The position numbers and the translations under genes are program-made. Positions 1-64,000 of a DNA stretch of 64,000 bases are shown here, piece by piece. Every line of letters starts with the position of its first letter. Position 1 is the stretch's first letter. The DNA comes from Citricoccus muralis (lineage in GTDB: Bacteria; Actinomycetota; Actinomycetes; Actinomycetales; Micrococcaceae): contig NZ_CP121252.1 of assembly GCF_029637705.1 (NCBI RefSeq), positions 2,232,001 through 2,296,000 of the forward strand, given 5' to 3'. The notes beneath the pieces were generated by a model. The model was not told the origin of the DNA. It did no database searches and saw only the letters and a program-made list of their open reading frames with translations.

Positions 1-260
1 TCTCCCTCAGAGGCGCCCTTGACGATGCCGGCGATGTCAACGAAGGACACGGTGGCGGGCAGGATTTTCTGGGAACCGAAGATACCGGCCAGCTGATCCA
101 GTCGTTCGTCAGGCAGGTTCACGATCCCTACGTTGGGGTCGATGGTAGCGAACGGGTAGTTCGCCGCCAGGACGGTCTGACGGGTGAGCGCGTTAAAGAG
201 GGTCGACTTGCCGACGTTGGGAAGTCCCACGAATCCGATTGTTAGAGCCACGTCGACCAT
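1..260 (-). CDS. ychF: YchF/OLA1-type nucleotide-binding protein, 5' part only
   Basis: The reverse strand encodes the N-terminal 86 residues of the Obg-related ATPase YchF; the rest lies beyond the left edge. The P-loop [15 protein letters not shown] follows a short first beta strand (IGFV), and [11 protein letters not shown] and the switch-II-like [13 protein letters not shown] are typical of the family. YchF binds ATP rather than GTP, associates with ribosomes and affects translation and oxidative stress responses (family knowledge). The ATG at 260 is chosen; a GTG at 251 in the same frame gives the commoner MALTIG start and is equally possible. The gene diverges from betT. Confidence 0.93.
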
Positions 261-358
261 CGTACCGGTCACTGTGCGGCTGAACTGAACCTTACTGAAC
301 TGCGGAATCCGACGTGAGGCGAATCTCAGTCCTGGACATCGGTCGCTGACAGTAGCCA

Positions 359-388
359 TACTCCGCACTTCCCGGCTACGGTGGAGTA
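359..388. promoter_or_regulatory. Stem-loop in the betT 5' region
   Basis: TACTCCGC at 359-366 can pair with GTGGAGTA at 381-388 (eight pairs, one G-U) around a 14-base loop. A second pair of arms, GTAGCC at 352-357 and GGCTAC at 374-379, interleaves with it in pseudoknot order. It lies about 120 bases upstream of betT in the 249-base gap between ychF and betT, which holds no gene. Whether it is a leader structure, an operator or chance cannot be told from the sequence. Confidence 0.3.
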
Positions 389-509
389 CGTTTTGCGTTC
401 CGGAAGCCCCTTCGCCGCAGGCGGGGTGCGCTTCTAAAAGTGCATCGCTACACCGCGGCAGGGGGCCGGTGAGAACGCGCGGTCCCCTCCGTCGAGAGAG
501 GACATCGCT

Positions 510-2741
510 ATGGCCGAAGCCGTAGAAAACCAGAGTCGCTCAGCATCGACACCCGATCGTCCCGATCCGGGACGCACCACCAGCCCCGTGAACTGGCCGG
601 TGTTCCTGGGCACCTTCGTGATCATCGTGGCGTTCGTCGTCTGGGCCGCACTGTTACCCGAGCAAGCCGAGACGGTGATCTTCGGCGCGATGGGCTGGGT
701 GGCCACCAATTTCGGCTGGTACTACGTGCTTACCGCCACCATCGTGGTGGTTTTCGTGTTGATCGTCGCCTTCTCACGCGTGGGCCGGACGAAGATGGGT
801 CCGGATCACTCGAAACCGAAGTTCAACCTCTTTACCTGGGCGGCCATGCTGTTTGCCGCCGGTATTGGTGTGGACCTGATGTTCTTTGGGATTTCCGGGC
901 CGGCCACCAACTTCCTGGCTCCCCCGGATGTCACCCCGCTCTCCGATGAGGCGGCGCGGATGGCACCGATCTGGACGATCTTCCACTACGGCATCCCCGG
1001 CTGGGCGATGTACGCGCTGATGGGCATGGCGTTCGGGCTGTTCGCCTACCGGTACCACCTACCGCTGAGCATCCGTTCGGCCCTGGCCCCGATTTTCGGC
1101 AAGCGCATTCACGGTCCCATTGGTCACGCCGCGGAAATCGGTGCGACCATCGGCACCATCTTCGGCATCGCCGTGTCCCTGGGTATCGGCGTCGTGTTCT
1201 TGAACTTTGGGCTATCCGCCATCTTCGACATTCCGAACCACATTGGTGTGCAGATCGCACTGATGGCGCTCGCGGTGTTTATTACAATCCTGTCCACCGT
1301 CTCCGGTGTGGATAAGGGCATTCGTCGGCTCTCGGAACTCAACGTGATCCTCGCGGTCGTGCTGATGCTCTGGGTGCTGTTCTCAGGGCAGACCCACGTG
1401 ATGCTCAACCAGCTGGTGCAGAACATCGGCGACTTCTTCTCCGGGTTCCCCTCGATGATGATGAACACCTTCGCCTACACCGCCGGTACGGAAGACTACC
1501 CCTCCCAGCAGTGGATGGCGGACTGGACGCTGTTCTTCTGGGCCTGGTGGATCGCCTGGGCACCGTTCGTCAGTCTCTTCCTGGCGCGGATTTCCCGCGG
1601 CCGCACGCTGCGCCAGTTCGTCCTCGGCGTGCTGCTGATCCCCTTCGCGTTCATCCTGCTGTGGGTGTCGGTGTTCGGCAATGCCGCGCTGAGCTTCTTC
1701 CGCGCCGGCGAAGAGGAGTTCCTGGAGCTGGCGGTGAATCTGCCCGAATCCGGTTTCTTCACGCTGTTGGCTCAGTACCCGGGCGCCACCTTTACCGTGG
1801 CCCTGGCCGTGGTGACCGGGCTGTTCTTCTACGTCACCTCTGCCGACTCGGGTTCCCTGGTGATGGCGAACATGACGTCGAAACCCTCGCTCACCGACTC
1901 CGACGGGCCCTCCTGGCTGCGCATCGTGTGGGCGGTCATCACCGGCGCGCTGACGCTGACCATGCTGTTCATCGACGGCGTGTACACCCTGCAGGCAGCC
2001 ACCGTGATGGTGGGTCTGCCCCTGTCGATTCTGATCTACCTGGTGATGATCTCCCTGTTCAAGGTGCTGCGCTCCGAGCGGCTCACCCTGGACTCCCAGA
2101 TCGCTACCATGCCGGATGTGCTCTCCAGCCGGATCCGCGAAGGTGGTGAACGCGGGAACTGGCGCCAGCGACTCAAGCGCCGGATGACGTTTGCCTCTGC
2201 CGAGCAGATTGATCGCTACGTCACCCAGGTGGCCACCCCCGCGATCGAGGAAGTGGCGGCCGAACTGAAGAACCTCGGCGTCGACGTCGCATGTCACCGC
2301 GGCGAACACCCGGACTACCCGATTCCGTACATCGACCTGATGGTGCATTTCCCCGATCAGGAGGACTTCAAGTACCAGGCCTACCCGGTGGCGTACTCGG
2401 TGCCGAACTTCGCTTCGAACATCAAAGCGGTGCAGGACGTGTTCTTCAAGCTCGAAGTGTTCTCGCTGACCGGTTCCCGCGGTCACGACATCATGGGCTA
2501 CACCAAGGAACAGGTCATCTCCGATGTACTCGACGCCTACGACGCCCACATGGCGTTCATGTCGCTCACCGGCGACAAGGGGGCGCCGGCCTCGCTCATG
2601 GATGCCGAAGCTCCCGATGAATGGTGGGACACCGATCAGACCGAGGTGGAGCCAGCGGACACCGCAGCCCTGCGGAAGATTGACGCCGCCATTGAAACCA
2701 CCCCACACCCTGGACCCGATTCCGAAGGAGAGAACCGATGA
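510..2741 (+). CDS. betT: BCCT-family choline transporter, BetT type
   Basis: This is a high-capacity choline importer of the betaine/choline/carnitine transporter family, 743 residues with about 12 membrane helices in residues 25-530. The BCCT signature [10 protein letters not shown] is at about 338-347, followed by the conserved [15 protein letters not shown]. The last 200 residues form a long cytoplasmic domain with [17 protein letters not shown] and similar blocks that match the C-terminal tail of E. coli BetT, which tunes osmotic activation. GAGAGGA precedes the ATG. The stop overlaps the betB start by 4 bases (ATGA), so transporter and dehydrogenases are translationally coupled. Its job is choline supply for glycine betaine synthesis. 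No betI-type repressor gene is next to it. Confidence 0.93.
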
Positions 2742-4225
2742 CTGATTCTGCCATCGCCACCCTGTACATCGACGGCGTCTGGACCGCTTCCTCAACCGGC
2801 GAGACCCGCGACGTCGAGTGTCCCGCCGACGGCAGCCACGTTGCTGTGGTGTCTGAGGCCAGCGGCGACGACGTCGAACGTGCCATTCGTGCTGCCCGCC
2901 GCGCCTTTGATGAGGGCGTGTGGGCCGAAAAGCCGGCCAGCGAACGCGGCGACTTCCTGTTGCAGGTCGCCGACGGAATCCAGGCACGCAAGGACGATTT
3001 CGCCCGCGCCGAGGCCCTGGACACCGGCAAGCGCCTGGTCGAGGCCGAAGGGGATATGGACGACATCATCTCCTGCTTCCGGTACTACGGGAAGATCGCC
3101 GATCAGCACCCGGGCCGCCTGGTGGATGCCGGAGACTCATCGGTGATCTCGCGGGTGGTCTACGAGCCGATCGGGGTGTGCGGGATGATCACCCCCTGGA
3201 ACTTCCCACTGCTGCAGGCTGCGTGGAAGGTGGCTCCGGCGCTGGCTGCGGGCAACTCCTTCGTGCTCAAGCCCGCCGAGCTGACCCCGCACACGGCCAT
3301 CCTGCTGATGGAGGTGCTGGATTCCCTCGGCCTGCCTGCGGGCGTGGCCAACCTCGTGTTGGGTGACGGCGGCACCGTGGGTGCGCCGCTGTCCAGCCAC
3401 CCGGAGATCGACCTGGTGTCCTTCACCGGTGGACTGGTGACGGGCCGCAAGATCGCCGAGTCGGCAGCCCGCGACGTCAAGAAGGTGGCCCTGGAGCTGG
3501 GCGGAAAGAACCCGAACGTGGTGTTCGCCGATGCGGATTACGAAGCCGCTCTGGACAATGCGCTGACCGCCGCATTCCTGGACTCCGGGCTAGTGTGCTC
3601 GGCCGGCACCCGACTGATCGTGCAAGACTCCATCGCGGAGCAGTTCGTGGATGACCTGGTGGCCCGCGCCGAGGGCATCGTGATGGGCGGACCCTTCGAC
3701 GAGCAGGCCGAAACCGGTCCGCTGATCTCGAAGGCGCACCGCGACAAGGTCACCGACTACGTGAAGCGCGGCGTGGAGGCCGGTGCCCGACTGCGCGTGG
3801 GCGGACACTGGGGCGGCGAAGAGCACGCCAAGGGCTACTTCTACGCACCCACCGTGCTGGATCAGTGCACCTCGGACAACCCCGCCGTCGTCGAAGAGGG
3901 CTTTGGTCCGGTGATCACCGTGGAGACCTTCAAGGATGAGGCCGAGGCCATCAAGATCGCCAACGACACCGAATACGGGCTGGCCGGGGCAGTGTGGACC
4001 TCGGACATGGGCGTGGCCAACCGCGTCTCGCGCGGGCTGCGCCACGGCACCATCTGGATCAACGACTACCACCCCTACCTCCCGCAGGCCGAGTGGGGCG
4101 GGTTCAAGCACTCCGGCATCGGCCGCGAACTCGGACCCACCGGTCTCGAGGAGTACGTGGAGGCCAAGCACATCTACCACAACACCGAGCCGGCCCCAGC
4201 CGACTGGTTCCCCCGCAAGAACTGA
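2738..4225 (+). CDS. betB: Betaine-aldehyde dehydrogenase
   Basis: An NAD(P)-dependent aldehyde dehydrogenase of 495 residues, close to the usual family length, which should oxidise betaine aldehyde to glycine betaine in the cytoplasm. The cofactor-site block PWNFPLLQAAWK is at about 150, the general base Glu253 sits in ALELGGKNP and the nucleophile Cys287 in SGLVCSAGTR. The C-terminal block EWGGFKHSGIGRELGP is typical of BetB/GbsA enzymes. It starts inside the betT stop codon and is followed 31 bases later by betA, so the substrate assignment rests on operon context as well as family resemblance. A paralogous ALDH with another substrate cannot be excluded by motif alone. Confidence 0.92.
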   Translation: MTDSAIATLYIDGVWTASSTGETRDVECPADGSHVAVVSEASGDDVERAIRAARRAFDEGVWAEKPASERGDFLLQVADGIQARKDDFARAEALDTGKRLVEAEGDMDDIISCFRYYGKIADQHPGRLVDAGDSSVISRVVYEPIGVCGMITPWNFPLLQAAWKVAPALAAGNSFVLKPAELTPHTAILLMEVLDSLGLPAGVANLVLGDGGTVGAPLSSHPEIDLVSFTGGLVTGRKIAESAARDVKKVALELGGKNPNVVFADADYEAALDNALTAAFLDSGLVCSAGTRLIVQDSIAEQFVDDLVARAEGIVMGGPFDEQAETGPLISKAHRDKVTDYVKRGVEAGARLRVGGHWGGEEHAKGYFYAPTVLDQCTSDNPAVVEEGFGPVITVETFKDEAEAIKIANDTEYGLAGAVWTSDMGVANRVSRGLRHGTIWINDYHPYLPQAEWGGFKHSGIGRELGPTGLEEYVEAKHIYHNTEPAPADWFPRKN

Positions 4226-4256
4226 CGGCGTCACCGAGAATACTCAAGGAGAAGAC

Positions 4257-5858
4257 ATGGCATCACCACAGCAGCACATCGACGAGATCGTCTCCGAGAA
4301 CCCCGTGCGCGAATACGACTATCTGGTGATCGGCGGTGGCTCGGCCGGCGCCGTAGTGGCCGCCCGGCTCAGCGAGGACCCGGAGGTCACCGTGGCTCTG
4401 CTGGAAGCCGGCGATCATGACCAGGACCACGCCGAAGTGCTGGACCTGAAGCGCTGGCCCGAACTGCTGGAATCCGGGCTGGACTGGGACTACCCCATCG
4501 AACCGCAGGAGAACGGTAACTCGTTCATGCGCCACGCCCGTGCCAAGGTGCTGGGCGGCTGCTCCTCACACAACTCCTGCATCGCCTTCCACCCGCCGGC
4601 CGAGGACATGGACCTGTGGGAGCAGCTGGGAGCCACCGGCTGGAATGCCGAGACCATCCTGCCGCTGATCAAGCGCCTGGAGACCAACTCCCGCGGTGGC
4701 GAGAAGCACGGCACGAACGGACCGGTGCACCTGATGGACGTGCCGGCCGAGGACCCGATCGGTGTGGCTGTGCTGGATGCGTGCGAACAGGCCGGAATCC
4801 CCCGGAAGCTGTTCAACGACGGCGAAACCGTGGTGCACGGTGCCAACTGGTTCCAGGTGAACCGCCAGGCCGATGGCACCCGGGCGTCGTCGTCGGTCTC
4901 CTACCTGCACCCGATTCAGGGTGAGCGGAAGAACCTGGACATCCTCACCGGACACTGGACCACCCGGGTGCTCTTTGATGGCGACCGTGCCGTGGGCGTG
5001 GAATACATCGACAACGCTTTCGACCGGACCTCGGTGCTGAAAGCGCGCAAGGAAGTCATCCTCTCCGCCGGGGCGATCGACACCCCGAAGCTGCTGATGC
5101 TCTCCGGGATCGGCCCGGCCGAGCACCTACAAGAATTCGGCATCGAGGTGCGCGTGGACTCCCCCGGCGTGGGCTCGAACCTGCAGGACCACCCGGAAGC
5201 GGTGATCTCCTGGGAGACCAACGAGAAGATGGTGCGCGACGCCACCCAGTGGTGGGAGATCGGCATCTTCACCCACACCGAAGACCCCGAGGGTGCGGGC
5301 CTGCCGGATCTGATGATGCACTACGGTTCGGTGCCGTTCGACATGCACACCCGGCGCCAGGGTTACCCCACCTCGCCGGAATCATTCGCTCTCACCCCGA
5401 ACATCACCCACGCCAAGTCGCGCGGCACGGTGCGGCTGCGGTCGATGGACTACCGCGACAAGCCGAAGGTCGACCCGCGCTACTTCACCGATGCGGAGGG
5501 TCACGATATGCGCGTGGCGGTAGCCGGGATCAAGAAGGCCCGCGAGATCATCTCCCAGCCGGCCATGGCCGACAAGGTGACCCGTGAGCTGTTCCCCGGA
5601 CCGGATGTGCAGACCGATGAGGAGATCGCCGACTACGTGGCGCGCACCCACAACACGGTGTACCACCCGGCCGGTTCCTGCCGGATGGGCCCGGTGGACG
5701 ACGAGATGTCCCCGGTGGACCCGGAACTGCGCGTCAAGGGCGTGCAGGGGCTGCGCGTGGTGGACGGTTCGATCATGCCGCAGCTGACGGCGGTGAACCC
5801 GAACATCACCACCATGCTGATCGGCGAGCGCGCCTCGGATCTGATCCGGGGCCGGTAA
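4257..5858 (+). CDS. betA: Choline dehydrogenase (GMC flavoprotein)
   Basis: A glucose-methanol-choline oxidoreductase of 533 residues that oxidises choline to betaine aldehyde using FAD. The FAD-binding GGGSAGAVVAARL is near residues 26-38, and a second flavin/substrate block is LGGCSSHNSCIAF. The catalytic His470 lies in the VYHPAGSCRMG block, and the C-terminal NPNITTMLIGERASDLI is the classic GMC ending. The ATG at 4257 is chosen because AAGGAGA lies five bases upstream; the same frame stays open to 3936 but that part overlaps betB. It is the third gene of the choline operon and is followed by a strong hairpin. Confidence 0.93.
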   Translation: MASPQQHIDEIVSENPVREYDYLVIGGGSAGAVVAARLSEDPEVTVALLEAGDHDQDHAEVLDLKRWPELLESGLDWDYPIEPQENGNSFMRHARAKVLGGCSSHNSCIAFHPPAEDMDLWEQLGATGWNAETILPLIKRLETNSRGGEKHGTNGPVHLMDVPAEDPIGVAVLDACEQAGIPRKLFNDGETVVHGANWFQVNRQADGTRASSSVSYLHPIQGERKNLDILTGHWTTRVLFDGDRAVGVEYIDNAFDRTSVLKARKEVILSAGAIDTPKLLMLSGIGPAEHLQEFGIEVRVDSPGVGSNLQDHPEAVISWETNEKMVRDATQWWEIGIFTHTEDPEGAGLPDLMMHYGSVPFDMHTRRQGYPTSPESFALTPNITHAKSRGTVRLRSMDYRDKPKVDPRYFTDAEGHDMRVAVAGIKKAREIISQPAMADKVTRELFPGPDVQTDEEIADYVARTHNTVYHPAGSCRMGPVDDEMSPVDPELRVKGVQGLRVVDGSIMPQLTAVNPNITTMLIGERASDLIRGR

Positions 5859-5901
5859 CACGGGTCGTTAAGACACCGAGGGTAGACATCCCTCGTATCG
5901 T

Positions 5902-5944
5902 CGACGGCGGGGCGGCATCCAGTGCGGGTGCCGCCCCGCCGTCG
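5902..5944 (+). terminator. Strong hairpin after betA
   Basis: A perfect 16-base inverted repeat (arms 5902-5917 and 5929-5944, GC-rich, 11-base loop) lies 43 bases after betA. A small 6-base stem (5877-5882 with 5890-5895) precedes it. There is no clear T tract, as is common in high-GC actinobacteria. It separates the choline operon from the ABC exporter genes. Confidence 0.75.
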
Positions 5945-6018
5945 TCGTGACATCTGTCATGGGCAGAACGTGATCGGCGGCAGTTCTGTACGGTGGTCGG
6001 GGCGAGCATGCTGGAGGT

Positions 6019-6927
6019 ATGGATACCACTACAGCCATCTCGATTCAGGACGTCCATCGCCGCTTCGGCTCCGTGACCGCCGTCAACGGGATCACCCTCA
6101 CCGTGACCACCGGGGAGGTGCTGGCCCTGCTCGGTCCCAACGGCGCCGGCAAGACCACCCTGCTGGACATGGTGCTCGGATTCACGACGCCGTCGTCGGG
6201 CACTATTTCGGTGTACGGCCGGGCCCCCGAGGCAGCCGCGCGGGACGGTCAGGTGGGCGCGGTGTTGCAGAACGGCGGGTTGCTCGATGACCTCACCGTG
6301 GCCGAAACCATCCGCATGGTCGCCGCCTGTCACGTCCGCCACCTGCCCGTGGCCGAAGTGATGCAACGGGCCGGCGTGGCCAGCTTCGCCACCCGCAAAG
6401 TCAAGAAATGCTCCGGCGGCCAGCAGCAGCGCCTGCGGTTCGCCCTGGCCCTGCTCACCGACCCGCAACTGCTGATTCTTGACGAGCCCACCGCCGGCAT
6501 GGACGCCGGGGCCCGCCGCGAATTCTGGCAGACCATGCACGCCGAAGCCGAACGCGGCCGCACCATCATCTTCGCCACCCACTACCTGCGCGAAGCCGAC
6601 GACTACGCCGACCGGGTAGTGCTTGTCCAGGGCGGGCGCGTGGTGGCCGACGGCACCGTGTCCGAGATGACCACCGGCTTCCATCGGATCCTGTCCGCCG
6701 AATGGATCGGCGACGACGACCCCCGCGTTTGGGCTGCGCAGGCGGGGCTGTCCGAGGAGCAGTTCACCGTGGAGGCCGAGCGCTCCCGGATTCAGATCAC
6801 CAGCCCGGACACCGATGCCCTCGCCGCCGAGTTGTTGGCCAGCGCGCGCATCCGTCACTTGCAGATCGTCCACCCCGGCATCGAGGACGTGTTCTTTGAG
6901 CTCACCACCCAGGAGGTCCCGGCATGA
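6019..6927 (+). CDS. ABC exporter ATP-binding protein (ABC-2 type)
   Basis: A 302-residue ATPase of the DrrA/CcmA-like group that would power the permease encoded just downstream. Walker A GPNGAGKTT is at about 39-47, the signature is CSGGQQQRLRFA, Walker B is LLILDEPTAGMD and the H-loop follows in FATHYLREADD. The C-terminal 90 residues form the accessory domain common in this group. The stop overlaps the permease start by 4 bases. GGAGG ends only one base before the ATG, unusually close, yet no better in-frame start is nearby. The substrate is unknown; the adjacent DesK/DesR-like pair suggests membrane- or drug-stress control. Confidence 0.9.
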   Translation: MDTTTAISIQDVHRRFGSVTAVNGITLTVTTGEVLALLGPNGAGKTTLLDMVLGFTTPSSGTISVYGRAPEAAARDGQVGAVLQNGGLLDDLTVAETIRMVAACHVRHLPVAEVMQRAGVASFATRKVKKCSGGQQQRLRFALALLTDPQLLILDEPTAGMDAGARREFWQTMHAEAERGRTIIFATHYLREADDYADRVVLVQGGRVVADGTVSEMTTGFHRILSAEWIGDDDPRVWAAQAGLSEEQFTVEAERSRIQITSPDTDALAAELLASARIRHLQIVHPGIEDVFFELTTQEVPA

Positions 6928-7745
6928 GCACCGCCACGACACCCCGTGCGCCCCGTCGAACGCGTGCGCAGATCTTGTTCGGCTTCGTCTGCTGGGAGTT
7001 CTGGCGCAATTTCCGGATGGTCGACGCCACCTTCTTCATCATCGTGTTGCCGGTCGCTATGTACCTGATGTTCGGCGTGGCGATGGGTGTGGAGGGCGCC
7101 CGGGCCGGCGAGGGCAACGTGGCGGCCTACGTGATGACCTCCATGGCCGCTTATGGGGCGGTGATCGCGACGACGGCGATGGCCGGTTCCGCCGCCGTCG
7201 AGCGCACCCAGGGCTGGGGCCGGCAGCTGAATCTCACCGGCCTCACCCCGCCCGCCTACATGCTGGGCAAAATGCTGATGGCCGTGCTGATGGCGATCAC
7301 CCCCATCGTGCTGGTGTATCTGGCCGGGCTGGTCACCGGGGCGGAGCTGGACTCGGTAGAGCTGTGGCTGTCGTCGGCGGCGCTGGTGCTGCTGGTCGCC
7401 GTCCCGTTCTCCCTCTACGGTCTCGCTTTCGCCTTGCTGTTCCGTTCGGAGACGGCGGTGAGTGCGGCGTCCGGGTTCCTGGTGATCTTCGCGTTCTTCG
7501 GCAACCTGTTCATTCCACTCTCCGGGGTGTTGCTGGAGATCGCCCGGTTCACGCCCCTGTACGGGGTGGCGATGCTAGCCCGTTGGACGCAGACCGAGGG
7601 CATGATCGTGCCGATGTCGGAGGAGGAGGCGATGGCCGGCATCGAGTACGAATCCATGTGGGTGCTGCTGGTCAACCTGGGCGCCTGGACGCTGATCTTC
7701 GCCGTCGTGTGTTTGTTGGCCGCCCGTCGCCGGACCTCCCGCTGA
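6924..7745 (+). CDS. ABC-2 type transporter permease
   Basis: A membrane protein of 273 residues with about six hydrophobic segments (around 38-58, 70-95, 120-140, 150-170, 178-200 and 245-265), matching the ABC-2 fold. The conserved ERTQGWGRQLNLTGL block before the third helix is typical of permeases paired with this kind of ATPase. It starts inside the ATPase stop codon, so the two are made together and should form a homodimeric or 2+2 exporter in the cytoplasmic membrane. The cargo is unknown. The kinase gene begins 22 bases downstream, so all four genes probably form one transcript. Confidence 0.88.
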   Translation: MSTATTPRAPRRTRAQILFGFVCWEFWRNFRMVDATFFIIVLPVAMYLMFGVAMGVEGARAGEGNVAAYVMTSMAAYGAVIATTAMAGSAAVERTQGWGRQLNLTGLTPPAYMLGKMLMAVLMAITPIVLVYLAGLVTGAELDSVELWLSSAALVLLVAVPFSLYGLAFALLFRSETAVSAASGFLVIFAFFGNLFIPLSGVLLEIARFTPLYGVAMLARWTQTEGMIVPMSEEEAMAGIEYESMWVLLVNLGAWTLIFAVVCLLAARRRTSR

Positions 7746-7767
7746 GCCGCTGGGTAGACTCGGAACC

Positions 7768-8949
7768 GTGACCACATCGGGCCTGCTAGAGCCTCCCGCC
7801 ACCCGCGAGGAGAAGATCAACACGCTGTTCAGCGCGGGCATCTGGCTGCTGTTCCTGGGGTGGACCGTCTACGGGTTCATCATCTCCGCTGCCCCGGTGT
7901 ACTGGCAGGTGGCCGGCTGGGTGGCGCTGCCGAGTTTCGTGGTGATCTACCTGTACAGCTTCCTGCACCCGGAACCGTTGACCGGGCTGCCCCGGTTCGC
8001 GAACACCCTGGCGTACACCGTCGTGCTGGTGGGTCTGGGGTTCGTGATGATGATGTCCACCCTGTATGCGGTGGTGAACATGGTGCCGTTTTTGATGGCG
8101 CTGTGGCTGTTCAGCTCCCGGCTGCGTACCGGGCTGGCGGCAGTGGCCCTGATCGCCGTCGTCGTCACCTCCCTCGTGGTGGCGTTGCAGCTGGAGGCGT
8201 ACGAGTCCTGGCTGTTGCCCGCCATCGGGATCCCCACCGTGATCCTGGTGATGGTGCGAATCAGCATCGAGCTGGAGGAGCGGCAGCGAGTGAACTCGGA
8301 GCGGCTGGCCCTCGCCGAACAGCGGGAGGACCTGGCCGGAACGGTGCACGATCTCCTGGGACATTCGCTGACCACGGTCACCGTGAAGACCCAGCTGGCG
8401 CGCCGGTTGCTGCGGGTTGACCCGGAGGCGGCAGAGCGAGAGCTCGACGACGTGTTGGCCCTGTCGCGCCGGTCGCTGTCGGAGGTGCGCGCGACCGTGA
8501 CGGATCTGCGCCAGCCGGATCTGCTCGAGCAGTTGGACCAGGCGGAGCAGTCGCTGTGCGCCGCCGGAATCGAGCTGCGGCGCCCGGAACAGCTCCCCGC
8601 ACTGACCCTGATGCAGCAGCAGGTGGTGGCCTGGGTGCTGCGCGAAACCGTGACCAATGTGATCCGGCATTCTGAGGCGCAGCGGTGCACGGTGTGCGTG
8701 GTAGACGGCGACGACGTGGGGCAGGTCATCGTGCGGATCGACGACGACGGGGTCGGCCTGCCGGCGGAGTGCGCCGACGCTGGCCCCGGCACGGGGGCTG
8801 GCGCCGCGGGCACAGGAACCGGGACTGGCACCGGGGCGATCGGCGAGCATCACGGGCTGCTCGGGATGCGCCGTCGCGTGGAAGCCGTGGGCGGCACCCT
8901 GCGCCTGGTGGACTTGGAACCCGGAACCCGCGTGGAGGCGAGACTGTGA
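7768..8949 (+). CDS. Sensor histidine kinase, DesK/NarX-like
   Basis: A membrane kinase of 393 residues. About five membrane helices fill residues 20-165, followed by a dimerisation/phosphoacceptor block LAGTVHDLLGHSLTTV with phospho-acceptor His194 (HisKA_3 type). The ATPase domain has the N-box LRETVTNVIRHSEAQRC and DDDGVGLP. Between the G1 and G2 boxes lies an odd Gly/Thr/Ala-rich insert at about residues 345-362. Translation starts at GTG 7768. The stop overlaps the response regulator start by 4 bases (GTGA). It probably senses the membrane or a transported compound and controls the ABC genes beside it; that link is inference. Confidence 0.9.
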   Translation: MTTSGLLEPPATREEKINTLFSAGIWLLFLGWTVYGFIISAAPVYWQVAGWVALPSFVVIYLYSFLHPEPLTGLPRFANTLAYTVVLVGLGFVMMMSTLYAVVNMVPFLMALWLFSSRLRTGLAAVALIAVVVTSLVVALQLEAYESWLLPAIGIPTVILVMVRISIELEERQRVNSERLALAEQREDLAGTVHDLLGHSLTTVTVKTQLARRLLRVDPEAAERELDDVLALSRRSLSEVRATVTDLRQPDLLEQLDQAEQSLCAAGIELRRPEQLPALTLMQQQVVAWVLRETVTNVIRHSEAQRCTVCVVDGDDVGQVIVRIDDDGVGLPAECADAGPGTGAGAAGTGTGTGTGAIGEHHGLLGMRRRVEAVGGTLRLVDLEPGTRVEARL

Positions 8950-9602
8950 CCCCTGCACCGACTTCTGAACCGACGTCAGAGCGCCCGTCAGAGCTGATCC
9001 GGCTGTTGCTGGCCGACGATCAGCACCTGGTGCGCGCCGGGCTGGCTGCGTTACTGAATCTGGAAGACGATCTCGACGTCATCCACCAACAATCCTCCGG
9101 TGCCGGGCTCGTCGCGGCAGTACAGGAACACCGGATCGACGTCGCCGTGCTCGACATCGAGATGCCCGGAATGGACGGGATCACCGCCACCGAAACGCTC
9201 ACCGCCACCCTCGAACAGCCACCAGCAGTGCTGATTCTGACCACGTTTGGCCGCACCGGTTACCTGCAGCGGGCCATGGCGGCCGGAGCGCGCGGCTTCA
9301 TGGTGAAAGACGCACCCGCCGAGCAGCTGGCTGCCGCGATCCGCACCGTGCATGCCGGGGGCCGGGCGGTGGATCCGGGGCTGGCCGCTGAAGCGCTGAG
9401 CATACCCGCCAGCCCGCTGACCGAACGCGAGGCGGATGTGCTGCGGGCCGCGCTCACCGGGGCCTCGGTCAAGGCGATCGCCGCGCAGCTGTTCCTCTCC
9501 CCCGGCACCGTGCGCAATCACCTCTCCGCGGCCATCGGCAAGACCGGCACCACCAACCGGGCCGAGGCCGCACGCCAGGCCCAGTCCCACGGGTGGTTGT
9601 AA
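8946..9602 (+). CDS. LuxR/NarL-type response regulator
   Basis: A two-domain DNA-binding response regulator of 218 residues. The receiver domain has the acidic pair Asp24-Asp25, the phospho-acceptor Asp70 in VLDIEMPGMDG and a conserved Lys in FMVKDAPAEQL. The C-terminal LuxR helix-turn-helix is SPLTEREADVLRAA through SPGTVRNHLSAAIGKT. The GTG at 8946, overlapping the kinase stop, is preferred over upstream in-frame starts that would lie within the kinase gene. It resembles DesR-type regulators that pair with DesK-like kinases, and the natural target is the ABC exporter operon, though no binding site was recognised. Confidence 0.92.
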   Translation: MTPAPTSEPTSERPSELIRLLLADDQHLVRAGLAALLNLEDDLDVIHQQSSGAGLVAAVQEHRIDVAVLDIEMPGMDGITATETLTATLEQPPAVLILTTFGRTGYLQRAMAAGARGFMVKDAPAEQLAAAIRTVHAGGRAVDPGLAAEALSIPASPLTEREADVLRAALTGASVKAIAAQLFLSPGTVRNHLSAAIGKTGTTNRAEAARQAQSHGWL

Positions 9603-9657
9603 CGTGCGTTGACCGCGCCGTCGTTATCGTGTCCGGGGGCTGTGAGACAGTGGGCTC

Positions 9658-10821
9658 ATGGACGTTCTGGTGATCCTTCTCTGCACTCTGGCCGGTCTTG
9701 TACTCGGCGCCGCGCTTGGCGTCTGGATCGCGTGGCGCCGCTTCTCCGAGAACCCAGAGGAACGGGCGACGGCCGAGCAGCTGCGCACCGAGCTAGCCGA
9801 GGCCCGCACCCGCAGTGAGATGCTGGACCGGGCGCTCACCCAGGAGCAAAGTCGTGCCCGGCAAGACTCCGATGTGTTGCGCGAGCTGAACCCGCTTTCC
9901 CAGCAGATCAAGGATCTGGGCCACCATGTGCGCGTGCTGGAGCGGGACCGGCAGCACCAATACGGCCAGCTCGCCCAACAACTGAAAACCGCCTCCGACA
10001 CGGACTCCGCGCTGCTGCGCAACACTCAGGCGCTGGTGGCCACGCTGCGCGCCAACTCCGCCCGCGGTCACTGGGGTGAGGTGCAGCTGCGACGCATCGT
10101 CGAGGCCGCGGGCATGCTGCGTCACACCGATTTCACCGAACAGGCGCATCTGCGCGGCGACGACGGCGCCCTGCGCCCGGACCTGCTGGTGTACTTGCCC
10201 GGGGAGAAGACCCTCGCCGTCGATGCGAAGGCCCCACTGGCCGCCGTGCTCGCCGCCGAAGAGCTCGCCCAGGCACCCGACGCCGCCGAGCGCCGTCGTG
10301 AATTAATGACCGAGCATGCCAAAGCCGTGCGGGCGCATGTGGACCAGCTCGCCAAAAAACAATACTGGTCGGCCCTGGAGCACTCGCCCGAACTGGTGGT
10401 GTGCTTCCTGCCCGCCGAGTCCTACCTGGCGGCCGCGCTGGAAGCCGACCCACAGTTGCTCGACGACGCCTTCGGGAAGAACGTGGCCCTGGTGTCACCG
10501 GTGTCGCTGCTGGCCGCGCTGAAATCCGTGGCGTATTCCTGGCAGCAGGAGAACCTGGTGGACAACGCCAAGCTGATCGTCGATTCTTCGCGGCAGCTCT
10601 ACCAACGGTTGGCCACCGTGGGCACCCATCTCACGGCCATGGGCAACAGCCTGCGCAAATCGGTGGACAGCTACAACACCCTGGTCGGCTCGGTCGAGTC
10701 CCGCCTGCTGCCCACCGCTCGGCGGCTTAACGAGTTGGACTCCACCCTGACGGCGCAGGAGCCAAGCCGCCCCATCGACTCGGCTCCCCGCTCGCTGAGC
10801 GCTTCCGAACTCCTCGAGTGA
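9658..10821 (+). CDS. rmuC: RmuC-family DNA recombination protein
   Basis: The product (387 residues) has an N-terminal membrane anchor (about 3-25), a charged coiled-coil stretch (about 33-115) and the RmuC domain from about 120 to 365. The block LVYLPGEKTLAVDAKAPLAAV is the predicted PD-(D/E)XK-like nuclease core of RmuC. The family limits inversions at short repeats in E. coli and has been linked to recombination and defence against foreign DNA; the biochemical activity is not settled. It is convergent with the DASS transporter gene, only 17 bases apart. Confidence 0.9.
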   Translation: MDVLVILLCTLAGLVLGAALGVWIAWRRFSENPEERATAEQLRTELAEARTRSEMLDRALTQEQSRARQDSDVLRELNPLSQQIKDLGHHVRVLERDRQHQYGQLAQQLKTASDTDSALLRNTQALVATLRANSARGHWGEVQLRRIVEAAGMLRHTDFTEQAHLRGDDGALRPDLLVYLPGEKTLAVDAKAPLAAVLAAEELAQAPDAAERRRELMTEHAKAVRAHVDQLAKKQYWSALEHSPELVVCFLPAESYLAAALEADPQLLDDAFGKNVALVSPVSLLAALKSVAYSWQQENLVDNAKLIVDSSRQLYQRLATVGTHLTAMGNSLRKSVDSYNTLVGSVESRLLPTARRLNELDSTLTAQEPSRPIDSAPRSLSASELLE

Positions 10822-10838
10822 CCGGCTACCTCGACCGG

Positions 10839-12458
10839 CTAGAGTGACAGCCCGAACACCCACATCAGCAGGGTGAGGCTGGCCGCGGAAATCAGCACGG
10901 CGGCGAAGATGTTGATCAGCGCGCCGCCCTTCACCATCTGACCGATCGTCACATAGCCGGAACCGAAAGCGATCGCGTTCGGCGGCGTGGCCACCGGCAA
11001 CATGAACGCGCAGGTGGCGGCCAGGGCCACCGGGGCGCACAGCATCAGCGGCTCGATGCCGGTGCCCATGGCCACACCGGAGGCCACCGGCAAGAACGTC
11101 GCCGCGGTGGCGGTGTTCGACGTCATTTCGGTGAGCAGCAGAATACCGACGGCGGCAATGACGACGAGCACCCAGGCGGCCACCTCGATGCCCTGCACCT
11201 GCACGCCCAGCCATTCCGAGAGCCCGGATGCCGAGAACTGCGCCGACAGGGCCAGCCCGCCACCGAACAGCAGCAGCACTCCCCAGGGCAGTTCCAGCGC
11301 GGTGTCCCAATCCAGCAGGCGCACCCCGCGGGACGCCCCGGCCGGGCAGAGGAACAGCACCAGCCCCACCAGCATGGCGATGCCGGCGTCGGAAATGAAC
11401 GGATCCTCCAGGCCCAGCAGGTACTCGGACATCAGCGGCACCGTGATCCAGGCGACGGCGGCGGTGATGAAGATGATCAGCACCCGGATCTCCGCGGCCG
11501 ACATGGGGCCCAGCTTCCGGTATTCGCCGCGGATCATCTCCGCGCCCCCGGGAATGTGGTCCATCTCGGGGCGGAACAGCATCTTGGTCAGCACGAACCA
11601 GGCGCCGACCATCAGCACAATCGAGATGGGCACGCCGACGAGCATCCACTGGCCGAAGCCGATGGTGAAGCCGTGCTCCTGCGACATGTGCGCGGCCAGC
11701 AGGGCGTTCGGCGGGGTGCCGATCAGCGTGCCCAGCGAACCGATCGACGCGGAGTAGGCGATCCCCAGCATCAGTGCGGTACCGAAATTCGACTTCTGCA
11801 CCAGCTTCTTGGCCGCACTCTCGTCGTCGCCGTCAAGATGCTCCACCCCCTGCGCCGAGGCGCTCGGGTCCTCCTCGGTGGTGATCTTCTTGACCAGCAA
11901 CAACACGGAAATACCGATCGGCAGCATCATCACGGCGGTGGCGGTGTTGGACACCCACATAGACAAGAAACCCGTGGCGATCATGAACCCGGCGATCAGC
12001 GCGGCCGGTTTCGATCCCATCAGCGAGAGCACGAGCAGCGCAATCCGGCGGTGCAGGTTCCACCGCTGCATGGCCAGGGCGAGCATGAATCCGCCCATGA
12101 ACAGGAAGATGACGTTGTTGCCGTAGCTGGCGCCGATGGTGTCGACGCTGACGCCGCCGTCAGACTCCTCGGCCGGCACCAACACCGGAAAGATGATGAG
12201 CGGCAGTAGCGCGGTGGCCGGAATCGGCACGGCCTCGGTCATCCACCAGATCGCCATCAGCACCGCGGTGGCGGCGGTGAGCCGCGGCCAGACGCCGATG
12301 TCGCCGGGCATGATGAAGAACAGGAGGGCGGCGACGAACAGGCCCAAACTGATGCCCAGCACGCGACGTCGCCAGGTAGTGCGTTCCAGCGGTGGGGTCT
12401 TCGCGCCGGGCGAAAGCTCCCGCTCGTCCGTACTGGGGTGATATTCCTGGGGGCTCAT
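10839..12458 (-). CDS. DASS/SLC13-family sodium-coupled anion transporter
   Basis: A 539-residue membrane protein with some 11-13 hydrophobic helices. The two family hallmarks are the paired Ser-Asn-Thr motifs SNTATAVMMLPI (first half) and TSNTATAATFLPV (second half), which bind sodium and the substrate carboxylate in VcINDY. The WMTEAVPIPATALLPL block near residue 90 is also diagnostic. It should import di- or tricarboxylates such as succinate, malate or citrate with sodium. GAGGAA precedes the ATG at 12458. The gene stands alone; its 160-base upstream gap (12459-12619) would carry the promoter. The exact substrate cannot be told. Confidence 0.9.
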   Translation of the reverse strand: MSPQEYHPSTDERELSPGAKTPPLERTTWRRRVLGISLGLFVAALLFFIMPGDIGVWPRLTAATAVLMAIWWMTEAVPIPATALLPLIIFPVLVPAEESDGGVSVDTIGASYGNNVIFLFMGGFMLALAMQRWNLHRRIALLVLSLMGSKPAALIAGFMIATGFLSMWVSNTATAVMMLPIGISVLLLVKKITTEEDPSASAQGVEHLDGDDESAAKKLVQKSNFGTALMLGIAYSASIGSLGTLIGTPPNALLAAHMSQEHGFTIGFGQWMLVGVPISIVLMVGAWFVLTKMLFRPEMDHIPGGAEMIRGEYRKLGPMSAAEIRVLIIFITAAVAWITVPLMSEYLLGLEDPFISDAGIAMLVGLVLFLCPAGASRGVRLLDWDTALELPWGVLLLFGGGLALSAQFSASGLSEWLGVQVQGIEVAAWVLVVIAAVGILLLTEMTSNTATAATFLPVASGVAMGTGIEPLMLCAPVALAATCAFMLPVATPPNAIAFGSGYVTIGQMVKGGALINIFAAVLISAASLTLLMWVFGLSL

Positions 12459-12619
12459 CGGGGTTCCTCACGGTCGACGGCAACATGCCCCGTGATGGTC
12501 CACATCGACGGGGACGCCCCGAGTCTACCCACCCCGCGCGTGATATGGACCACATCGTCGTCGCCGCCGGCCGTCTTGAGGCTATCTTGAGGTTCAGGCA
12601 GCAGCCATTCAGGAGCAGG

Positions 12620-13561
12620 TCAGCGGCGGGTCATGGCGGTGACGGCGGCTGTGATCAGACCGATGAACACCGCCGCGGCCCCGCCGACCATCACCCACAT
12701 GGTGTCGGGCAGCAGCACGGAACGAAAGCCGCCCACCAACGCCTCCACCATCGCCGATTCCGCGGTACCTTCCGCCGCGGTGGTGGCCTGGGTGAACTGC
12801 TCCTGCAGCCACCAGCGCGCCGCTGCTCCCCCGGCCAGCACGGCAGCGCCACCGAAGAGCCACACCAGCGACCGGCCACGATAGGGCGCGACCATCAGGG
12901 CCACGAGGAACAGCACGACGGCGGCACCGGCGGCCCACATCCAGTACCCCACGACCGATTCGACGAACGCCAGCTGCCGCGGCGACACATCCTCGGTGGC
13001 CGGGAACCCGGTGGTCACACTCAGATCGTCGGGCACCTCGGCCACCGCGTCGTCGATCATCGCACCGATCTGATCCCCGAAGGGCAGCCCGGAGACGGCG
13101 TCGCGCAGTGATGAGGTCAGCACCTCGGCGGAGAGCTGGGCGAGCGGGCCGATGTCCAGGTCCAGTTGGGCGGCGTCGTCGGGCACCTCACGACCGGCGT
13201 CGAGCTCGGTGCGGATGGCGCGCAGTTGCTCCACCCATCCGGTGCGCGTCTGCTCCAGGGACGCCGACCAGGCCTGATCAAAACCCTCGTCGGCGACAAT
13301 GTTGCCGGCCAGCGATCCAGTCACCTGCGACACCATGTCGGCGGCGAATCCGGGGGCGACGTCCTCGAGCGCTTGACCAGCGGCAGAGCCCACCAGCTCC
13401 GGGGCAGCCTCGCGCAACGCCTGCCCCTCCGCCGAGCTACCGGCGATCTGCTGGAGCGGTTCCGGGGTGTGCAGCACGGCGTCGATGCGATAGCTGGCCA
13501 CCGCCAACACCGCGAGCACCCCGCTGAGCACGGCCAACAACGCGGCAAGAACATGTCGCAT
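12620..13561 (-). CDS. Conserved membrane protein of unknown function
   Basis: I do not recognise a named family. The 313-residue product has an N-terminal signal anchor (MRHVLAALLAVLSGVLAVLA), then about 190 residues of alpha-helical, polar, probably extracytoplasmic sequence, and three hydrophobic segments near 200-220, 228-245 and 285-308, the last pair separated by a short Ala/Glu-rich loop. The ATG at 13561 is chosen because AAGGAG sits five bases upstream; an upstream in-frame ATG at 13609 would add an Arg-rich leader. It is transcribed away from xseA across a short divergent region. Confidence 0.75.
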   Translation of the reverse strand: MRHVLAALLAVLSGVLAVLAVASYRIDAVLHTPEPLQQIAGSSAEGQALREAAPELVGSAAGQALEDVAPGFAADMVSQVTGSLAGNIVADEGFDQAWSASLEQTRTGWVEQLRAIRTELDAGREVPDDAAQLDLDIGPLAQLSAEVLTSSLRDAVSGLPFGDQIGAMIDDAVAEVPDDLSVTTGFPATEDVSPRQLAFVESVVGYWMWAAGAAVVLFLVALMVAPYRGRSLVWLFGGAAVLAGGAAARWWLQEQFTQATTAAEGTAESAMVEALVGGFRSVLLPDTMWVMVGGAAAVFIGLITAAVTAMTRR

Positions 13562-13698
13562 GAGTCTCCTTCGACGTCGTGGGGGCTCAGGCGCGGCACG
13601 GTTCACCATCGAGAGCCGTTTCTACGATACGACGTCGGACTGAGACGATACTGTGGAAACGCAGTGCCCGCACGACCAGACCACGGAGAGGAGCACCG

Positions 13699-14961
13699 AT
13701 GACCGAGCCAGTGCCCGGCATGGCCGGCGAAACGTCCGCCGAGAGCCCGTGGCCGCTGCGGTTGCTCTCCGAAAACCTGAAGGCCTACCTGGATCGCGCC
13801 CCGACCACCTGGATCGAGGGGCAGCTGATCGAGCACAAGGAGTCCCGGGGGCACTTGTGGTTAACCATGCGGGACCTGGATGAGGATTACTCGATGCCGG
13901 TGACGGTGTGGCGCTCCACCGCGGCGCGCCTGGGCCCGGGCATCGAGCAGGGCGCCCGGGTGGTGGCGGCGGTCAAGCCGAACTTCTACACCAAGACGGG
14001 GCGGCTGAACCTGATTGCCTCCGAGATGCGCCCGGTGGGTCTGGGCGACCTGTTGGCCCGAGTGGAGCGGTTGCGGCGTTCCCTCGACGCCGAGGGGCTG
14101 TTCTCTCCCGCACTGAAGAAGCCGCTGCCGTTGTTGCCTGAGCGCATCGGACTGATCACCGGGCGCGATTCCGACGCCATGAAGGACGTGCTGCGCAATA
14201 CGCATCTGCGCTGGCCGGCCGCTGAATTTGAGCTGCGCCCGGTGGCGGTGCAGGGTCCGACGGCGGCCCGCGAGGTGATGGCCGCGCTGGCCGAGCTGGA
14301 TGCTGATCCGCGCGTCGACGTCATCGTGATCGCCCGAGGCGGCGGCGCACTGGAAGAGGTGGTGCTGCCGTTCAGCGATGAAGCACTCGTGCGTGCGGTG
14401 GCGGCCGCGCAGACCCCGGTGGTGTCGGCCATTGGTCACGAGGCGGACCGCCCGGTGCTCGACGACGTCGCCGATGTGCGCGCATCCACCCCGACCGATG
14501 CGGCCAAGCGCATCGTCCCCGACGCCGGCGAGGAACGCGCCCGCATCAACGACGCCCGGCTGCGGCTGGCTTCGGCGGTGGAGCGGCGCGTGCGGCAGGA
14601 AGCTGAGCACCTGCAGCAGGTACGTTCCCGGCCCGTGTTGGCCGCCCCGGAGACCATGATCACCCTGCGTCACGAGGACCTGGTGCGTCTGCGTGATCGT
14701 GCCCGTCTCACCTTCACCGGTGCCCTGCGCCGCGAACACGACGTCGTCACCCAACTGCGCGCCCGGGTGCGCTCGCTGTCACCCCAGCACACTCTGGACC
14801 GCGGCTATGCGGTGGTGCAACACGACGCGGCGGTGGTGCGCGACGCCGCCGTCGTCAGCCTCGGCGATGAGCTCGACATTCTGCTGGCCGCCGGTCGACT
14901 CTCCGCCACCGTGTCGGGTAGCGCCTCGGGCACGACTCCCACCGAACCGAAAGGATCCTGA
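13699..14961 (+). CDS. xseA: Exodeoxyribonuclease VII large subunit
   Basis: The catalytic and DNA-binding subunit of exonuclease VII, which degrades single-stranded DNA from both ends during repair. The 420-residue protein begins with an OB fold (about 15-115), then the catalytic region with GLITGRDSDAMKDV, VIVIARGGGALEE and ISAIGHEADRPVLDDVADVRASTPTDAA (given here in part as VSAIGHEADRPV and ADVRASTPTDAAK). A coiled-coil arm follows and the C-terminal LDRGYAVV block is present. The ATG at 13699 follows GGAGAGGAG. The stop and the xseB start share one base (TGATG). Confidence 0.95.
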   Translation: MTEPVPGMAGETSAESPWPLRLLSENLKAYLDRAPTTWIEGQLIEHKESRGHLWLTMRDLDEDYSMPVTVWRSTAARLGPGIEQGARVVAAVKPNFYTKTGRLNLIASEMRPVGLGDLLARVERLRRSLDAEGLFSPALKKPLPLLPERIGLITGRDSDAMKDVLRNTHLRWPAAEFELRPVAVQGPTAAREVMAALAELDADPRVDVIVIARGGGALEEVVLPFSDEALVRAVAAAQTPVVSAIGHEADRPVLDDVADVRASTPTDAAKRIVPDAGEERARINDARLRLASAVERRVRQEAEHLQQVRSRPVLAAPETMITLRHEDLVRLRDRARLTFTGALRREHDVVTQLRARVRSLSPQHTLDRGYAVVQHDAAVVRDAAVVSLGDELDILLAAGRLSATVSGSASGTTPTEPKGS

Positions 14962-15311
14962 TGACCTCCGCGAATTCTGATGCCCACCCCGAGCCCGGTC
15001 CCGGAGCTGGCCCTGCCGAGGCGGCGGTCGAAGGGTTCTCCTCCGCTGACGTCTCCGATGTGGTGACCCTGAGTTATGAGCAGGCACGCGCCGAACTCGT
15101 CGAAACGGTGGCCCGGCTGGAGGCCGGTGGCGCCGGGCTCGAGGAGTCGCTGGCCCTCTGGGAGCGCGGAGAAGCGCTAGCCCAGCGGTGTGAAGCGTGG
15201 CTCGACGGTGCCCGGCGCCGACTCGACGAAGTGCGTGCTCAGGCCGGCGGCGAGGTTCCGGTGGCCGAGGGCGGATCACCCGAGGCAGCGGACGGAAACA
15301 ACGCCGGCTGA
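14961..15311 (+). CDS. xseB: Exodeoxyribonuclease VII small subunit
   Basis: The 116-residue product contains the XseB core LSYEQARAELVETVARLEAG followed by GLEESLALWERGEALAQRCE, a helical hairpin that binds the XseA coiled-coil arm in several copies. N- and C-terminal extensions of about 30 residues each are acidic or Gly/Ala-rich and probably disordered. It is translationally coupled to xseA. A degraded HNH gene lies immediately downstream on the other strand. Confidence 0.94.
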   Translation: MTSANSDAHPEPGPGAGPAEAAVEGFSSADVSDVVTLSYEQARAELVETVARLEAGGAGLEESLALWERGEALAQRCEAWLDGARRRLDEVRAQAGGEVPVAEGGSPEAADGNNAG

Positions 15312-15700
15312 TCAGACCCGTGGCGCGACTGATCGGACCCTGAACGCGGTTGGGTGGGCCGGTTCGGTTTCCACCACCCGTTGTCGACGCAGGTACGGCC
15401 ATCGTATTGCCACCATTGAACATGATGCGCCTCGCACCACGCCGCGGATTCGTGGCCGCGGATTGCAGGGCACACAGTGCCTCGTGCCCGGCCTCGAAGG
15501 TTGAGATATGAGTGGCGTCCTGCAGGAATTCCGTGGTGTCCCGGTAGCCGATCTTCCCTGCGGCGGGCACGCCAAGCAGCTCGGACCGGTCCCGCGGTGA
15601 GTGGAAGGCATCCACGGTGAAGCCATCCAGCCGGGCCTGCACCCCGGCAGCCACCCCGCCCCGGAATACTCCGGTGACGGGGTGATGCGTAGAGTGGCAG
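15312..15700 (-). pseudogene. Decayed 13E12-type HNH endonuclease gene
   Basis: The 409 bases between xseB and the ABC permease hold no intact gene, but the reverse strand carries a recognisable relic. One frame (about 15654-15474) reads through DGFTVDAF to STFEAGHEAL, then the match continues in another frame from 15475 as SAAWCEAHHVQWWQYDG followed by CVDNG near 15380. WCEAHH-x-x-x-W is the core of the HNH domain found at the end of DUF222/13E12 proteins. The upstream zinc-site cysteine is changed (IRGHE where GCE is usual), the final half of the HNH domain is missing, and the 350-residue N-terminal part is absent. The upstream portion is assigned less surely than the HNH core. Confidence 0.7.
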
Positions 15701-15720
15701 CGTTCAACTGCACGGTGGGT

Positions 15721-16542
15721 TCAGATCGTCGCCTTGCGGATCAGCGCGTAGTTGAGCACGGCGAGCAGCACGACGCCGAGCCCGAACCACGCCGCCAAGG
15801 TCAGCGTGGTCTGATCAAGGAACCAGAGCCACACGGACATCCATCCCTCCTGCAGGGTCACGACGGCCACCCACGCCAGCAGCACGAGGACGACACCGAT
15901 CATCACGATCCAGAGGTTCACCAGGGAGACCCGGCGGTACAGGATCGCCCAGAAGAACCCGAAGAGCATAAAGAACAGGCACAGCACAGCACCCAAGACG
16001 CTCACGCCAAGGATTCCAGCACTGTCGGTGAACACAGGAGCGTCGAACACGTACACGTGCCGCCCCAGCCCGTCGGTCAGCCGCTCGATCACCGCACCCA
16101 GCGCCACGAAGGCGCCGAAGCCGACCGAGACCAACCCGAAGGCGAGGAATGCGCCCAGCACGTAGACCCGACGCGAATAGCTCAGCGCCATCGAGAAGGG
16201 GAAGGTGTGCGACGCGGCGTACGCCGCCATGAAGGCCAAACACCAGATGGTGGCTTGGGCCGCACCCGGTGCGATCAGCGGATCCTCGATCGGGTTGCGG
16301 TCGTCGATCTGGGCATCAATCATCAGCAAGATGCCGACGCCGATCGCCCACGAGAGCCCCATCACCATCAGCGGCACCCAGATCAGCGTGGAGGGTACCG
16401 CGAACTGCAGCCGGAACGCGGCGGGAACCCGGGCAAAGCTCGAGCGCTGTTCGGGTCGTTGGCCCGGAGCACTCGCGGCCACGACCGTGTGGTCGGTGTG
16501 GTCGGTGCGGGAATGGTTGTTGTTGGTCACGGTGGCATTCAT
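15721..16542 (-). CDS. ABC transporter permease of the YtrA-type operon
   Basis: A membrane protein of 273 residues with about six hydrophobic segments after a polar N-terminal tail of 45 residues. It starts at ATG 16542, overlapping the ATPase stop by 4 bases. I see no sequence motif that names its cargo; the assignment as permease comes from topology and coupling to the ATPase and GntR genes. In Bacillus the comparable ytr operon responds to cell-wall antibiotics, which hints at a role in envelope stress here (inference). Confidence 0.82.
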   Translation of the reverse strand: MNATVTNNNHSRTDHTDHTVVAASAPGQRPEQRSSFARVPAAFRLQFAVPSTLIWVPLMVMGLSWAIGVGILLMIDAQIDDRNPIEDPLIAPGAAQATIWCLAFMAAYAASHTFPFSMALSYSRRVYVLGAFLAFGLVSVGFGAFVALGAVIERLTDGLGRHVYVFDAPVFTDSAGILGVSVLGAVLCLFFMLFGFFWAILYRRVSLVNLWIVMIGVVLVLLAWVAVVTLQEGWMSVWLWFLDQTTLTLAAWFGLGVVLLAVLNYALIRKATI

Positions 16543-17510
16543 CGCCGGTCCTCCAGAGTCAGGTCGTCGGACAGCGCAGCATCCATGGAAACCCCTGCGC
16601 CCACGGGCTCCGTGCGGTCGGCCCGCCGGGTGAGGTGCACGATCAGTTGCTGCAACGAGACCGGTACCAGGTCGAGGTCCAGTTTCCGCACCAGCTGGCG
16701 CTCCTGCTCGCTCAGGGCTCCCAGCACGGTCATGCGCACCATGCGGCCCAGTTCCTCTTGGTGTAGCACTTCGCGGTTTCCCACTACCTGGGCGACGGCG
16801 TCGGCTCGCCCCACCACGGTGACAGCGCGGTCGCGCAGTTCCTCGGCGGATTCGTCCACCAGGATGGCGCCGTCGTCGATCACCACGACATTCTCAATCA
16901 GGTGGGCAATCTCGTCGATCAGGTGCGAGGAGATCACGATAGTGCGCGGGTGGGCGCTGTAATCCTCGAGCAGCCGGTCGTAGAACAGCTGGCGAGCCAC
17001 GGCGTCCAGACCCATATAGGGCTCGTCGAAGAACGTGATCGGCGCCCGGGAGGCAATGCCAATAATGACGCCGACGGCGGATTTCTGCCCGCGCGACATC
17101 TTCTTGATCCGGGTTTTCATGGGCACCCGGAAATCAGCGATCAGCCGCTGTGCCAGCTCCTCATTCCAGAGCGGGAACGCTTCGGATGCCGCACGGAAGG
17201 CGTGCCGAGCCAGGGCGTCCTCGGGGTAGCGCTGCTCCTCGCGGACGAAGCAGATACTCGGCATCACCTGCTCGTTTTCGTAGGGGCTCTGCCCGAAAAT
17301 GCGGACCTCCCCCTCGGTGGGCCAGTCCTGAGCGGTCAGCAGCGACATCAGGGTGGTTTTGCCGGCGCCGTTGCGCCCTAGCAGTCCGTGGATCTGGTCA
17401 CGCGCCAGGCTCAGCGAGACGCTGTTCACGGCGACGGTGTCCTTGAAGCGCCGGGTGACATGACGCGCTTCGATGGAGACGGCGTCGCCCGGGCTGTCGT
17501 GGATCGACAT
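16539..17510 (-). CDS. ABC transporter ATP-binding protein of the YtrA-type operon
   Basis: A 323-residue ATPase. Walker A GRNGAGKTT is at about 45-53, Walker B is ITFFDEPYMGLD and the H-loop is VISSHLIDEIAHL. The signature motif reads MSRGQKSAVG, so the first Gly of the usual SGGQ is Arg, a variation seen in YtrB-like ATPases. About 90 C-terminal residues form an accessory domain. GAGGAGA precedes the ATG, and the GntR regulator gene ends 15 bases upstream. It should energise the permease encoded next. Confidence 0.88.
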   Translation of the reverse strand: MSIHDSPGDAVSIEARHVTRRFKDTVAVNSVSLSLARDQIHGLLGRNGAGKTTLMSLLTAQDWPTEGEVRIFGQSPYENEQVMPSICFVREEQRYPEDALARHAFRAASEAFPLWNEELAQRLIADFRVPMKTRIKKMSRGQKSAVGVIIGIASRAPITFFDEPYMGLDAVARQLFYDRLLEDYSAHPRTIVISSHLIDEIAHLIENVVVIDDGAILVDESAEELRDRAVTVVGRADAVAQVVGNREVLHQEELGRMVRMTVLGALSEQERQLVRKLDLDLVPVSLQQLIVHLTRRADRTEPVGAGVSMDAALSDDLTLEDRR

Positions 17511-17525
17511 GGTGTTCTCCTCGGT

Positions 17526-17885
17526 TCAGGACCGGTCGCGTTCGCGGATCATGGTGATCACCGCGTCGTCGTCCAGCCCGATGGCCCGCGCCTCGCTCAG
17601 CAGCGGGTTGAGGTAGTGGTCCGCGAATCGGGTGCGGCGCTCCTGACGCACGATCTCGCGTGCGCCGGAGGCCACGAACATGCCCAAGCCACGACGCTTG
17701 ACCAGGATCCCCCGGTCGACCAGGAGGTTGACCCCTTTGGCGGCGGTGGCGGGATTGATGCGGTGAAAAGCAGCGAGTTCATTGGTCGACGGCGCGCGCT
17801 CGTCTTCGGCCAGCGATCCATCGAGCACGGAAGACTCGATCTGCTCGGCGATCTGCACGAAGAGAGGACGTCCATCGTCCATCAC
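17526..17885 (-). CDS. GntR-family regulator, YtrA subfamily
   Basis: A short (119-residue) winged-helix repressor. The GntR DNA-binding domain occupies about residues 10-78, with the recognition region NPATAAKGVNLLVDRGIL and the wing KRRGLGMFV. The C-terminal part is only about 40 helical residues, as in the YtrA subfamily, which lacks a full ligand domain and usually sits in front of ABC genes. AAAGGTGG precedes the ATG. A perfect palindrome 52 bases upstream is the likely autoregulatory operator. Confidence 0.92.
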   Translation of the reverse strand: MMDDGRPLFVQIAEQIESSVLDGSLAEDERAPSTNELAAFHRINPATAAKGVNLLVDRGILVKRRGLGMFVASGAREIVRQERRTRFADHYLNPLLSEARAIGLDDDAVITMIRERDRS

Positions 17886-17936
17886 CCACCACCTTTCACG
17901 TGCCTGTCAGCATCGTACGCGAGGTCACTACCTCTG

Positions 17937-17962
17937 TGGTTCATTACTCTACTAATGAACCA
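17937..17962. promoter_or_regulatory. Predicted operator of the GntR/YtrA-type repressor
   Basis: TGGTTCATTA (17937-17946) and TAATGAACCA (17953-17962) are perfect inverted repeats around a 6-base spacer. The site lies 52 bases before the GntR start codon, next to a possible -10 hexamer TACGAT on the reverse strand (17912-17917). Its AT-rich arms stand out from the GC-rich surroundings. YtrA-type regulators usually bind a palindrome in their own promoter, so this is the expected target. The 291-base gap 17886-18176 holds this operator, the terminator at 18117-18149 and nothing else I can identify. Confidence 0.8.
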
Positions 17963-18116
17963 TGGAACCGGGTCATCCGTCAAGCACGACTACGAAATCC
18001 CCAGCAACTCGAAGTACCTGAGTCTTACCGATCGCGTGAACTCATGACCAAGCACAGAATATGGCGCTCTATGGTTCCGTGATCCTCTTCGGCGGATAAC
18101 GGACGTTAAGATGAAC

Positions 18117-18149
18117 GGCGCCTGCACTCTGTGGTGGAGTGCAGGCGCC
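18117..18149 (-). terminator. Hairpin terminator after the PfpI-like gene
   Basis: Perfect 13-base arms (18117-18129 and 18137-18149, GGCGCCTGCACTC and its complement) flank a 7-base loop, 28 bases past the stop of the leftward PfpI-like gene. A weak T-containing stretch follows on the reverse strand. Confidence 0.75.
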
Positions 18150-18176
18150 GTCATCGTGGGACGTGTGGGGCTAGGG

Positions 18177-18743
18177 TCAGGTGGTCTGGTCCTGGTGCTT
18201 GCCCTCGGCGGCTTCCTCGACGAGCTTGTCGTTGAAGGCATCCAGATCGTCGGGGGTGCGGGAAGTGGTGAGTCCGGCGTCGACGACGACTTCCTGGTCC
18301 ACCCAGTCCGCGCCCGCGTTCTTCAGGTCCAGCGAAACGTTCGCCACCGAGGTCAGCGTGCGGCCCTCCGCGACTCCGGCATTGATCAGAATCCAGGGCG
18401 CGTGGCAGATCGCGGCCACCGGCTTGTGCTGGGAGAAGAATCCGCGCACGAAGCCCAGTGCGTCCTCATCCACGCGCAGAGTGTCAGCATTCAGGGTGCC
18501 GCCGGGCAGCACCAGCGAGTCGAAGTCCTCGGCGCGCGCCTCGGAGACGTGCAGGTCCACGGTGAAGGTGTCGCCGTGGTCCCAATCGCCGATCATGCCG
18601 GTGAGAGTGTCGCGCTGCGGGGAGACCAACACGGGGGTGCCACCCGCCTCCTTCACAGCTTCCCAGGGCGAGGTGAGCTCAATCTGCTCGACGCCGTTGG
18701 TGGCGAGAAAGGCGATGCGGTGTCCGGTCAGTTCTGCGGTCAT
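18177..18743 (-). CDS. PfpI/DJ-1-family class I glutamine amidotransferase-like protein
   Basis: A 188-residue protein of the DJ-1/PfpI superfamily, the usual length. The nucleophile Cys113 lies in VAAICHAPWIL, the nucleophile elbow of PfpI proteases and deglycases, followed by TSVANVSLDLKNAG and WVDQEVVVD, also typical. Members act as peptidases, glyoxalases or protein deglycases; which activity applies here is not shown by the sequence. AGGAGG precedes the ATG. It is a single-gene unit ended by the hairpin at 18117. Confidence 0.92.
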   Translation of the reverse strand: MTAELTGHRIAFLATNGVEQIELTSPWEAVKEAGGTPVLVSPQRDTLTGMIGDWDHGDTFTVDLHVSEARAEDFDSLVLPGGTLNADTLRVDEDALGFVRGFFSQHKPVAAICHAPWILINAGVAEGRTLTSVANVSLDLKNAGADWVDQEVVVDAGLTTSRTPDDLDAFNDKLVEEAAEGKHQDQTT

Positions 18744-18836
18744 GACTACCTCCTGGGGTGGTGCGGCTAGGTCATTGCGTGGTGCTATCCACGGTGCTCA
18801 GTCAAACACTGACTACCCGGGGTCAACAAGCCCCGC

Positions 18837-19760
18837 TCAACGGGTGGCTTCGAGACGGGTACGCTCTAAGTCGACGTCGAAATTCGCTTGCGGCCATTCC
18901 AGGTTCTTCGCACCCAATCGTTCGAGGAGCAGCTGCTGGACGGCGAGGCGGGCGTACCACTTCCGGTCGGCAGGAATCACGAACCAAGGAGCCTCGGGCT
19001 TGTCGGTCTCCTGCAGGGCGATCTGGTAGGCCTCACGGTAGGCGTCCCACTTCTCGCGGGCGTCGACGTCGTCGGAGGTGAATTTCCAGTGCTTCCGCGG
19101 GTTGTCCAGCCGGGCCAAGAGGCGATGGTACTGCTCGTCCTTGCCCAGGTGCAGCAGCACCTTGATCACGTCGGTACCGTTGCCGGCCAGGTCCTTTTCG
19201 AACTGGCGGATGGAACCATAGCGTCGCTGCAATCGGGAGGGTGGGATGAGCTCTTCGACGCGGTGCACTAAGACATCTTCGTAGTGGGAGCGGTCGAACA
19301 CCGCGACCTCCCCGTGGCGCGGGGTGTGTTTGCGAATCCGCCAGAGGAAGTCGTGCTGCAGCTCCTCGGCGGTCGGTTTCTTGAACCCGACCTGGTGGAC
19401 GCCCTGCGGGTCCATGGCGCCGATGACGTGGCGCATCACGCCACCCTTGCCGGAGGTGTCCATCCCCTGGATGACCAGCAGCACCGAGGTGCGCAGGCCG
19501 GCACCGACGGCGTTGGCGAAGAGCAGTTCCTGCAGCTCGGAGAGCCGTGCGGAGTCCTCGGCCAGGCGACGCTGACCGTGCTTTTTCTTGCCCTCGAACC
19601 CGGGGGTGGCGCGGGTGTCCAGACCGGCGAGGTCGCGCAGCGCCCCAGCGTCGTCGAACGCGTACGAACGCAGGGCGGCGTGGAAGGGACCGAGTCCAGC
19701 GACCTCGGCAATGTCTTTGGGGGTGCCCTCGGTGGTCTCGGGGCGCGGCTCAGCGCTCAC
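18837..19760 (-). CDS. ppk2: PPK2-family polyphosphate kinase
   Basis: Polyphosphate:nucleotide phosphotransferase of the PPK2 family, 307 residues. Walker A GMDTSGKGG is at residues 99-107, Walker B FDRSHYEDVL near 155, and the lid region KDLAGNGTDVIKVLLHLGKDEQ follows (the part LAGNGTDVIKVLLHL is diagnostic). Such enzymes use polyphosphate to phosphorylate nucleotides or AMP/ADP. The start overlaps the end of the aminotransferase gene by 11 bases, so the two are probably co-transcribed although they share no obvious pathway. Confidence 0.92.
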   Translation of the reverse strand: MSAEPRPETTEGTPKDIAEVAGLGPFHAALRSYAFDDAGALRDLAGLDTRATPGFEGKKKHGQRRLAEDSARLSELQELLFANAVGAGLRTSVLLVIQGMDTSGKGGVMRHVIGAMDPQGVHQVGFKKPTAEELQHDFLWRIRKHTPRHGEVAVFDRSHYEDVLVHRVEELIPPSRLQRRYGSIRQFEKDLAGNGTDVIKVLLHLGKDEQYHRLLARLDNPRKHWKFTSDDVDAREKWDAYREAYQIALQETDKPEAPWFVIPADRKWYARLAVQQLLLERLGAKNLEWPQANFDVDLERTRLEATR

Positions 19761-20976
19761 GGTATTCCTCCAGGAAGTCGGCGATCCGCCCGATACCCTC
19801 CTCTAGGTCGTCCACCGACGGCAGAGTCACCAGACGGAAGTGGTCGGTGTTCGGGTAGTTGAACGCTCCGCCGTGGGAGACCAGGATCTTTTCCTGACGC
19901 AGCAGCTCGATGACGAACTTCTCGTCGTCGTCGATGGGGTAGATCTCCGGGTCCAGCTTCGGGAACAGATAGAGCGCGCCGTGGGCGGGCTGCACAGAGA
20001 CCCCGGGAATGTCGGAAAGCAGCTTTTGGGCCAGGTTGCGCTGTTCGAGCAGACGGCCACCGGGCAGGAGCAGGTCGTTGATGGACTGGTAGCCGCCCAG
20101 CGCAGTCTGGATGGCGTGCTGGGCGGGAACGTTGGCGCACATGCGCATGTTGGCCAGCAGGGTGAGCCCCTCCAAGAAGTCCTCGGCGCGGTGCTTCGGC
20201 CCGGACACGGCCACCCAGCCGGAACGGTACCCGGCCACCCGGTACGCCTTGGAGAGTCCGGAGAAGGTGAGGGTGAAGACGTCGTCGGAGAGGCCGGCGA
20301 GGTTGATGTGGCGGGCGCCGTCGTAGGTGATCTTTTCGTAGATTTCGTCGGCCATCAGCACCAGATTGTTGCGCCGGGCCAGGTCGGTGATCTCCATCAG
20401 GGTCTGCCGGGAGTACACCGCACCGGTGGGGTTGTTGGGGTTGATCACGACAATGCCCTTGGTGCGCTCGGTGATCAGCGACTCCAGGTGCTCAATGTCC
20501 GGGGCCCAGCCTTCTTCCTCCACGCACCGGTAGTGCACGGCCCTGCCGCCGGCCAGGGTGGTGGCACCGGTCCACAGCGGGTAATCCGGTGAAGGAATCA
20601 GCACCTCGTCGCCGTCGTCCAACAGCGCGGTGAGCACCATGGAGATCATCTCGGAGACACCGTTGCCGATGTAGACGTCGTCGACCGTGATGTCGCGGAT
20701 GCCACGGGACTCGTAGTACTGGGAGACGGCGGTGCGAGCCGAGTAGATGCCGCGGGAGTCGGAGTACCCCTGGGCGTGCGGCAGGTTCGAGTACATGTCC
20801 TTCAGGATCGCCTCGGGGGCTTCGAATCCGAAGGGTGCCGGGTTGCCGATGTTGAGCTTCATGATGCGGTGGCCGGCCGCCTCCAGGCGCTGCGCCTCCT
20901 CCAGAATCGGACCGCGCACGTCATAGCGGACGTTGAGCAGCTTGGAAGATTGCGTGAAGTGCTTGCCTGGTTTCAT
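19750..20976 (-). CDS. alaA: Pyridoxal-phosphate aminotransferase, alanine type
   Basis: A class I/II aminotransferase of 408 residues, probably making alanine from pyruvate and glutamate. Characteristic blocks are NIGNPAPFGFEAPEAI, GYSDSRGIYSAR, the PLP-ring aspartate region VVINPNNPTGAVYSR and LMADEIYEKITYDG. The PLP lysine is Lys243 in FSGLSKAYRVAGYRSGW. These match AlaA (YfbQ) closely. The start MKPGKHFTQSSKL at 20976 fits the family; the frame is open further upstream but would overlap the lipoprotein gene. The gene symbol is by resemblance; related aminotransferases differ mainly in substrate. Confidence 0.9.
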   Translation of the reverse strand: MKPGKHFTQSSKLLNVRYDVRGPILEEAQRLEAAGHRIMKLNIGNPAPFGFEAPEAILKDMYSNLPHAQGYSDSRGIYSARTAVSQYYESRGIRDITVDDVYIGNGVSEMISMVLTALLDDGDEVLIPSPDYPLWTGATTLAGGRAVHYRCVEEEGWAPDIEHLESLITERTKGIVVINPNNPTGAVYSRQTLMEITDLARRNNLVLMADEIYEKITYDGARHINLAGLSDDVFTLTFSGLSKAYRVAGYRSGWVAVSGPKHRAEDFLEGLTLLANMRMCANVPAQHAIQTALGGYQSINDLLLPGGRLLEQRNLAQKLLSDIPGVSVQPAHGALYLFPKLDPEIYPIDDDEKFVIELLRQEKILVSHGGAFNYPNTDHFRLVTLPSVDDLEEGIGRIADFLEEYRER

Positions 20977-21046
20977 GGTTTCTCGCTTTGGACGTGGGTG
21001 GCGGTGATGCGCGCGGCATCGTGTTGATTCTGTCAAACGCGGACGG

Positions 21047-22117
21047 CTAGAACCAGCCATCGGGTGCGTCAATGAGCTGCTGGTCGAACAACCAATAGCG
21101 GGCGGTGGTGGAAGCGTCGAGGTCCAAGGCGGCAGAGTCGGCGTGCTGGTGAATGCGGGTGAGCTCGGTGAGCTGTTCGCCGTCGAGTCGGGAGGCCAGC
21201 GTGGAGACGGCGTTGGGGACCGGCTCACCGATCGCCTCGGTGGCGGTATTGAGGGCGTCGGCATCGCCAAGAAGGAGGAACCGGCCTTCGGGCAGCAGCT
21301 GCTCGGAATCCTGCAGGGTAGCGAATCCAAGGTCAGCAATGCGCGGGTCGGCCCCATAGAGCAGCCCGGCGGCGTCGGGGGTCGTGAGCAGGTGCTCGAC
21401 GGTGGCGGCGGTGGGATCAGTGGTGGAGCTGGGAGCGGCCTCGCCGTCGGAGGGGGCGTCGACCGTGCAGCCCAGGTCCTCCAGGTTCTCGACGACGAGG
21501 CCGGCCAGTGCAGGGGCCACGGCGCCCACATTCCAGTCGAGTTCGGGACAGATGTTGTTGGCGGTGACTTCCGAGCGTTCGGGTTCCCCGGAATCGGTGA
21601 GCCCGTCAAGCACACCCTGGCCGGCGGAGCCACGCTGCTCCGGGTTCAGATCGGACACGGATTCGAGTCCGTAGAAGCTCGCGGTGGCGACGCTGGTCAC
21701 CAGGTTCAGCCGCAGGGTCCCCGGGGTTTCGGCAAGCACCTCCTGTCTGGAATCCTCCAGGTAGGTCTCAACGTCCGTGGACACGGAAAACTCGTCATCC
21801 GTGGAGCCGCTGGAGTCGGTGTGCTCGGCCGCGGCCAGGGCAAGCGAATTCACGACGGCGATGTCGGTGCCGGACTGCGAGCGCCAGGGCTCAGCCACCG
21901 TGTTGACGGTCACAGTGGCACCCTGATCGCGCAGATACTCGGCCAGGGCGTGCCCCACCGCCTGATCCAGGGCGGCCGGGGCGGCGGCGATGTACAGGGT
22001 AGGTGCCGGCTCGGCCGAGGGTTCGGGCTCGGGTTCGCCGGCGCATCCGGCGAGCAGCAGCGTACTGAGTCCGGCCAGGACCAGCAGTCGGGCCGGTGCG
22101 GGAACCGTCGCACTCAT
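21047..22117 (-). CDS. Lipoprotein, possible OpuAC-like substrate-binding protein
   Basis: The 356-residue product has a lipoprotein signal peptide with lipobox LLAGC (Cys25), then a Glu/Pro-rich linker. The remainder has a two-lobe look: alternating beta/alpha predicted segments, with [16 protein letters not shown] and [19 protein letters not shown] near the end, which resemble the closing part of quaternary-amine (ProX/OpuAC) binding proteins. No transporter genes adjoin it, so the ligand is unknown. The start overlaps the Nudix gene stop by 4 bases. Confidence 0.65.
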
Positions 22118-22560
22118 TCGCTGGGCACCGTCCGGTTCTCGAGCTGGGCCAGGGCGTAGCTAACGAACGTGGAGTGCCGGTGCTGACCCAGCTCTGACAG
22201 CGGGAACCAGGCGGCGTCGATGGAGGATCCGTCCGTTTCCGGCCGCAGGTCCCCGGAAACCACCGTGGCGGTGTAGAGAGTGCGGTGCATCATCAGGGCG
22301 CGGCCCTCGGCGCTCAGCCGTTGCTCGGCCGGAATGGTGTAGGTGGACACGCTGAGCAGGGAGTCGAGCCGCACCTGGTAGCCGGTTTCTTCAGAAACTT
22401 CGCGCCGACAGGCTTCCTCGGGCTGTTCGCCGAATTCGATGCCACCCCCGGGTAGCGTCCACACCTTCTCGACCGGTCCATCCCAGAGACTGAGCAGGAT
22501 CGCGTCGTCGCGCACGATCAGGGCATAGGCTCCGGGACGCCAGTCGAAGGTCATGGGCAC
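22114..22560 (-). CDS. NUDIX hydrolase
   Basis: A small (148-residue) Nudix enzyme with a complete Nudix box from Gly39 to Gly60 (G-x5-E-x7-REVSEETG). All catalytic positions are present. The protein has only the core fold without extra domains, so the nucleoside-diphosphate substrate cannot be predicted. An alternative start two codons later (MTFDWRPG) is possible. It is coupled to the downstream lipoprotein gene by an ATGA overlap, an unexplained pairing. Confidence 0.92.
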
Positions 22561-22612
22561 AGTCTAGTAGCTCTCGGGTTCGATCCCGGCTGTGACGACG
22601 CACTAGACTGGG

Positions 22613-24469
22613 ATGACCATGACCGAGCCACAGAACCGCACCGGCGCGCCCGACGATTCCGCCGCCGGAGAGGTGTCCACCCGCCTGAACGGCTTACTGC
22701 GTAGCATCGATGAGGCCCCGCTGTGGAGTCAGGAGACGGCGGATACCGCGCCGGGCTGGCTGGATCTGGCCCATGAGGCCGCTTATGCCGACGATCAGCC
22801 CCGGGCCCGGCGCGCCGTGCAATCCGGGCTCAAGGCCCCGGGCAGCGAGCGCCCCGAACACCGCCTGGCCCTGTACCGCACCCTGGCTACCGTGCTGGCC
22901 GCCTCCGGCGAGAACCCGGAGGATGCGGTCCGCGCCCGTGCGGCCGTGCTGCGCGAAGTGGGCCAGCCGCATCAGGCGGAACTGGAAGTGCAGCTCGGGG
23001 CCATGTTGCTGCGCGAACCGGAGTCGTTCGATGCCTCCGTGTTGGCCGGGGTGGTGGAGCAGGAGCGCGACGTCGACCCCCGTGACACCGTGTTGGTGGA
23101 TGCCTTGGTCGCCCTCTCGGTGGCCCGCGTCGAAGAACAGCGGGCCGAAGAAGCCGTCGACCTGTTACGCGAAGCCTTGCGCGCCCTGGATGCCCGGGTC
23201 GCCGCCCACGCCGTGGTGTCCTCGGGTCAGCGCATTTCGGTCACCATGTTCTTGGCCCACGTACTGCTGATGCATCAGGACGGCGACGCCGCGGCCGCCA
23301 CCGCCACCGAGCTGCTGGAGTCGGGCTGCAACCGTGCGGTGCGGGCCGCGATGTGGATGGTGCGCGCCGTGGTGGCCCAGCAGTCAGGCTCCTGGGACGA
23401 CGCCGCCGAATATGCGCTGCGCTCCTGCGAGCTCTACGCCCGGTTGGGCGTGCGCCCCGGGGCTGCCTCCGCTGCCGGACTATTGGCTACCGTGAGTCAG
23501 ACCGCCGGGCAGAACCACCAAGCCGTGCTGGCCTGGCGGCTGGCCATGCAGCAAGCGGAGCAGGGCGAGATCTCGGAGTCCATTGCGCTCGGTCTGGCTC
23601 TGGGGCACCAGCTGCTGGAGGTGGAGGATTTCCGCGAGGCCGAAGAGGTGCTCACGGGTCTGGTGCGCCGTGCCGAAATTATGGACGATTCGATCGCCCT
23701 GGGCCGGGCGCTGGTGGATTTGGGGCACGCCCTGCGGCACCAGGACCGCGCGCAGGAGACCCTTGAGCACTGGGACCGCGCCGCCGACCTCTTCACCGAA
23801 CTGGACTTCCTGGAGGAGGCCGCCCGCGTGCAGCTGGCCACCGGGGCGCTGCTCTCCCGCGAACAGCGCCAAGACGAAGCCGTGGTCCGGCTGACCCGGG
23901 CCGTGGAAATCGCCCGCCGGCTGGAGCGTTCCGAGGCCGGGGTACTCCCCCAGGCCCTGCACGCCCTGGGCCATGTGCTTTCCGAACGCGGCGACACCGA
24001 CGGCGTGCGACTGCTGGACGAAGCTATTGAACTCGCGAAATCCGCCTCCGCCGACTGGCATCACGCCGACTACACCGATACCCGGGCCCGGGCGCTCTGG
24101 GCGCTGCACGACGGCCCGGCGGCGGTCTCCACCGCGCTGACCGCGGCTGATCTGTACGCTGCCTCCAATGATCGCACCGCCGCCCAGCAGGCGGAGCTCT
24201 TCGCCGCCCACGTGCTGCTGGAACAGAGCAAAGCCTACGAAGCCGCCTCGCTGTTCCGGTTGCTGGCCGACGATGGCTCGACCGCGGCCTCGGTACGCAT
24301 GGCGGCGTGGCTGGGCCTGGCCCAAGCGCTGGAACTCACCGAGGATGAGCCGGGTGCCGCCGAAGCCAAGCAGCGCGCCGAAGAGATTGCCGCAGAGCTG
24401 ACTGATGACGATGCCGAAAACCCCGACCCTACCGACGGCGCAGGCGACTCCGATGCACCGCAGCCCTAG
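22613..24469 (+). CDS. Large TPR-like repeat protein of unknown function
   Basis: The 618-residue product is almost wholly alpha-helical and Ala/Glu/Arg-rich, with repeating helix pairs such as QTAGQNHQAVLAWRLAMQQA, FREAEEVLTGLVRRAEIM and DRAQETLEHWDRAADLF that match degenerate tetratricopeptide repeats from about residue 60 to 590. No signal peptide, membrane helix or catalytic motif is visible, so it is probably a cytoplasmic scaffold. The last 25 residues are acidic. It is divergent from the Nudix gene and overlaps the convergent phosphotransferase-like gene by 4 bases. Similar long TPR proteins occur in Micrococcaceae, but I know of no assigned function. Confidence 0.8.
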   Translation: MTMTEPQNRTGAPDDSAAGEVSTRLNGLLRSIDEAPLWSQETADTAPGWLDLAHEAAYADDQPRARRAVQSGLKAPGSERPEHRLALYRTLATVLAASGENPEDAVRARAAVLREVGQPHQAELEVQLGAMLLREPESFDASVLAGVVEQERDVDPRDTVLVDALVALSVARVEEQRAEEAVDLLREALRALDARVAAHAVVSSGQRISVTMFLAHVLLMHQDGDAAAATATELLESGCNRAVRAAMWMVRAVVAQQSGSWDDAAEYALRSCELYARLGVRPGAASAAGLLATVSQTAGQNHQAVLAWRLAMQQAEQGEISESIALGLALGHQLLEVEDFREAEEVLTGLVRRAEIMDDSIALGRALVDLGHALRHQDRAQETLEHWDRAADLFTELDFLEEAARVQLATGALLSREQRQDEAVVRLTRAVEIARRLERSEAGVLPQALHALGHVLSERGDTDGVRLLDEAIELAKSASADWHHADYTDTRARALWALHDGPAAVSTALTAADLYAASNDRTAAQQAELFAAHVLLEQSKAYEAASLFRLLADDGSTAASVRMAAWLGLAQALELTEDEPGAAEAKQRAEEIAAELTDDDAENPDPTDGAGDSDAPQP

Positions 24470-25728
24470 TGCGGTGGAGCGACCAGAGATTCGATGATCT
24501 GCAGGCGTTGCAGGGCCAGTTCGCGGGCGTGATGCCGGGCGGCTTCGGCGCGCGGAGTACCCCTCAGCACCGGGTCCGGCGGCAGCAGGGTGCACACCAC
24601 CGCGGCGGTGCGCAGCGCCAGGTCGTGCGGTGACACCGCGTCCGACCCGGCCGCCGGTCCGGTGATCGAGGCGGACAGCCGCTCCCGCAGCTCCCGCAGC
24701 TCCGTGGTCGCGTTCCGGTAGCGGGGATCCACGGTGGGGAGCACAGACAGGTGCGCCAGCAGGCAGGCGGCGTCGTCGATTCGGTGCCCGGGGCCCACCC
24801 CGTCTACGTCGAGCAACCCGGTGAGCGCTCCCCCGTCGAACAGTAAGTGCGCCTCGTAGAGATCCCCGTGCACGGGCACCAACGGGCCCGGATCCTGCCG
24901 TTGCAGCCCGGAGTGAATCTTTTCCAGCACGGTGTCCCAGCGGCGTTGCTGATCGGTCAGTAGCGGGTGGGTGCGCGGGGCGAGATCGCTCAGGCGTGCG
25001 GCCCAGCCTGGGCGGGTCGGCAGGTCCAGCACCGTGGCGGGCAGCCGATCCAACACGCCGAGAATCTGCTGCGCGTCGTCCTCACGGGTACGGTGGTGCA
25101 CCAGGCGCGAGGCCAGCGAGCGGCCGGCCAGACCCCCCAGGGCCACCATCCCGAGTTCGGGTGCGGCGAGTACCGGGGCCACGGGCACGTCCGCCTCACT
25201 GAGTAGCCGGTGGCGCAACACGGTGGCTGCTGCGACGTCGTCGGGCAACACCTTCAGGTAGATACTGCGCGCCGGGGTCTGGGCGGTAGCACCCACATCC
25301 GCACGCAGGACCGCTCGACGCAGCGGCCGGTAGCTGATCATCCGTAACGCCAACAGGGGCTCAAACAGGGGTTCAGCACCGATCAGGCGGCGCAGATGTT
25401 CCGGGTCGACGGCACGGGCGAGTCCGGGCAACCGGGGATCATGCGGATGCATCCAGAGCGACCAGCGGATTCCGTGCAGCATGTCCGTGCCGGCCACGGT
25501 GCCCGCGGGCAGCTCCGCGGTGGTGAGCCCCACGTGCCGTTCCGTCTCGCCGGACCCACCGGTGCGCACATGGGCTTCGATGAGCAGGGTGGTGGCGGAG
25601 CCGGTGCGATCGACCTCGCGCAGGCTCCATCGGTTCAGGGTGTGGCCGAGGCGTCCGAGCAGACGTCCCAGTACCGTGTCGAGATCCCCGGGGTGGAGGC
25701 CGGGATCAGATGGCTCGACGGCGTTCAA
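24466..25728 (-). CDS. Aminoglycoside phosphotransferase (APH)-fold protein
   Basis: A 420-residue kinase-like protein. The catalytic loop VHGDLYEAHLLF holds Asp289 and the metal-binding site is LLDVDGVGPGHRIDD near 305-317; YLKVLP around 157-162 is the likely nucleotide-binding lysine strand. The N-terminal 150 residues are extra. APH-fold proteins phosphorylate small molecules such as sugars, choline or antibiotics; nothing here points to one substrate, and a housekeeping role is more likely than drug resistance. The start is TTG at 25728, overlapping the upstream gene by 23 bases; a later start is possible. Confidence 0.78.
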   Translation of the reverse strand: MNAVEPSDPGLHPGDLDTVLGRLLGRLGHTLNRWSLREVDRTGSATTLLIEAHVRTGGSGETERHVGLTTAELPAGTVAGTDMLHGIRWSLWMHPHDPRLPGLARAVDPEHLRRLIGAEPLFEPLLALRMISYRPLRRAVLRADVGATAQTPARSIYLKVLPDDVAAATVLRHRLLSEADVPVAPVLAAPELGMVALGGLAGRSLASRLVHHRTREDDAQQILGVLDRLPATVLDLPTRPGWAARLSDLAPRTHPLLTDQQRRWDTVLEKIHSGLQRQDPGPLVPVHGDLYEAHLLFDGGALTGLLDVDGVGPGHRIDDAACLLAHLSVLPTVDPRYRNATTELRELRERLSASITGPAAGSDAVSPHDLALRTAAVVCTLLPPDPVLRGTPRAEAARHHARELALQRLQIIESLVAPPH

Positions 25729-26719
25729 GCACCTTGTCCAAATCGAGGCGGCGGTGGGCGCGCGCGGCCAACTGTGCCTGGTATTCGGCAGAGACGCCGT
25801 CCTTGAGCTGCACGTTCGGGGACACCACCGGCTCGGCTTCGGGCTCGATCGGCTCCGGCTCCGGACGCGTCACCTCGGCGGCATCGAGGTACATGGGACG
25901 CGGCACTCGGGCCACGGCCGGACGTTCGTCTTCCGCCGTGCCCTCGAGTAAGCCCTCGGAGTCGGTCTCTGCCGTCGCGACTGGCCGCGCGGTAGCCTCC
26001 GCGGCCTGCATCGCTACCGCAGTGTCGGCATCGCGCTCTGCAGATTCGGGGGCAACGGTCTCCGGCTGATGGTCGAAGACGGGGGCATCACGGTGCGTGA
26101 CGACTTTCTCAGCAGTCCCCGCAGGCGCCGTCCGGACGTGCACGGGCTGACTCGGGTTGGCGGCCTCGGCGAAAGCGTCTTCCACGCGCTGGGCACGACG
26201 ACGGCGCTGATCGCGCAGGGCGAGTCCGCGCAGGGTGGCCAGCGACCCCACGACCACCAGCAGAGAGATCCCGGCCACGGTCACGGTGGCGGCACCAAAG
26301 GCGGACGCGATTCCGGTCACCAGGAAGGTACCCAGGGCGAGCACCGCCACGAGGAAGACGGCGGTGCGACCCCAGCGCACAGTCATTCTCGGAGTCGGGC
26401 CTTCGGCGTGCCCTTCCGTCGATGCGGAACGGTGCGGGGTGCTCGGTGCCATGGTGTTCCTCCGGATGCTGCCTGGGGTGGACGTGCTCGGCCGGGACCG
26501 AGTCTCAGCGCGGCGTTCCATGCGAGACGCCCACTGGCGACGTCGTCGTACCACCCGGTCGCGCAGACTCGGTGCGATCTGCAGTTCCTGTCGGGAGACC
26601 AACAGCATCCAGGTCAGCACAGCCACCAGCACCAGCATGGCGGTGGGGACGCGGACGTCCGGAAGCGCGCCGAGCGCCGAAGCGAGCGACTCTTCCAGTT
26701 CCTGAATACGATGGTCCAC
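25706..26719 (-). CDS. Conserved membrane protein of unknown function
   Basis: Unrecognised family. The 337-residue product has one hydrophobic helix near 27-43, an Arg-rich linker, then two adjacent helices at about 120-140 and 145-165, and a C-terminal half that is charged, low-complexity (Ala/Glu/Thr/Val) and likely cytoplasmic, ending in RAHRRLDLDKVLERRRAI. The basic DQRRRRAQR after the third helix supports a cytoplasmic C terminus. It is followed by the APH-like gene with a 23-base overlap, so the two are probably co-transcribed. Confidence 0.75.
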   Translation of the reverse strand: MDHRIQELEESLASALGALPDVRVPTAMLVLVAVLTWMLLVSRQELQIAPSLRDRVVRRRRQWASRMERRAETRSRPSTSTPGSIRRNTMAPSTPHRSASTEGHAEGPTPRMTVRWGRTAVFLVAVLALGTFLVTGIASAFGAATVTVAGISLLVVVGSLATLRGLALRDQRRRRAQRVEDAFAEAANPSQPVHVRTAPAGTAEKVVTHRDAPVFDHQPETVAPESAERDADTAVAMQAAEATARPVATAETDSEGLLEGTAEDERPAVARVPRPMYLDAAEVTRPEPEPIEPEAEPVVSPNVQLKDGVSAEYQAQLAARAHRRLDLDKVLERRRAI

Positions 26720-26814
26720 GTCTCAACGGTACTCACTGCGAATCACACCGTTGTGATTCATCCGGGTGTGTCGCTGAGTTTGGCCCAGAATCAGGCCAAG
26801 AATCGGCGAGCGGA

Positions 26815-27471
26815 TCATCTGCGCAGCTGGGCCAGTAGCCCGCCCGGTGGCACGTCCTCCAGGGTGAGGGCGTACGTATCGTGATCTTCCCAGGCGCCGT
26901 TGATGTGCAGGTAGTTCCGGCGCACCCCTTCGTGACGGAAGCCGAGCTTGTCCACCACCCGGTGGCTGGGCCCGTTGCGGGGCACAATGTTGATCTCCAC
27001 CCGGTGGAGCCTGGCCCGGCTGAACAGGTAGTCCACCACCATGGCCACGGCACGCGGCATCAGTCCGCGCCCGGCCACGTCTCGGTCGATCCAGTAGCCA
27101 ATGCTGGCCGATTGTGCGGCCCCGCGCATGACATGGGAGACCACCAGTTGGCCGATGATCCGCGGCCGGGCACCCACCGGGGCGTCGTCGTCGCGCAGAC
27201 ACAACAACCATGGATACCCGCCCCCGGCGGCGGCGTCGCGATTCAGGGTGCGCACCATCTCCCGGAATGACCGCGGGGCGCGGGAGGGGTCCGGGGTGGT
27301 GGCGTCCCAGGGGGTGAGCCATGCTGCATTGCGCTGGCGCACCGCGTCCCATTCGTCCCGGTCACGGGCGCGAAAGGGACGCAGCACCAGCTCACCGTGC
27401 TCGAGCGTGACCGGCCACGCCCCGGAGAGATGGTCGAACGGTCCGGCGTCTCGACTCATATACTCGAGCAT
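26815..27471 (-). CDS. GNAT acetyltransferase, RimJ/RimL type
   Basis: A 218-residue GCN5-related N-acetyltransferase. LVLRPFRARDRDEWDAVRQ opens the domain, the acetyl-CoA site is in SIGYWIDRDVAGRGLMPRA, and IVPRNGPSHRVVDKLGF ends it, the pattern of ribosomal-protein alanine acetyltransferases. Actinobacterial relatives often acetylate other proteins or small molecules, so the substrate is open. The ATG at 27471 is chosen for the GGGGGTG six bases upstream; ATG 27459 is an alternative. It diverges from the 5-formyl-THF cyclo-ligase gene across 51 bases. Confidence 0.9.
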   Translation of the reverse strand: MLEYMSRDAGPFDHLSGAWPVTLEHGELVLRPFRARDRDEWDAVRQRNAAWLTPWDATTPDPSRAPRSFREMVRTLNRDAAAGGGYPWLLCLRDDDAPVGARPRIIGQLVVSHVMRGAAQSASIGYWIDRDVAGRGLMPRAVAMVVDYLFSRARLHRVEINIVPRNGPSHRVVDKLGFRHEGVRRNYLHINGAWEDHDTYALTLEDVPPGGLLAQLRR

Positions 27472-27522
27472 AGTCACCCCCACCGGCACCGTTGAAACAG
27501 ACGCATCGCTTGAGAGGTCACC

Positions 27523-28146
27523 ATGACGGACGCAGAGAAAACCGGGTTCCGCCAAGAGTATCGACGACGACGCCGCGAGCTGCCCGCGCTCGAGCGTGCC
27601 GCGCAGTCGGCCGCGCTGACTGACGGCGCGCTCACGTTGTTGGCCGAGCGGAAGCAGCAGGCGGAGAACACGGGGCAGCCCTGGCACGGCCGGGTGGCCT
27701 CGGTGATGAGCTACGGCGCGGAACCCGATACCGGTCAGTTGCACGCGCGCCTGGCAGCCGAGGGGGTTGAGGTGTATGTTCCGGTGAGTCTGCCGCAGCG
27801 ACAGCTGGGCTGGGTGCGTTGGTTCCCATCGGTGGCGATGGAACGTTCCGCGGTGGCACCGATCGATGAGCCGGTGGGCGAGCGGTTCGGGGTGGAGCTG
27901 ATGAGCCGGGTCGACGTCGTGTTCGTGCCCGCGCAGGCGGTAGACCCCGCGGGGTACCGGATGGGTCAGGGCGGCGGCTACTACGACCGGTTTTTGGCGC
28001 AGCTGTCGGAGCCGACACCGCTCACGGTGGCGGTGGTGTACACCCATGAACTGGTGGAGCGAGTGCCGCGGGACGAGATGGACCGTCCCACGGACGCGGT
28101 GCTCACCCCGGAAGGACTACACTGGAGTGTCCGAACGGAGCACTGA
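27523..28146 (+). CDS. 5-formyltetrahydrofolate cyclo-ligase
   Basis: MTHFS family, 207 residues. The enzyme converts 5-formyl-THF to 5,10-methenyl-THF with ATP, returning stored folate to one-carbon metabolism. The early FRQEYRRRRREL helix and the family signature GQGGGYYDRFL at about 148-158 are present, as is VFVPAQAVDPAGYRMGQGG before it. GAGAGGT precedes the ATG. The FmdB gene begins 23 bases downstream, a common actinobacterial pairing. Confidence 0.95.
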   Translation: MTDAEKTGFRQEYRRRRRELPALERAAQSAALTDGALTLLAERKQQAENTGQPWHGRVASVMSYGAEPDTGQLHARLAAEGVEVYVPVSLPQRQLGWVRWFPSVAMERSAVAPIDEPVGERFGVELMSRVDVVFVPAQAVDPAGYRMGQGGGYYDRFLAQLSEPTPLTVAVVYTHELVERVPRDEMDRPTDAVLTPEGLHWSVRTEH

Positions 28147-28169
28147 GGAGATCTCGAGGAGCCATCGCC

Positions 28170-28445
28170 GTGCCAACCTACGCTTACGCCTGCAAAGACT
28201 GCGGTCACACCTTCGACGCCGTGCAGTCCTTCACCGACGACGCGCTGACCGTCTGCCCCGAATGCCAGGGTACGCTGCGCAAAAAGTTCGGTGCTGTGGG
28301 GGTCAGCTTCAAGGGTTCCGGCTTCTACCGCACCGATTCCCGATCGTCGTCGTCCAGCTCCGTGAGCAACTCGTCGAGCTCTACCGGTTCATCGAGTTCT
28401 TCCAGCACCTCCAGTTCAACGAAGGCCGCCACCAGCACGTCGTGA
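28170..28445 (+). CDS. FmdB-family zinc-ribbon protein
   Basis: A 91-residue protein. The N-terminal zinc ribbon has Cys8-x-x-Cys11 and Cys29-x-x-Cys32, followed by FKGSGFYRTD, the standard FmdB ending. The last 35 residues are almost entirely Ser and Thr, a low-complexity tail common in actinobacterial members. Translation starts at GTG 28170 after GAGGAG. The family is widespread and named for a formamidase-linked regulator, but its general role is unknown. Confidence 0.93.
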   Translation: MPTYAYACKDCGHTFDAVQSFTDDALTVCPECQGTLRKKFGAVGVSFKGSGFYRTDSRSSSSSSVSNSSSSTGSSSSSSTSSSTKAATSTS

Positions 28446-28456
28446 TTCCCCGGGGC

Positions 28457-28681
28457 TTAGCCCCAGTGCGGGGGTCGCTGCTCGAGTAACCAGCGATCCC
28501 GCTCGCTCAGCGCACCCAAGGTCTGCATGGGACGCTCGGCTGGTTTGCGCGGCGGAGCCGCGTCCGTCGCCTCCGGGTCCAGACGCGGCTCTGCATGGTC
28601 GGCCTCGGCAGGCCCGGTGCCGGGAGCATCCACACGGCGCGACCGGCGCGGGCGCGGATGCTCCCCCGATTCTCGGTTCAT
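28457..28681 (-). CDS. Small conserved hypothetical protein coupled to the helicase-like gene
   Basis: This 74-residue product has a Pro/Arg/Glu-rich, probably disordered N-terminal two thirds and a better-formed end, LGALSERDRWLLEQRPPHWG. Its ATG overlaps the stop of the 1328-residue helicase-like gene by one base (TGATG), so it should be translated with it. The Trp-containing C-terminal motif looks like a short docking helix. I know no function. Coding is supported by the overlap and by a tail that looks constrained rather than random. Confidence 0.65.
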   Translation of the reverse strand: MNRESGEHPRPRRSRRVDAPGTGPAEADHAEPRLDPEATDAAPPRKPAERPMQTLGALSERDRWLLEQRPPHWG

Positions 28682-31600
28682 CAGCGCGTGGCTTCCCCGT
28701 CGTCGGCGGGGAGGCCCAACAGCCCGGCGATCTCCTCGGTCACACCCAGCGGGTTCGAGAACACGTCGATCGTCCAGAGTGGCTGGTGTCGCCAGCCCAG
28801 CCGTTCCAAGGCGGCCGGCCGCAACCGGGACCGCTCGCGTACGCTCATCGCCCGGCCCCGCTCGGAGCCATCCGACGACAGCGCCACCGGGGCGGCATAG
28901 TCCTCAGATTCGGCCCCGTCCCACTGCGGCAGTCGGCGCGGGTTCCAGGCGGCCAGGTCGATCATCCCGGCGCCGTCCACCTCGGCGGTGGCCCCGCGCT
29001 GGTCGAGCAGCTGAGCGATGTCGTGAATCAACGGATCCGATGCGGAAGCATCAGTACCAGCACCGGACTCGGTGCGCGTGGGCTCATCGGCGTCGCGCAG
29101 GAACATCTCCAACACCTCGCGCAGGTGATAAGAGGCGCCCTGCAGCCGCTTCGGGTCCAGGTCAGCGGGGTGAATGCAGGTCAGAATCCGCAGGCTGGAC
29201 CGGGCCCGGGTCAGCGCGGTGGCGTAGTACTGGTGGCTGTGTTGCTCGGACAGCGGACCGAAGTGGTGCACCACCGATTCCTGCGCCCCGCGACCGTAGC
29301 CCAGAGTGAAGATGATGGCGTCGCGGACCAGCCCGTGGGCGCGCTCCATCGGCGCCACCACGAAAGGCTCGCCGCCGTTGCCGGAGTCAGCCGCAAAGTA
29401 CGGCATGGCCCACTTATTGTCGGGCAGGTTCATCCGGATCGCCTCGGCCACCCGTCGAGCGTGGGTGGCGGTCGCGGTGATCACCGCGAGCGAGGTGGTC
29501 GGGTGGTTCTTCAGGTGCTCAAACACCAGGTCCACGGTGCGGTTGACCTCTGCGGTGGTGGATTCCATACCGTCATCGCGCCAGGAGACCGCCCCCTGGG
29601 GCACGTGCTCGACGACGACGGCGGGCTCCCCCAGCCCGGTGAATTCCTCGGCGGACGGCAGGCGGTCGAGCTCGCCGTAGAGTTGGCGGCCCAACAGCCG
29701 GGTGAGCCGCTGGGAGACCCCGCGATGCTGGTAGCGCAACGGCACCTGGGGCAGCACCCGTGACAGGGCGGCGTGCGTGGACTCGGCATCCGTCGGGGTG
29801 CGCCGGGTGGAGGCTGAATCGACCGCCACCTGAAAGGGCTGCGGGCGTCCGGAGACGGCGTCGCCGAAGGCCACGGTCTGGGTGGCGCGGGCGATCGGCC
29901 CCAGCGCGGAAGCGACCGCCAGTGTTTCGGCGTCAAGCAGCAGCACCGTGTCGAAGCGCAGGTCGGCGGGCATTTCGGCCAGGGCCAGCGGGGAGGTGGT
30001 CCAGATCGGCACCAGCGGCTGCAGCACGGCGGCGTCGATCTCGGCCAGCTCCGAGATCTCCGGCGCCCCGCCCTTGAGCAGGTTCCGCAGCGCATCGGCC
30101 GCTTCCGGGTGAGAACCGGTAGCCGCCTCGAACCGGGTGGCCAGCAGGTGCCGCAATCGTGACGGGCCAGCGGCGAGGTGGGCGGCGTCGGCGAGCCGGA
30201 ATTCGGCGTCGATGCGGCGCAGTTCGGCACCGTCCATCATCGCCAGGTGGTCGTCCCCAGAAATCATGGCTTCCAGGGCGGACTGCCACCAGGAGACGTC
30301 GAGTTCGGCGCGCACCTGGGCTGCGGGGATCTCGCGGTCCTGGAAATCGGCGAGCAGTTCGGCCAGGCCCTGTTCGCGCAGCTGATCCAGCACCAACGTG
30401 CGCTCGGGCAGGGTCTGTAGCGTGTCCTGATCGGCCACCAGCCGGTCCAGCAGCACGGCCAGCTCGCTGATCGGCAGGTTCTCCAGCCGCTGCGTGTCGG
30501 CTTCGGGGGTGGCCAATACTTGCTGGAGCCGTTCCAGGTTCTCGGCGAGAGCGCGGCCCTCCTCGGCCAGGGATTCCAGTCCGGAGGGGATCACCGGGTG
30601 GCGCTGGGAGGTGGCCCACTGCCGCCACACGGTCAACTGCGACTGCACCTTGACCAGGGCGGTGTGCAGGTCGTCCACGTGCATACCGGGGCGCACGTAC
30701 TCCTTCGCCACACGACGCAGCCGGGAGCGGGTCATCGCCGACATCTCCACCCCGTGTTCGCGGCGCCAGGAACTCGACGCGGTGGCGGCGATCAGGTCGG
30801 TGACGGGCCGGTCGAAAATATCCGGGGTGAAGTGGTCCAGGGAACCGCGCACGTGCTGGAGCAACTCGATCTGTTCCGACCAGGAGGTCACGGTGTCGCC
30901 GGTGCGCAGCTGCGACTGGGCGGCTGCCTGTTGGATCTTCACCCGCACCACGGGCAGCGCTTTGGCCACCTGTTCGGCCAGGGTGTACGCCTCTTCGGCC
31001 TCCTGGACGTTGCGCAACCGCGCCCCGTACCAGGGCGACTCGACCGCCTGGCGGGAGAAGGCACCCAGCTCGGCGGCTCGGTGGAGCTGCTCGGCGACGG
31101 CCTCGCGGTTCACGGTGGCATCCAGCACCGAGCGTTTCAGCCGCACCGTGGTGGCCGGGGCCGGGTCTAGGGCGGTGAGCTGGGCCAGTTCGCGCATCGC
31201 TTCGAAGGGCGAGCAGTTCCAGCGGGTGCGCACCTGGTGCAGGCTGGCACTGTGGTCAGCCAAGCGGTGGCGGCGCTCCTGCACGGTGGCCTGCACGCGC
31301 TTCACAGCCGGCTCGGTGGCCCGCTCGCCGCGCAGGAGGGCGTGGATGAGCTGCTCGCGCAGGTGTGCCGGGGTGGTGGACGAGGAGACGTTGAGCGCCA
31401 GGCTGGCGAGGTCGAGACGTTCCAGGCGACGGCGCACGTCATCCAGGGTGGCGGTGCGTTCGGCCACGATGAGCACCCGCTGGCCCTCGGCTGCCAGCCC
31501 GGCGGCAGCGGCGACGGCGGTCTGGGTTTCGCCGGTGCCGGGAGGGGCGGAGACCACGAGGGAACGCCCGGCCAGAATATGGTCCACCGCCGTCTGTTGC

Positions 31601-32667
31601 GAGGGATCCAGGTCGAGCACGAGCAGTTCCTCGGCCGGGTCGCGCTCGTCGATCGGAGTCAGGGCGGCGTCGTCGAGCTCGGTGACGTCGACGTCGGCTT
31701 CGGCACCGTCGCGGTACAGGGCGTTGATGACCGGGTGGTCGGTGGAGATCAGCTGCGAGGTGGCCGAGGCGGAGTCGGTGAGGTCGGCGAAGGTGGAGAG
31801 CACGAGGCGGTGTTCCACCACGAGCCCGCGGATTGACGAGTTGTGGGCACGCAGCAGCTCCAGGGCCGGCTGCGGCTCGAACTTCGCGGTGACGTAGGCC
31901 GCACGCTCAAAATCTGCCGGGTCCAGGGTGATGCCGTAGGTGGTGGCAAAGAAGCGCACCAAGGCCGGGTTCAGCCGGGCGCGTTCGGTGATCTGGACTT
32001 CGTAGTCGTCACGTCCGGAACGCTGGGTGAGGCTGATCCGGGCCAGCATCACCGGCGCCGACATCTGCACGGAATGCCCGTTTTCGGAGACCCGCCAGGT
32101 GGCCAGGCCCGCTGCAGCGTAGCCGACGTCGATGCCGCGATCGGCGGAGAGCTCTTCCATTTTGGCGCTGATCTGCCGGGCGGCAACGTAGGCCTGGTCC
32201 AGACCGCTCTGATCCCGCAGCAGCGTGGAGAGCCGGGTGCGGCGCCCGGTGACGAACTGGGTGAGCCCGGAGGGGTGGGCATGGGTGACGTCGATGCTAT
32301 TGTTCGCCGTCGGGCCGAAGCGCAGCATGGTGTCGGAACTGGTGGAGGTGCGCAGCCCGGTGAGCCACTCATCGAAGCTGAACCGGGGCTCGTTCGGTTG
32401 CGGCGCGCTGAGTTCTTCCTCAGCGGGGGGCTCAGGTTCGGAATCCACCTCGGACTCAGCTTCCGCCTCGGCAGACTCGGCCGTGTCGGATTCAGCGGCG
32501 GCGTTGGCTTCGAGGTCTTCGGGCAACGGGGCGCCAGCGGTAACTTCTCCACCGGTGTCCGGCTCGGCGCTGGTGGCGTCCGTGACGTCCGTCTGGGCTG
32601 CCGCGGGGGCGTCCTCGACCGGTTCGGTGGAGTCTGCCTGGGGGGTGCGGTCGTCCGAGTGGCTCAC
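28681..32667 (-). CDS. Very large SF1 helicase-like ATPase with altered Walker A
   Basis: A 1328-residue protein. Residues 1-90 are an acidic low-complexity tail. Residues about 95-330 form a conserved domain starting FDEWLTGLRTST and containing DVTHAHPSGLTQFVTGRRTRL-like sequence, as in DUF4011-type actinobacterial helicase-like proteins. The P-loop equivalent APPGTGETQTA has Glu380 where the Walker A lysine should be, and the Walker B equivalent VLLLDAETLAV (Asp912) has Ala in place of the usual Glu. A coiled-coil-rich middle and a UvrD-like C-terminal core (ALTRARSSLRILTCI) follow. The fold looks like a superfamily 1 helicase, but hydrolysis is doubtful. A small gene is coupled downstream; guaA lies upstream on the same strand side across 161 bases. 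Confidence 0.75.
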   Translation of the reverse strand: MSHSDDRTPQADSTEPVEDAPAAAQTDVTDATSAEPDTGGEVTAGAPLPEDLEANAAAESDTAESAEAEAESEVDSEPEPPAEEELSAPQPNEPRFSFDEWLTGLRTSTSSDTMLRFGPTANNSIDVTHAHPSGLTQFVTGRRTRLSTLLRDQSGLDQAYVAARQISAKMEELSADRGIDVGYAAAGLATWRVSENGHSVQMSAPVMLARISLTQRSGRDDYEVQITERARLNPALVRFFATTYGITLDPADFERAAYVTAKFEPQPALELLRAHNSSIRGLVVEHRLVLSTFADLTDSASATSQLISTDHPVINALYRDGAEADVDVTELDDAALTPIDERDPAEELLVLDLDPSQQTAVDHILAGRSLVVSAPPGTGETQTAVAAAAGLAAEGQRVLIVAERTATLDDVRRRLERLDLASLALNVSSSTTPAHLREQLIHALLRGERATEPAVKRVQATVQERRHRLADHSASLHQVRTRWNCSPFEAMRELAQLTALDPAPATTVRLKRSVLDATVNREAVAEQLHRAAELGAFSRQAVESPWYGARLRNVQEAEEAYTLAEQVAKALPVVRVKIQQAAAQSQLRTGDTVTSWSEQIELLQHVRGSLDHFTPDIFDRPVTDLIAATASSSWRREHGVEMSAMTRSRLRRVAKEYVRPGMHVDDLHTALVKVQSQLTVWRQWATSQRHPVIPSGLESLAEEGRALAENLERLQQVLATPEADTQRLENLPISELAVLLDRLVADQDTLQTLPERTLVLDQLREQGLAELLADFQDREIPAAQVRAELDVSWWQSALEAMISGDDHLAMMDGAELRRIDAEFRLADAAHLAAGPSRLRHLLATRFEAATGSHPEAADALRNLLKGGAPEISELAEIDAAVLQPLVPIWTTSPLALAEMPADLRFDTVLLLDAETLAVASALGPIARATQTVAFGDAVSGRPQPFQVAVDSASTRRTPTDAESTHAALSRVLPQVPLRYQHRGVSQRLTRLLGRQLYGELDRLPSAEEFTGLGEPAVVVEHVPQGAVSWRDDGMESTTAEVNRTVDLVFEHLKNHPTTSLAVITATATHARRVAEAIRMNLPDNKWAMPYFAADSGNGGEPFVVAPMERAHGLVRDAIIFTLGYGRGAQESVVHHFGPLSEQHSHQYYATALTRARSSLRILTCIHPADLDPKRLQGASYHLREVLEMFLRDADEPTRTESGAGTDASASDPLIHDIAQLLDQRGATAEVDGAGMIDLAAWNPRRLPQWDGAESEDYAAPVALSSDGSERGRAMSVRERSRLRPAALERLGWRHQPLWTIDVFSNPLGVTEEIAGLLGLPADDGEATR

Positions 32668-32792
32668 AGTCGTCCTTCCTCTGCCATTCGCCGCCTCCGG
32701 AGGGTCACCGGTTCGGCGTGCACACAGTTGTGCTCACAGAATAGTGTGACCCACCGTGCCCCGAAAACCCGGTGACGACATGAGGATTCGGC

Positions 32793-32822
32793 CGGTTCGG
32801 TGTGAATTCACAGTCCGAACCG
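32793..32822 (-). terminator. Hairpin after guaA
   Basis: CGGTTCGG (32793-32800) and CCGAACCG (32815-32822) pair around a loop that itself holds the 12-base palindrome TGTGAATTCACA (32801-32812). It starts seven bases past the guaA stop, so it is probably the guaA terminator; no T tract follows. The remaining part of the gap up to 32667 carries the helicase-like gene's upstream region, with nothing I can name. Confidence 0.6.
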
Positions 32823-32828
32823 CCCGAA

Positions 32829-34436
32829 TCACTCCCACTCGATGGTGCCCGGAGGCTTCGAGGTCACGTCCAGCACGACGCGGTTGATGCCGTCCACCTC
32901 GTTGGTGATGCGGTTCGAGATGCGGCTGAGCACGTCGTAGGGCACCTTGGCCCAGTCGGCGGTCATCGCGTCTTCCGAGGTCACTGGGCGCAACACGACC
33001 GGGTGGCCGTAGGTGCGACCGTCGCCCTGGACGCCCACGGAACGGACATCTGCGAGCAGGACCACGGGGCACTGCCAAATCTCACGGTCCAGCCCGGCAA
33101 CGGTGAGCTCTTCGCGCACAATGGCATCGGCTTCACGTAGCAGGTCCAGGCGTTCCTTGGTGACCTCGCCGATGATGCGGATGCCCAGTCCCGGTCCGGG
33201 GAAGGGTTGGCGCATCACGATCTCGTCGGGCAGTCCCAGCTCCGAGCCGACAGCCCGGACTTCGTCCTTGAACAAGGCGCGCAGCGGTTCGCAGAGTTCA
33301 AATTCGATGTCGTCGGGCAGTCCGCCCACGTTGTGGTGGGACTTGATGTTGGCGGTGCCCTCTCCCCCACCGGATTCGACGACATCTGGGTACAGAGTCC
33401 CCTGCACCAGGAACTTCACGTCGGTGGCGTTCGGGTCGTTCTGCGAGGCCAACACAATATCGGCCTGGGCCTGCTCGAAGGTGCGGATGAACTTTTCGCC
33501 GATGATCTTGCGCTTGGTTTCCGGGTCGGTGACGCCGGCCAGGGCGTCCAGGAACACGTCCTCGGCGTCGACCATCACAAGTTTGGCCCCGCCCGTTGCT
33601 TTGCCAAAAGCCTTCTCGATCTCGTCGGATTCGTTCTGACGCATCAGCCCGTGGTTGACGTACACGCAGGTGAGCTGGTCACCGATGGCACGCTGCACCA
33701 AAGCCGCGGCAACCGCCGAATCGACGCCGCCGGAGAGACCGCAGATGGCCCGGTGCTCACCGATCTGTTCGCGGATCAGAGCGACCTGCTCGTCGATGAC
33801 GTTGGTGGTGGTCCAGGTCGGGGTGAGTCCTGCGCCCTGGTACAGGAAGTTCTCCAGCACCTGCTGGCCGCGGTCGGAGTGGCCCACTTCGGGGTGCCAC
33901 TGCACGCCGAAAATTCGCCGGTCCGTATCTTCGAACGCGGCGACGGGGGCGCCAGCAGTGCTGGCGGTGACGGCAAAGCCCTCCGGCGCCTCGGTGACGG
34001 CGTCGCCGTGGGACATCCACACCACCTGATCGGCGTCCTGCCCGGCGAAGAGCGTGCACTCCCCTGAGATCTCCTGCAAGCGGGTGGAGCCGTATTCGCG
34101 GGCTCCAGTCTTGGCCACGGTGCCGTCCAGTGCCGCCGCGATGGATTGGAAGCCGTAGCACAGGCCCAGCACGGGCACCCCGGCCTCGAGCAGGGCCGGG
34201 TCCAGGCGTGGGGCGCCGTCTTCGTACACCGAGGAGGGTCCGCCGGAGAGGATGAGCGCGGCCGGGCGCCGGGAGAGAATCTCTTCAGCGGACAGCGTGT
34301 GCGGCACCACTTCGGAGTAGATGCGGGCGTCTCGCACACGGCGGGCGATCAGCTGCGCGTACTGGGCGCCGAAGTCGACCACCAACACGGTGGGGAAATC
34401 GGCGGAGATCTGAGGATTATCTGCGGCGGTCATCAC
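32829..34436 (-). CDS. guaA: GMP synthase (glutamine-hydrolysing)
   Basis: Converts XMP to GMP with glutamine and ATP. The 535-residue protein has the class I glutamine amidotransferase domain first ([17 protein letters not shown]; nucleophile Cys93 in [16 protein letters not shown] with the catalytic His and Glu), the ATP-pyrophosphatase P-loop [11 protein letters not shown] next, and the dimerisation domain ending in [10 protein letters not shown]. Two adjacent ATG codons open the gene. It is the last gene of the leftward guaB-guaB3-surf1-DUF3817-guaA run. Confidence 0.98.
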
Positions 34437-34481
34437 GGCTTCCAGAATAGTCGGTGCTCGAGGATTCTCTGGACGGGCCCG

Positions 34482-35045
34482 CTAGTAGCGGCGCACGGCC
34501 TCGGGGTGGGCTTGGACTTCGGCCACAGTCTGCCGGTGGATCTGCTTCTCGACGATGAACGACAGGAAAGGCACCACGCCGCCACCGGCCATCAGCAGCA
34601 GGCGCATCCCGTTCCAGCGCATCAGCGACCAAAGGCGGAAACTGGCCAACAGGTAGACGACGTACATCCAACCGTGGACGATGAGGATCAGCAGCGAGAT
34701 GTTGATCCCGTCGACGATCTCGCCGGCCGGGTGGAAACCGAGCACGTTAGTGGCACCAGCGGCAGAGGCGTCCTCCAGGCCGACCCGGGTGCCGCCGGCG
34801 AAGAGCTCCAGGTTGAACCCGTACTTCAGCACCATTTCGGCCACCAGAAGCAGCAGCAGAATACCGGTGAGCCAGGCGCAGATCTTGTAGAAGGTCAGCG
34901 CACCGCGAATCTGCCGGTTGGTGCCGCCGAATCGGCGCTGGGTGCCGCTGGGACGCGGCGGTGCCGGCGGCAGGTCGGCTTCGGTGATCTGCTCCGGATC
35001 GGGCAACTCGGCCGGGTTCACCGGTTCTGATTGCGGGTGACTCAT
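34482..35045 (-). CDS. DUF3817 membrane protein
   Basis: A 187-residue protein with a polar Pro-rich N terminus and about four hydrophobic segments. The blocks FYKICAWLTGILLLLLVAEM, IVHGWMYVVYLLA and FRLWSLMRWNG are the typical DUF3817 pattern, also seen at the end of some SURF1-neighbour proteins. It overlaps the surf1 stop by 4 bases. In many actinobacteria this family sits between surf1 and guaA; its function is not known. Confidence 0.88.
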   Translation of the reverse strand: MSHPQSEPVNPAELPDPEQITEADLPPAPPRPSGTQRRFGGTNRQIRGALTFYKICAWLTGILLLLLVAEMVLKYGFNLELFAGGTRVGLEDASAAGATNVLGFHPAGEIVDGINISLLILIVHGWMYVVYLLASFRLWSLMRWNGMRLLLMAGGGVVPFLSFIVEKQIHRQTVAEVQAHPEAVRRY

Positions 35046-36004
35046 CGGTCCTCCTGGTTCGGGGCGGTCTCGCCGTGAAACTGGTGATACGCCTTTTCGG
35101 CGGTTGCTTTGGCAGCACGTGCTTCAGCTCGACGTCGTTCCAACTCGCGGGAGCGCCACTGGCGCTCCCATTCTTCGTCGAGCAGTTCCTCGCGCCGGTC
35201 TTTCAGGTGGTCGTCGCGCATGAACCGCCACCACAGGTACAGCGCCATGCCGGCGAAAATGATCCATTCGATGGCATAGAAGATGTTGAGCCAGACGACT
35301 TCCTGCTCCTGCGGCTGCGGGGCCACCAATACCTGCTCGATGCCGGCGGTACCGTCGGCTTCCAGCGCCTCGCCGGCGGAGCCATCAGCACCGATAGGGG
35401 CGAAACTGCTGGCGGCAATGTAGGCGGCGTAGAGCGGCTGGTTCCAGATGTTGACCAGTTCAGAAGTCGCCACCGCCGCGTTGGTCATCGGGGTGACAGA
35501 GCGGTCCAGTGCACCGGCTACAGGGCCTTCGGGAGGCAGCAGCCGTCCGGTGACCTCTACCGTGGTGCTCGATGCGTCCACTCCGATGGCTTCGGTGAAC
35601 AGCTCACGCAGCTCGGCTTCGGAATCCGCGGCCGGCGGCTCTGCACTCCAGCCCCAGACCACGGGGATCCCGTAGCTTCCGGGGGCGTCGTCCACATCGG
35701 CCAGGGCCACCAGCCAGTAGCCGGTTTCGCCGTCGCGGAGCCGATTTTCGATCACGACCGTGCTGGCCGCATCCACCGTACCGGTGAAGGTAACGATCTG
35801 GTCGGCCTGGGCGCCCATCAGCGGTTCGCCCGGTTCGAAGTGCTCGGTGAGCTCGACCGGGGTCTCCGTCTGGCTCAGCGGCGGCGGCGCCGTGGAGACA
35901 GATTGCTCAAACTGCCACCGGCTGAGGAACACGAACACCGTGGACACGACGATCGCGAGGATCAGGAAGCCGATCCACTGGGGTTTCAGGGCGGTTTTCA
36001 GCAC
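35042..36004 (-). CDS. SURF1-family cytochrome oxidase assembly protein
   Basis: A 320-residue SURF1 homologue. It has one N-terminal helix (about 8-28, QWIGFLILAIVVSTVFVFLS), an extracytoplasmic beta-rich domain containing LSRWQFEQS, VVIENRLRDGETGYWLVALA and VWGWSAEPP, and a second helix at about 248-268. Two-helix topology with this central domain defines SURF1, which helps insert haem a into cytochrome c oxidase. The C-terminal 60 residues are a charged coiled coil. It is coupled to the DUF3817 gene. Confidence 0.92.
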   Translation of the reverse strand: MLKTALKPQWIGFLILAIVVSTVFVFLSRWQFEQSVSTAPPPLSQTETPVELTEHFEPGEPLMGAQADQIVTFTGTVDAASTVVIENRLRDGETGYWLVALADVDDAPGSYGIPVVWGWSAEPPAADSEAELRELFTEAIGVDASSTTVEVTGRLLPPEGPVAGALDRSVTPMTNAAVATSELVNIWNQPLYAAYIAASSFAPIGADGSAGEALEADGTAGIEQVLVAPQPQEQEVVWLNIFYAIEWIIFAGMALYLWWRFMRDDHLKDRREELLDEEWERQWRSRELERRRAEARAAKATAEKAYHQFHGETAPNQEDR

Positions 36005-36052
36005 GCGGGATCCTTGATCGGGCTGCTCTTCTCTCTCGTAAGTGGACGACGG

Positions 36053-37189
36053 TCAGGACTGCGGAGGCGAGGCCACCTGGACCTCAACCTTCTGGAATTC
36101 CTTGAGCTCGGTGTAGCCGCAGGAGGCCATAGCCCGGGCCAGGGCACCCATCAGGTTTGCGGTGCCGTTGGTGTGGTGGGTGGGGCCCACCAGGACCTCT
36201 TCCAGGGTGCCGACGGTGCCCACCTGGGTGCGGTCGCCGCGCGGCAGCGTCGGGTGTGCTGCTTCGGCGCCCCAGTGCCAGCCGGCGCCGGGGGCTTCCC
36301 CGGCGCGGGCGAGTGCAGCACCCAGCATGACGGCGTCGGCGCCCATGGCCAGAGCCCGGACGATGTCGCCGGAGTTACCCAGTCCGCCGTCGGCGATGAC
36401 GTGCACGTAGCGGCCGCCTGACTCATCCATGTAGTCGCGTCGGGCCTCGGCGATGTCCGATATAGCCGTCGCCATCGGCACACGCACACCCAGGGCGCGG
36501 CGGGTAGTGGAGGAGGCTCCGCCACCGAAGCCGACGAGCACACCAGCGGCACCGGTGCGCATCAGATGCAGCGCCGGAATGTAGCCGGCCGCGCCGCCGA
36601 CAATAACGGGAACGTCGAGCTCGTAAATGAACTGCTTGAGATCCAGTGGCTCCTGGGTGGCGGAGACGTGCTGGGCGGAGACGGTGGTGCCGCGAATGAC
36701 GAACATGTCCACGCCAGCGTCGATCACCGTGCGGTAGTGCTCCTGGGTGCGCTGCGGGGTCAGGGCCCCGGCGACCACCACACCGGCGTCACGGATTTCG
36801 GCGATGCGCTGGCTGATCAGTTCCGGCTGAATCGGCGCGGAGTAGAGCTGCTGAAGCCGGGCGGTGTTCTCTGGGGAGAACTGCTCGGCGTTCAACGCGG
36901 CGATCTCTTCGAGAACCGGCTCGGGGTTCTCGTAGCGAGTCCACAGCCCCTCCAGGTTGAGCACGCCCATGCCGCCGAGCTTGCCCAGCGCGATGGCGGT
37001 GGCCGGTGACATCACCGAGTCCATCGGCGCACCGATCACCGGCATGCCGAAGTTGAAAGCGTCGATCTGCCAATCCAGGTTGACGTCTTCCGGACCGCGG
37101 GTGCGGCGGGTGGGGACGATGTTGATGTCGTCCAGGGCATAGGCACGACGGCCGCGCTTGCCGCGGCCGATCTCCACTTCATAGCTCAC
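36053..37189 (-). CDS. guaB3: GuaB3-family IMP dehydrogenase-related protein
   Basis: A 378-residue TIM-barrel protein without CBS domains, the actinobacterial second IMPDH paralogue. It starts SYEVEIGRGKRGRRAYALDD, and shows PVIGAPMDSVMSP, VADGG-type (VIADGGLGNSGDIVRALAMG) phosphate-binding residues and a GGAAG loop. The standard IMPDH block with the catalytic cysteine and following Thr-Thr-Arg is not present in the usual form (GVLVGFGGGASSTTRRALG), so activity differs from GuaB or is uncertain. It follows guaB by 32 bases. Confidence 0.93.
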   Translation of the reverse strand: MSYEVEIGRGKRGRRAYALDDINIVPTRRTRGPEDVNLDWQIDAFNFGMPVIGAPMDSVMSPATAIALGKLGGMGVLNLEGLWTRYENPEPVLEEIAALNAEQFSPENTARLQQLYSAPIQPELISQRIAEIRDAGVVVAGALTPQRTQEHYRTVIDAGVDMFVIRGTTVSAQHVSATQEPLDLKQFIYELDVPVIVGGAAGYIPALHLMRTGAAGVLVGFGGGASSTTRRALGVRVPMATAISDIAEARRDYMDESGGRYVHVIADGGLGNSGDIVRALAMGADAVMLGAALARAGEAPGAGWHWGAEAAHPTLPRGDRTQVGTVGTLEEVLVGPTHHTNGTANLMGALARAMASCGYTELKEFQKVEVQVASPPQS

Positions 37190-37221
37190 AGTGCTTCTCG
37201 TTCCTTAGGCTTCCCGTAGGG

Positions 37222-38898
<1,677 letters not shown>

Positions 38899-38945
38899 TC
38901 ACCGAGTAGCCTGGGGCCACGCCCACCAGCGGAAACGGAGCCACC

Positions 38946-40415
38946 ATGTCAGCAGATTCACCGCGTCGCCACCTCTTCGAGCACATGATCACTGTGCCCC
39001 ATTCCCGTGAGACCGTCGCGGCCTGGCACGAGCGCGGCGGAGTATTGCCTCGGTTGAGTCCGGATTGGTCGACCACGGTGTTGCAGGAACCAGATCAGGG
39101 GCTGCATCCCGGGTCTCGAGCCCGGTTGCTGATGGGACCCGCCGGGCTCGTATCGCTGTTACCCTCGGCTCGGCTGGCCCGACGTGCGGGGGTGCGCTGG
39201 GAGGCGTTGCACACCGCATGGGAGCCCGGGCACGGGTTCACCGATGTGATGGAGTCCGGTCCCCTGCGCTCCTGGACGCATCAGCACGGGTTTGTCGACG
39301 TCGAATCGGACGCATCGTGCCGGATCGAGGACCGGATCGAATATGAACTTCCCGCCGCCATCGAAAGCATCCCCGGGGCCGCCGCCCGCTTCGACACCGA
39401 GCTCGAGCGGATCATGGCCTTCCGGTCGCGAGTGATGCGCGACGACCTGGATTTCCAGGCCCAGGTTGCCACTGATCACCCCCTGACGGTGGCGATCACC
39501 GGTGCCTCCGGATTGGTGGGAACCCAAGTCTCGGCGCTGTTGCGCTCCGGCGGCCACCGGGTGATCACCCTGGTGCGCCATTCCGGCCCCAGCCGTCGGA
39601 TCGACGAGCACCACATCAGCTGGGACCCCGCGCAGGGCGAACTCGATGCGTCCTTACTGATCGGCGTCGACGCGGTGATCAACCTCTCCGGAGCCTCGAT
39701 CGCAGGCCCCTTCACCGCAGCCCATCGCCGGACGGTCTTCGCGTCCCGGGTCGACTCCACTTCCACCCTGGTCACCGCACTGCGTTCCGTGGCCGACCGA
39801 GGCGGTCCACACACCCTCATCAGCGCCTCGGCTTCGGGGTTCTACGGTCACGATGCGAGCGCTCACGATGAGGATGCCGCCCACCTCGATGAGACCGCAC
39901 CCAGTGGAGATGATTTTCTGGCCGCGGTGTGTCGACAGTGGGAGCAGGTGGCTTCCGGTGCCGCCGAGGCAGGAATCCGAGTCGTCACCGTGCGCACCGG
40001 GCTGGTGCTTTCCTCCGCTGGCGGGCTATTGGCCGCCCAGCTGCCGCTGTATCAGGCCGGTGCCGGTGGCCCGATGGGCTCGGGCGGGATGTGGCAGCCT
40101 TGGGTGTCCCTGGATGATCTGGCGCAAATCTACGTGTGGGCGGTCGTCCGGCCCGAGGTCACTGGACCGGTCAACGCGGTGAGCCCGCAGCCGGTGCAGC
40201 AGCGCGAGTTCGCCGCCGCCCTGGGCGATATTCTGCATCGACCAACTGTGCTGCGTACCCCGAACATCGCCCCGGCCTTGCTGCTGGGTGCTCAGGGAGC
40301 GCGAGAGCTGGCGCAGAGTTCGGCACGCCTTGCTCCGGCCGCATTGGAAAGGTCCGGGTACCGTTTCCGGCACCCGGACCTGACCTCGGCCTTGCGTCAC
40401 ACGCTGGGTCGCTGA
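38946..40415 (+). CDS. TIGR01777-family epimerase with N-terminal SRPBCC domain
   Basis: A two-domain protein of 489 residues. Residues 1-165 resemble a polyketide-cyclase/SRPBCC lipid-binding fold (FEHMITVPHSRETVAAWH, SCRIEDRIEYELP). From about 180 an extended short-chain dehydrogenase follows, with ITGASGLVGTQVSALLRSGG as cofactor loop, NLSGASIAGPFT, and SASASGFYGH holding the catalytic tyrosine. TIGR01777 proteins (YfcH-like, often called SulA-like) are widespread; the substrate is unknown and the cell-division label is historical. It is divergent from guaB. Confidence 0.93.
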   Translation: MSADSPRRHLFEHMITVPHSRETVAAWHERGGVLPRLSPDWSTTVLQEPDQGLHPGSRARLLMGPAGLVSLLPSARLARRAGVRWEALHTAWEPGHGFTDVMESGPLRSWTHQHGFVDVESDASCRIEDRIEYELPAAIESIPGAAARFDTELERIMAFRSRVMRDDLDFQAQVATDHPLTVAITGASGLVGTQVSALLRSGGHRVITLVRHSGPSRRIDEHHISWDPAQGELDASLLIGVDAVINLSGASIAGPFTAAHRRTVFASRVDSTSTLVTALRSVADRGGPHTLISASASGFYGHDASAHDEDAAHLDETAPSGDDFLAAVCRQWEQVASGAAEAGIRVVTVRTGLVLSSAGGLLAAQLPLYQAGAGGPMGSGGMWQPWVSLDDLAQIYVWAVVRPEVTGPVNAVSPQPVQQREFAAALGDILHRPTVLRTPNIAPALLLGAQGARELAQSSARLAPAALERSGYRFRHPDLTSALRHTLGR

Positions 40416-41863
40416 GCCGATCCGGCCTCGGCGCCGACGCGCTCGGCGTCGACCGGCTCGTCTTGCGCGTGGTCGACCACGTCCTGCGTCTCCGGCTCGG
40501 CCAGTTCAACGTCGTCATTCATCAGCTCCACGCCGGCGTGCTTGGCGTTGTAGAGCGACTCGTCCAGGATGCCTTCCTGCTTCGACACCAGCGCAGGCAC
40601 CAGGGCCTGACCCACCACGTTCACGGCGGTGCGGCCCATGTCGACGATGGGGTCCACGGCGAGAAGCAGGCCGACACCGGCCAGCGGCAGCCCCAGGGTG
40701 GACAGGGTCAGGGTGAGCATCACGACGGCACCGGTGGTGCCCGCGGTCGCTGCCGACCCAAGCACGGAGACCACCACGATGAGCGCGTAGTCGGCCAGCG
40801 TCAGCTGGATACCGAAGAACTGGGCCACGAACATCGCGGCAATCGCCGGGTAGATAGCAGCGCAGCCGTCCATCTTGGTGGTGGCGCCCAACGGCACTGC
40901 GAACGCAGCGTAACCGGTAGGCACTCCGAAGTTTCGCTCAGCCACGCGCTGAGTCACCGGCAACGTGCCGATCGAGGAGCGGGAGACGAAGCCCAACTGG
41001 AAGGCGGGCCACACACCGGAGAAGAACTTGCGGATGCTCAGCCCATGGGCCTTCACCAGCACCGGGTAGAGCACCAGCAGCACAATAGCCAGACCGGAAT
41101 AAATGGCGAGCACAAAGGTGCCGAGGGCGCCCATGGTGGTCCAGCCGTAGGACGCCACCGCGTTGCCGAGCAGACCCACGGTGCCGATCGGAGCGATACG
41201 GATGATCCACCACAGCACCTTCTGGATCACGGCCAGGGTGGACTGCGAGAAGTCCAGGAACGGCTCGGCTTTCTTGCCCAGTTTCAAGGCGGCCACACCG
41301 ACGACGATCGCGATCACCAGGATCTGTAGCACGTTGAACGACACCGAGGTCGTCATGGTGCCGTCGTCACCGGCAGTGGTCGAGGCCGACAGTCCCAGGA
41401 AATTGGAGGGAATGAGACCCTGCAGGAACGCCAGCCAGTCGCCGGTGCGGCCCGCGTATTCCTCCGGGGCTTCCTGCCCGGTGCCGACGCCGGGTTGGAA
41501 GATCGCGCCCATGGCAATGCCGATGAGCACAGAAATGAACGCGGTGATGGCGAACCAGAGCAAGGTTTTCCACGCCAGGCGGGCGGCGTTGGTGACCTGC
41601 GCGAGGTTGGCGATGGAGGCGACAACGGCGAAGAACACCAGTGGGATCACCGCGGCGCGCAGCAAGGAGATGTAGCTGGAGCCGATCAGTTGCAGCGTCG
41701 TGCCCAGACCGGTCGGGGTCTCCTCGGTGTGGCCAGCGGCGCGGGCCACCAGGCCGAGAACGACGCCGAGCACGAGAGCGGCCAGGATCTGGAATCCGAA
41801 ATTGGTCATCCACCCGGGCAGGGTCCTCTGCCGGGGTTGGATATCAGTGCGAGTTGAAGACAT
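40397..41863 (-). CDS. Dicarboxylate/amino acid:cation symporter (DAACS family)
   Basis: A GltPh-fold secondary transporter of 488 residues. Signature regions are TTKMDGCAAIYPAIAAMFVA (helical hairpin 1 and TM7), SAATAGTTGAVVMLTLTL (hairpin 2) and DPIVDMGRTAVNVVGQAL (TM8), which together bind sodium and an acidic amino acid or dicarboxylate. The NMDG-type motif is replaced by KMDG, as in other DctA-like proteins. ATG at 41863 is chosen; an upstream in-frame start at 41923 adds an unlikely 20-residue leader. The 3' end overlaps the convergent epimerase gene by 19 bases. Confidence 0.92.
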   Translation of the reverse strand: MSSTRTDIQPRQRTLPGWMTNFGFQILAALVLGVVLGLVARAAGHTEETPTGLGTTLQLIGSSYISLLRAAVIPLVFFAVVASIANLAQVTNAARLAWKTLLWFAITAFISVLIGIAMGAIFQPGVGTGQEAPEEYAGRTGDWLAFLQGLIPSNFLGLSASTTAGDDGTMTTSVSFNVLQILVIAIVVGVAALKLGKKAEPFLDFSQSTLAVIQKVLWWIIRIAPIGTVGLLGNAVASYGWTTMGALGTFVLAIYSGLAIVLLVLYPVLVKAHGLSIRKFFSGVWPAFQLGFVSRSSIGTLPVTQRVAERNFGVPTGYAAFAVPLGATTKMDGCAAIYPAIAAMFVAQFFGIQLTLADYALIVVVSVLGSAATAGTTGAVVMLTLTLSTLGLPLAGVGLLLAVDPIVDMGRTAVNVVGQALVPALVSKQEGILDESLYNAKHAGVELMNDDVELAEPETQDVVDHAQDEPVDAERVGAEAGSAQRPSV

Positions 41864-41948
41864 GCGAGCACCGTAGTCCGAAAACGCTGGACGACCTGAC
41901 CGATCGGTCACGTGAGGACACACTGTGACCCCGGTGACTCTGCAAGCG

Positions 41949-42482
41949 TTATGCGGGAGCCAGCAACAGAGTAATCAGGAGGATCACCGGCCGCGAGAGG
42001 AAAGAGCTGGCGAAGATCGTGTCACGCACCAACAAGGTGGGCAGCCGAAACTGGGATGCGAAGAGGAACACGTTCTGCGCGGTGGGTAGTGCCGCCATGG
42101 CTACCACCCCGAACAGCTCGAGCCCACTGAGCCCAAACACGAAGTGCCCCAGCAACCAGGCCGCTGTGGGCATCAGGGCCAGTTTCGTCAGCATGTCCAG
42201 GGGTTGCCAGATCACCTCTGGCGGCGTCCAGGAAGTCAGTGACACCGCTGCGCCGACGACGGCGGCGATGCTCACAGGATTCGCCACTGCTTTCAGCACC
42301 GTCGTCCACAGCGGCTCCTTCGTCTCGGCCCGGTGGCGGGAGAGGAAGGAGAACACCGTGAGGTAGATCGGGGCGATGACCAACAGCTGCGCCATTAGCA
42401 CGGAGACGGCGGGCATAGCCGAGCCGGCGGCAAACAGCGCGATCGGCAGTCCGATATTGCCCGCATTGACATAGGACGCCGC
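41949..42482 (-). pseudogene. AEC-family permease, N-terminal half deleted
   Basis: The reverse strand encodes the C-terminal part (about 178 residues) of an auxin-efflux-carrier-type permease. The family motif ASYVNAGNIGLPIALF begins right at the break point, and five or so helices follow to LITLLLAP. Intact members are about 310 residues. Upstream, the frame meets a stop at 42483-42485 and the adjoining sequence belongs to an oppositely oriented gluconate-permease remnant. An internal ATG at 42416 could start a shorter product but would lack half the fold. Confidence 0.85.
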
Positions 42483-42912
42483 TCAAGCCATGGCGATGAT
42501 TTTGCTGGTGATGGGTGCCGGCGGTGCCTTCAAAGAGGTGCTCGTCTCGGCGGGCATTGCCGATTACATTGCCGAGACCACCAGCGGTTTGAATTTCAGC
42601 CCATTGCTGCTCGCTTGGGTGATTGCCGCGCTGCTGCCCATCGCCTTGGGCTCAGCCACGGTTGCCGTCGCCACCGCTGCCGGTGTGGCCGCTCCCCTGG
42701 TGGCTGCCACCGGTGCCTCACCCGAGCTGATGGTCCTGGCGACCGCGTGCGGGTCGACTGCCTTCAGCCACGTCAACGATCCGGGCTTCTGGCTGTTCAA
42801 GGAGTACGTCAACCTCAGCGTCGGGCAGGCGCTGGCGGTGCGTAGGACTTAAACCACGGTGCTGGCCGTGCTGGGCATCATCGGGGTCTTTGGACTCAGC
42901 CTGGTCTTCTAG
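42475..42912 (+). pseudogene. GntP-family gluconate permease remnant
   Basis: Only the C-terminal third of a GntP-type permease remains. MILLVMGAGGAFKEVLVSAG, PIALGSATVAVATAAGVAAP and STAFSHVNDPGFWLFKEY are unmistakable for the family, whose members run to about 450 residues. The frame breaks at TAA 42850-42852 where the last helix should begin, yet the same frame continues beyond with TTVLAVLGIIGVFGLSLVF and a stop at 42910. So the gene is both truncated at the 5' end and interrupted near the 3' end. It abuts the AEC remnant head to head. Confidence 0.88.
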
Positions 42913-43889
42913 ACTGGAGTAACCAGGGTCTGGCTGGTCACCCAGCTGCGCACGTTCTCCAGAGTCAGCCGCGCCATATCCTCGCGGGTCTCGCGTGTGG
43001 CGGATCCAACGTGCGGGTAGAGGACAGTGTTGCTCAGCTCGAGATAACGGTCATCAACGTTGGGTTCGTCGACGAACACGTCGAGACCGGCAGCAGTGAT
43101 GGTGCGGTTCTGCAGCGCGGCGATGAGTGCTTCGTCGTCGATGACCGAACCACGGGCGATGTTGACGACGACGCCACGCTCCCCCAGCGCGCTGAGGATC
43201 TCTGCGTCGACGAGACCGACGGTCTCCGGACCACCCACGATAGCAACGACGAGGACGTCAACATTCTCGGCCAGCTCCCGCGGGGTGGCGTGGTAGGTGT
43301 AGCCCGGGGTGTCCTTCGCGCGGCGGGACCAGTAGTGGATTTCACTGCTCAGGGCTTCAAAGCGGCGGGCAATATCGAAGCCAATGCGCCCCAGCCCGAG
43401 GATGCCCACCCGGCGGTGGTGTGCTCGGGTGCTGAAGGGGAACGGCCCTTCCTGCCATTTTCCGCTGCGCACGAACCGGTCGGCCGCCGAAAAGCGACGC
43501 ATGGTGTCGAGGTAGAGCCCCAGTGCGGTGTCAGCGACACATTCATTGAGCACGTCGGGAGTGTTCGACAGCGGGATGTTGCGCTCGCGGAGCCCTTCGA
43601 CGTCGTGAGCGTCGTAGCCGACCCCGAAATTCATCACGGCCTCGAGGTGCGGCAGCCGGTCCAGCATCATGGCGTCGACCCCGCTGCCGGCGGTGGCCAC
43701 CGCGATCTTGATCGTCTCCCCGTGCTCGGCGAGGAACTCGGCGCGGTCGTGCCGGGAAGCCGGGTAATGCAGTGGCTGGAGCTGGCCTTCGAGCTCCTCC
43801 TCGACCAGAGGATGCTGACGTCCGATAGAGAGAACCGCGCCACGGTAGGCGTCGAGGGCAGAGGCAGGCAGGTTCAGCAATTCCGGCAT
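42909..43889 (-). CDS. D-isomer-specific 2-hydroxyacid dehydrogenase
   Basis: NAD(P)-dependent oxidoreductase of 326 residues. The Rossmann loop is GILGLGRIGFDIARRF, the substrate arginine is in VVNIARGSVIDDEAL, the catalytic Glu in DVFVDEPNVDD and the catalytic His in LYPHVGSATRETRED. The family reduces glyoxylate, hydroxypyruvate and related acids; specificity is not readable by eye. ATG 43889 is chosen for the AGGA eight bases upstream; ATG 43898 is in frame too but its purine-rich stretch touches the start. It reads in the same direction as groEL upstream. Confidence 0.92.
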   Translation of the reverse strand: MPELLNLPASALDAYRGAVLSIGRQHPLVEEELEGQLQPLHYPASRHDRAEFLAEHGETIKIAVATAGSGVDAMMLDRLPHLEAVMNFGVGYDAHDVEGLRERNIPLSNTPDVLNECVADTALGLYLDTMRRFSAADRFVRSGKWQEGPFPFSTRAHHRRVGILGLGRIGFDIARRFEALSSEIHYWSRRAKDTPGYTYHATPRELAENVDVLVVAIVGGPETVGLVDAEILSALGERGVVVNIARGSVIDDEALIAALQNRTITAAGLDVFVDEPNVDDRYLELSNTVLYPHVGSATRETREDMARLTLENVRSWVTSQTLVTPV

Positions 43890-43908
43890 GGTCTTCATCC
43901 TACCCGAC

Positions 43909-43941
43909 AATGCCCTGCCGGACCAGGTCCAGCAGGGCATT
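43909..43941 (-). terminator. Inverted repeat between groEL and the 2-hydroxyacid dehydrogenase
   Basis: AATGCCCTGC (43909-43918) and GCAGGGCATT (43932-43941) form a 10-base stem with a 13-base loop, about 57 bases past the groEL stop. A smaller stem (GTGACC 43954-43959 with GGTCAC 43966-43971) lies nearer the gene. They probably end groEL transcription; the first lies only 11-20 bases before the dehydrogenase start, so it could also affect that gene. Confidence 0.6.
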
Positions 43942-43997
43942 GAGCGCGAGTCAGTGACCAGAATCGGTCACCTGGAATTCAACGTGATCAGCGGGGA

Positions 43998-45599
<1,602 letters not shown>

Positions 45600-45699
45600 T
45601 TACTCCTCTAAATCTGTTCTGACGTCTGAAGTAGAGCGGCCCAGCCGGCCGGTGGCCGACCGGGCCCGCTCTCAGGTGGTCTTAATCAGCGCTGCTGAG

Positions 45700-45996
45700 T
45701 CACTTGGTGACGACGGCCAGCACGTCGCGAGCGGAGAGCACCAGGTACTCTTCGCCGCCGTACTTGACCTCGGTGCCGCCGTACTTCGAGAACAGCACCA
45801 CGTCGCCCTCGTTCACGTCGACGGCGATGCGCTCACCGTTGTCGGCCACGCGGCCGGGGCCCACTGCCACCACGGTGCCCTCCTGGGGCTTCTCCTTGGC
45901 GGTGTCCGGGATGACCAGACCGGAAGCGGTGGTCTGCTCGGCTTCCAGCGGACGGACAACAATGCGATCCTCGAGGGGCTTGATAGAGACGGCCAT
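45700..45996 (-). CDS. groS: Co-chaperonin GroES (10 kDa)
   Basis: The 98-residue lid of the GroEL chamber. It starts [16 protein letters not shown] and has the mobile loop [20 protein letters not shown] and [20 protein letters not shown] near the end. ATG 45996 is preferred because AAGGAGA stands nine bases upstream and because homologues begin here; an upstream in-frame start would add nine residues. Two CIRCE boxes and a promoter lie 100-170 bases upstream. Confidence 0.97.
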
Positions 45997-46091
45997 GTCC
46001 GCACTCTCCTTCTGTAGTTCCATAAATCTGTTGTGCGCCGGGGGCGAGCCAACCGTCGTCGCGGGTGCCGGATGGCTAGTCCTTCAAGGCT

Positions 46092-46118
46092 TTGTCACTC
46101 GCTATGCTCGAGTGCTAA
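46092..46118. promoter_or_regulatory. CIRCE element 1 (HrcA operator) of groES-groEL
   Basis: TTGTCACTC (46092-46100), a 9-base spacer and GAGTGCTAA (46110-46118). The consensus is TTAGCACTC-N9-GAGTGCTAA; the right arm is perfect and the left has two mismatches. It lies just downstream of the predicted -10 on the reverse strand, where HrcA would block transcription. Confidence 0.88.
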
Positions 46119-46122
46119 TCCG

Positions 46123-46152
46123 ACTCTAAGCCGAGACTTAGCACTCGGTCAA
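46123..46152 (-). promoter_or_regulatory. Predicted groES promoter
   Basis: On the reverse strand TTGACC (46152-46147) and TAGAGT (46128-46123) are separated by 18 bases. The -35 lies in the spacer of CIRCE element 2 and the -10 between the two operators, so bound HrcA would cover the promoter on both sides. Confidence 0.65.
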
Positions 46153-46164
46153 GGTGAGTGCCAG
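46138..46164. promoter_or_regulatory. CIRCE element 2 (HrcA operator) of groES-groEL
   Basis: TTAGCACTC (46138-46146), a 9-base spacer and GAGTGCCAG (46156-46164). The left arm is perfect and the right has two mismatches, mirroring element 1. It also lies only 47 bases upstream of the divergent methyltransferase start, so HrcA might influence that gene too. Confidence 0.88.
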
Positions 46165-46210
46165 TGTTGCGTTCACCCAAGCGGCTTACAGACGGCGGTA
46201 CCGTGGAGTG

Positions 46211-47542
46211 GTGACTGATTCCTCCACCACCGGCGCTTCGGCGCTTGCCCCCGTATTGCGCCCCGAGGGGTGGGAGCTACTACGGCGACTCTCGGATGAG
46301 CTCGGCGACCATCGCGCCTACCGCGACGCGGACGCCCTACGCTGGTCCACCCAGTTACGCGGCGAGGGACACGACCCAGAAACCGTAGCCGCGGTGCTCA
46401 CCCAGTTGCGGTTACGGTCCCGAGCGGTCGAGAAATTCGGCCCGTTCACCGATCACATGGTCTTCACCGACGACGGCTTACAGCAAGCCACCCGGCTCTC
46501 GGTGGCGGCCCGGCACGCTCACCGATTCCAGGACGCCGGGGTGACATCCGTGGCAGACCTCGGATGCGGACTGGGCGCTGACGCCCTAGCCATGGCCGCC
46601 CTGGAACTGAATGTCACCGCGGTCGAGATGGACGAGTCCACTGCGGCGGCGGCCACGATTAATCTCATGCCGTTCCCGAACGCCACCGTGATCTGTGCCG
46701 ACGCGCTGGACTGGCACGACGGGCTGGACGAGAGCTCACGCCCGGAGGCGTACTGGTTGGATCCGGCACGGCGAGTGCTCGATGGCTCCAGCACAGACAC
46801 CACCGGGGGCTCGACGCGCATCTTCGATCCCGAGGCGTTCTCGCCTCCCCTGTCCTTCGTGGAGCGCCTGGCCGACACCGGAGCCCCAGTAGGGGTCAAA
46901 TTGGGCCCGGGCCTACCCCATGCAGCCATTCCGGAGACCGCAGAAGCGCAGTGGATCTCGGTGGATGGGTCACTCCTGGAAACCGTGCTGTGGTTCAACG
47001 CCGTGCGTCGAGATGATGTACGTCGCGGCGCATTGGTGATCGATGCGGCAGGGAGCACCAGCGAGCTGATCAGCGCCGCTGATTTCGACGATGACCCGGA
47101 GGTGCCGATTTCCGGGCGCGAGGGCATCGCCGGGTACTTATACGAACCTGATTCCGCGGTGATCCGTTCCGGGCTCATCCGACAGCTGGTGGCCGATACC
47201 TTCGGTTCGGTGGGCGGGCGAATGTTGGACGAACACATCGCCTATTTCTGCGCCGATGAACCCGTGTCGACGCCGTTCGCTACCGGCTACCGGGTGCTGG
47301 ACGTGCTGCCATACAGCGTCAAGGGGCTGCGCCGCTGGGTTCAGGAGCAGTCGATGACGCGACTCGACATCAAGAAACGCGGTGTCGATGTGGTGCCCGA
47401 GGAACTGCGCCGACTGCTGATGTCGGGTCAGAAGAAGAAGCAGAAGAAGTCCGGCGGCTCCACGCCTGCTCCACGCACGGCAACCCTGGTTCTCACTCGT
47501 GTGGGCGAAGACCGGCTCGCCGTAGTGGTCGAGCCGGTCTAA
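46211..47542 (+). CDS. SAM-dependent methyltransferase with THUMP-like domain
   Basis: A 443-residue class I methyltransferase. The SAM-binding loop VADLGCGLGADALA begins near residue 114, the acidic residue ending strand 2 is in AVEMDES, and the motif YWLDPARR follows. The C-terminal 100 residues hold LPYSVKGLRRWVQE and LDIKKRGVDVVPEELRRLL, the THUMP-like domain that suggests an RNA substrate. The final KKKQKKSGG stretch is basic. GTG 46211 is chosen; the frame stays open back to 46154 but that part lies within CIRCE element 2. It is divergent from groES. Confidence 0.88.
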   Translation: MTDSSTTGASALAPVLRPEGWELLRRLSDELGDHRAYRDADALRWSTQLRGEGHDPETVAAVLTQLRLRSRAVEKFGPFTDHMVFTDDGLQQATRLSVAARHAHRFQDAGVTSVADLGCGLGADALAMAALELNVTAVEMDESTAAAATINLMPFPNATVICADALDWHDGLDESSRPEAYWLDPARRVLDGSSTDTTGGSTRIFDPEAFSPPLSFVERLADTGAPVGVKLGPGLPHAAIPETAEAQWISVDGSLLETVLWFNAVRRDDVRRGALVIDAAGSTSELISAADFDDDPEVPISGREGIAGYLYEPDSAVIRSGLIRQLVADTFGSVGGRMLDEHIAYFCADEPVSTPFATGYRVLDVLPYSVKGLRRWVQEQSMTRLDIKKRGVDVVPEELRRLLMSGQKKKQKKSGGSTPAPRTATLVLTRVGEDRLAVVVEPV

Positions 47543-47548
47543 TCCGTC

Positions 47549-48304
47549 CTAGAAGTAGACCGCCAGCGGGAGACCGGCGTCGTCGCGCACCGAGACGTCA
47601 GTCTCGAAGATGCCGCTGAGCACATCGTCGCGCATGATCTCGTCGGGTGTGCCGAAATGCACCGCCTGACCGTTCTTCATCGCCAGGATGCGGTCCGCAT
47701 ATCGACCTGCGAAGTTGATGTCGTGCAGCACCACGACCACGGTGCGCCCCAACTCATCGGCGGCGCGACGCAACTGCTTCATCATGCGCACGGAGTGCTT
47801 CATGTCGAGGTTGTTCAGGGGCTCGTCGAGCAGGATGTAGTCGGTGTCCTGAGCCAGCACCATGGCGACGTAGGCCCGCTGGCGCTGCCCACCAGAGAGC
47901 TGGTCGAGGAAACGATCCTGCAGATCAGTGAGCTCCAGGAACCCCAAGGCAAGATCGATCTGATGCTCACATTCCGGCGTCAGGCGGCCCTTGGAGTACG
48001 GGTAACGGCCGAAGCCCACCAGCTGGCGCACAGTGAGGCGGGTGACGAAGTGGTTCTCCTGACGCAGGATCGCCAGCGTCTTAGCCACGTCCTTGCTGCG
48101 AGCCTTGGTGACATCGAGACCGGCCACCTGGATACTGCCGGTGTCGACCTCCTGGAGGCGGCCGATCATCGTGAGGATCGTGGATTTTCCGGCACCGTTG
48201 GGTCCCACCAGCGCGGTGATTCCGCCCGCCGGAATCTCGACGTCGACGGGTCCAATCGTGACGGAGTCGCTGTAGCGCCGCGAGACATTCTCGAGAGTGA
48301 TCAC
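47549..48304 (-). CDS. Iron-siderophore ABC transporter ATP-binding protein
   Basis: A FepC/FecE-type ATPase of 251 residues. Walker A GPNGAGKST is at about 34-42, the signature is LSGGQRQRAYVAMVLAQD, Walker B YILLDEPLNNLD and the switch His in VVVLHDINFA. GTG 48304 overlaps the permease stop by 4 bases and has AAAGGGA upstream. It is the last gene of the uptake operon and energises the two FecCD permeases. The 3' end lies 6 bases from the convergent methyltransferase gene. Confidence 0.95.
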   Translation of the reverse strand: MITLENVSRRYSDSVTIGPVDVEIPAGGITALVGPNGAGKSTILTMIGRLQEVDTGSIQVAGLDVTKARSKDVAKTLAILRQENHFVTRLTVRQLVGFGRYPYSKGRLTPECEHQIDLALGFLELTDLQDRFLDQLSGGQRQRAYVAMVLAQDTDYILLDEPLNNLDMKHSVRMMKQLRRAADELGRTVVVVLHDINFAGRYADRILAMKNGQAVHFGTPDEIMRDDVLSGIFETDVSVRDDAGLPLAVYF

Positions 48305-49383
48305 AGTCGTCCCTTTCTCATCACCACGATCAAGAAGACCAGACCACCGATGAGTTCGATGATGATGGTGACCGCTCCCTGAGCGTAGAAGAAGTTGCGA
48401 AGAATGAAGTAAGCCCCGGCCAAGATGACGTATCCCAGCAGGAACGCCATGGGCAGGATGAGCCGGTGGTCGTAGGAGTCCGTGAATGTATACGCCAGGG
48501 TGGCGATGAGGAAGCCGAGGAAGGTCATCGGACCCACCAGCGAGGTCGTCACAGACATGAGGATTGAAACGAGCAGGAGGGTGATCATCACTTCGCGACG
48601 GTGGTTCAGCCCCAGGTTGTTGGCGGTGTCGCGGCCCAGGGCGATGACGTTCATTTTCCGTGCCCGCAGCCACAGGATGACACAGCACACCACGACCATC
48701 GGGATGGCGTAGGGCAAGTATTCGCTGGAGGCGTTGGAGATATTGCCAAACATCCGGGCCGAGAGCACGTCGAACTCGTTGGGGTCGAGCATGCGTTGCA
48801 TGAAAGTAGACATCGATCCCAGACCGCCGCCGATCACCACGCCGACGAGCAACATAATGTGGATATTGCTGAACCGGCCCGAAAGTAGCCAACCATACAG
48901 TGCGGCGGCAAAGCCGATCATCAGCAGAATCTGTCCGAGGTAGGCTCCCACGCCCAGCACCATGGTGACCCCGCCTGCACCGAAGAAGAAGATGACCGCG
49001 GTATTCACGGCCAGGTACAGGGACTCAAAACCCATGATCGACGGGGTGATGATCCGGTTGGAGGTGGCTGTCTGGAAGGACACGGTGGCGAAGGACTGAC
49101 ACGCGATCACGATGATCATCACGATGAGGTTGGTGGCCCGCATCTCGGCAATCTTCCAGAAGCCCGGCGTACCGAAGTCCATCGGATTGTCGTAAGCGAG
49201 GAAACCGAAGGTAATCGCCACTGCGGCAATGCTCAGGCCGGTCATGATCAGAATGTACCGGCGGCGGTGCCTGGCATCCATGAAGGCGCCGGTCCGTCGG
49301 GCCGATGTGGAGGTCGCCTCGCCAGCGCCGCGCAAGGAGTCCAGTTCGAAGGTGGACTCCGCAGGCTTCAGAACATCAGACAT
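48301..49383 (-). CDS. Iron-siderophore ABC transporter permease (second)
   Basis: A FecCD-family permease of 360 residues with about nine to ten helices following a polar, Thr/Ser-rich N terminus of 45 residues. ALGRDTANNLGLNHRREVM is the cytoplasmic coupling motif for the ATPase, and VGPMTFLGFLIATLAYTFT the conserved loop and helix after it. It overlaps the first permease gene by 8 bases and the ATPase gene by 4, so the three are tightly coupled. It forms a heterodimer with the first permease in the membrane. Confidence 0.94.
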   Translation of the reverse strand: MSDVLKPAESTFELDSLRGAGEATSTSARRTGAFMDARHRRRYILIMTGLSIAAVAITFGFLAYDNPMDFGTPGFWKIAEMRATNLIVMIIVIACQSFATVSFQTATSNRIITPSIMGFESLYLAVNTAVIFFFGAGGVTMVLGVGAYLGQILLMIGFAAALYGWLLSGRFSNIHIMLLVGVVIGGGLGSMSTFMQRMLDPNEFDVLSARMFGNISNASSEYLPYAIPMVVVCCVILWLRARKMNVIALGRDTANNLGLNHRREVMITLLLVSILMSVTTSLVGPMTFLGFLIATLAYTFTDSYDHRLILPMAFLLGYVILAGAYFILRNFFYAQGAVTIIIELIGGLVFLIVVMRKGRL

Positions 49384-50422
49384 GACGGCGCCTCCTGACG
49401 AGCAGGATCACGAAGACGGTGGCGCCCAGCACCCCCAGGATCAATGAAACCGGAATCTCGAAGGGCATGATGATGGTGCGACCGATGATGTCGCAGACGG
49501 TGACGATGCAGATGCCCACCAGACAGACCCAGGGCAGATTGGAGCGTAGGTTGTCGCCGCGGAACAGCGAGACGATGTTGGGCACGATGAGCCCGAGGAA
49601 GGGCAGAGCGCCAATCACCACGGTCACGACGCCGGAGACGATGGCGACCATGGACACGCCGGTGAAGATGACCGCATTGTAGTTCAGCCCGACGTTGGTG
49701 GCGACCTCCTTGCCGAGCCCGGCCACGGTGAACCGGTCGGCGATGATGAACACGAGCACGGTGACGATCGCGACGATCCACAACAGTTCGTACCGGCCGC
49801 GCACCACCCCCGTGAAGGAGCCGGCGAACCAGATGCCCAGCTGCTGGAGCATGTCGGTCTGGAGCGCCAGGAAGGTGGAGACGGATCCGATCACCGCACC
49901 AAGCATGATGCCAATCAGCGGGACGATCAGTGAGGATTTCAGGGTCACCCGGCGCAAGAAGAGGAAGAAGACCACGGTGCCGATGAAGGCGAAGATGATG
50001 GCGCCGACCATCCGCACGAAAATTGAAGGGTTCGGCAGCAGGATCATCGTGAGCAATAGTCCCAGCCCGGCCCACTCGGTGGTGCCCGTGGTCGAGGGCT
50101 CCACGAACCGGTTCTGCGTCATCAGCTGCATCACCAGCCCGCACATGGCCATGGCCGCACCGGCCAAGACCAGGGCGATGGTGCGGGGAACGCGGGTGAT
50201 GAAGAACATCTCCTGACCATCTTCGTGGCCAGCAATATCAAAAACGCCGATGTGCAACGAGAGGTACACGAGCCCGCCGGTGATCACCACACCGATCAGT
50301 AGGGGCCACGCCTGCGACCACAGGGACTTTCGCTCTGCCAGCTCACTCGGCGGATCCTTCTCCGCCCCTAGCGGGACGGAAGCGCGCTCGACTGCGGCCT
50401 CGTCGTCAATGGTCGCACTCAT
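49376..50422 (-). CDS. Iron-siderophore ABC transporter permease (first)
   Basis: A FecCD-family permease of 348 residues. Helices run from about residue 35 to the end; VPRTIALVLAGAAMAMCGLVMQ, the early family signature, and GLGKEVATNVGLNYNAVI, the ATPase-coupling loop, are clear, as is GALPFLGLIVPNIVSLF. ATG 50422 is chosen for the GAGGGG upstream; a start at 50455 is in frame. A 109-base gap with a strong hairpin separates it from the binding-protein gene. Confidence 0.94.
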   Translation of the reverse strand: MSATIDDEAAVERASVPLGAEKDPPSELAERKSLWSQAWPLLIGVVITGGLVYLSLHIGVFDIAGHEDGQEMFFITRVPRTIALVLAGAAMAMCGLVMQLMTQNRFVEPSTTGTTEWAGLGLLLTMILLPNPSIFVRMVGAIIFAFIGTVVFFLFLRRVTLKSSLIVPLIGIMLGAVIGSVSTFLALQTDMLQQLGIWFAGSFTGVVRGRYELLWIVAIVTVLVFIIADRFTVAGLGKEVATNVGLNYNAVIFTGVSMVAIVSGVVTVVIGALPFLGLIVPNIVSLFRGDNLRSNLPWVCLVGICIVTVCDIIGRTIIMPFEIPVSLILGVLGATVFVILLVRRRRHV

Positions 50423-50460
50423 CTCATGCCCCTCATGGTGTGTCTCCCCCGGCACGCAAT

Positions 50461-50496
50461 CACCGACCGGAAGCAGTTTCCCGCTTCCGGCCGGTG
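50461..50496 (-). terminator. Intra-operon hairpin after the siderophore-binding protein gene
   Basis: CACCGACCGGAAGC (50461-50474) and GCTTCCGGCCGGTG (50483-50496) form a 14-base stem with one mismatched (or G-U) position and an 8-base loop. It lies 36 bases past the binding-protein stop and before the permease start. Such a structure commonly lets most transcripts end or be stabilised after the binding protein, so that it is made in excess over the membrane parts (inference). Confidence 0.65.
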
Positions 50497-50531
50497 GACC
50501 AACCGCGTGGGTTATTAGCTCAGCTCAGCGA

Positions 50532-51569
50532 TCAGCTGGCCGTCTCGAAGGCGTCCGCCAGATCATTGAACAGCTCGGTGTAGTGCTGGATATCCTCAGC
50601 GGTGTAGAAGTCCGGGTTCAGGTAGACGATATTGCCTTCCTGGATGGCCGGAACGTTCTGCAGGGCCTCAGACTCTTCGAGCAGTTCCTCAGCGGAGTTG
50701 GCCTGGGCGTCACCGGTGCCGGCGTCGCGGTCCAGCACGATCAGCCATTCGGGGTTGGCGTCAGCGATAGCTTCCACGGAGATATCATCGCCCTGGTGGT
50801 TGGTCGAGCCATCCTGCTCCAGCGCCGGGGTCAGGTCCAGTACGTCAAACACGGGGCCAACAGCGCGGCCGGTGCTCGGTGCGGAGTAGTTGATGTCACC
50901 GCCGGAAGTGATCAGACCGGCCACGGTCCACTCCTCGTTGTAGGCAGCCTGAGCGCGCTCGATGGATTCATCGAAGTCGGCGATGAGCTGCTCGGCGGAG
51001 TCCTGCTGACCGAAGACCTCGCCCAACAGCGTGGTGAGTTCGCGCAGCTGCTCGTCGAGCGGGTTGGCCTCGATGTCGATGTTGGTGTCCACGAAGGCCG
51101 CATCCGGTGCCAGTTCCTGGAGATCTTCGGCGTACTGGGTGAAGCGCTGACCGTTGAGGATCAGGTCGGGCTCCACCGCCACGACACCTTCCATGTCGGG
51201 CTCGCGGTGGTTGCCGAGGTTCACGATGTCGGAGTTCTCGTGGTAAGCAGCCAGTTGGTCGTTCTCGGGCATCAGGTCCACGGGAGCTGCGGTCAGCTCG
51301 ACACCCCAGTCGGCCAGGGTGCCGAAGATGCGGTTGTCGGTGGCAACGATCGACTGCGGGTCGGCAGGAAGCTCGACGGTGTTCCCGGACATATCGGTCA
51401 CGTCGCTGGCGGCTTCGCCACCTTCGGCGGCTGCGGACTCGGCGGTGGTCGCTTCGGCGTCACCGGCGCCATCGCCGGAAGCGTCGCCGCCGCAGGCGGT
51501 CAGGCCGAGTGCGGCGGCGGTGACGAATGCCATCACTCCGAGCCGAGTGCGACTCATCTTCTTCATCAT
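50532..51569 (-). CDS. Iron-siderophore substrate-binding lipoprotein
   Basis: A cluster-A-III (FepB/FhuD-like) binding protein of 345 residues. The signal peptide ends in lipobox LTAC (Cys26), then a disordered Asp/Ala/Glu linker to about 60. The periplasmic-binding fold follows: DMSGNTVELPADPQSIVA, EPDMEGVVAVEPDLILNG and NPEWLIVLDRDAG. Two near ATG codons (51569, 51566) follow GGGAG. It captures ferric siderophore or haem-like ligands for the FecCD permeases; the ligand cannot be told. A predicted DtxR box lies 85 bases upstream. Confidence 0.94.
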   Translation of the reverse strand: MMKKMSRTRLGVMAFVTAAALGLTACGGDASGDGAGDAEATTAESAAAEGGEAASDVTDMSGNTVELPADPQSIVATDNRIFGTLADWGVELTAAPVDLMPENDQLAAYHENSDIVNLGNHREPDMEGVVAVEPDLILNGQRFTQYAEDLQELAPDAAFVDTNIDIEANPLDEQLRELTTLLGEVFGQQDSAEQLIADFDESIERAQAAYNEEWTVAGLITSGGDINYSAPSTGRAVGPVFDVLDLTPALEQDGSTNHQGDDISVEAIADANPEWLIVLDRDAGTGDAQANSAEELLEESEALQNVPAIQEGNIVYLNPDFYTAEDIQHYTELFNDLADAFETAS

Positions 51570-51883
51570 GTATCTCCCAAGAGTGTTCGGTATGAACGTC
51601 AGATTTCTTCAGTGTTCGCGCGGTCTAAAGCCAGCTATGACGACCAGCCCGTGTTAGCCAAGGTAAACCTAACACGAAATAGTCTAGAGGTGAACCGCCT
51701 ATTAATCGAGGCTGATCTCAGCATTACACGCACCTCGGACTACGGAATCTCCCCGCGACCACAGTCACAATGTGTTCAACACCACACACTTGGGGTCCCG
51801 AAGATGACGTGTGCTTGCCCGGTGTGTGAGGCCAGTAGGATGACCTGAAGAATCCGAGAGCACCCCGCACCCCAGGAGCGACC
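51570..51883. other. Divergent intergenic region of the siderophore operon
   Basis: These 314 bases separate the leftward binding-protein gene from the rightward YbdK-type gene. They are visibly richer in A and T than the flanking genes. Apart from the iron box at 51654-51672 and a likely promoter overlapping it, I see no gene or stable structure. Confidence 0.7.
51654..51672. promoter_or_regulatory. Predicted DtxR/IdeR iron box
   Basis: TTAGCCAAGGTAAACCTAA matches the 19-base DtxR/IdeR consensus TTAGGTTAGGCTAACCTAA at 14 positions, and is flanked so that GTGTTAG (51651-51657) and CTAACAC (51669-51675) are perfect inverted arms. On the reverse strand a possible -35 TTCACC (51694-51689) and -10 TAGGTT (51671-51666), 17 bases apart, overlap it. 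Iron-loaded DtxR would therefore repress the siderophore uptake operon. Confidence 0.75.
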
Positions 51884-53065
51884 ATGTCCCTGACCTTCGC
51901 CTCATCGCCCGCCTCCACGCTGGGCCTGGAATGGGAGCTGGCGCTCGTGGATCCCGACACCGGTGAACTGCAGCCGGTGGCGGAGCAGGTGATCGCCGCA
52001 CTGAATTCAACCCCGGAGGCCGACCGCATCGTCGTCGGGCATGTCACCGGCGAATATCTGATGAACACGGTGGAGTTGGTGACCGGGGTGTGTTCCACCG
52101 TCAGCGAGGGACTGGACCAGCTGGCGTCGACGGCGCAGCGAGTGATTCCGGTGGCGCAGCGCCACGGGGCACATCTCTACAGCCAGGGTTCTCACCCGTT
52201 CGCCGAGGCCCTGTACGAGCCGGTCTCTTCGGCTGACCGCTACGGGAAAATGCTGGACCGCACCCAGTGGTGGGGCCGGCAGATGGTGATCTACGGGGTG
52301 CACGTGCACGTCGGGGTGGCGCAGCGGGACCGGGCGATGGCCGCGGTCAACCAGTTGGTCAATTACTCTCCGCACCTGCTGGCGCTCTCGGCGTCGAGCC
52401 CATTTTGGGAGGGCGCGGATACCGGATACCAGTCGCAGCGCACCCTGATGTTCCAGCAGTTGCCGACCTCGGGGCTGCCGTTCCAGTTCGAGCAGTGGTC
52501 CGGGTTTGAGCAGTGCGTGGCGGATCTGACACATACGGGCGTGATCGACGACGTCTCGGAGTGCCGCTGGGACCTGCGCGCGGTTCCGCGGTTGGGCACG
52601 GTGGAGATGCGGGTGTGCGACGGGATGTCCACGCTGGAGGAGATCGGGGCGGTGGCCGCGCTGACCCAATGCCTGGTGCATGACGCCACCGAGAACGGCG
52701 CGCCGGTGGAGATCATGGCGCCCTGGTACGTGCAGGAGAACAAGTGGCGGGCCGCCCGGTATGGGCTCGACGCCATCATCATTGTCAACGGTGACGGTGA
52801 CGAGCTCTTAGTGACCGAGCATCTGGACGCCGAGATCGAGCGACTGACCCCGGTGGCCGAGCAGCTGGGCTGCGTCGAGGAGCTGGGGTGGGTGCGCCGG
52901 ATCATCGAGCAGGGCGGCACGGCTGCGCATCAGCGCCAGGTGGCGGCGCGCGCCGGTGGTGTTCCGGTGTCTGGTGGCCAGGTTGCGGCGGATCCGGCGT
53001 TGGTCGAGGTGGTACGGGACGCCTCGCGCCGCACCCACACCTCCGTGCTGGAGTGGAACAACTAG
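51884..53065 (+). CDS. YbdK-type carboxylate-amine ligase (GCS2 family)
   Basis: A glutamate-cysteine-ligase-like protein of 393 residues, the usual size for the YbdK group. TLGLEWELALVDPDTGEL opens the domain (metal-binding glutamates), GSHPFAEA and GVHVHVGVAQRDRAM follow, and LGTVEMRVCDGMSTLEE holds later active-site residues. AGGAG precedes the ATG. E. coli YbdK has weak glutamate-cysteine ligase activity; actinobacteria use mycothiol rather than glutathione, so the natural amide product is unknown. It stands alone and converges on tsaD. Confidence 0.9.
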   Translation: MSLTFASSPASTLGLEWELALVDPDTGELQPVAEQVIAALNSTPEADRIVVGHVTGEYLMNTVELVTGVCSTVSEGLDQLASTAQRVIPVAQRHGAHLYSQGSHPFAEALYEPVSSADRYGKMLDRTQWWGRQMVIYGVHVHVGVAQRDRAMAAVNQLVNYSPHLLALSASSPFWEGADTGYQSQRTLMFQQLPTSGLPFQFEQWSGFEQCVADLTHTGVIDDVSECRWDLRAVPRLGTVEMRVCDGMSTLEEIGAVAALTQCLVHDATENGAPVEIMAPWYVQENKWRAARYGLDAIIIVNGDGDELLVTEHLDAEIERLTPVAEQLGCVEELGWVRRIIEQGGTAAHQRQVAARAGGVPVSGGQVAADPALVEVVRDASRRTHTSVLEWNN

Positions 53066-53080
53066 CCCCGCAGCCTCGGT

Positions 53081-54199
53081 TCAGACGCTGACGAGGGTGA
53101 CCGGCTGCGAGGGATCCGCGGAGAACGACGGGTCCGAGGGGGCCACCCCGGCGGCGACGAGTTGGGCGCCCAGGGCCGCGACCATCGCACCGTTATCGGT
53201 GCACAGCGACGGCGGCGGCACCGTGAGGGTGATCCCGGCCGAGGCGCAGCGGGCCCCGAGTAGTTCGCGCAGCCGGGAATTCGCGGCCACTCCTCCGCCC
53301 AACAACAGGTGGGTGATGCCGTGTTCCTGGCAGGCGCGCACCGCTTTGGCGGTGATGACATCGGCCACCGCCTCTTGGAACGAGGCGGCCACGTCGGCCA
53401 CCGGCACGTCCGCCCCGCGAGAGGTGAACTGTTCGGTGGCGCGGGCCACGGCGGTTTTCAACCCGGAGAATGACCAGTCATGTCGGCGCGGGCCGGGTTC
53501 TTCCGCGGTGCCCACGAATTTCGGGGCGCTGAGCCCGCGAGGGAACCGGAACGCCTTCGGGTCGCCTTCCCGGGCGAGGCGGTCGATGACGGGGCCGCCC
53601 GGATAACCGGCGCCGATCAGCCGGGCCACCTTGTCGTAGGCTTCTCCAGCAGCATCGTCGATGGTGGATCCCAGCAGTTCGACGTCGTGGGTCAGCGAGC
53701 GCACTTTAAGGATCTCGGTGTGACCGCCGGACACCAGCAGCGCGCCGAGGGTGCCGGCGCGCTCGGCTTCGGCGGGACTCTGCTTGCCCTCTTTGGGCCC
53801 GGCTGCGGTGAGGGCTTCATCCAGGAACCCGACCCCGACATGGGCGACCAGATGGTTGATGCCATACAGCGGTTTCCCGGCAGCGGAGGCGAGCGCCTTG
53901 GCTCCGGACACCCCGACCATCAGGGCGCCCGCCAGCCCGGGCCCAGCGGTGACCGCGAGCGCGTCGACGTCGTCGAGACTCAGCCCGGCCTCATCCAGGG
54001 CGGCGCGCACGGTGGGGATGAATTCGGTGACGTGGGCGCGGGCCGCGATTTCCGGAATCACCCCGCCGAAGGCCACGTGTTGTTCCATGGACGAGGCCAC
54101 CTGATGGGCGAGCAACCGGGTGCCGGCCACCACGCCGACCCCGGTCTCGTCGCAGGAGGTCTCGATTCCGAGTACCACGGGGGTGTGTCTCTGGTTCAT
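53081..54199 (-). CDS. tsaD: tRNA N6-threonylcarbamoyladenosine synthase subunit TsaD
   Basis: Transfers the threonylcarbamoyl group to adenosine 37 of ANN-decoding tRNAs, with TsaB and TsaE. The 372-residue protein has [14 protein letters not shown] at the start, [15 protein letters not shown] with metal-binding histidine, [27 protein letters not shown] and [21 protein letters not shown] precedes the ATG. It is the last gene of the nine-gene leftward operon; all three Tsa proteins of the complex are encoded here. Confidence 0.97.
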
Positions 54200-54209
54200 C
54201 GTTGTCCTC

Positions 54210-54782
54210 TCAGTCCCACCGGCATGGTCCGGTATGCAGGTGACGGCGCATGATCTTCGCGTCTATGCCCTGCGGATAGTAGCCGCTGCGGGTGTGAATA
54301 TGATCGAATCCGTGGCGAGCGTAGAGGCGTTGGGCCCGGTGGTTGTCGGCACGCACCTCCAGCAGCAGGTCTTCGGCACCGCGCCGCCCGGCCTCCGCCA
54401 CCATCCAGCGCAGCAGGGCCGAGCCGAGTCCGAGCCCCTCGTAGTCCGGGTGCACCCCGATGGTTTGCACATCGGCCAGCGGGGGCACACTCATCAGTCC
54501 GGCGTAGCCGACGATGCTCCACTGCTGATCGTGCGCAGGATTGTTGGTTTCGGTCGGAGCGCGGCGTTCCAGCACCCGGTAGTCGCGGGTGCCGCCCTGC
54601 TCCGCCGGTCCGGCCTGCTCCAGCTCCTCGAGAAAAAACTGCTCCGGCCAGGCGTCTTCCGGGAACAGGGTGCGTTCCAGAACCAGCAGGGTGTCGACGT
54701 CGTCGGCGTGCAGACGGCGCAGCCGGAAGCCCTCGGGGAGCTCGGGGCTGTCAGCGGTGTGGGTGTCGGGGAGATCAGTCAT
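54210..54782 (-). CDS. rimI: Ribosomal-protein S18 alanine N-acetyltransferase-like protein
   Basis: A GNAT enzyme of 190 residues between tsaB and tsaD, the usual rimI position. [23 protein letters not shown] opens the domain (part: [18 protein letters not shown]), [20 protein letters not shown] is the acetyl-CoA loop, and [19 protein letters not shown] the terminal block. It carries a longer N terminus and an insert around residues 60-80 compared with E. coli RimI. In actinobacteria the true substrate is not established. Confidence 0.9.
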
Positions 54783-54795
54783 GTCCGGCGCCGAT

Positions 54796-55506
54796 TCAGC
54801 CGTCCCGCCGGGCCAGGTGTGTGGGGATGGTGGCGTCGGATTCGCGCAGGTACTGCGGTTCGGGTGCTACCAGTCCGCGGCCGCGGCGTAGGCCCAGCTC
54901 GGCCACCAGGCCGAGGTCGCCGGCGTGCGGAACGGTGTGGTCGAACCCCTCGACAACGTGCAGCTGTTCGGGGTAGAGCCCGGCGCCCGCCCCGTACACG
55001 GGTAGCTCGGTGACGTCGCCCGGCGCGGTGACGAAGGGCCCGTGCAGGCGTTGGAACTGCCCGCCCACGGTGGAGTAGTGCGCCCAGTACACTTCACGAC
55101 GGCGGGCGTCGGTCGCCACGATGAATTCTTCGGCCCCGCGCCGCCAGGCATCCTCGGCCGCGCGGTAAGCCAGGGCGTCAAGACTCATGACGCCGAGCAC
55201 CGGGGTGTCCCAGACGAAGCCCAGGCTCTGTGCGGTGACGATGCCGGCGCGCAACCCGGTGAAGGGTCCGGGGCCGACGCCGACCGCGAGGTGGGTGAGC
55301 CGCTGATCGGGGCCCGATGCTACGCCGGCCTCGGCAAGTACCCGGTTCACCAAGGGGGTGAGCACTTCGGCGTGGTGGTGAGTGGATTCGGTCTCAGCGG
55401 CAGCGAGCACGGTGCCCTGGTGGATCAGGGCAGCGGAGGCGGTGGCGGAGGAATCCACGGCAAGGATCAGGGGGTCTCGGTCCCCGGGTGTTGCGGTGCT
55501 AGGCAT
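54796..55506 (-). CDS. tsaB: tRNA threonylcarbamoyladenosine biosynthesis protein TsaB
   Basis: The scaffold partner of TsaD, 236 residues with an ASKHA fold. LILAVDSSATASAALIH, then HHAEVLTPLVNRVLAEAG, LAVGVGPGPFTGLRAGIVTA and SLDALAYRAAEDAW are the family blocks. ATG 55506 is chosen; the frame is open further back but overlaps tsaE. The C-terminal PEPQYLRESDAT is typical of actinobacterial members. It lies 5 bases after tsaE. Confidence 0.95.
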   Translation of the reverse strand: MPSTATPGDRDPLILAVDSSATASAALIHQGTVLAAAETESTHHHAEVLTPLVNRVLAEAGVASGPDQRLTHLAVGVGPGPFTGLRAGIVTAQSLGFVWDTPVLGVMSLDALAYRAAEDAWRRGAEEFIVATDARRREVYWAHYSTVGGQFQRLHGPFVTAPGDVTELPVYGAGAGLYPEQLHVVEGFDHTVPHAGDLGLVAELGLRRGRGLVAPEPQYLRESDATIPTHLARRDG

Positions 55507-55511
55507 GGGGA

Positions 55512-56078
55512 TCAGTCTACGAGGTTGAGCCCGGTGAAGCGGGAGCCGAACGTTCGCAGCACGCCGGTGCGCGGTTCTTCGACGTCGTCTTCGAAATCCG
55601 TGACCCATTCCCCTTCGACGGTGGGGCCCGTGGGTTCAGCGCTGCCGGGGGCGCGATGCAGCTCGAGGTCGAGCCAGCCGGCGTCTCCGGCCAGGTGCTC
55701 GGCGAGGTCGCGGCCCCATTCGATCACCGTGACGGAGTCGGCCAGCGTGGACTCCAGGTCGAGGCTGGTCAGAGCGTCGGCGGACTCCAGCCGGTAGGCG
55801 TCCACGTGGACCAGGTCCGGACGGGGTGCGCCATCCGAATCGACGCTGGCGTTGCGGTGGTGCCGGGCGATAACGAAGGTGGGTGAGGTGATGGGATCGG
55901 TAATACCGAGTGCGGCCCCCAGCGACTGGGTGAACGTGGTTTTGCCGGCGCCGAGCTCACCGGTGAGGATCAGCACGTCGCCGCCGCGCAGCTGGCCCGC
56001 CAGGGTACGTGCGAAACGGGCGGTGGCGTCCAGATCGACCAGCTCGACCCGATGTTCGCCGGTGAGTTCCGCCGTCAT
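55512..56078 (-). CDS. tsaE: tRNA threonylcarbamoyladenosine biosynthesis ATPase TsaE
   Basis: ATPase that resets the TsaBD complex. The 188-residue protein has the P-loop GELGAGKTT at 40-48, PITSPTFVIARHH and VHVDAYRLESADAL, then VTVIEWGRDLAEHL. A C-terminal tail of about 40 residues is extra. Its ATG overlaps the alr stop by 4 bases (ATGA) and is preceded by GGAGGA. Confidence 0.95.
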   Translation of the reverse strand: MTAELTGEHRVELVDLDATARFARTLAGQLRGGDVLILTGELGAGKTTFTQSLGAALGITDPITSPTFVIARHHRNASVDSDGAPRPDLVHVDAYRLESADALTSLDLESTLADSVTVIEWGRDLAEHLAGDAGWLDLELHRAPGSAEPTGPTVEGEWVTDFEDDVEEPRTGVLRTFGSRFTGLNLVD

Positions 56079-57277
56079 TTCTTCTCCTCCGCGCCGCGGC
56101 GGGCGGCCTCGCGGTTCACATGAATCCGGGGCACCCGCGCCCCGACGCGGGTGACGATCTCGTAATTGATGGTGCCGGCGGCATCCGCCCATTCGCTGGC
56201 CAGAATCCCGGAGCGCGGGCCGAAGAGCTCGACGGGCGCGCCGACCTGGATCTCCTGCTCTTCGGTGTGCAGGTCCACCATGAACTGGTCCATGGCGATC
56301 CGCCCGGACACCCGATAGGTACGACCGTCGATCCACACGGGAGCCTCATCGGCGGTGCGCGGCACACCGTCGGCATAACCCAACGGCACCAGCCCGAGCC
56401 GGGTGGCGGCACCGGTGCGGTAACGGTACCCGTAGGAGACCCCCTGGTTGGCGGGCACGAGCTTGTTGGCAGCCAGCGTGGTGGTCAACGACATCACCGG
56501 GCGCAGGTTGAAGGTCTCGGGGCCCTCCCCGGCGAAGGGGCTCAGCCCGTACATGCCCACCCCGAAGCGCACCATGTCCAGATGGGTGTCGGGCCGGGCC
56601 AGCGTAGCCGGAGTGTTGGCCAGGTGCCGCAGATCCGGGTCCAGGCCGTGCGAGCGGGCCAAAGCGACGGCGTCGTGGAAACGATTCAGCGCGGCATCAA
56701 CTTCGTGTTCACGCTCGGGCTCATCGGCTACCGCCAGATGCGAAAAAACTCCGACGACGCGGATCAGTCCGGGGCGCTGCAGTTCGGCGGCGCGGGCGCA
56801 CAGGGCGTCCCATTCCTCCGGCGGGCAGCCGTTACGACCCAGCCCGGTGTCGATCTTCAGGTGCACCCGAGCCGGACGCTCCAGGCGCCGCGCAGCCTCG
56901 GCAATGGCGTCGAGTTCCCATCCAGAGACACCCAGATCAATACCCTCTTCGACGGCACGGCCGAATGGGGTGCCGGAGGTGTGCAGCCAAGCCAGGGTGG
57001 GAGTGGTCAGCCCGGCCTCGCGCAGCTGCAACGCTTCGGACACGTGGGCCACGCCCAGCCAGGTCGCGCCGGCGGCCACCGCCGTGCGGGCACATTCGAT
57101 CATCCCGTGCCCGTAGGCATCCGCTTTGACCACCGCCATCACCTGTGCGGGCTGCGCCCAGGAGCGCACCGTGTTCACGTTGTGGGCCAGGGCGGCGTGA
57201 TCGATGACGGCGGCACGCTCGGCCGGGCCGTGGGATGCGGACGTCGGGGACGACGAGGAGGAAGTTTCAGCACTCAT
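56075..57277 (-). CDS. alr: Alanine racemase
   Basis: PLP enzyme that makes D-alanine for peptidoglycan. The 400-residue protein has the PLP lysine Lys51 in AVVKADAYGHGMIE, HLKIDTGLGRNGCPPEEW, FGVGMYGLSPF and the catalytic tyrosine in GVSYGYRYRTG, then GRIAMDQFMVDL. An Ala/Ser-rich leader of about 20 residues precedes the barrel. ATG 57277 is chosen as the frame upstream belongs to the nnr gene. It is coupled to tsaE. Confidence 0.96.
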   Translation of the reverse strand: MSAETSSSSSPTSASHGPAERAAVIDHAALAHNVNTVRSWAQPAQVMAVVKADAYGHGMIECARTAVAAGATWLGVAHVSEALQLREAGLTTPTLAWLHTSGTPFGRAVEEGIDLGVSGWELDAIAEAARRLERPARVHLKIDTGLGRNGCPPEEWDALCARAAELQRPGLIRVVGVFSHLAVADEPEREHEVDAALNRFHDAVALARSHGLDPDLRHLANTPATLARPDTHLDMVRFGVGMYGLSPFAGEGPETFNLRPVMSLTTTLAANKLVPANQGVSYGYRYRTGAATRLGLVPLGYADGVPRTADEAPVWIDGRTYRVSGRIAMDQFMVDLHTEEQEIQVGAPVELFGPRSGILASEWADAAGTINYEIVTRVGARVPRIHVNREAARRGAEEKK

Positions 57278-57284
57278 ATCGCAG

Positions 57285-58868
57285 TCATTCTCCCACTTCT
57301 GCCAGCACCTCACGCACCGCCGGTGCCAGCGCAGAGGCACCGAAGGGTCCGTATTGTTGTGCGCGTCGCCCGGCCAGGGCGTGCAATCGCACCGCCGCGG
57401 CGATCTTATCCAGCGTGTCCAGCGTCCCGCTCCCGGTCTTCGGCAGGGTCCGACCCAGGGCGGAGCCAACCAGCCCGGCGAGGGTATCTCCCGAGCCCGC
57501 GGTGGCCAGCTCCGGGCCCCCGGTGGTATCAAGGCGGGCTTGACCGTCGGGTGCGGCGATCACCGTGGTCGGGCCTTTCAACAGCACGTGGGCACCCACA
57601 TGTGCCGCCATTCGCCGGGCGCGCCACAGTTCGACAGCGTCAACGCGGCCGTGGCTGTCATCGGCACCGGGTTCGGTGAGCAGCCGTTCTTCGAGGCGGC
57701 CCAGTTCCCCAGCGTGCGGAGTGAGCACCACGGCTCCCCCGGCACGCCGAATTTCGGCAAACCGCGCGACGTCGTCGTTGTTGATGAGCTCCAGCGCCGA
57801 GGCATCCAACACCACCGGGGTGCCGCGTTGTCCCGCCAGGTCCAGCACCTGCCGATATCGGGCGTGCACGTTCTCACCGGTGCCCCAGCCGGGGCCGAGC
57901 ACCCAGGCATCGGCGCGTCCATCCGCCTCGTGCCCGGCGATCACCTCCGGGTGCGCTGCCACCACACCGGCAGACACCGTGTCAGAGTCGTCATCGCCAT
58001 CATCGCCAGTCACGCCGACCCAGCGCACCATGCCGACCCCGGTGGCCACTGCGGCGGCGACCGTCAGCACCGCGGCCCCCGGATATTGGGGCGAACCGGC
58101 ACTGATGGCGATCACCCCGCGGGAGTATTTGTGTGCGTCCCACACCGGCGGCGCAAACACCGCTCCCACCGGAGCTGAGGTATCTTTCTCGAAGACACCT
58201 ACCATCTGGTCGGTAGGGGTTTCTCCAAGAAGGGGTTCCAGTCCCACGTCGATCAGCTCCACCCGCCCGGCAACGCGAGGCCCCTCACCGAGCAGCAGTC
58301 CGGTCTTGAGCCCACCGAAGGTCACCGTCAGATCGGCGGGCAATACTACCCCGGGAATCTCGCCGGTGCTCGCGTTCAGCCCCGACGGCACATCACAGGC
58401 GACCACCACGGCATGTTCGGGCACGGTCACCCCAGCGTCCCGTAGCATTGTCGGCACATCGGCCGAGCCCCGAAACCCGGTGCCAAAAATCGCGTCCACC
58501 ACGACGGCGGTGTCCTCGGGGACGTGAGTCGCCATGCTCCCGCCTGCTTGCAACAGGGCGTCCCGGCCCTCGGCGTGGAGATCTGCGGCAGTGATAGCGG
58601 CCCCGTGGTCCGCGCCCACGGGGATCGCCACGGCATGGACACCGCGGCGTCGCAGGAAGGCCAGGGCCCACAGTGCGTCCCCGCCGTTATTCCCCTTGCC
58701 CACGAGCGCAGCAACCGTAGCCCCAGACACCCGGGAATGACGGGCACGTAGCAGGCGCAGAATCTGCTGAGCGAGCCCGTAGGCCGCACGGCGCATAAGC
58801 GGCTCACCCGCAGCGAGCAAGGGCTGTTCGGCAGCCCGGATCTGCTCCGCAGTGTACGCCCAGCGCAC
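57285..58868 (-). CDS. nnr: Bifunctional NAD(P)HX epimerase and dehydratase
   Basis: Repairs hydrated NADH and NADPH. The N-terminal YjeF-type epimerase domain (about 1-215) shows YTAEQIRAAEQPLLA, ALVGKGNNGGDALWAL and VVDAIFGTGFRG. The C-terminal ADP-dependent dehydratase of the ribokinase fold (about 235-527) has VLGPGWGTGEN, VLTPHAGELGRLEERL and the catalytic TAGSGDTLAGLVGSAL. Full-length fusion, 527 residues, as usual. It starts 2 bases after the acpS stop. Confidence 0.95.
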   Translation of the reverse strand: MRWAYTAEQIRAAEQPLLAAGEPLMRRAAYGLAQQILRLLRARHSRVSGATVAALVGKGNNGGDALWALAFLRRRGVHAVAIPVGADHGAAITAADLHAEGRDALLQAGGSMATHVPEDTAVVVDAIFGTGFRGSADVPTMLRDAGVTVPEHAVVVACDVPSGLNASTGEIPGVVLPADLTVTFGGLKTGLLLGEGPRVAGRVELIDVGLEPLLGETPTDQMVGVFEKDTSAPVGAVFAPPVWDAHKYSRGVIAISAGSPQYPGAAVLTVAAAVATGVGMVRWVGVTGDDGDDDSDTVSAGVVAAHPEVIAGHEADGRADAWVLGPGWGTGENVHARYRQVLDLAGQRGTPVVLDASALELINNDDVARFAEIRRAGGAVVLTPHAGELGRLEERLLTEPGADDSHGRVDAVELWRARRMAAHVGAHVLLKGPTTVIAAPDGQARLDTTGGPELATAGSGDTLAGLVGSALGRTLPKTGSGTLDTLDKIAAAVRLHALAGRRAQQYGPFGASALAPAVREVLAEVGE

Positions 58869-58870
58869 GG

Positions 58871-59221
58871 TCAGTCTTCGCCGACCACCATGGCGGTGGC
58901 CCAGTCGCCGTCGTGACTGAGCGAGAGGTGCCAGCGGCGTACGCCCTTGGCGGCGGCAATATCGGCCACGGTGCCGGTGAGCACCACATGGGGTGCCCCG
59001 GCGGCGTCCACAGTGATCTGGCAGTGCTGCCAGTTCATGCCCGCCGGCGCCGAGAGAGCCTTGGCCACCGCTTCCTTGGCGGCGAAACGGGCGGCGAGAG
59101 ATCGGATGTTGAGCTCGCGTTCGGCGGGCGTGAAGAGCCGCTCACGCAAGGCCGGAGCCTTCGTCAGCTGGTTTTCGAAACGCGAAACCTGCACCAGGTC
59201 GATCCCAATACCGATAATCAT
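58871..59221 (-). CDS. acpS: Holo-[acyl-carrier-protein] synthase
   Basis: Attaches 4'-phosphopantetheine to the fatty-acid acyl carrier protein. The 116-residue enzyme begins [15 protein letters not shown] with magnesium ligand Asp8, and has [12 protein letters not shown] with the second metal ligand glutamate, then [19 protein letters not shown] 59221 is set by the conserved first residues. It is 10 bases after glgX. Confidence 0.96.
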
Positions 59222-59231
59222 GGGCTCTATC

Positions 59232-61405
59232 CTATCCGCTCTTCTCGGACACGGGGATGGGCTGTGACGACCGCATGACCACCGCACCGCGACCGGGCAC
59301 GGTCACCGTCTGGCCCGCGGTGAAGGTCTGCTGGTCCAACGCGGACGCGGTATCGACGACGACCTCCCACTGGTCCGGGAACGGGGTGCCGGGCAGGGTG
59401 TAGTCCACGGTCTCCCAGTAGGCGTTGAACAGGATGTAGAACCCGTACTCCGGGGTTTCGGCACCGTGGCGGCCTGACGCCGGCAGGTGCTGGGAGTTCA
59501 AGAAGAACGCGATCGACAGCGCATGGTAGGAATCCCAGTCGGATTCGTCCTTCGCCGTCGCATCCGGTTCCAGCCAAACAATATCGGGCAACCGGTCGGT
59601 GTCCTCCCGCGCGGCCGGGCGGCCGTCAAAGAAGCGGCGACGCCGAAACACCGGGTGCTCATGACGCAGGCTGATCAGCGCGGCGGTAAAGTCCACCAGC
59701 TCCTCATCCACGCTGGACCAGTCGATCCAGGAGAGTTCGTTGTCCTGGCAGTACACGTTGTTGTTGCCGCGCTGGCTGCGCCCGAGCTCATCGCCGTGGG
59801 AGAGCAGGGGCACCCCCTGGCTGAGCAGCAGAGTGGTCAAGAAATTCCGCTGTTGCGCAGCCCGCAGCCGCAGGATCTCCGGGTCTTCGCTGGGCCCCTC
59901 TTCCCCGCAGTTCCAGGAGCGGTTGTGGGTTTCGCCGTCGTTATTGTCTTCCCCATTGGCACTGTTGTGCTTCTCGTTGTAGGACACCAGGTCGCGCAGG
60001 GTGAAGCCGTCGTGGACGGTGACGAAGTTGACCGAAGCGCGCGGGGTGCGATTGTCGTCCTGGTAGAGATCGGCCGATCCGGTGATGCGGGTGGCGAACT
60101 CGGCCAGCGTGCCGGGCTCCCCGCGCCAGAAATCACGCACAGAATCACGATACTTACCGTTCCATTCGCTCCACAGCCCCGGGAAATTCCCTACCTGGTA
60201 GCCGCCCGGACCCACATCCCAGGGCTCGGCGATCAGCTTGACGGTGCGCAACACGGGATCTTGGCGCACGACGTCGAAGAATGAGGAGTACATATCGGGC
60301 CCGGCGCCGCCCTCGGAGCGGGTGAGCGTGGTGGCCAAGTCGAACCGGAAACCGTCCACGTGCATCACCTGCACCCAGTACCGCAGCGAGTCCATCACCA
60401 GTTGCAGCACCATCGGATGCGAGAGATCCAGCGAGTTCCCGGTGCCGGTGTAGTCCATGTAGTGGGCTTCGTCATCGGGCACTAGGTGGTAGTAGTTCAG
60501 GTTGTCCAGGCCGCGGAAGCTCAGGGTGGGACCCAAGTGGTTACCCTCGGCGGTGTGGTTGTAGACGACGTCGAGAATCACCTCGAAACCGGCGGCATGC
60601 AGGTCCGCGACCATCTGCTTGAACTCGGTGACCTGCTCGCCGGCATCCCCGCCGGAAGCGTAGGTATTTTGCGGAGCGAAATAGCCCAGCGTGTTGTACC
60701 CCCAGTAGTTCGACAGCCCCTTCTCCTGCAGATGGGAGTCGTTGGTGAACTGGTGCACCGGCATCAGCTCAATGGCAGTGACTCCGAGACGCCGGAAGTG
60801 CTCGATCATCACCGGGTGCGCCAGCCCGGCGTACGTGCCGCGCTGGGTTTCCGGAATCTCCGGGTGTAACGCGGTCATGCCCTTCACGTGGGCCTCGTAA
60901 ATCACCGTTTCGGTGAACGGAGTGCGCGGGCGCCGGTCTTCGGCCTCGCCCCAGTCAAAATCATCATCGACGACGACGCAGACCATGCCGGCTGCCAGCG
61001 AGTCCTCGTCGTTGCGTTCGGCCGGGGAGCCGAAGGTGTAGGCGAACATGGGCTGGCCCCAGGCGATCTCCCCGGACAGTGCCTTGGCGTAGGGGTCCAA
61101 CAGCATCTGGGCGGCATTGAACCGCAGCCCCGCCGCTGGTTCCCAGGGACCGTGCACCCGGTACCCGTATCGGGCTCCGGCGCCCACCCCGGCCACATGA
61201 ACGTGCCAGGTGCTGCCGGAGTGCTCGGTGAGTGGGATTCGAGTCTCCCGGAATCCTGCTGGTTCGGCTTCGTCGGGCTCGAGCAGGCACAGCTCAACCA
61301 GCTCGGCATGTTCGCCGACAGCCAGGGCAAAGTTGGTGCCCTGGCTATCGGGAGTGGCGCCCAGTGGGTAGGGCAGCCCGGCGCTGAGCACCAACGGCTC
61401 GACGC

Positions 61406-61409
<4 letters not shown>
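59232..61409 (-). CDS. glgX: Glycogen debranching enzyme GlgX
   Basis: A GH13 isoamylase-type enzyme that cleaves alpha-1,6 branches of limit dextrin. The 725-residue protein starts with a CBM48 domain ([20 protein letters not shown]), then the barrel: [14 protein letters not shown], nucleophile Asp in [12 protein letters not shown], acid Glu in [20 protein letters not shown] and the later [16 protein letters not shown]. The GlgX-specific [20 protein letters not shown] is present. Its ATG overlaps the glmS stop by 4 bases, an unexpected coupling of glycogen breakdown to hexosamine synthesis. Confidence 0.95.
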
Positions 61410-63277
<1,868 letters not shown>

Positions 63278-63329
63278 GCTCACCAGGATAGCGTTACTTG
63301 AGACCGCTCGTGTTCAGGTACGGTACGCG

Positions 63330-64000
63330 TCACGAGGATGACGACGGAGGTATCGGGTTTCGGCGTCGTACCCGCAGGACATCGGCCAGCAGCAAGAGCA
63401 CCGCCACCCAGACCAATCCGAAGCCCCACCAGCGCCCCGCGCTCATCTGCTCTCCGAGAACAACGTAGCCCACCACGAATTGCAGGATCGGGGCGATGTA
63501 TTGGAACATGCCCACACTGGAGAGCCGCAGCCGGGAAGACGCCCCGGCGAAGAGCATCAGCGGGGTCACCGTCGCCACACCAGTGGCCAACAGTGCGACC
63601 AACTGCCAGGTGCTGATCTCCCCTACCAGTCCGGCACCCAGCGCGCCGGCCCCCGGGATCAACCCGCCCACGCACAGCCACGCGACGGCGGGCAGGGTCA
63701 GCCAGGTGGTCTCCACGGTCATGCCGGTGAGCGGATCCACCGAGGAACCCAGCCGGTTCTTCACCAAACCGTAGAGCGCAAACGATCCCGCTAGCGCCAG
63801 GGAGATCCAGGGCAGGGCACCGTAGTCCCAGGTCAGCACGGCCACCGCCACCACGGATACTCCCACGGCCACCCACTGCAATGGTCGCAGCTTCTCCCGC
63901 AGCACCAGCACGCCAAGCACAATCGTGGCCAGTGGGTTGATGAAGTACCCCAGCGAGGCCTCCAGCACGTGCCCGGTCGTCGAGGCCACGATGTAGAGGT
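63330..64000 (-). CDS. rarD: EamA/RarD-family permease, C-terminal part
   Basis: The right edge cuts this gene; the C-terminal 223 residues are visible. ASLGYFINPLATIVLGVLVLREKL is the RarD hallmark (part: LGYFINPLATIVLGVLVL), and FALYGLVKNRLG and QYIAPILQFVVGYVVLGEQM are also typical. About seven of ten DMT-type helices are present. The family exports small metabolites; RarD itself was named for chloramphenicol sensitivity in Pseudomonas. It reads leftward towards glmS, 52 bases from its start. Confidence 0.9.
   Translation of the reverse strand, partial: LYIVASTTGHVLEASLGYFINPLATIVLGVLVLREKLRPLQWVAVGVSVVAVAVLTWDYGALPWISLALAGSFALYGLVKNRLGSSVDPLTGMTVETTWLTLPAVAWLCVGGLIPGAGALGAGLVGEISTWQLVALLATGVATVTPLMLFAGASSRLRLSSVGMFQYIAPILQFVVGYVVLGEQMSAGRWWGFGLVWVAVLLLLADVLRVRRRNPIPPSSSS

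Follow-up and report, generated by a model that had tools for sequence, protein, structure and literature searches.

A Micrococcaceae core protein with a predicted Upf1-like helicase fold and decayed ATPase motifs, a probable ancient pseudohelicase related to Hhe/ProA and PDC-S37

The gene, its neighbourhood and its distribution

The window analysed here is a stretch of 64,000 nucleotides from Citricoccus muralis, and the gene under study lies on its minus strand as an open reading frame that starts with GTG and encodes 1328 amino acids with no internal stop (Table 1). Pfam matches to AAA_11 (27.7 bits) and to DUF4011 are both above cut-off, and the C-terminal match to MTES_1575, a Vsr-type nuclease domain, stays under its gathering threshold. 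Promoter and terminator scans around the gene added nothing. Further upstream, two adjacent minus-strand genes that resemble IMP dehydrogenase by eye (window positions 36053-37189 and 37222-38856) precede SURF1-like, DUF3817-like and guaA-like genes.

Table 1. Features of the putative pseudohelicase gene and its two neighbours, in positions of the window.
Feature	Position	Strand	Basis
Putative pseudohelicase gene, 1328 aa: DUF4011, SF1 helicase core with helical insert, MTES_1575 nuclease-like domain	28681..32667	-	Open reading frame and profile matches
N-terminal region with DUF4011, residues 100-345 (Pfam match 157-238)	31633..32370	-	Pfam 25.7 bits, cut-off 22.2
Walker A / P-loop, residues 374-383, APPGTGETQT	31519..31548	-	Sequence; strand-loop-helix in AF2 model
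Codon GAA, Glu380 replacing the Walker A Lys	31528..31530	-	0/88 family rows with Lys
All-helical insert, residues 446-830	30178..31332	-	Conservation about equal to lysine rows; separate fold model
Degenerate motif II (Walker B), residues 905-915, FDTVLLLDAET; Asp911 to Leu, Glu912 to Asp	29923..29955	-	Alignment
Degenerate motif III, residues 930-942 (Gln939 to Ser)	29842..29880	-	Alignment
Degenerate motif V, residues 1104-1117; AHGLVRD where lysine rows have VQGDERD	29317..29358	-	Alignment
Motif VI, residues 1148-1158, Arg1154 retained	29194..29226	-	Alignment
C-terminal MTES_1575/Vsr-like nuclease domain, residues 1206-1320, Glu1264 to Ser	28708..29052	-	Pfam 20.6 bits, cut-off 38.2
guaA-like gene (GMP synthase; named by eye), directly upstream	32829..34436	-	Neighbour kept across family
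5-FTHF cyclo-ligase-like gene (named by eye), downstream, convergent	27523..28146	+	Recurrent neighbour

The position of the gene is stable within the family. In all 18 named Micrococcaceae loci (L002-L019) guaA precedes it. Judged from flanks of ~4 kb, a 5-FTHF cyclo-ligase-like gene follows it in 17 of them and also in 14 of 39 loci from other families of the order, the 14 belonging to families f3, f4, f8, f9, f12 and f16. Other recurrent downstream genes are mechanosensitive-channel-like, SAF-like and zinc-ribbon-like, the downstream gene clusters being the longest open frames, named by eye.

The gene was found in 394 of the 395 Micrococcaceae genomes searched, representing 32 of 32 genera; this family, coded f1, was taken to be the Micrococcaceae from named matches in Arthrobacter, Glutamicibacter and Kocuria. 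With a threshold of E <= 0.001, the order yields it in 148 genomes out of 149, the best E-value being <= 1e-40 in 147 of the 149. Outside the order, matches at E <= 0.001 occurred in 83 of 118 genomes of the class and 30 of 100 of the phylum; those listed are mostly short and lie over the ATPase stretch, and full-length ones are few. A strongly reduced genome of the order (G441, only 0.8 Mb) keeps an ORF of 1205 codons (L120) with an unrecognisable P-loop.

The C. muralis genome holds a single match to the gene, which for this genome alone excludes a dead copy regulating an active paralog. Many other family genomes have two to four matches each, pieces and paralogs being pooled in these counts. 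For example, frames of 2167 codons at G008:C12 ~58078-64443 and G038:C13 ~6446-12811 lie alongside the dead short form; they match HEPN and C-terminal parts, in G008 the helicase part too, and are long GKS-type relatives (2167 aa).

The ATPase motifs and the predicted fold

A preliminary description of this DNA had reported a glutamate in place of the Walker A lysine and a missing DE pair at VLLLDAET, and both observations are confirmed. The plus-strand bases TTC give the codon GAA for Glu380 on the coding strand, and motif II aligns without gaps to FDVVIFDEASQ of the lysine-bearing relatives, placing Leu911 against the Asp and Asp912 against the Glu. The glutamines of motif III (Ser939 in this protein) and motif V (His1111) are both lost as well; Arg982 of motif IV and Arg1154 of motif VI are retained. 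No GK[ST] string occurs anywhere in the 1328 residues, which rules out a second classical P-loop elsewhere in the protein.

An AF2 model of residues 125-1322, built from an alignment of 62 sequences, has a pLDDT of 91.3 and a pTM of 0.82, and predicts a Upf1-like fold with a helical insert. In this model the loop sits between strand 370-373 and helix 380-393 (246-249 and 256-269 in model numbering), the normal Walker A site, and the two RecA-like lobes with the P-loop and motif II in their standard places are those of an SF1B Upf1-like fold. The residues by which an enzyme of that kind would be recognised, a Walker A GK[ST] and a motif II DE, are E380 and L911-D912 here. In structure comparisons, the top rows by VIA Z are tied between IGHMBP2 (18.1; 4.7 A, 461 aligned) and Aquarius (18.1; 4.6 A, 445), followed by Dna2 (17.7; 4.1 A, 426), nidovirus helicases (17.5-17.6) and Upf1 (17.5; 4.9 A, 469), and the best UvrD row reaches 16.8 (3.3 A, 311). 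In the Foldseek list Aquarius leads, ahead of Senataxin, Upf1 and Dna2 in that order. The comparison with UvrD and Upf1 called for by the preliminary description therefore yields a predicted SF1 fold that is somewhat nearer to Upf1, IGHMBP2 and Dna2 than to UvrD, judged by Foldseek, weak sequence matches and VIA Z (18.1 vs 16.8). Folded alone, the insert is predicted to be all helical (pLDDT 93.7). A Foldseek search of the insert against the PDB returned no match at E <= 0.001, which is no proof of a new fold, and its best VIA Z, 6.4 (2.9 A, 85 residues), is under the level that the tool regards as telling for helical proteins.

The loss extends far beyond this strain. At position 380 the 88 Micrococcaceae rows hold Q (70), A (6), E, P, L, G and R (2 each) or D and V (1 each), and with K in 0 of the 88 the absence of lysine from the family is not due to chance. 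Across the order, lysine is absent from 157 of 166 rows, and the nine rows that have it are confined to two families (f5, 2 of 2; f16, 7 of 10); none of the other 154 rows, from 16 families, has it. An alignment-free search for the GK[ST] P-loop pattern likewise found no such P-loop in these 154 rows: [AG]xxxxGK[ST] strings are present in 36 of them, 35 of which could be located in the alignment, none at residues 370-386. It should be noted that motifs were read in 89 of the 149 order genomes, with f10 excluded, f15 represented by one incomplete row and f17 by one row, that L020 (a distant Crocinitomicaceae match with GKS) is omitted from the family counts, and that rows derived from contigs and from the genome set (G) may share strains.

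The remaining motifs follow the lysine. Typical lysine-bearing rows read GPPGTGKSQT, FDEASQ, GDxxQLPP and QGDERD, with L096, L097 and L099 deviating, and the DE pair of motif II is present in 9 of 9 such rows and in 0 of the 157 without lysine. Among the latter, Asp911 alone is kept in 31, Glu912 alone in 8, Q939 in 4 and Q1111 in 32, and 124 of the 157 lack K380, the DE pair, Q939 and Q1111 altogether. Because loss of the lysine is always coupled to loss of the motif II pair, loss of hydrolysis is favoured over an altered working site. The preliminary description had raised the latter as an alternative, in which ATPase activity would be retained through a non-canonical site or compensating residues. 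RecA lobes that are full-length and constrained (dN/dS 0.053 for residues 831-1165) would fit it; however, the DE pair is missing in 157 of 157 non-lysine rows and the motif III Gln in 153, the C. muralis protein has no GK[ST], none of the placed strings of the other motor-less rows aligns to the P-loop, and motifs I, II, III and mostly V decay jointly. We therefore regard a retained ATPase as very improbable. The loss of ATP hydrolysis that the same description had put forward is, by contrast, strongly supported by these sequences, and the shared degenerate class that it suspected is wider than guessed.

The homologue table at Glu380 and Asp912 also contradicts the case in which this strain would be the sole exception amid GKT/GKS homologues. 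A close relative (L030) has the identical GAA codon, four others (L024, L029, L031 and L033) have Gln encoded by CAA or CAG, dN/dS is ~0.06, and no internal stop occurs among the family matches listed. A sequencing error, a point mutation or a decaying pseudogene in this strain is rejected on the relatives and dN/dS, and its probability is next to nil.

History of the loss and selection on the gene

Phylogenies were reconstructed in two ways. In a FastTree tree of 128 rows (leaving out L020, the fragment L132 and 38 close relatives), a single clade (support 100) unites 100 non-lysine rows from 14 families and excludes the lysine rows of f5 and f16; in an IQ-TREE tree of 45 rows with the motif columns removed, 28 non-lysine rows from 15 families form one clade (SH-aLRT 99). 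The lysine state changes three times in either tree, with two of the changes forced by starred branches in the first and all three forced in the second. Non-lysine rows outside the main clade belong to f16 (g56, g67) and to the class families f24 and f35, which have R at 380. In the rows of these two class families (L122-L127) the P-loop Lys is replaced by Arg (GRT/GRS) and motif II is altered, a parallel loss outside the order; they form one clade in the 128-row tree and two branches in the 45-row tree.

Parsimony counts are blind to gain versus loss, so that one early loss with regain in f5 and f16 costs the same, and several long branches together with the small lysine group (12 rows, 6 families) leave details of the trees unsure. 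A regain would need motifs I, II, III and V to be restored together, and both the long relatives L133-L140 and L121, L128, L129 and L130, which are short and distant, have these motifs intact. Hence the changes are apparently separate losses, three in the FastTree tree and four in the IQ-TREE tree. On the sequences, ATP hydrolysis very probably disappeared in the ancestor shared by the one clade of 14-15 sampled families, and independently in other lineages as well.

The forms with and without the motor share their chromosomal setting. At least one downstream gene is common with motor-less loci in four of the five lysine-bearing order loci with long flanks (L082, L096, L097 and L099; not L083), and the same holds for L125 of class family f35. 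Since downstream genes are common to both, the lysine-bearing and the motor-less forms are very probably orthologs.

The gene is kept by purifying selection, as judged from a dN/dS of 0.062 overall (17 usable of 18 Micrococcaceae pairs). By region, dN/dS is 0.072 for the surroundings of the P-loop, 0.057 for the insert, 0.053 for residues 831-1165 and 0.081 for the nuclease, with 16 to 18 of the 18 pairs usable and dS saturated in one pair for the whole gene and two for the nuclease. The ratio of motif to insert conservation is 1.70 in the lysine rows (12 rows, mean identity 0.46), 1.07 (1.02-1.14; 300 draws of 12 families each) across non-lysine families and 1.04 (0.98-1.11) within the Micrococcaceae, where one draw had an identity of 0.48. 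Single columns agree in direction: R647 of the insert is fixed at 1.00 in the non-lysine clade versus 0.50 in the lysine rows, and A654, L671, R778, E788 and W794 in the insert and H131, P132, G134 and R151 in the N-terminal region are likewise more fixed in that clade. As the lysine side consists of 12 rows from 6 families, single positions are weak, and the regional shift is large. These ratios and columns indicate that constraint has moved from the ATPase motifs to the insert and the N-terminal region. The fold, the family's motif IV and VI arginines and the helical insert are all still constrained. A predicted helicase fold, lost catalytic motifs and a gene under selection, the combination that defines a pseudohelicase, are found together here, and because the motor was lost and the gene kept, the conserved job would need no ATP hydrolysis.

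Relation to known systems and possible function

The closest described models are those of defence proteins. The NCBIfam pair (ProA NF058533 / Hhe NF042953) gives 320.1 bits for ProA and 166.8 bits for Hhe against curated cut-offs of 1500 and 2000, and the ProA model run over the C. muralis genome found nothing above cut-off. In PADLOC, PDC-S37 (PDLC05009) matches with 361 bits in two stretches, the best covering 708-1334 of 1550, and Hhe with 111 bits. The helicase and C-terminal parts align with Hhe, ProA and PDC-S37 over ~640 residues; unlike Hhe and ProA, with NCBIfam models of 1797 and 1903 positions and cut-offs far above the present scores, this is a 1328-residue protein with dead ATPase motifs, encoded by a core gene with a fixed place in the family. 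Scores are much higher for short relatives with the lysine (four have 682-883 bits to ProA and three 665-894 bits to PDC-S37), and GKS and DEAS are read in all eight long relatives, L133-L140, versus E380 and L911-D912 in C. muralis.

The C-terminal domain bears on the possibility that the protein is a phage-defence effector, its helicase dead and its nuclease alive, acting as an ATP-independent DNA-binding nuclease of the Hhe/ProA/PDC-S37 kind. The above scores favour it, as does a candidate acidic triad of D1237, E1264 and D1266, putatively catalytic because of its conservation in the lysine rows (8 of 9), which is kept in 38 of 88 non-lysine family rows. However, the triad is kept in only 5 of 69 other non-lysine rows of the order, the C. 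muralis copy has Ser at 1264 (with D1237 and D1266 kept), and near-universality, a fixed locus in the family and purifying selection are unlike a defence gene that is gained and lost; we consider such an effector quite unlikely. Since the non-lysine clade keeps D1266 (99 of 100), the arginines at 1277, 1279 and 1281 (95, 91 and 94) and the Gly-Trp pair at 1291-1292 (99), the domain is kept as a fold, and perhaps as a DNA binder.

Another relative is the MTES_1575-type protein of Microbacterium testaceum, for which the published account gives the order HEPN, transglutaminase, SF1 helicase, Vsr REase and wHTH (PMC3710099). Both proteins combine an SF1 helicase with a Vsr-type REase domain; by the same account, the M. 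testaceum protein is at least 2161 aa long and has HEPN and wHTH domains that are missing here (PMC3710099), and by this architecture it is not the ortholog. To judge from the label, it is presumably the source of the Pfam domain name MTES_1575. In long proteins of this type, HEPN_Swt1 and DUF3320-type domains flank the helicase and nuclease. A stand-alone HEPN_Swt1-DUF3320 protein (~434 aa) is encoded outside the window at G000:C1:2012696-2013997 (L192, L194), where its gene adjoins ORFs resembling scpA and scpB by eye, and the ProA model also matches the end of this separate gene in the C. muralis genome. As a universal split partner it was rejected: it was found in only 7 of 64 family genomes, in three of which (G008, G038 and G021) through pieces of long proteins.

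Upf1-like SF1B helicases are active ATPases. The present protein resembles Upf1, IGHMBP2, Dna2, Senataxin/Sen1 and Aquarius in its two predicted RecA lobes (VIA Z 15.6-18.1), and differs from this group in having lost motifs I, II, III and V and in an added helical insert of ~385-430 residues. Inactivated SF1 folds that recognise DNA beside a nuclease are known in RecC and AddB, subunits of RecBCD and AddAB with an active partner helicase, and these serve as analogues for a helicase fold used for grip or recognition. PriA is of the SF2 family. In Deinococcus radiodurans PriA, ATPase and unwinding were unmeasurable and the protein still binds ssDNA and forks (PMC4504706), a clade-level loss of Walker A and B in a bacterial helicase that is still in service, as here; unlike the present protein, it acts in replication restart and belongs to the Deinococcus-Thermus phylum. 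Likewise, yeast Utp25 is described as a pseudohelicase whose helicase motifs are dispensable in an essential protein (PMC9539457); the helicase fold is a common trait, and Utp25 differs in being DEAD-box-like and in acting in eukaryotic ribosome assembly. A DUF4011 gene is core in Pseudomonas aeruginosa, present in every isolate that the authors searched (PMC10250203). In the open-licence PMC literature (subscription journals lie outside it) no paper on this DUF4011 core pseudohelicase family and none on PDC-S37 was found, against three for DUF4011; pseudohelicases and Hhe/ProA helicases are known kinds, and an order-wide DUF4011 core pseudohelicase was not found there.

Our preferred explanation, which we hold to be rather probable, is an ancient core pseudohelicase, kin to Hhe/ProA and PDC-S37, that lost its motor and serves as a hydrolysis-free nucleic-acid clamp or scaffold. 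The protein, with its DUF4011, Upf1-like SF1B helicase and Vsr-like nuclease parts, would be the Micrococcaceae ortholog of a near-universal core protein of the order. Its two RecA-like lobes would no longer cycle on ATP and would bind DNA or RNA independently of hydrolysis, the helicase fold gripping or recognising nucleic acid rather than unwinding it, in the manner of D. radiodurans PriA (PMC4504706). The conserved work would fall to DUF4011 and the helical insert, whereas the C-terminal domain would bind DNA and in some lineages perhaps still cut it. That the protein binds nucleic acid is a conclusion drawn from its fold and its homologues, and a clamp or sensor role is plausible.

Two observations count against the clamp or scaffold. 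Decay is uneven, with the motif V Gln in 32 and Asp911 in 31 of 157 non-lysine rows, and the family keeps G377, G379, the Q-motif Gln and the motif VI Arg, so that nucleotide binding as a switch is possible. The latter would suit a nucleotide-gated sensor, in which the Micrococcaceae protein would bind ATP or another nucleotide without hydrolysing it and so switch its grip on nucleic acid: G377 is kept in 57 of 57 family rows, G379 in 50 of 57, Gln357 in 82, Arg982 in 87 and Arg1154 in 84 of 88, and position 380 is most often Gln. In families elsewhere in the non-lysine clade, however, the loop has decayed, with Asp at 379 in 17 of 100 rows and unrecognisable loops in f4, which argues that nucleotide binding is no general need of the protein. 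We consider such a sensor, the chief rival reading, unlikely.

With the clamp or scaffold as the preferred reading, a possible and tentative scenario is that an early ancestor of the order domesticated a defence-type helicase-nuclease, whose motor was switched off and whose function shifted to the insert, so that it became an ATP-free surveillance or scaffold core factor. If so, most of the order would carry an ATP-free nucleic-acid surveillance or scaffold factor in its core genome. The pseudohelicase also connects core genomes with defence proteins of the Hhe/ProA group. A core gene without a described function in nearly all sampled genomes of the order is worth testing. The label "ATPase" or "helicase" would mislead, hydrolysis having very probably been lost long ago and more than once. 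Lysine-bearing orthologs with similar chromosomal surroundings (4 of 5 checked) offer a natural comparison of motor on versus motor off. Family f16 mixes dead copies (L118, L175 and L176) with live ones (L080, L082, L083, L096, L097, L099 and L177), and may offer the best case for studying a more recent loss of the motor.
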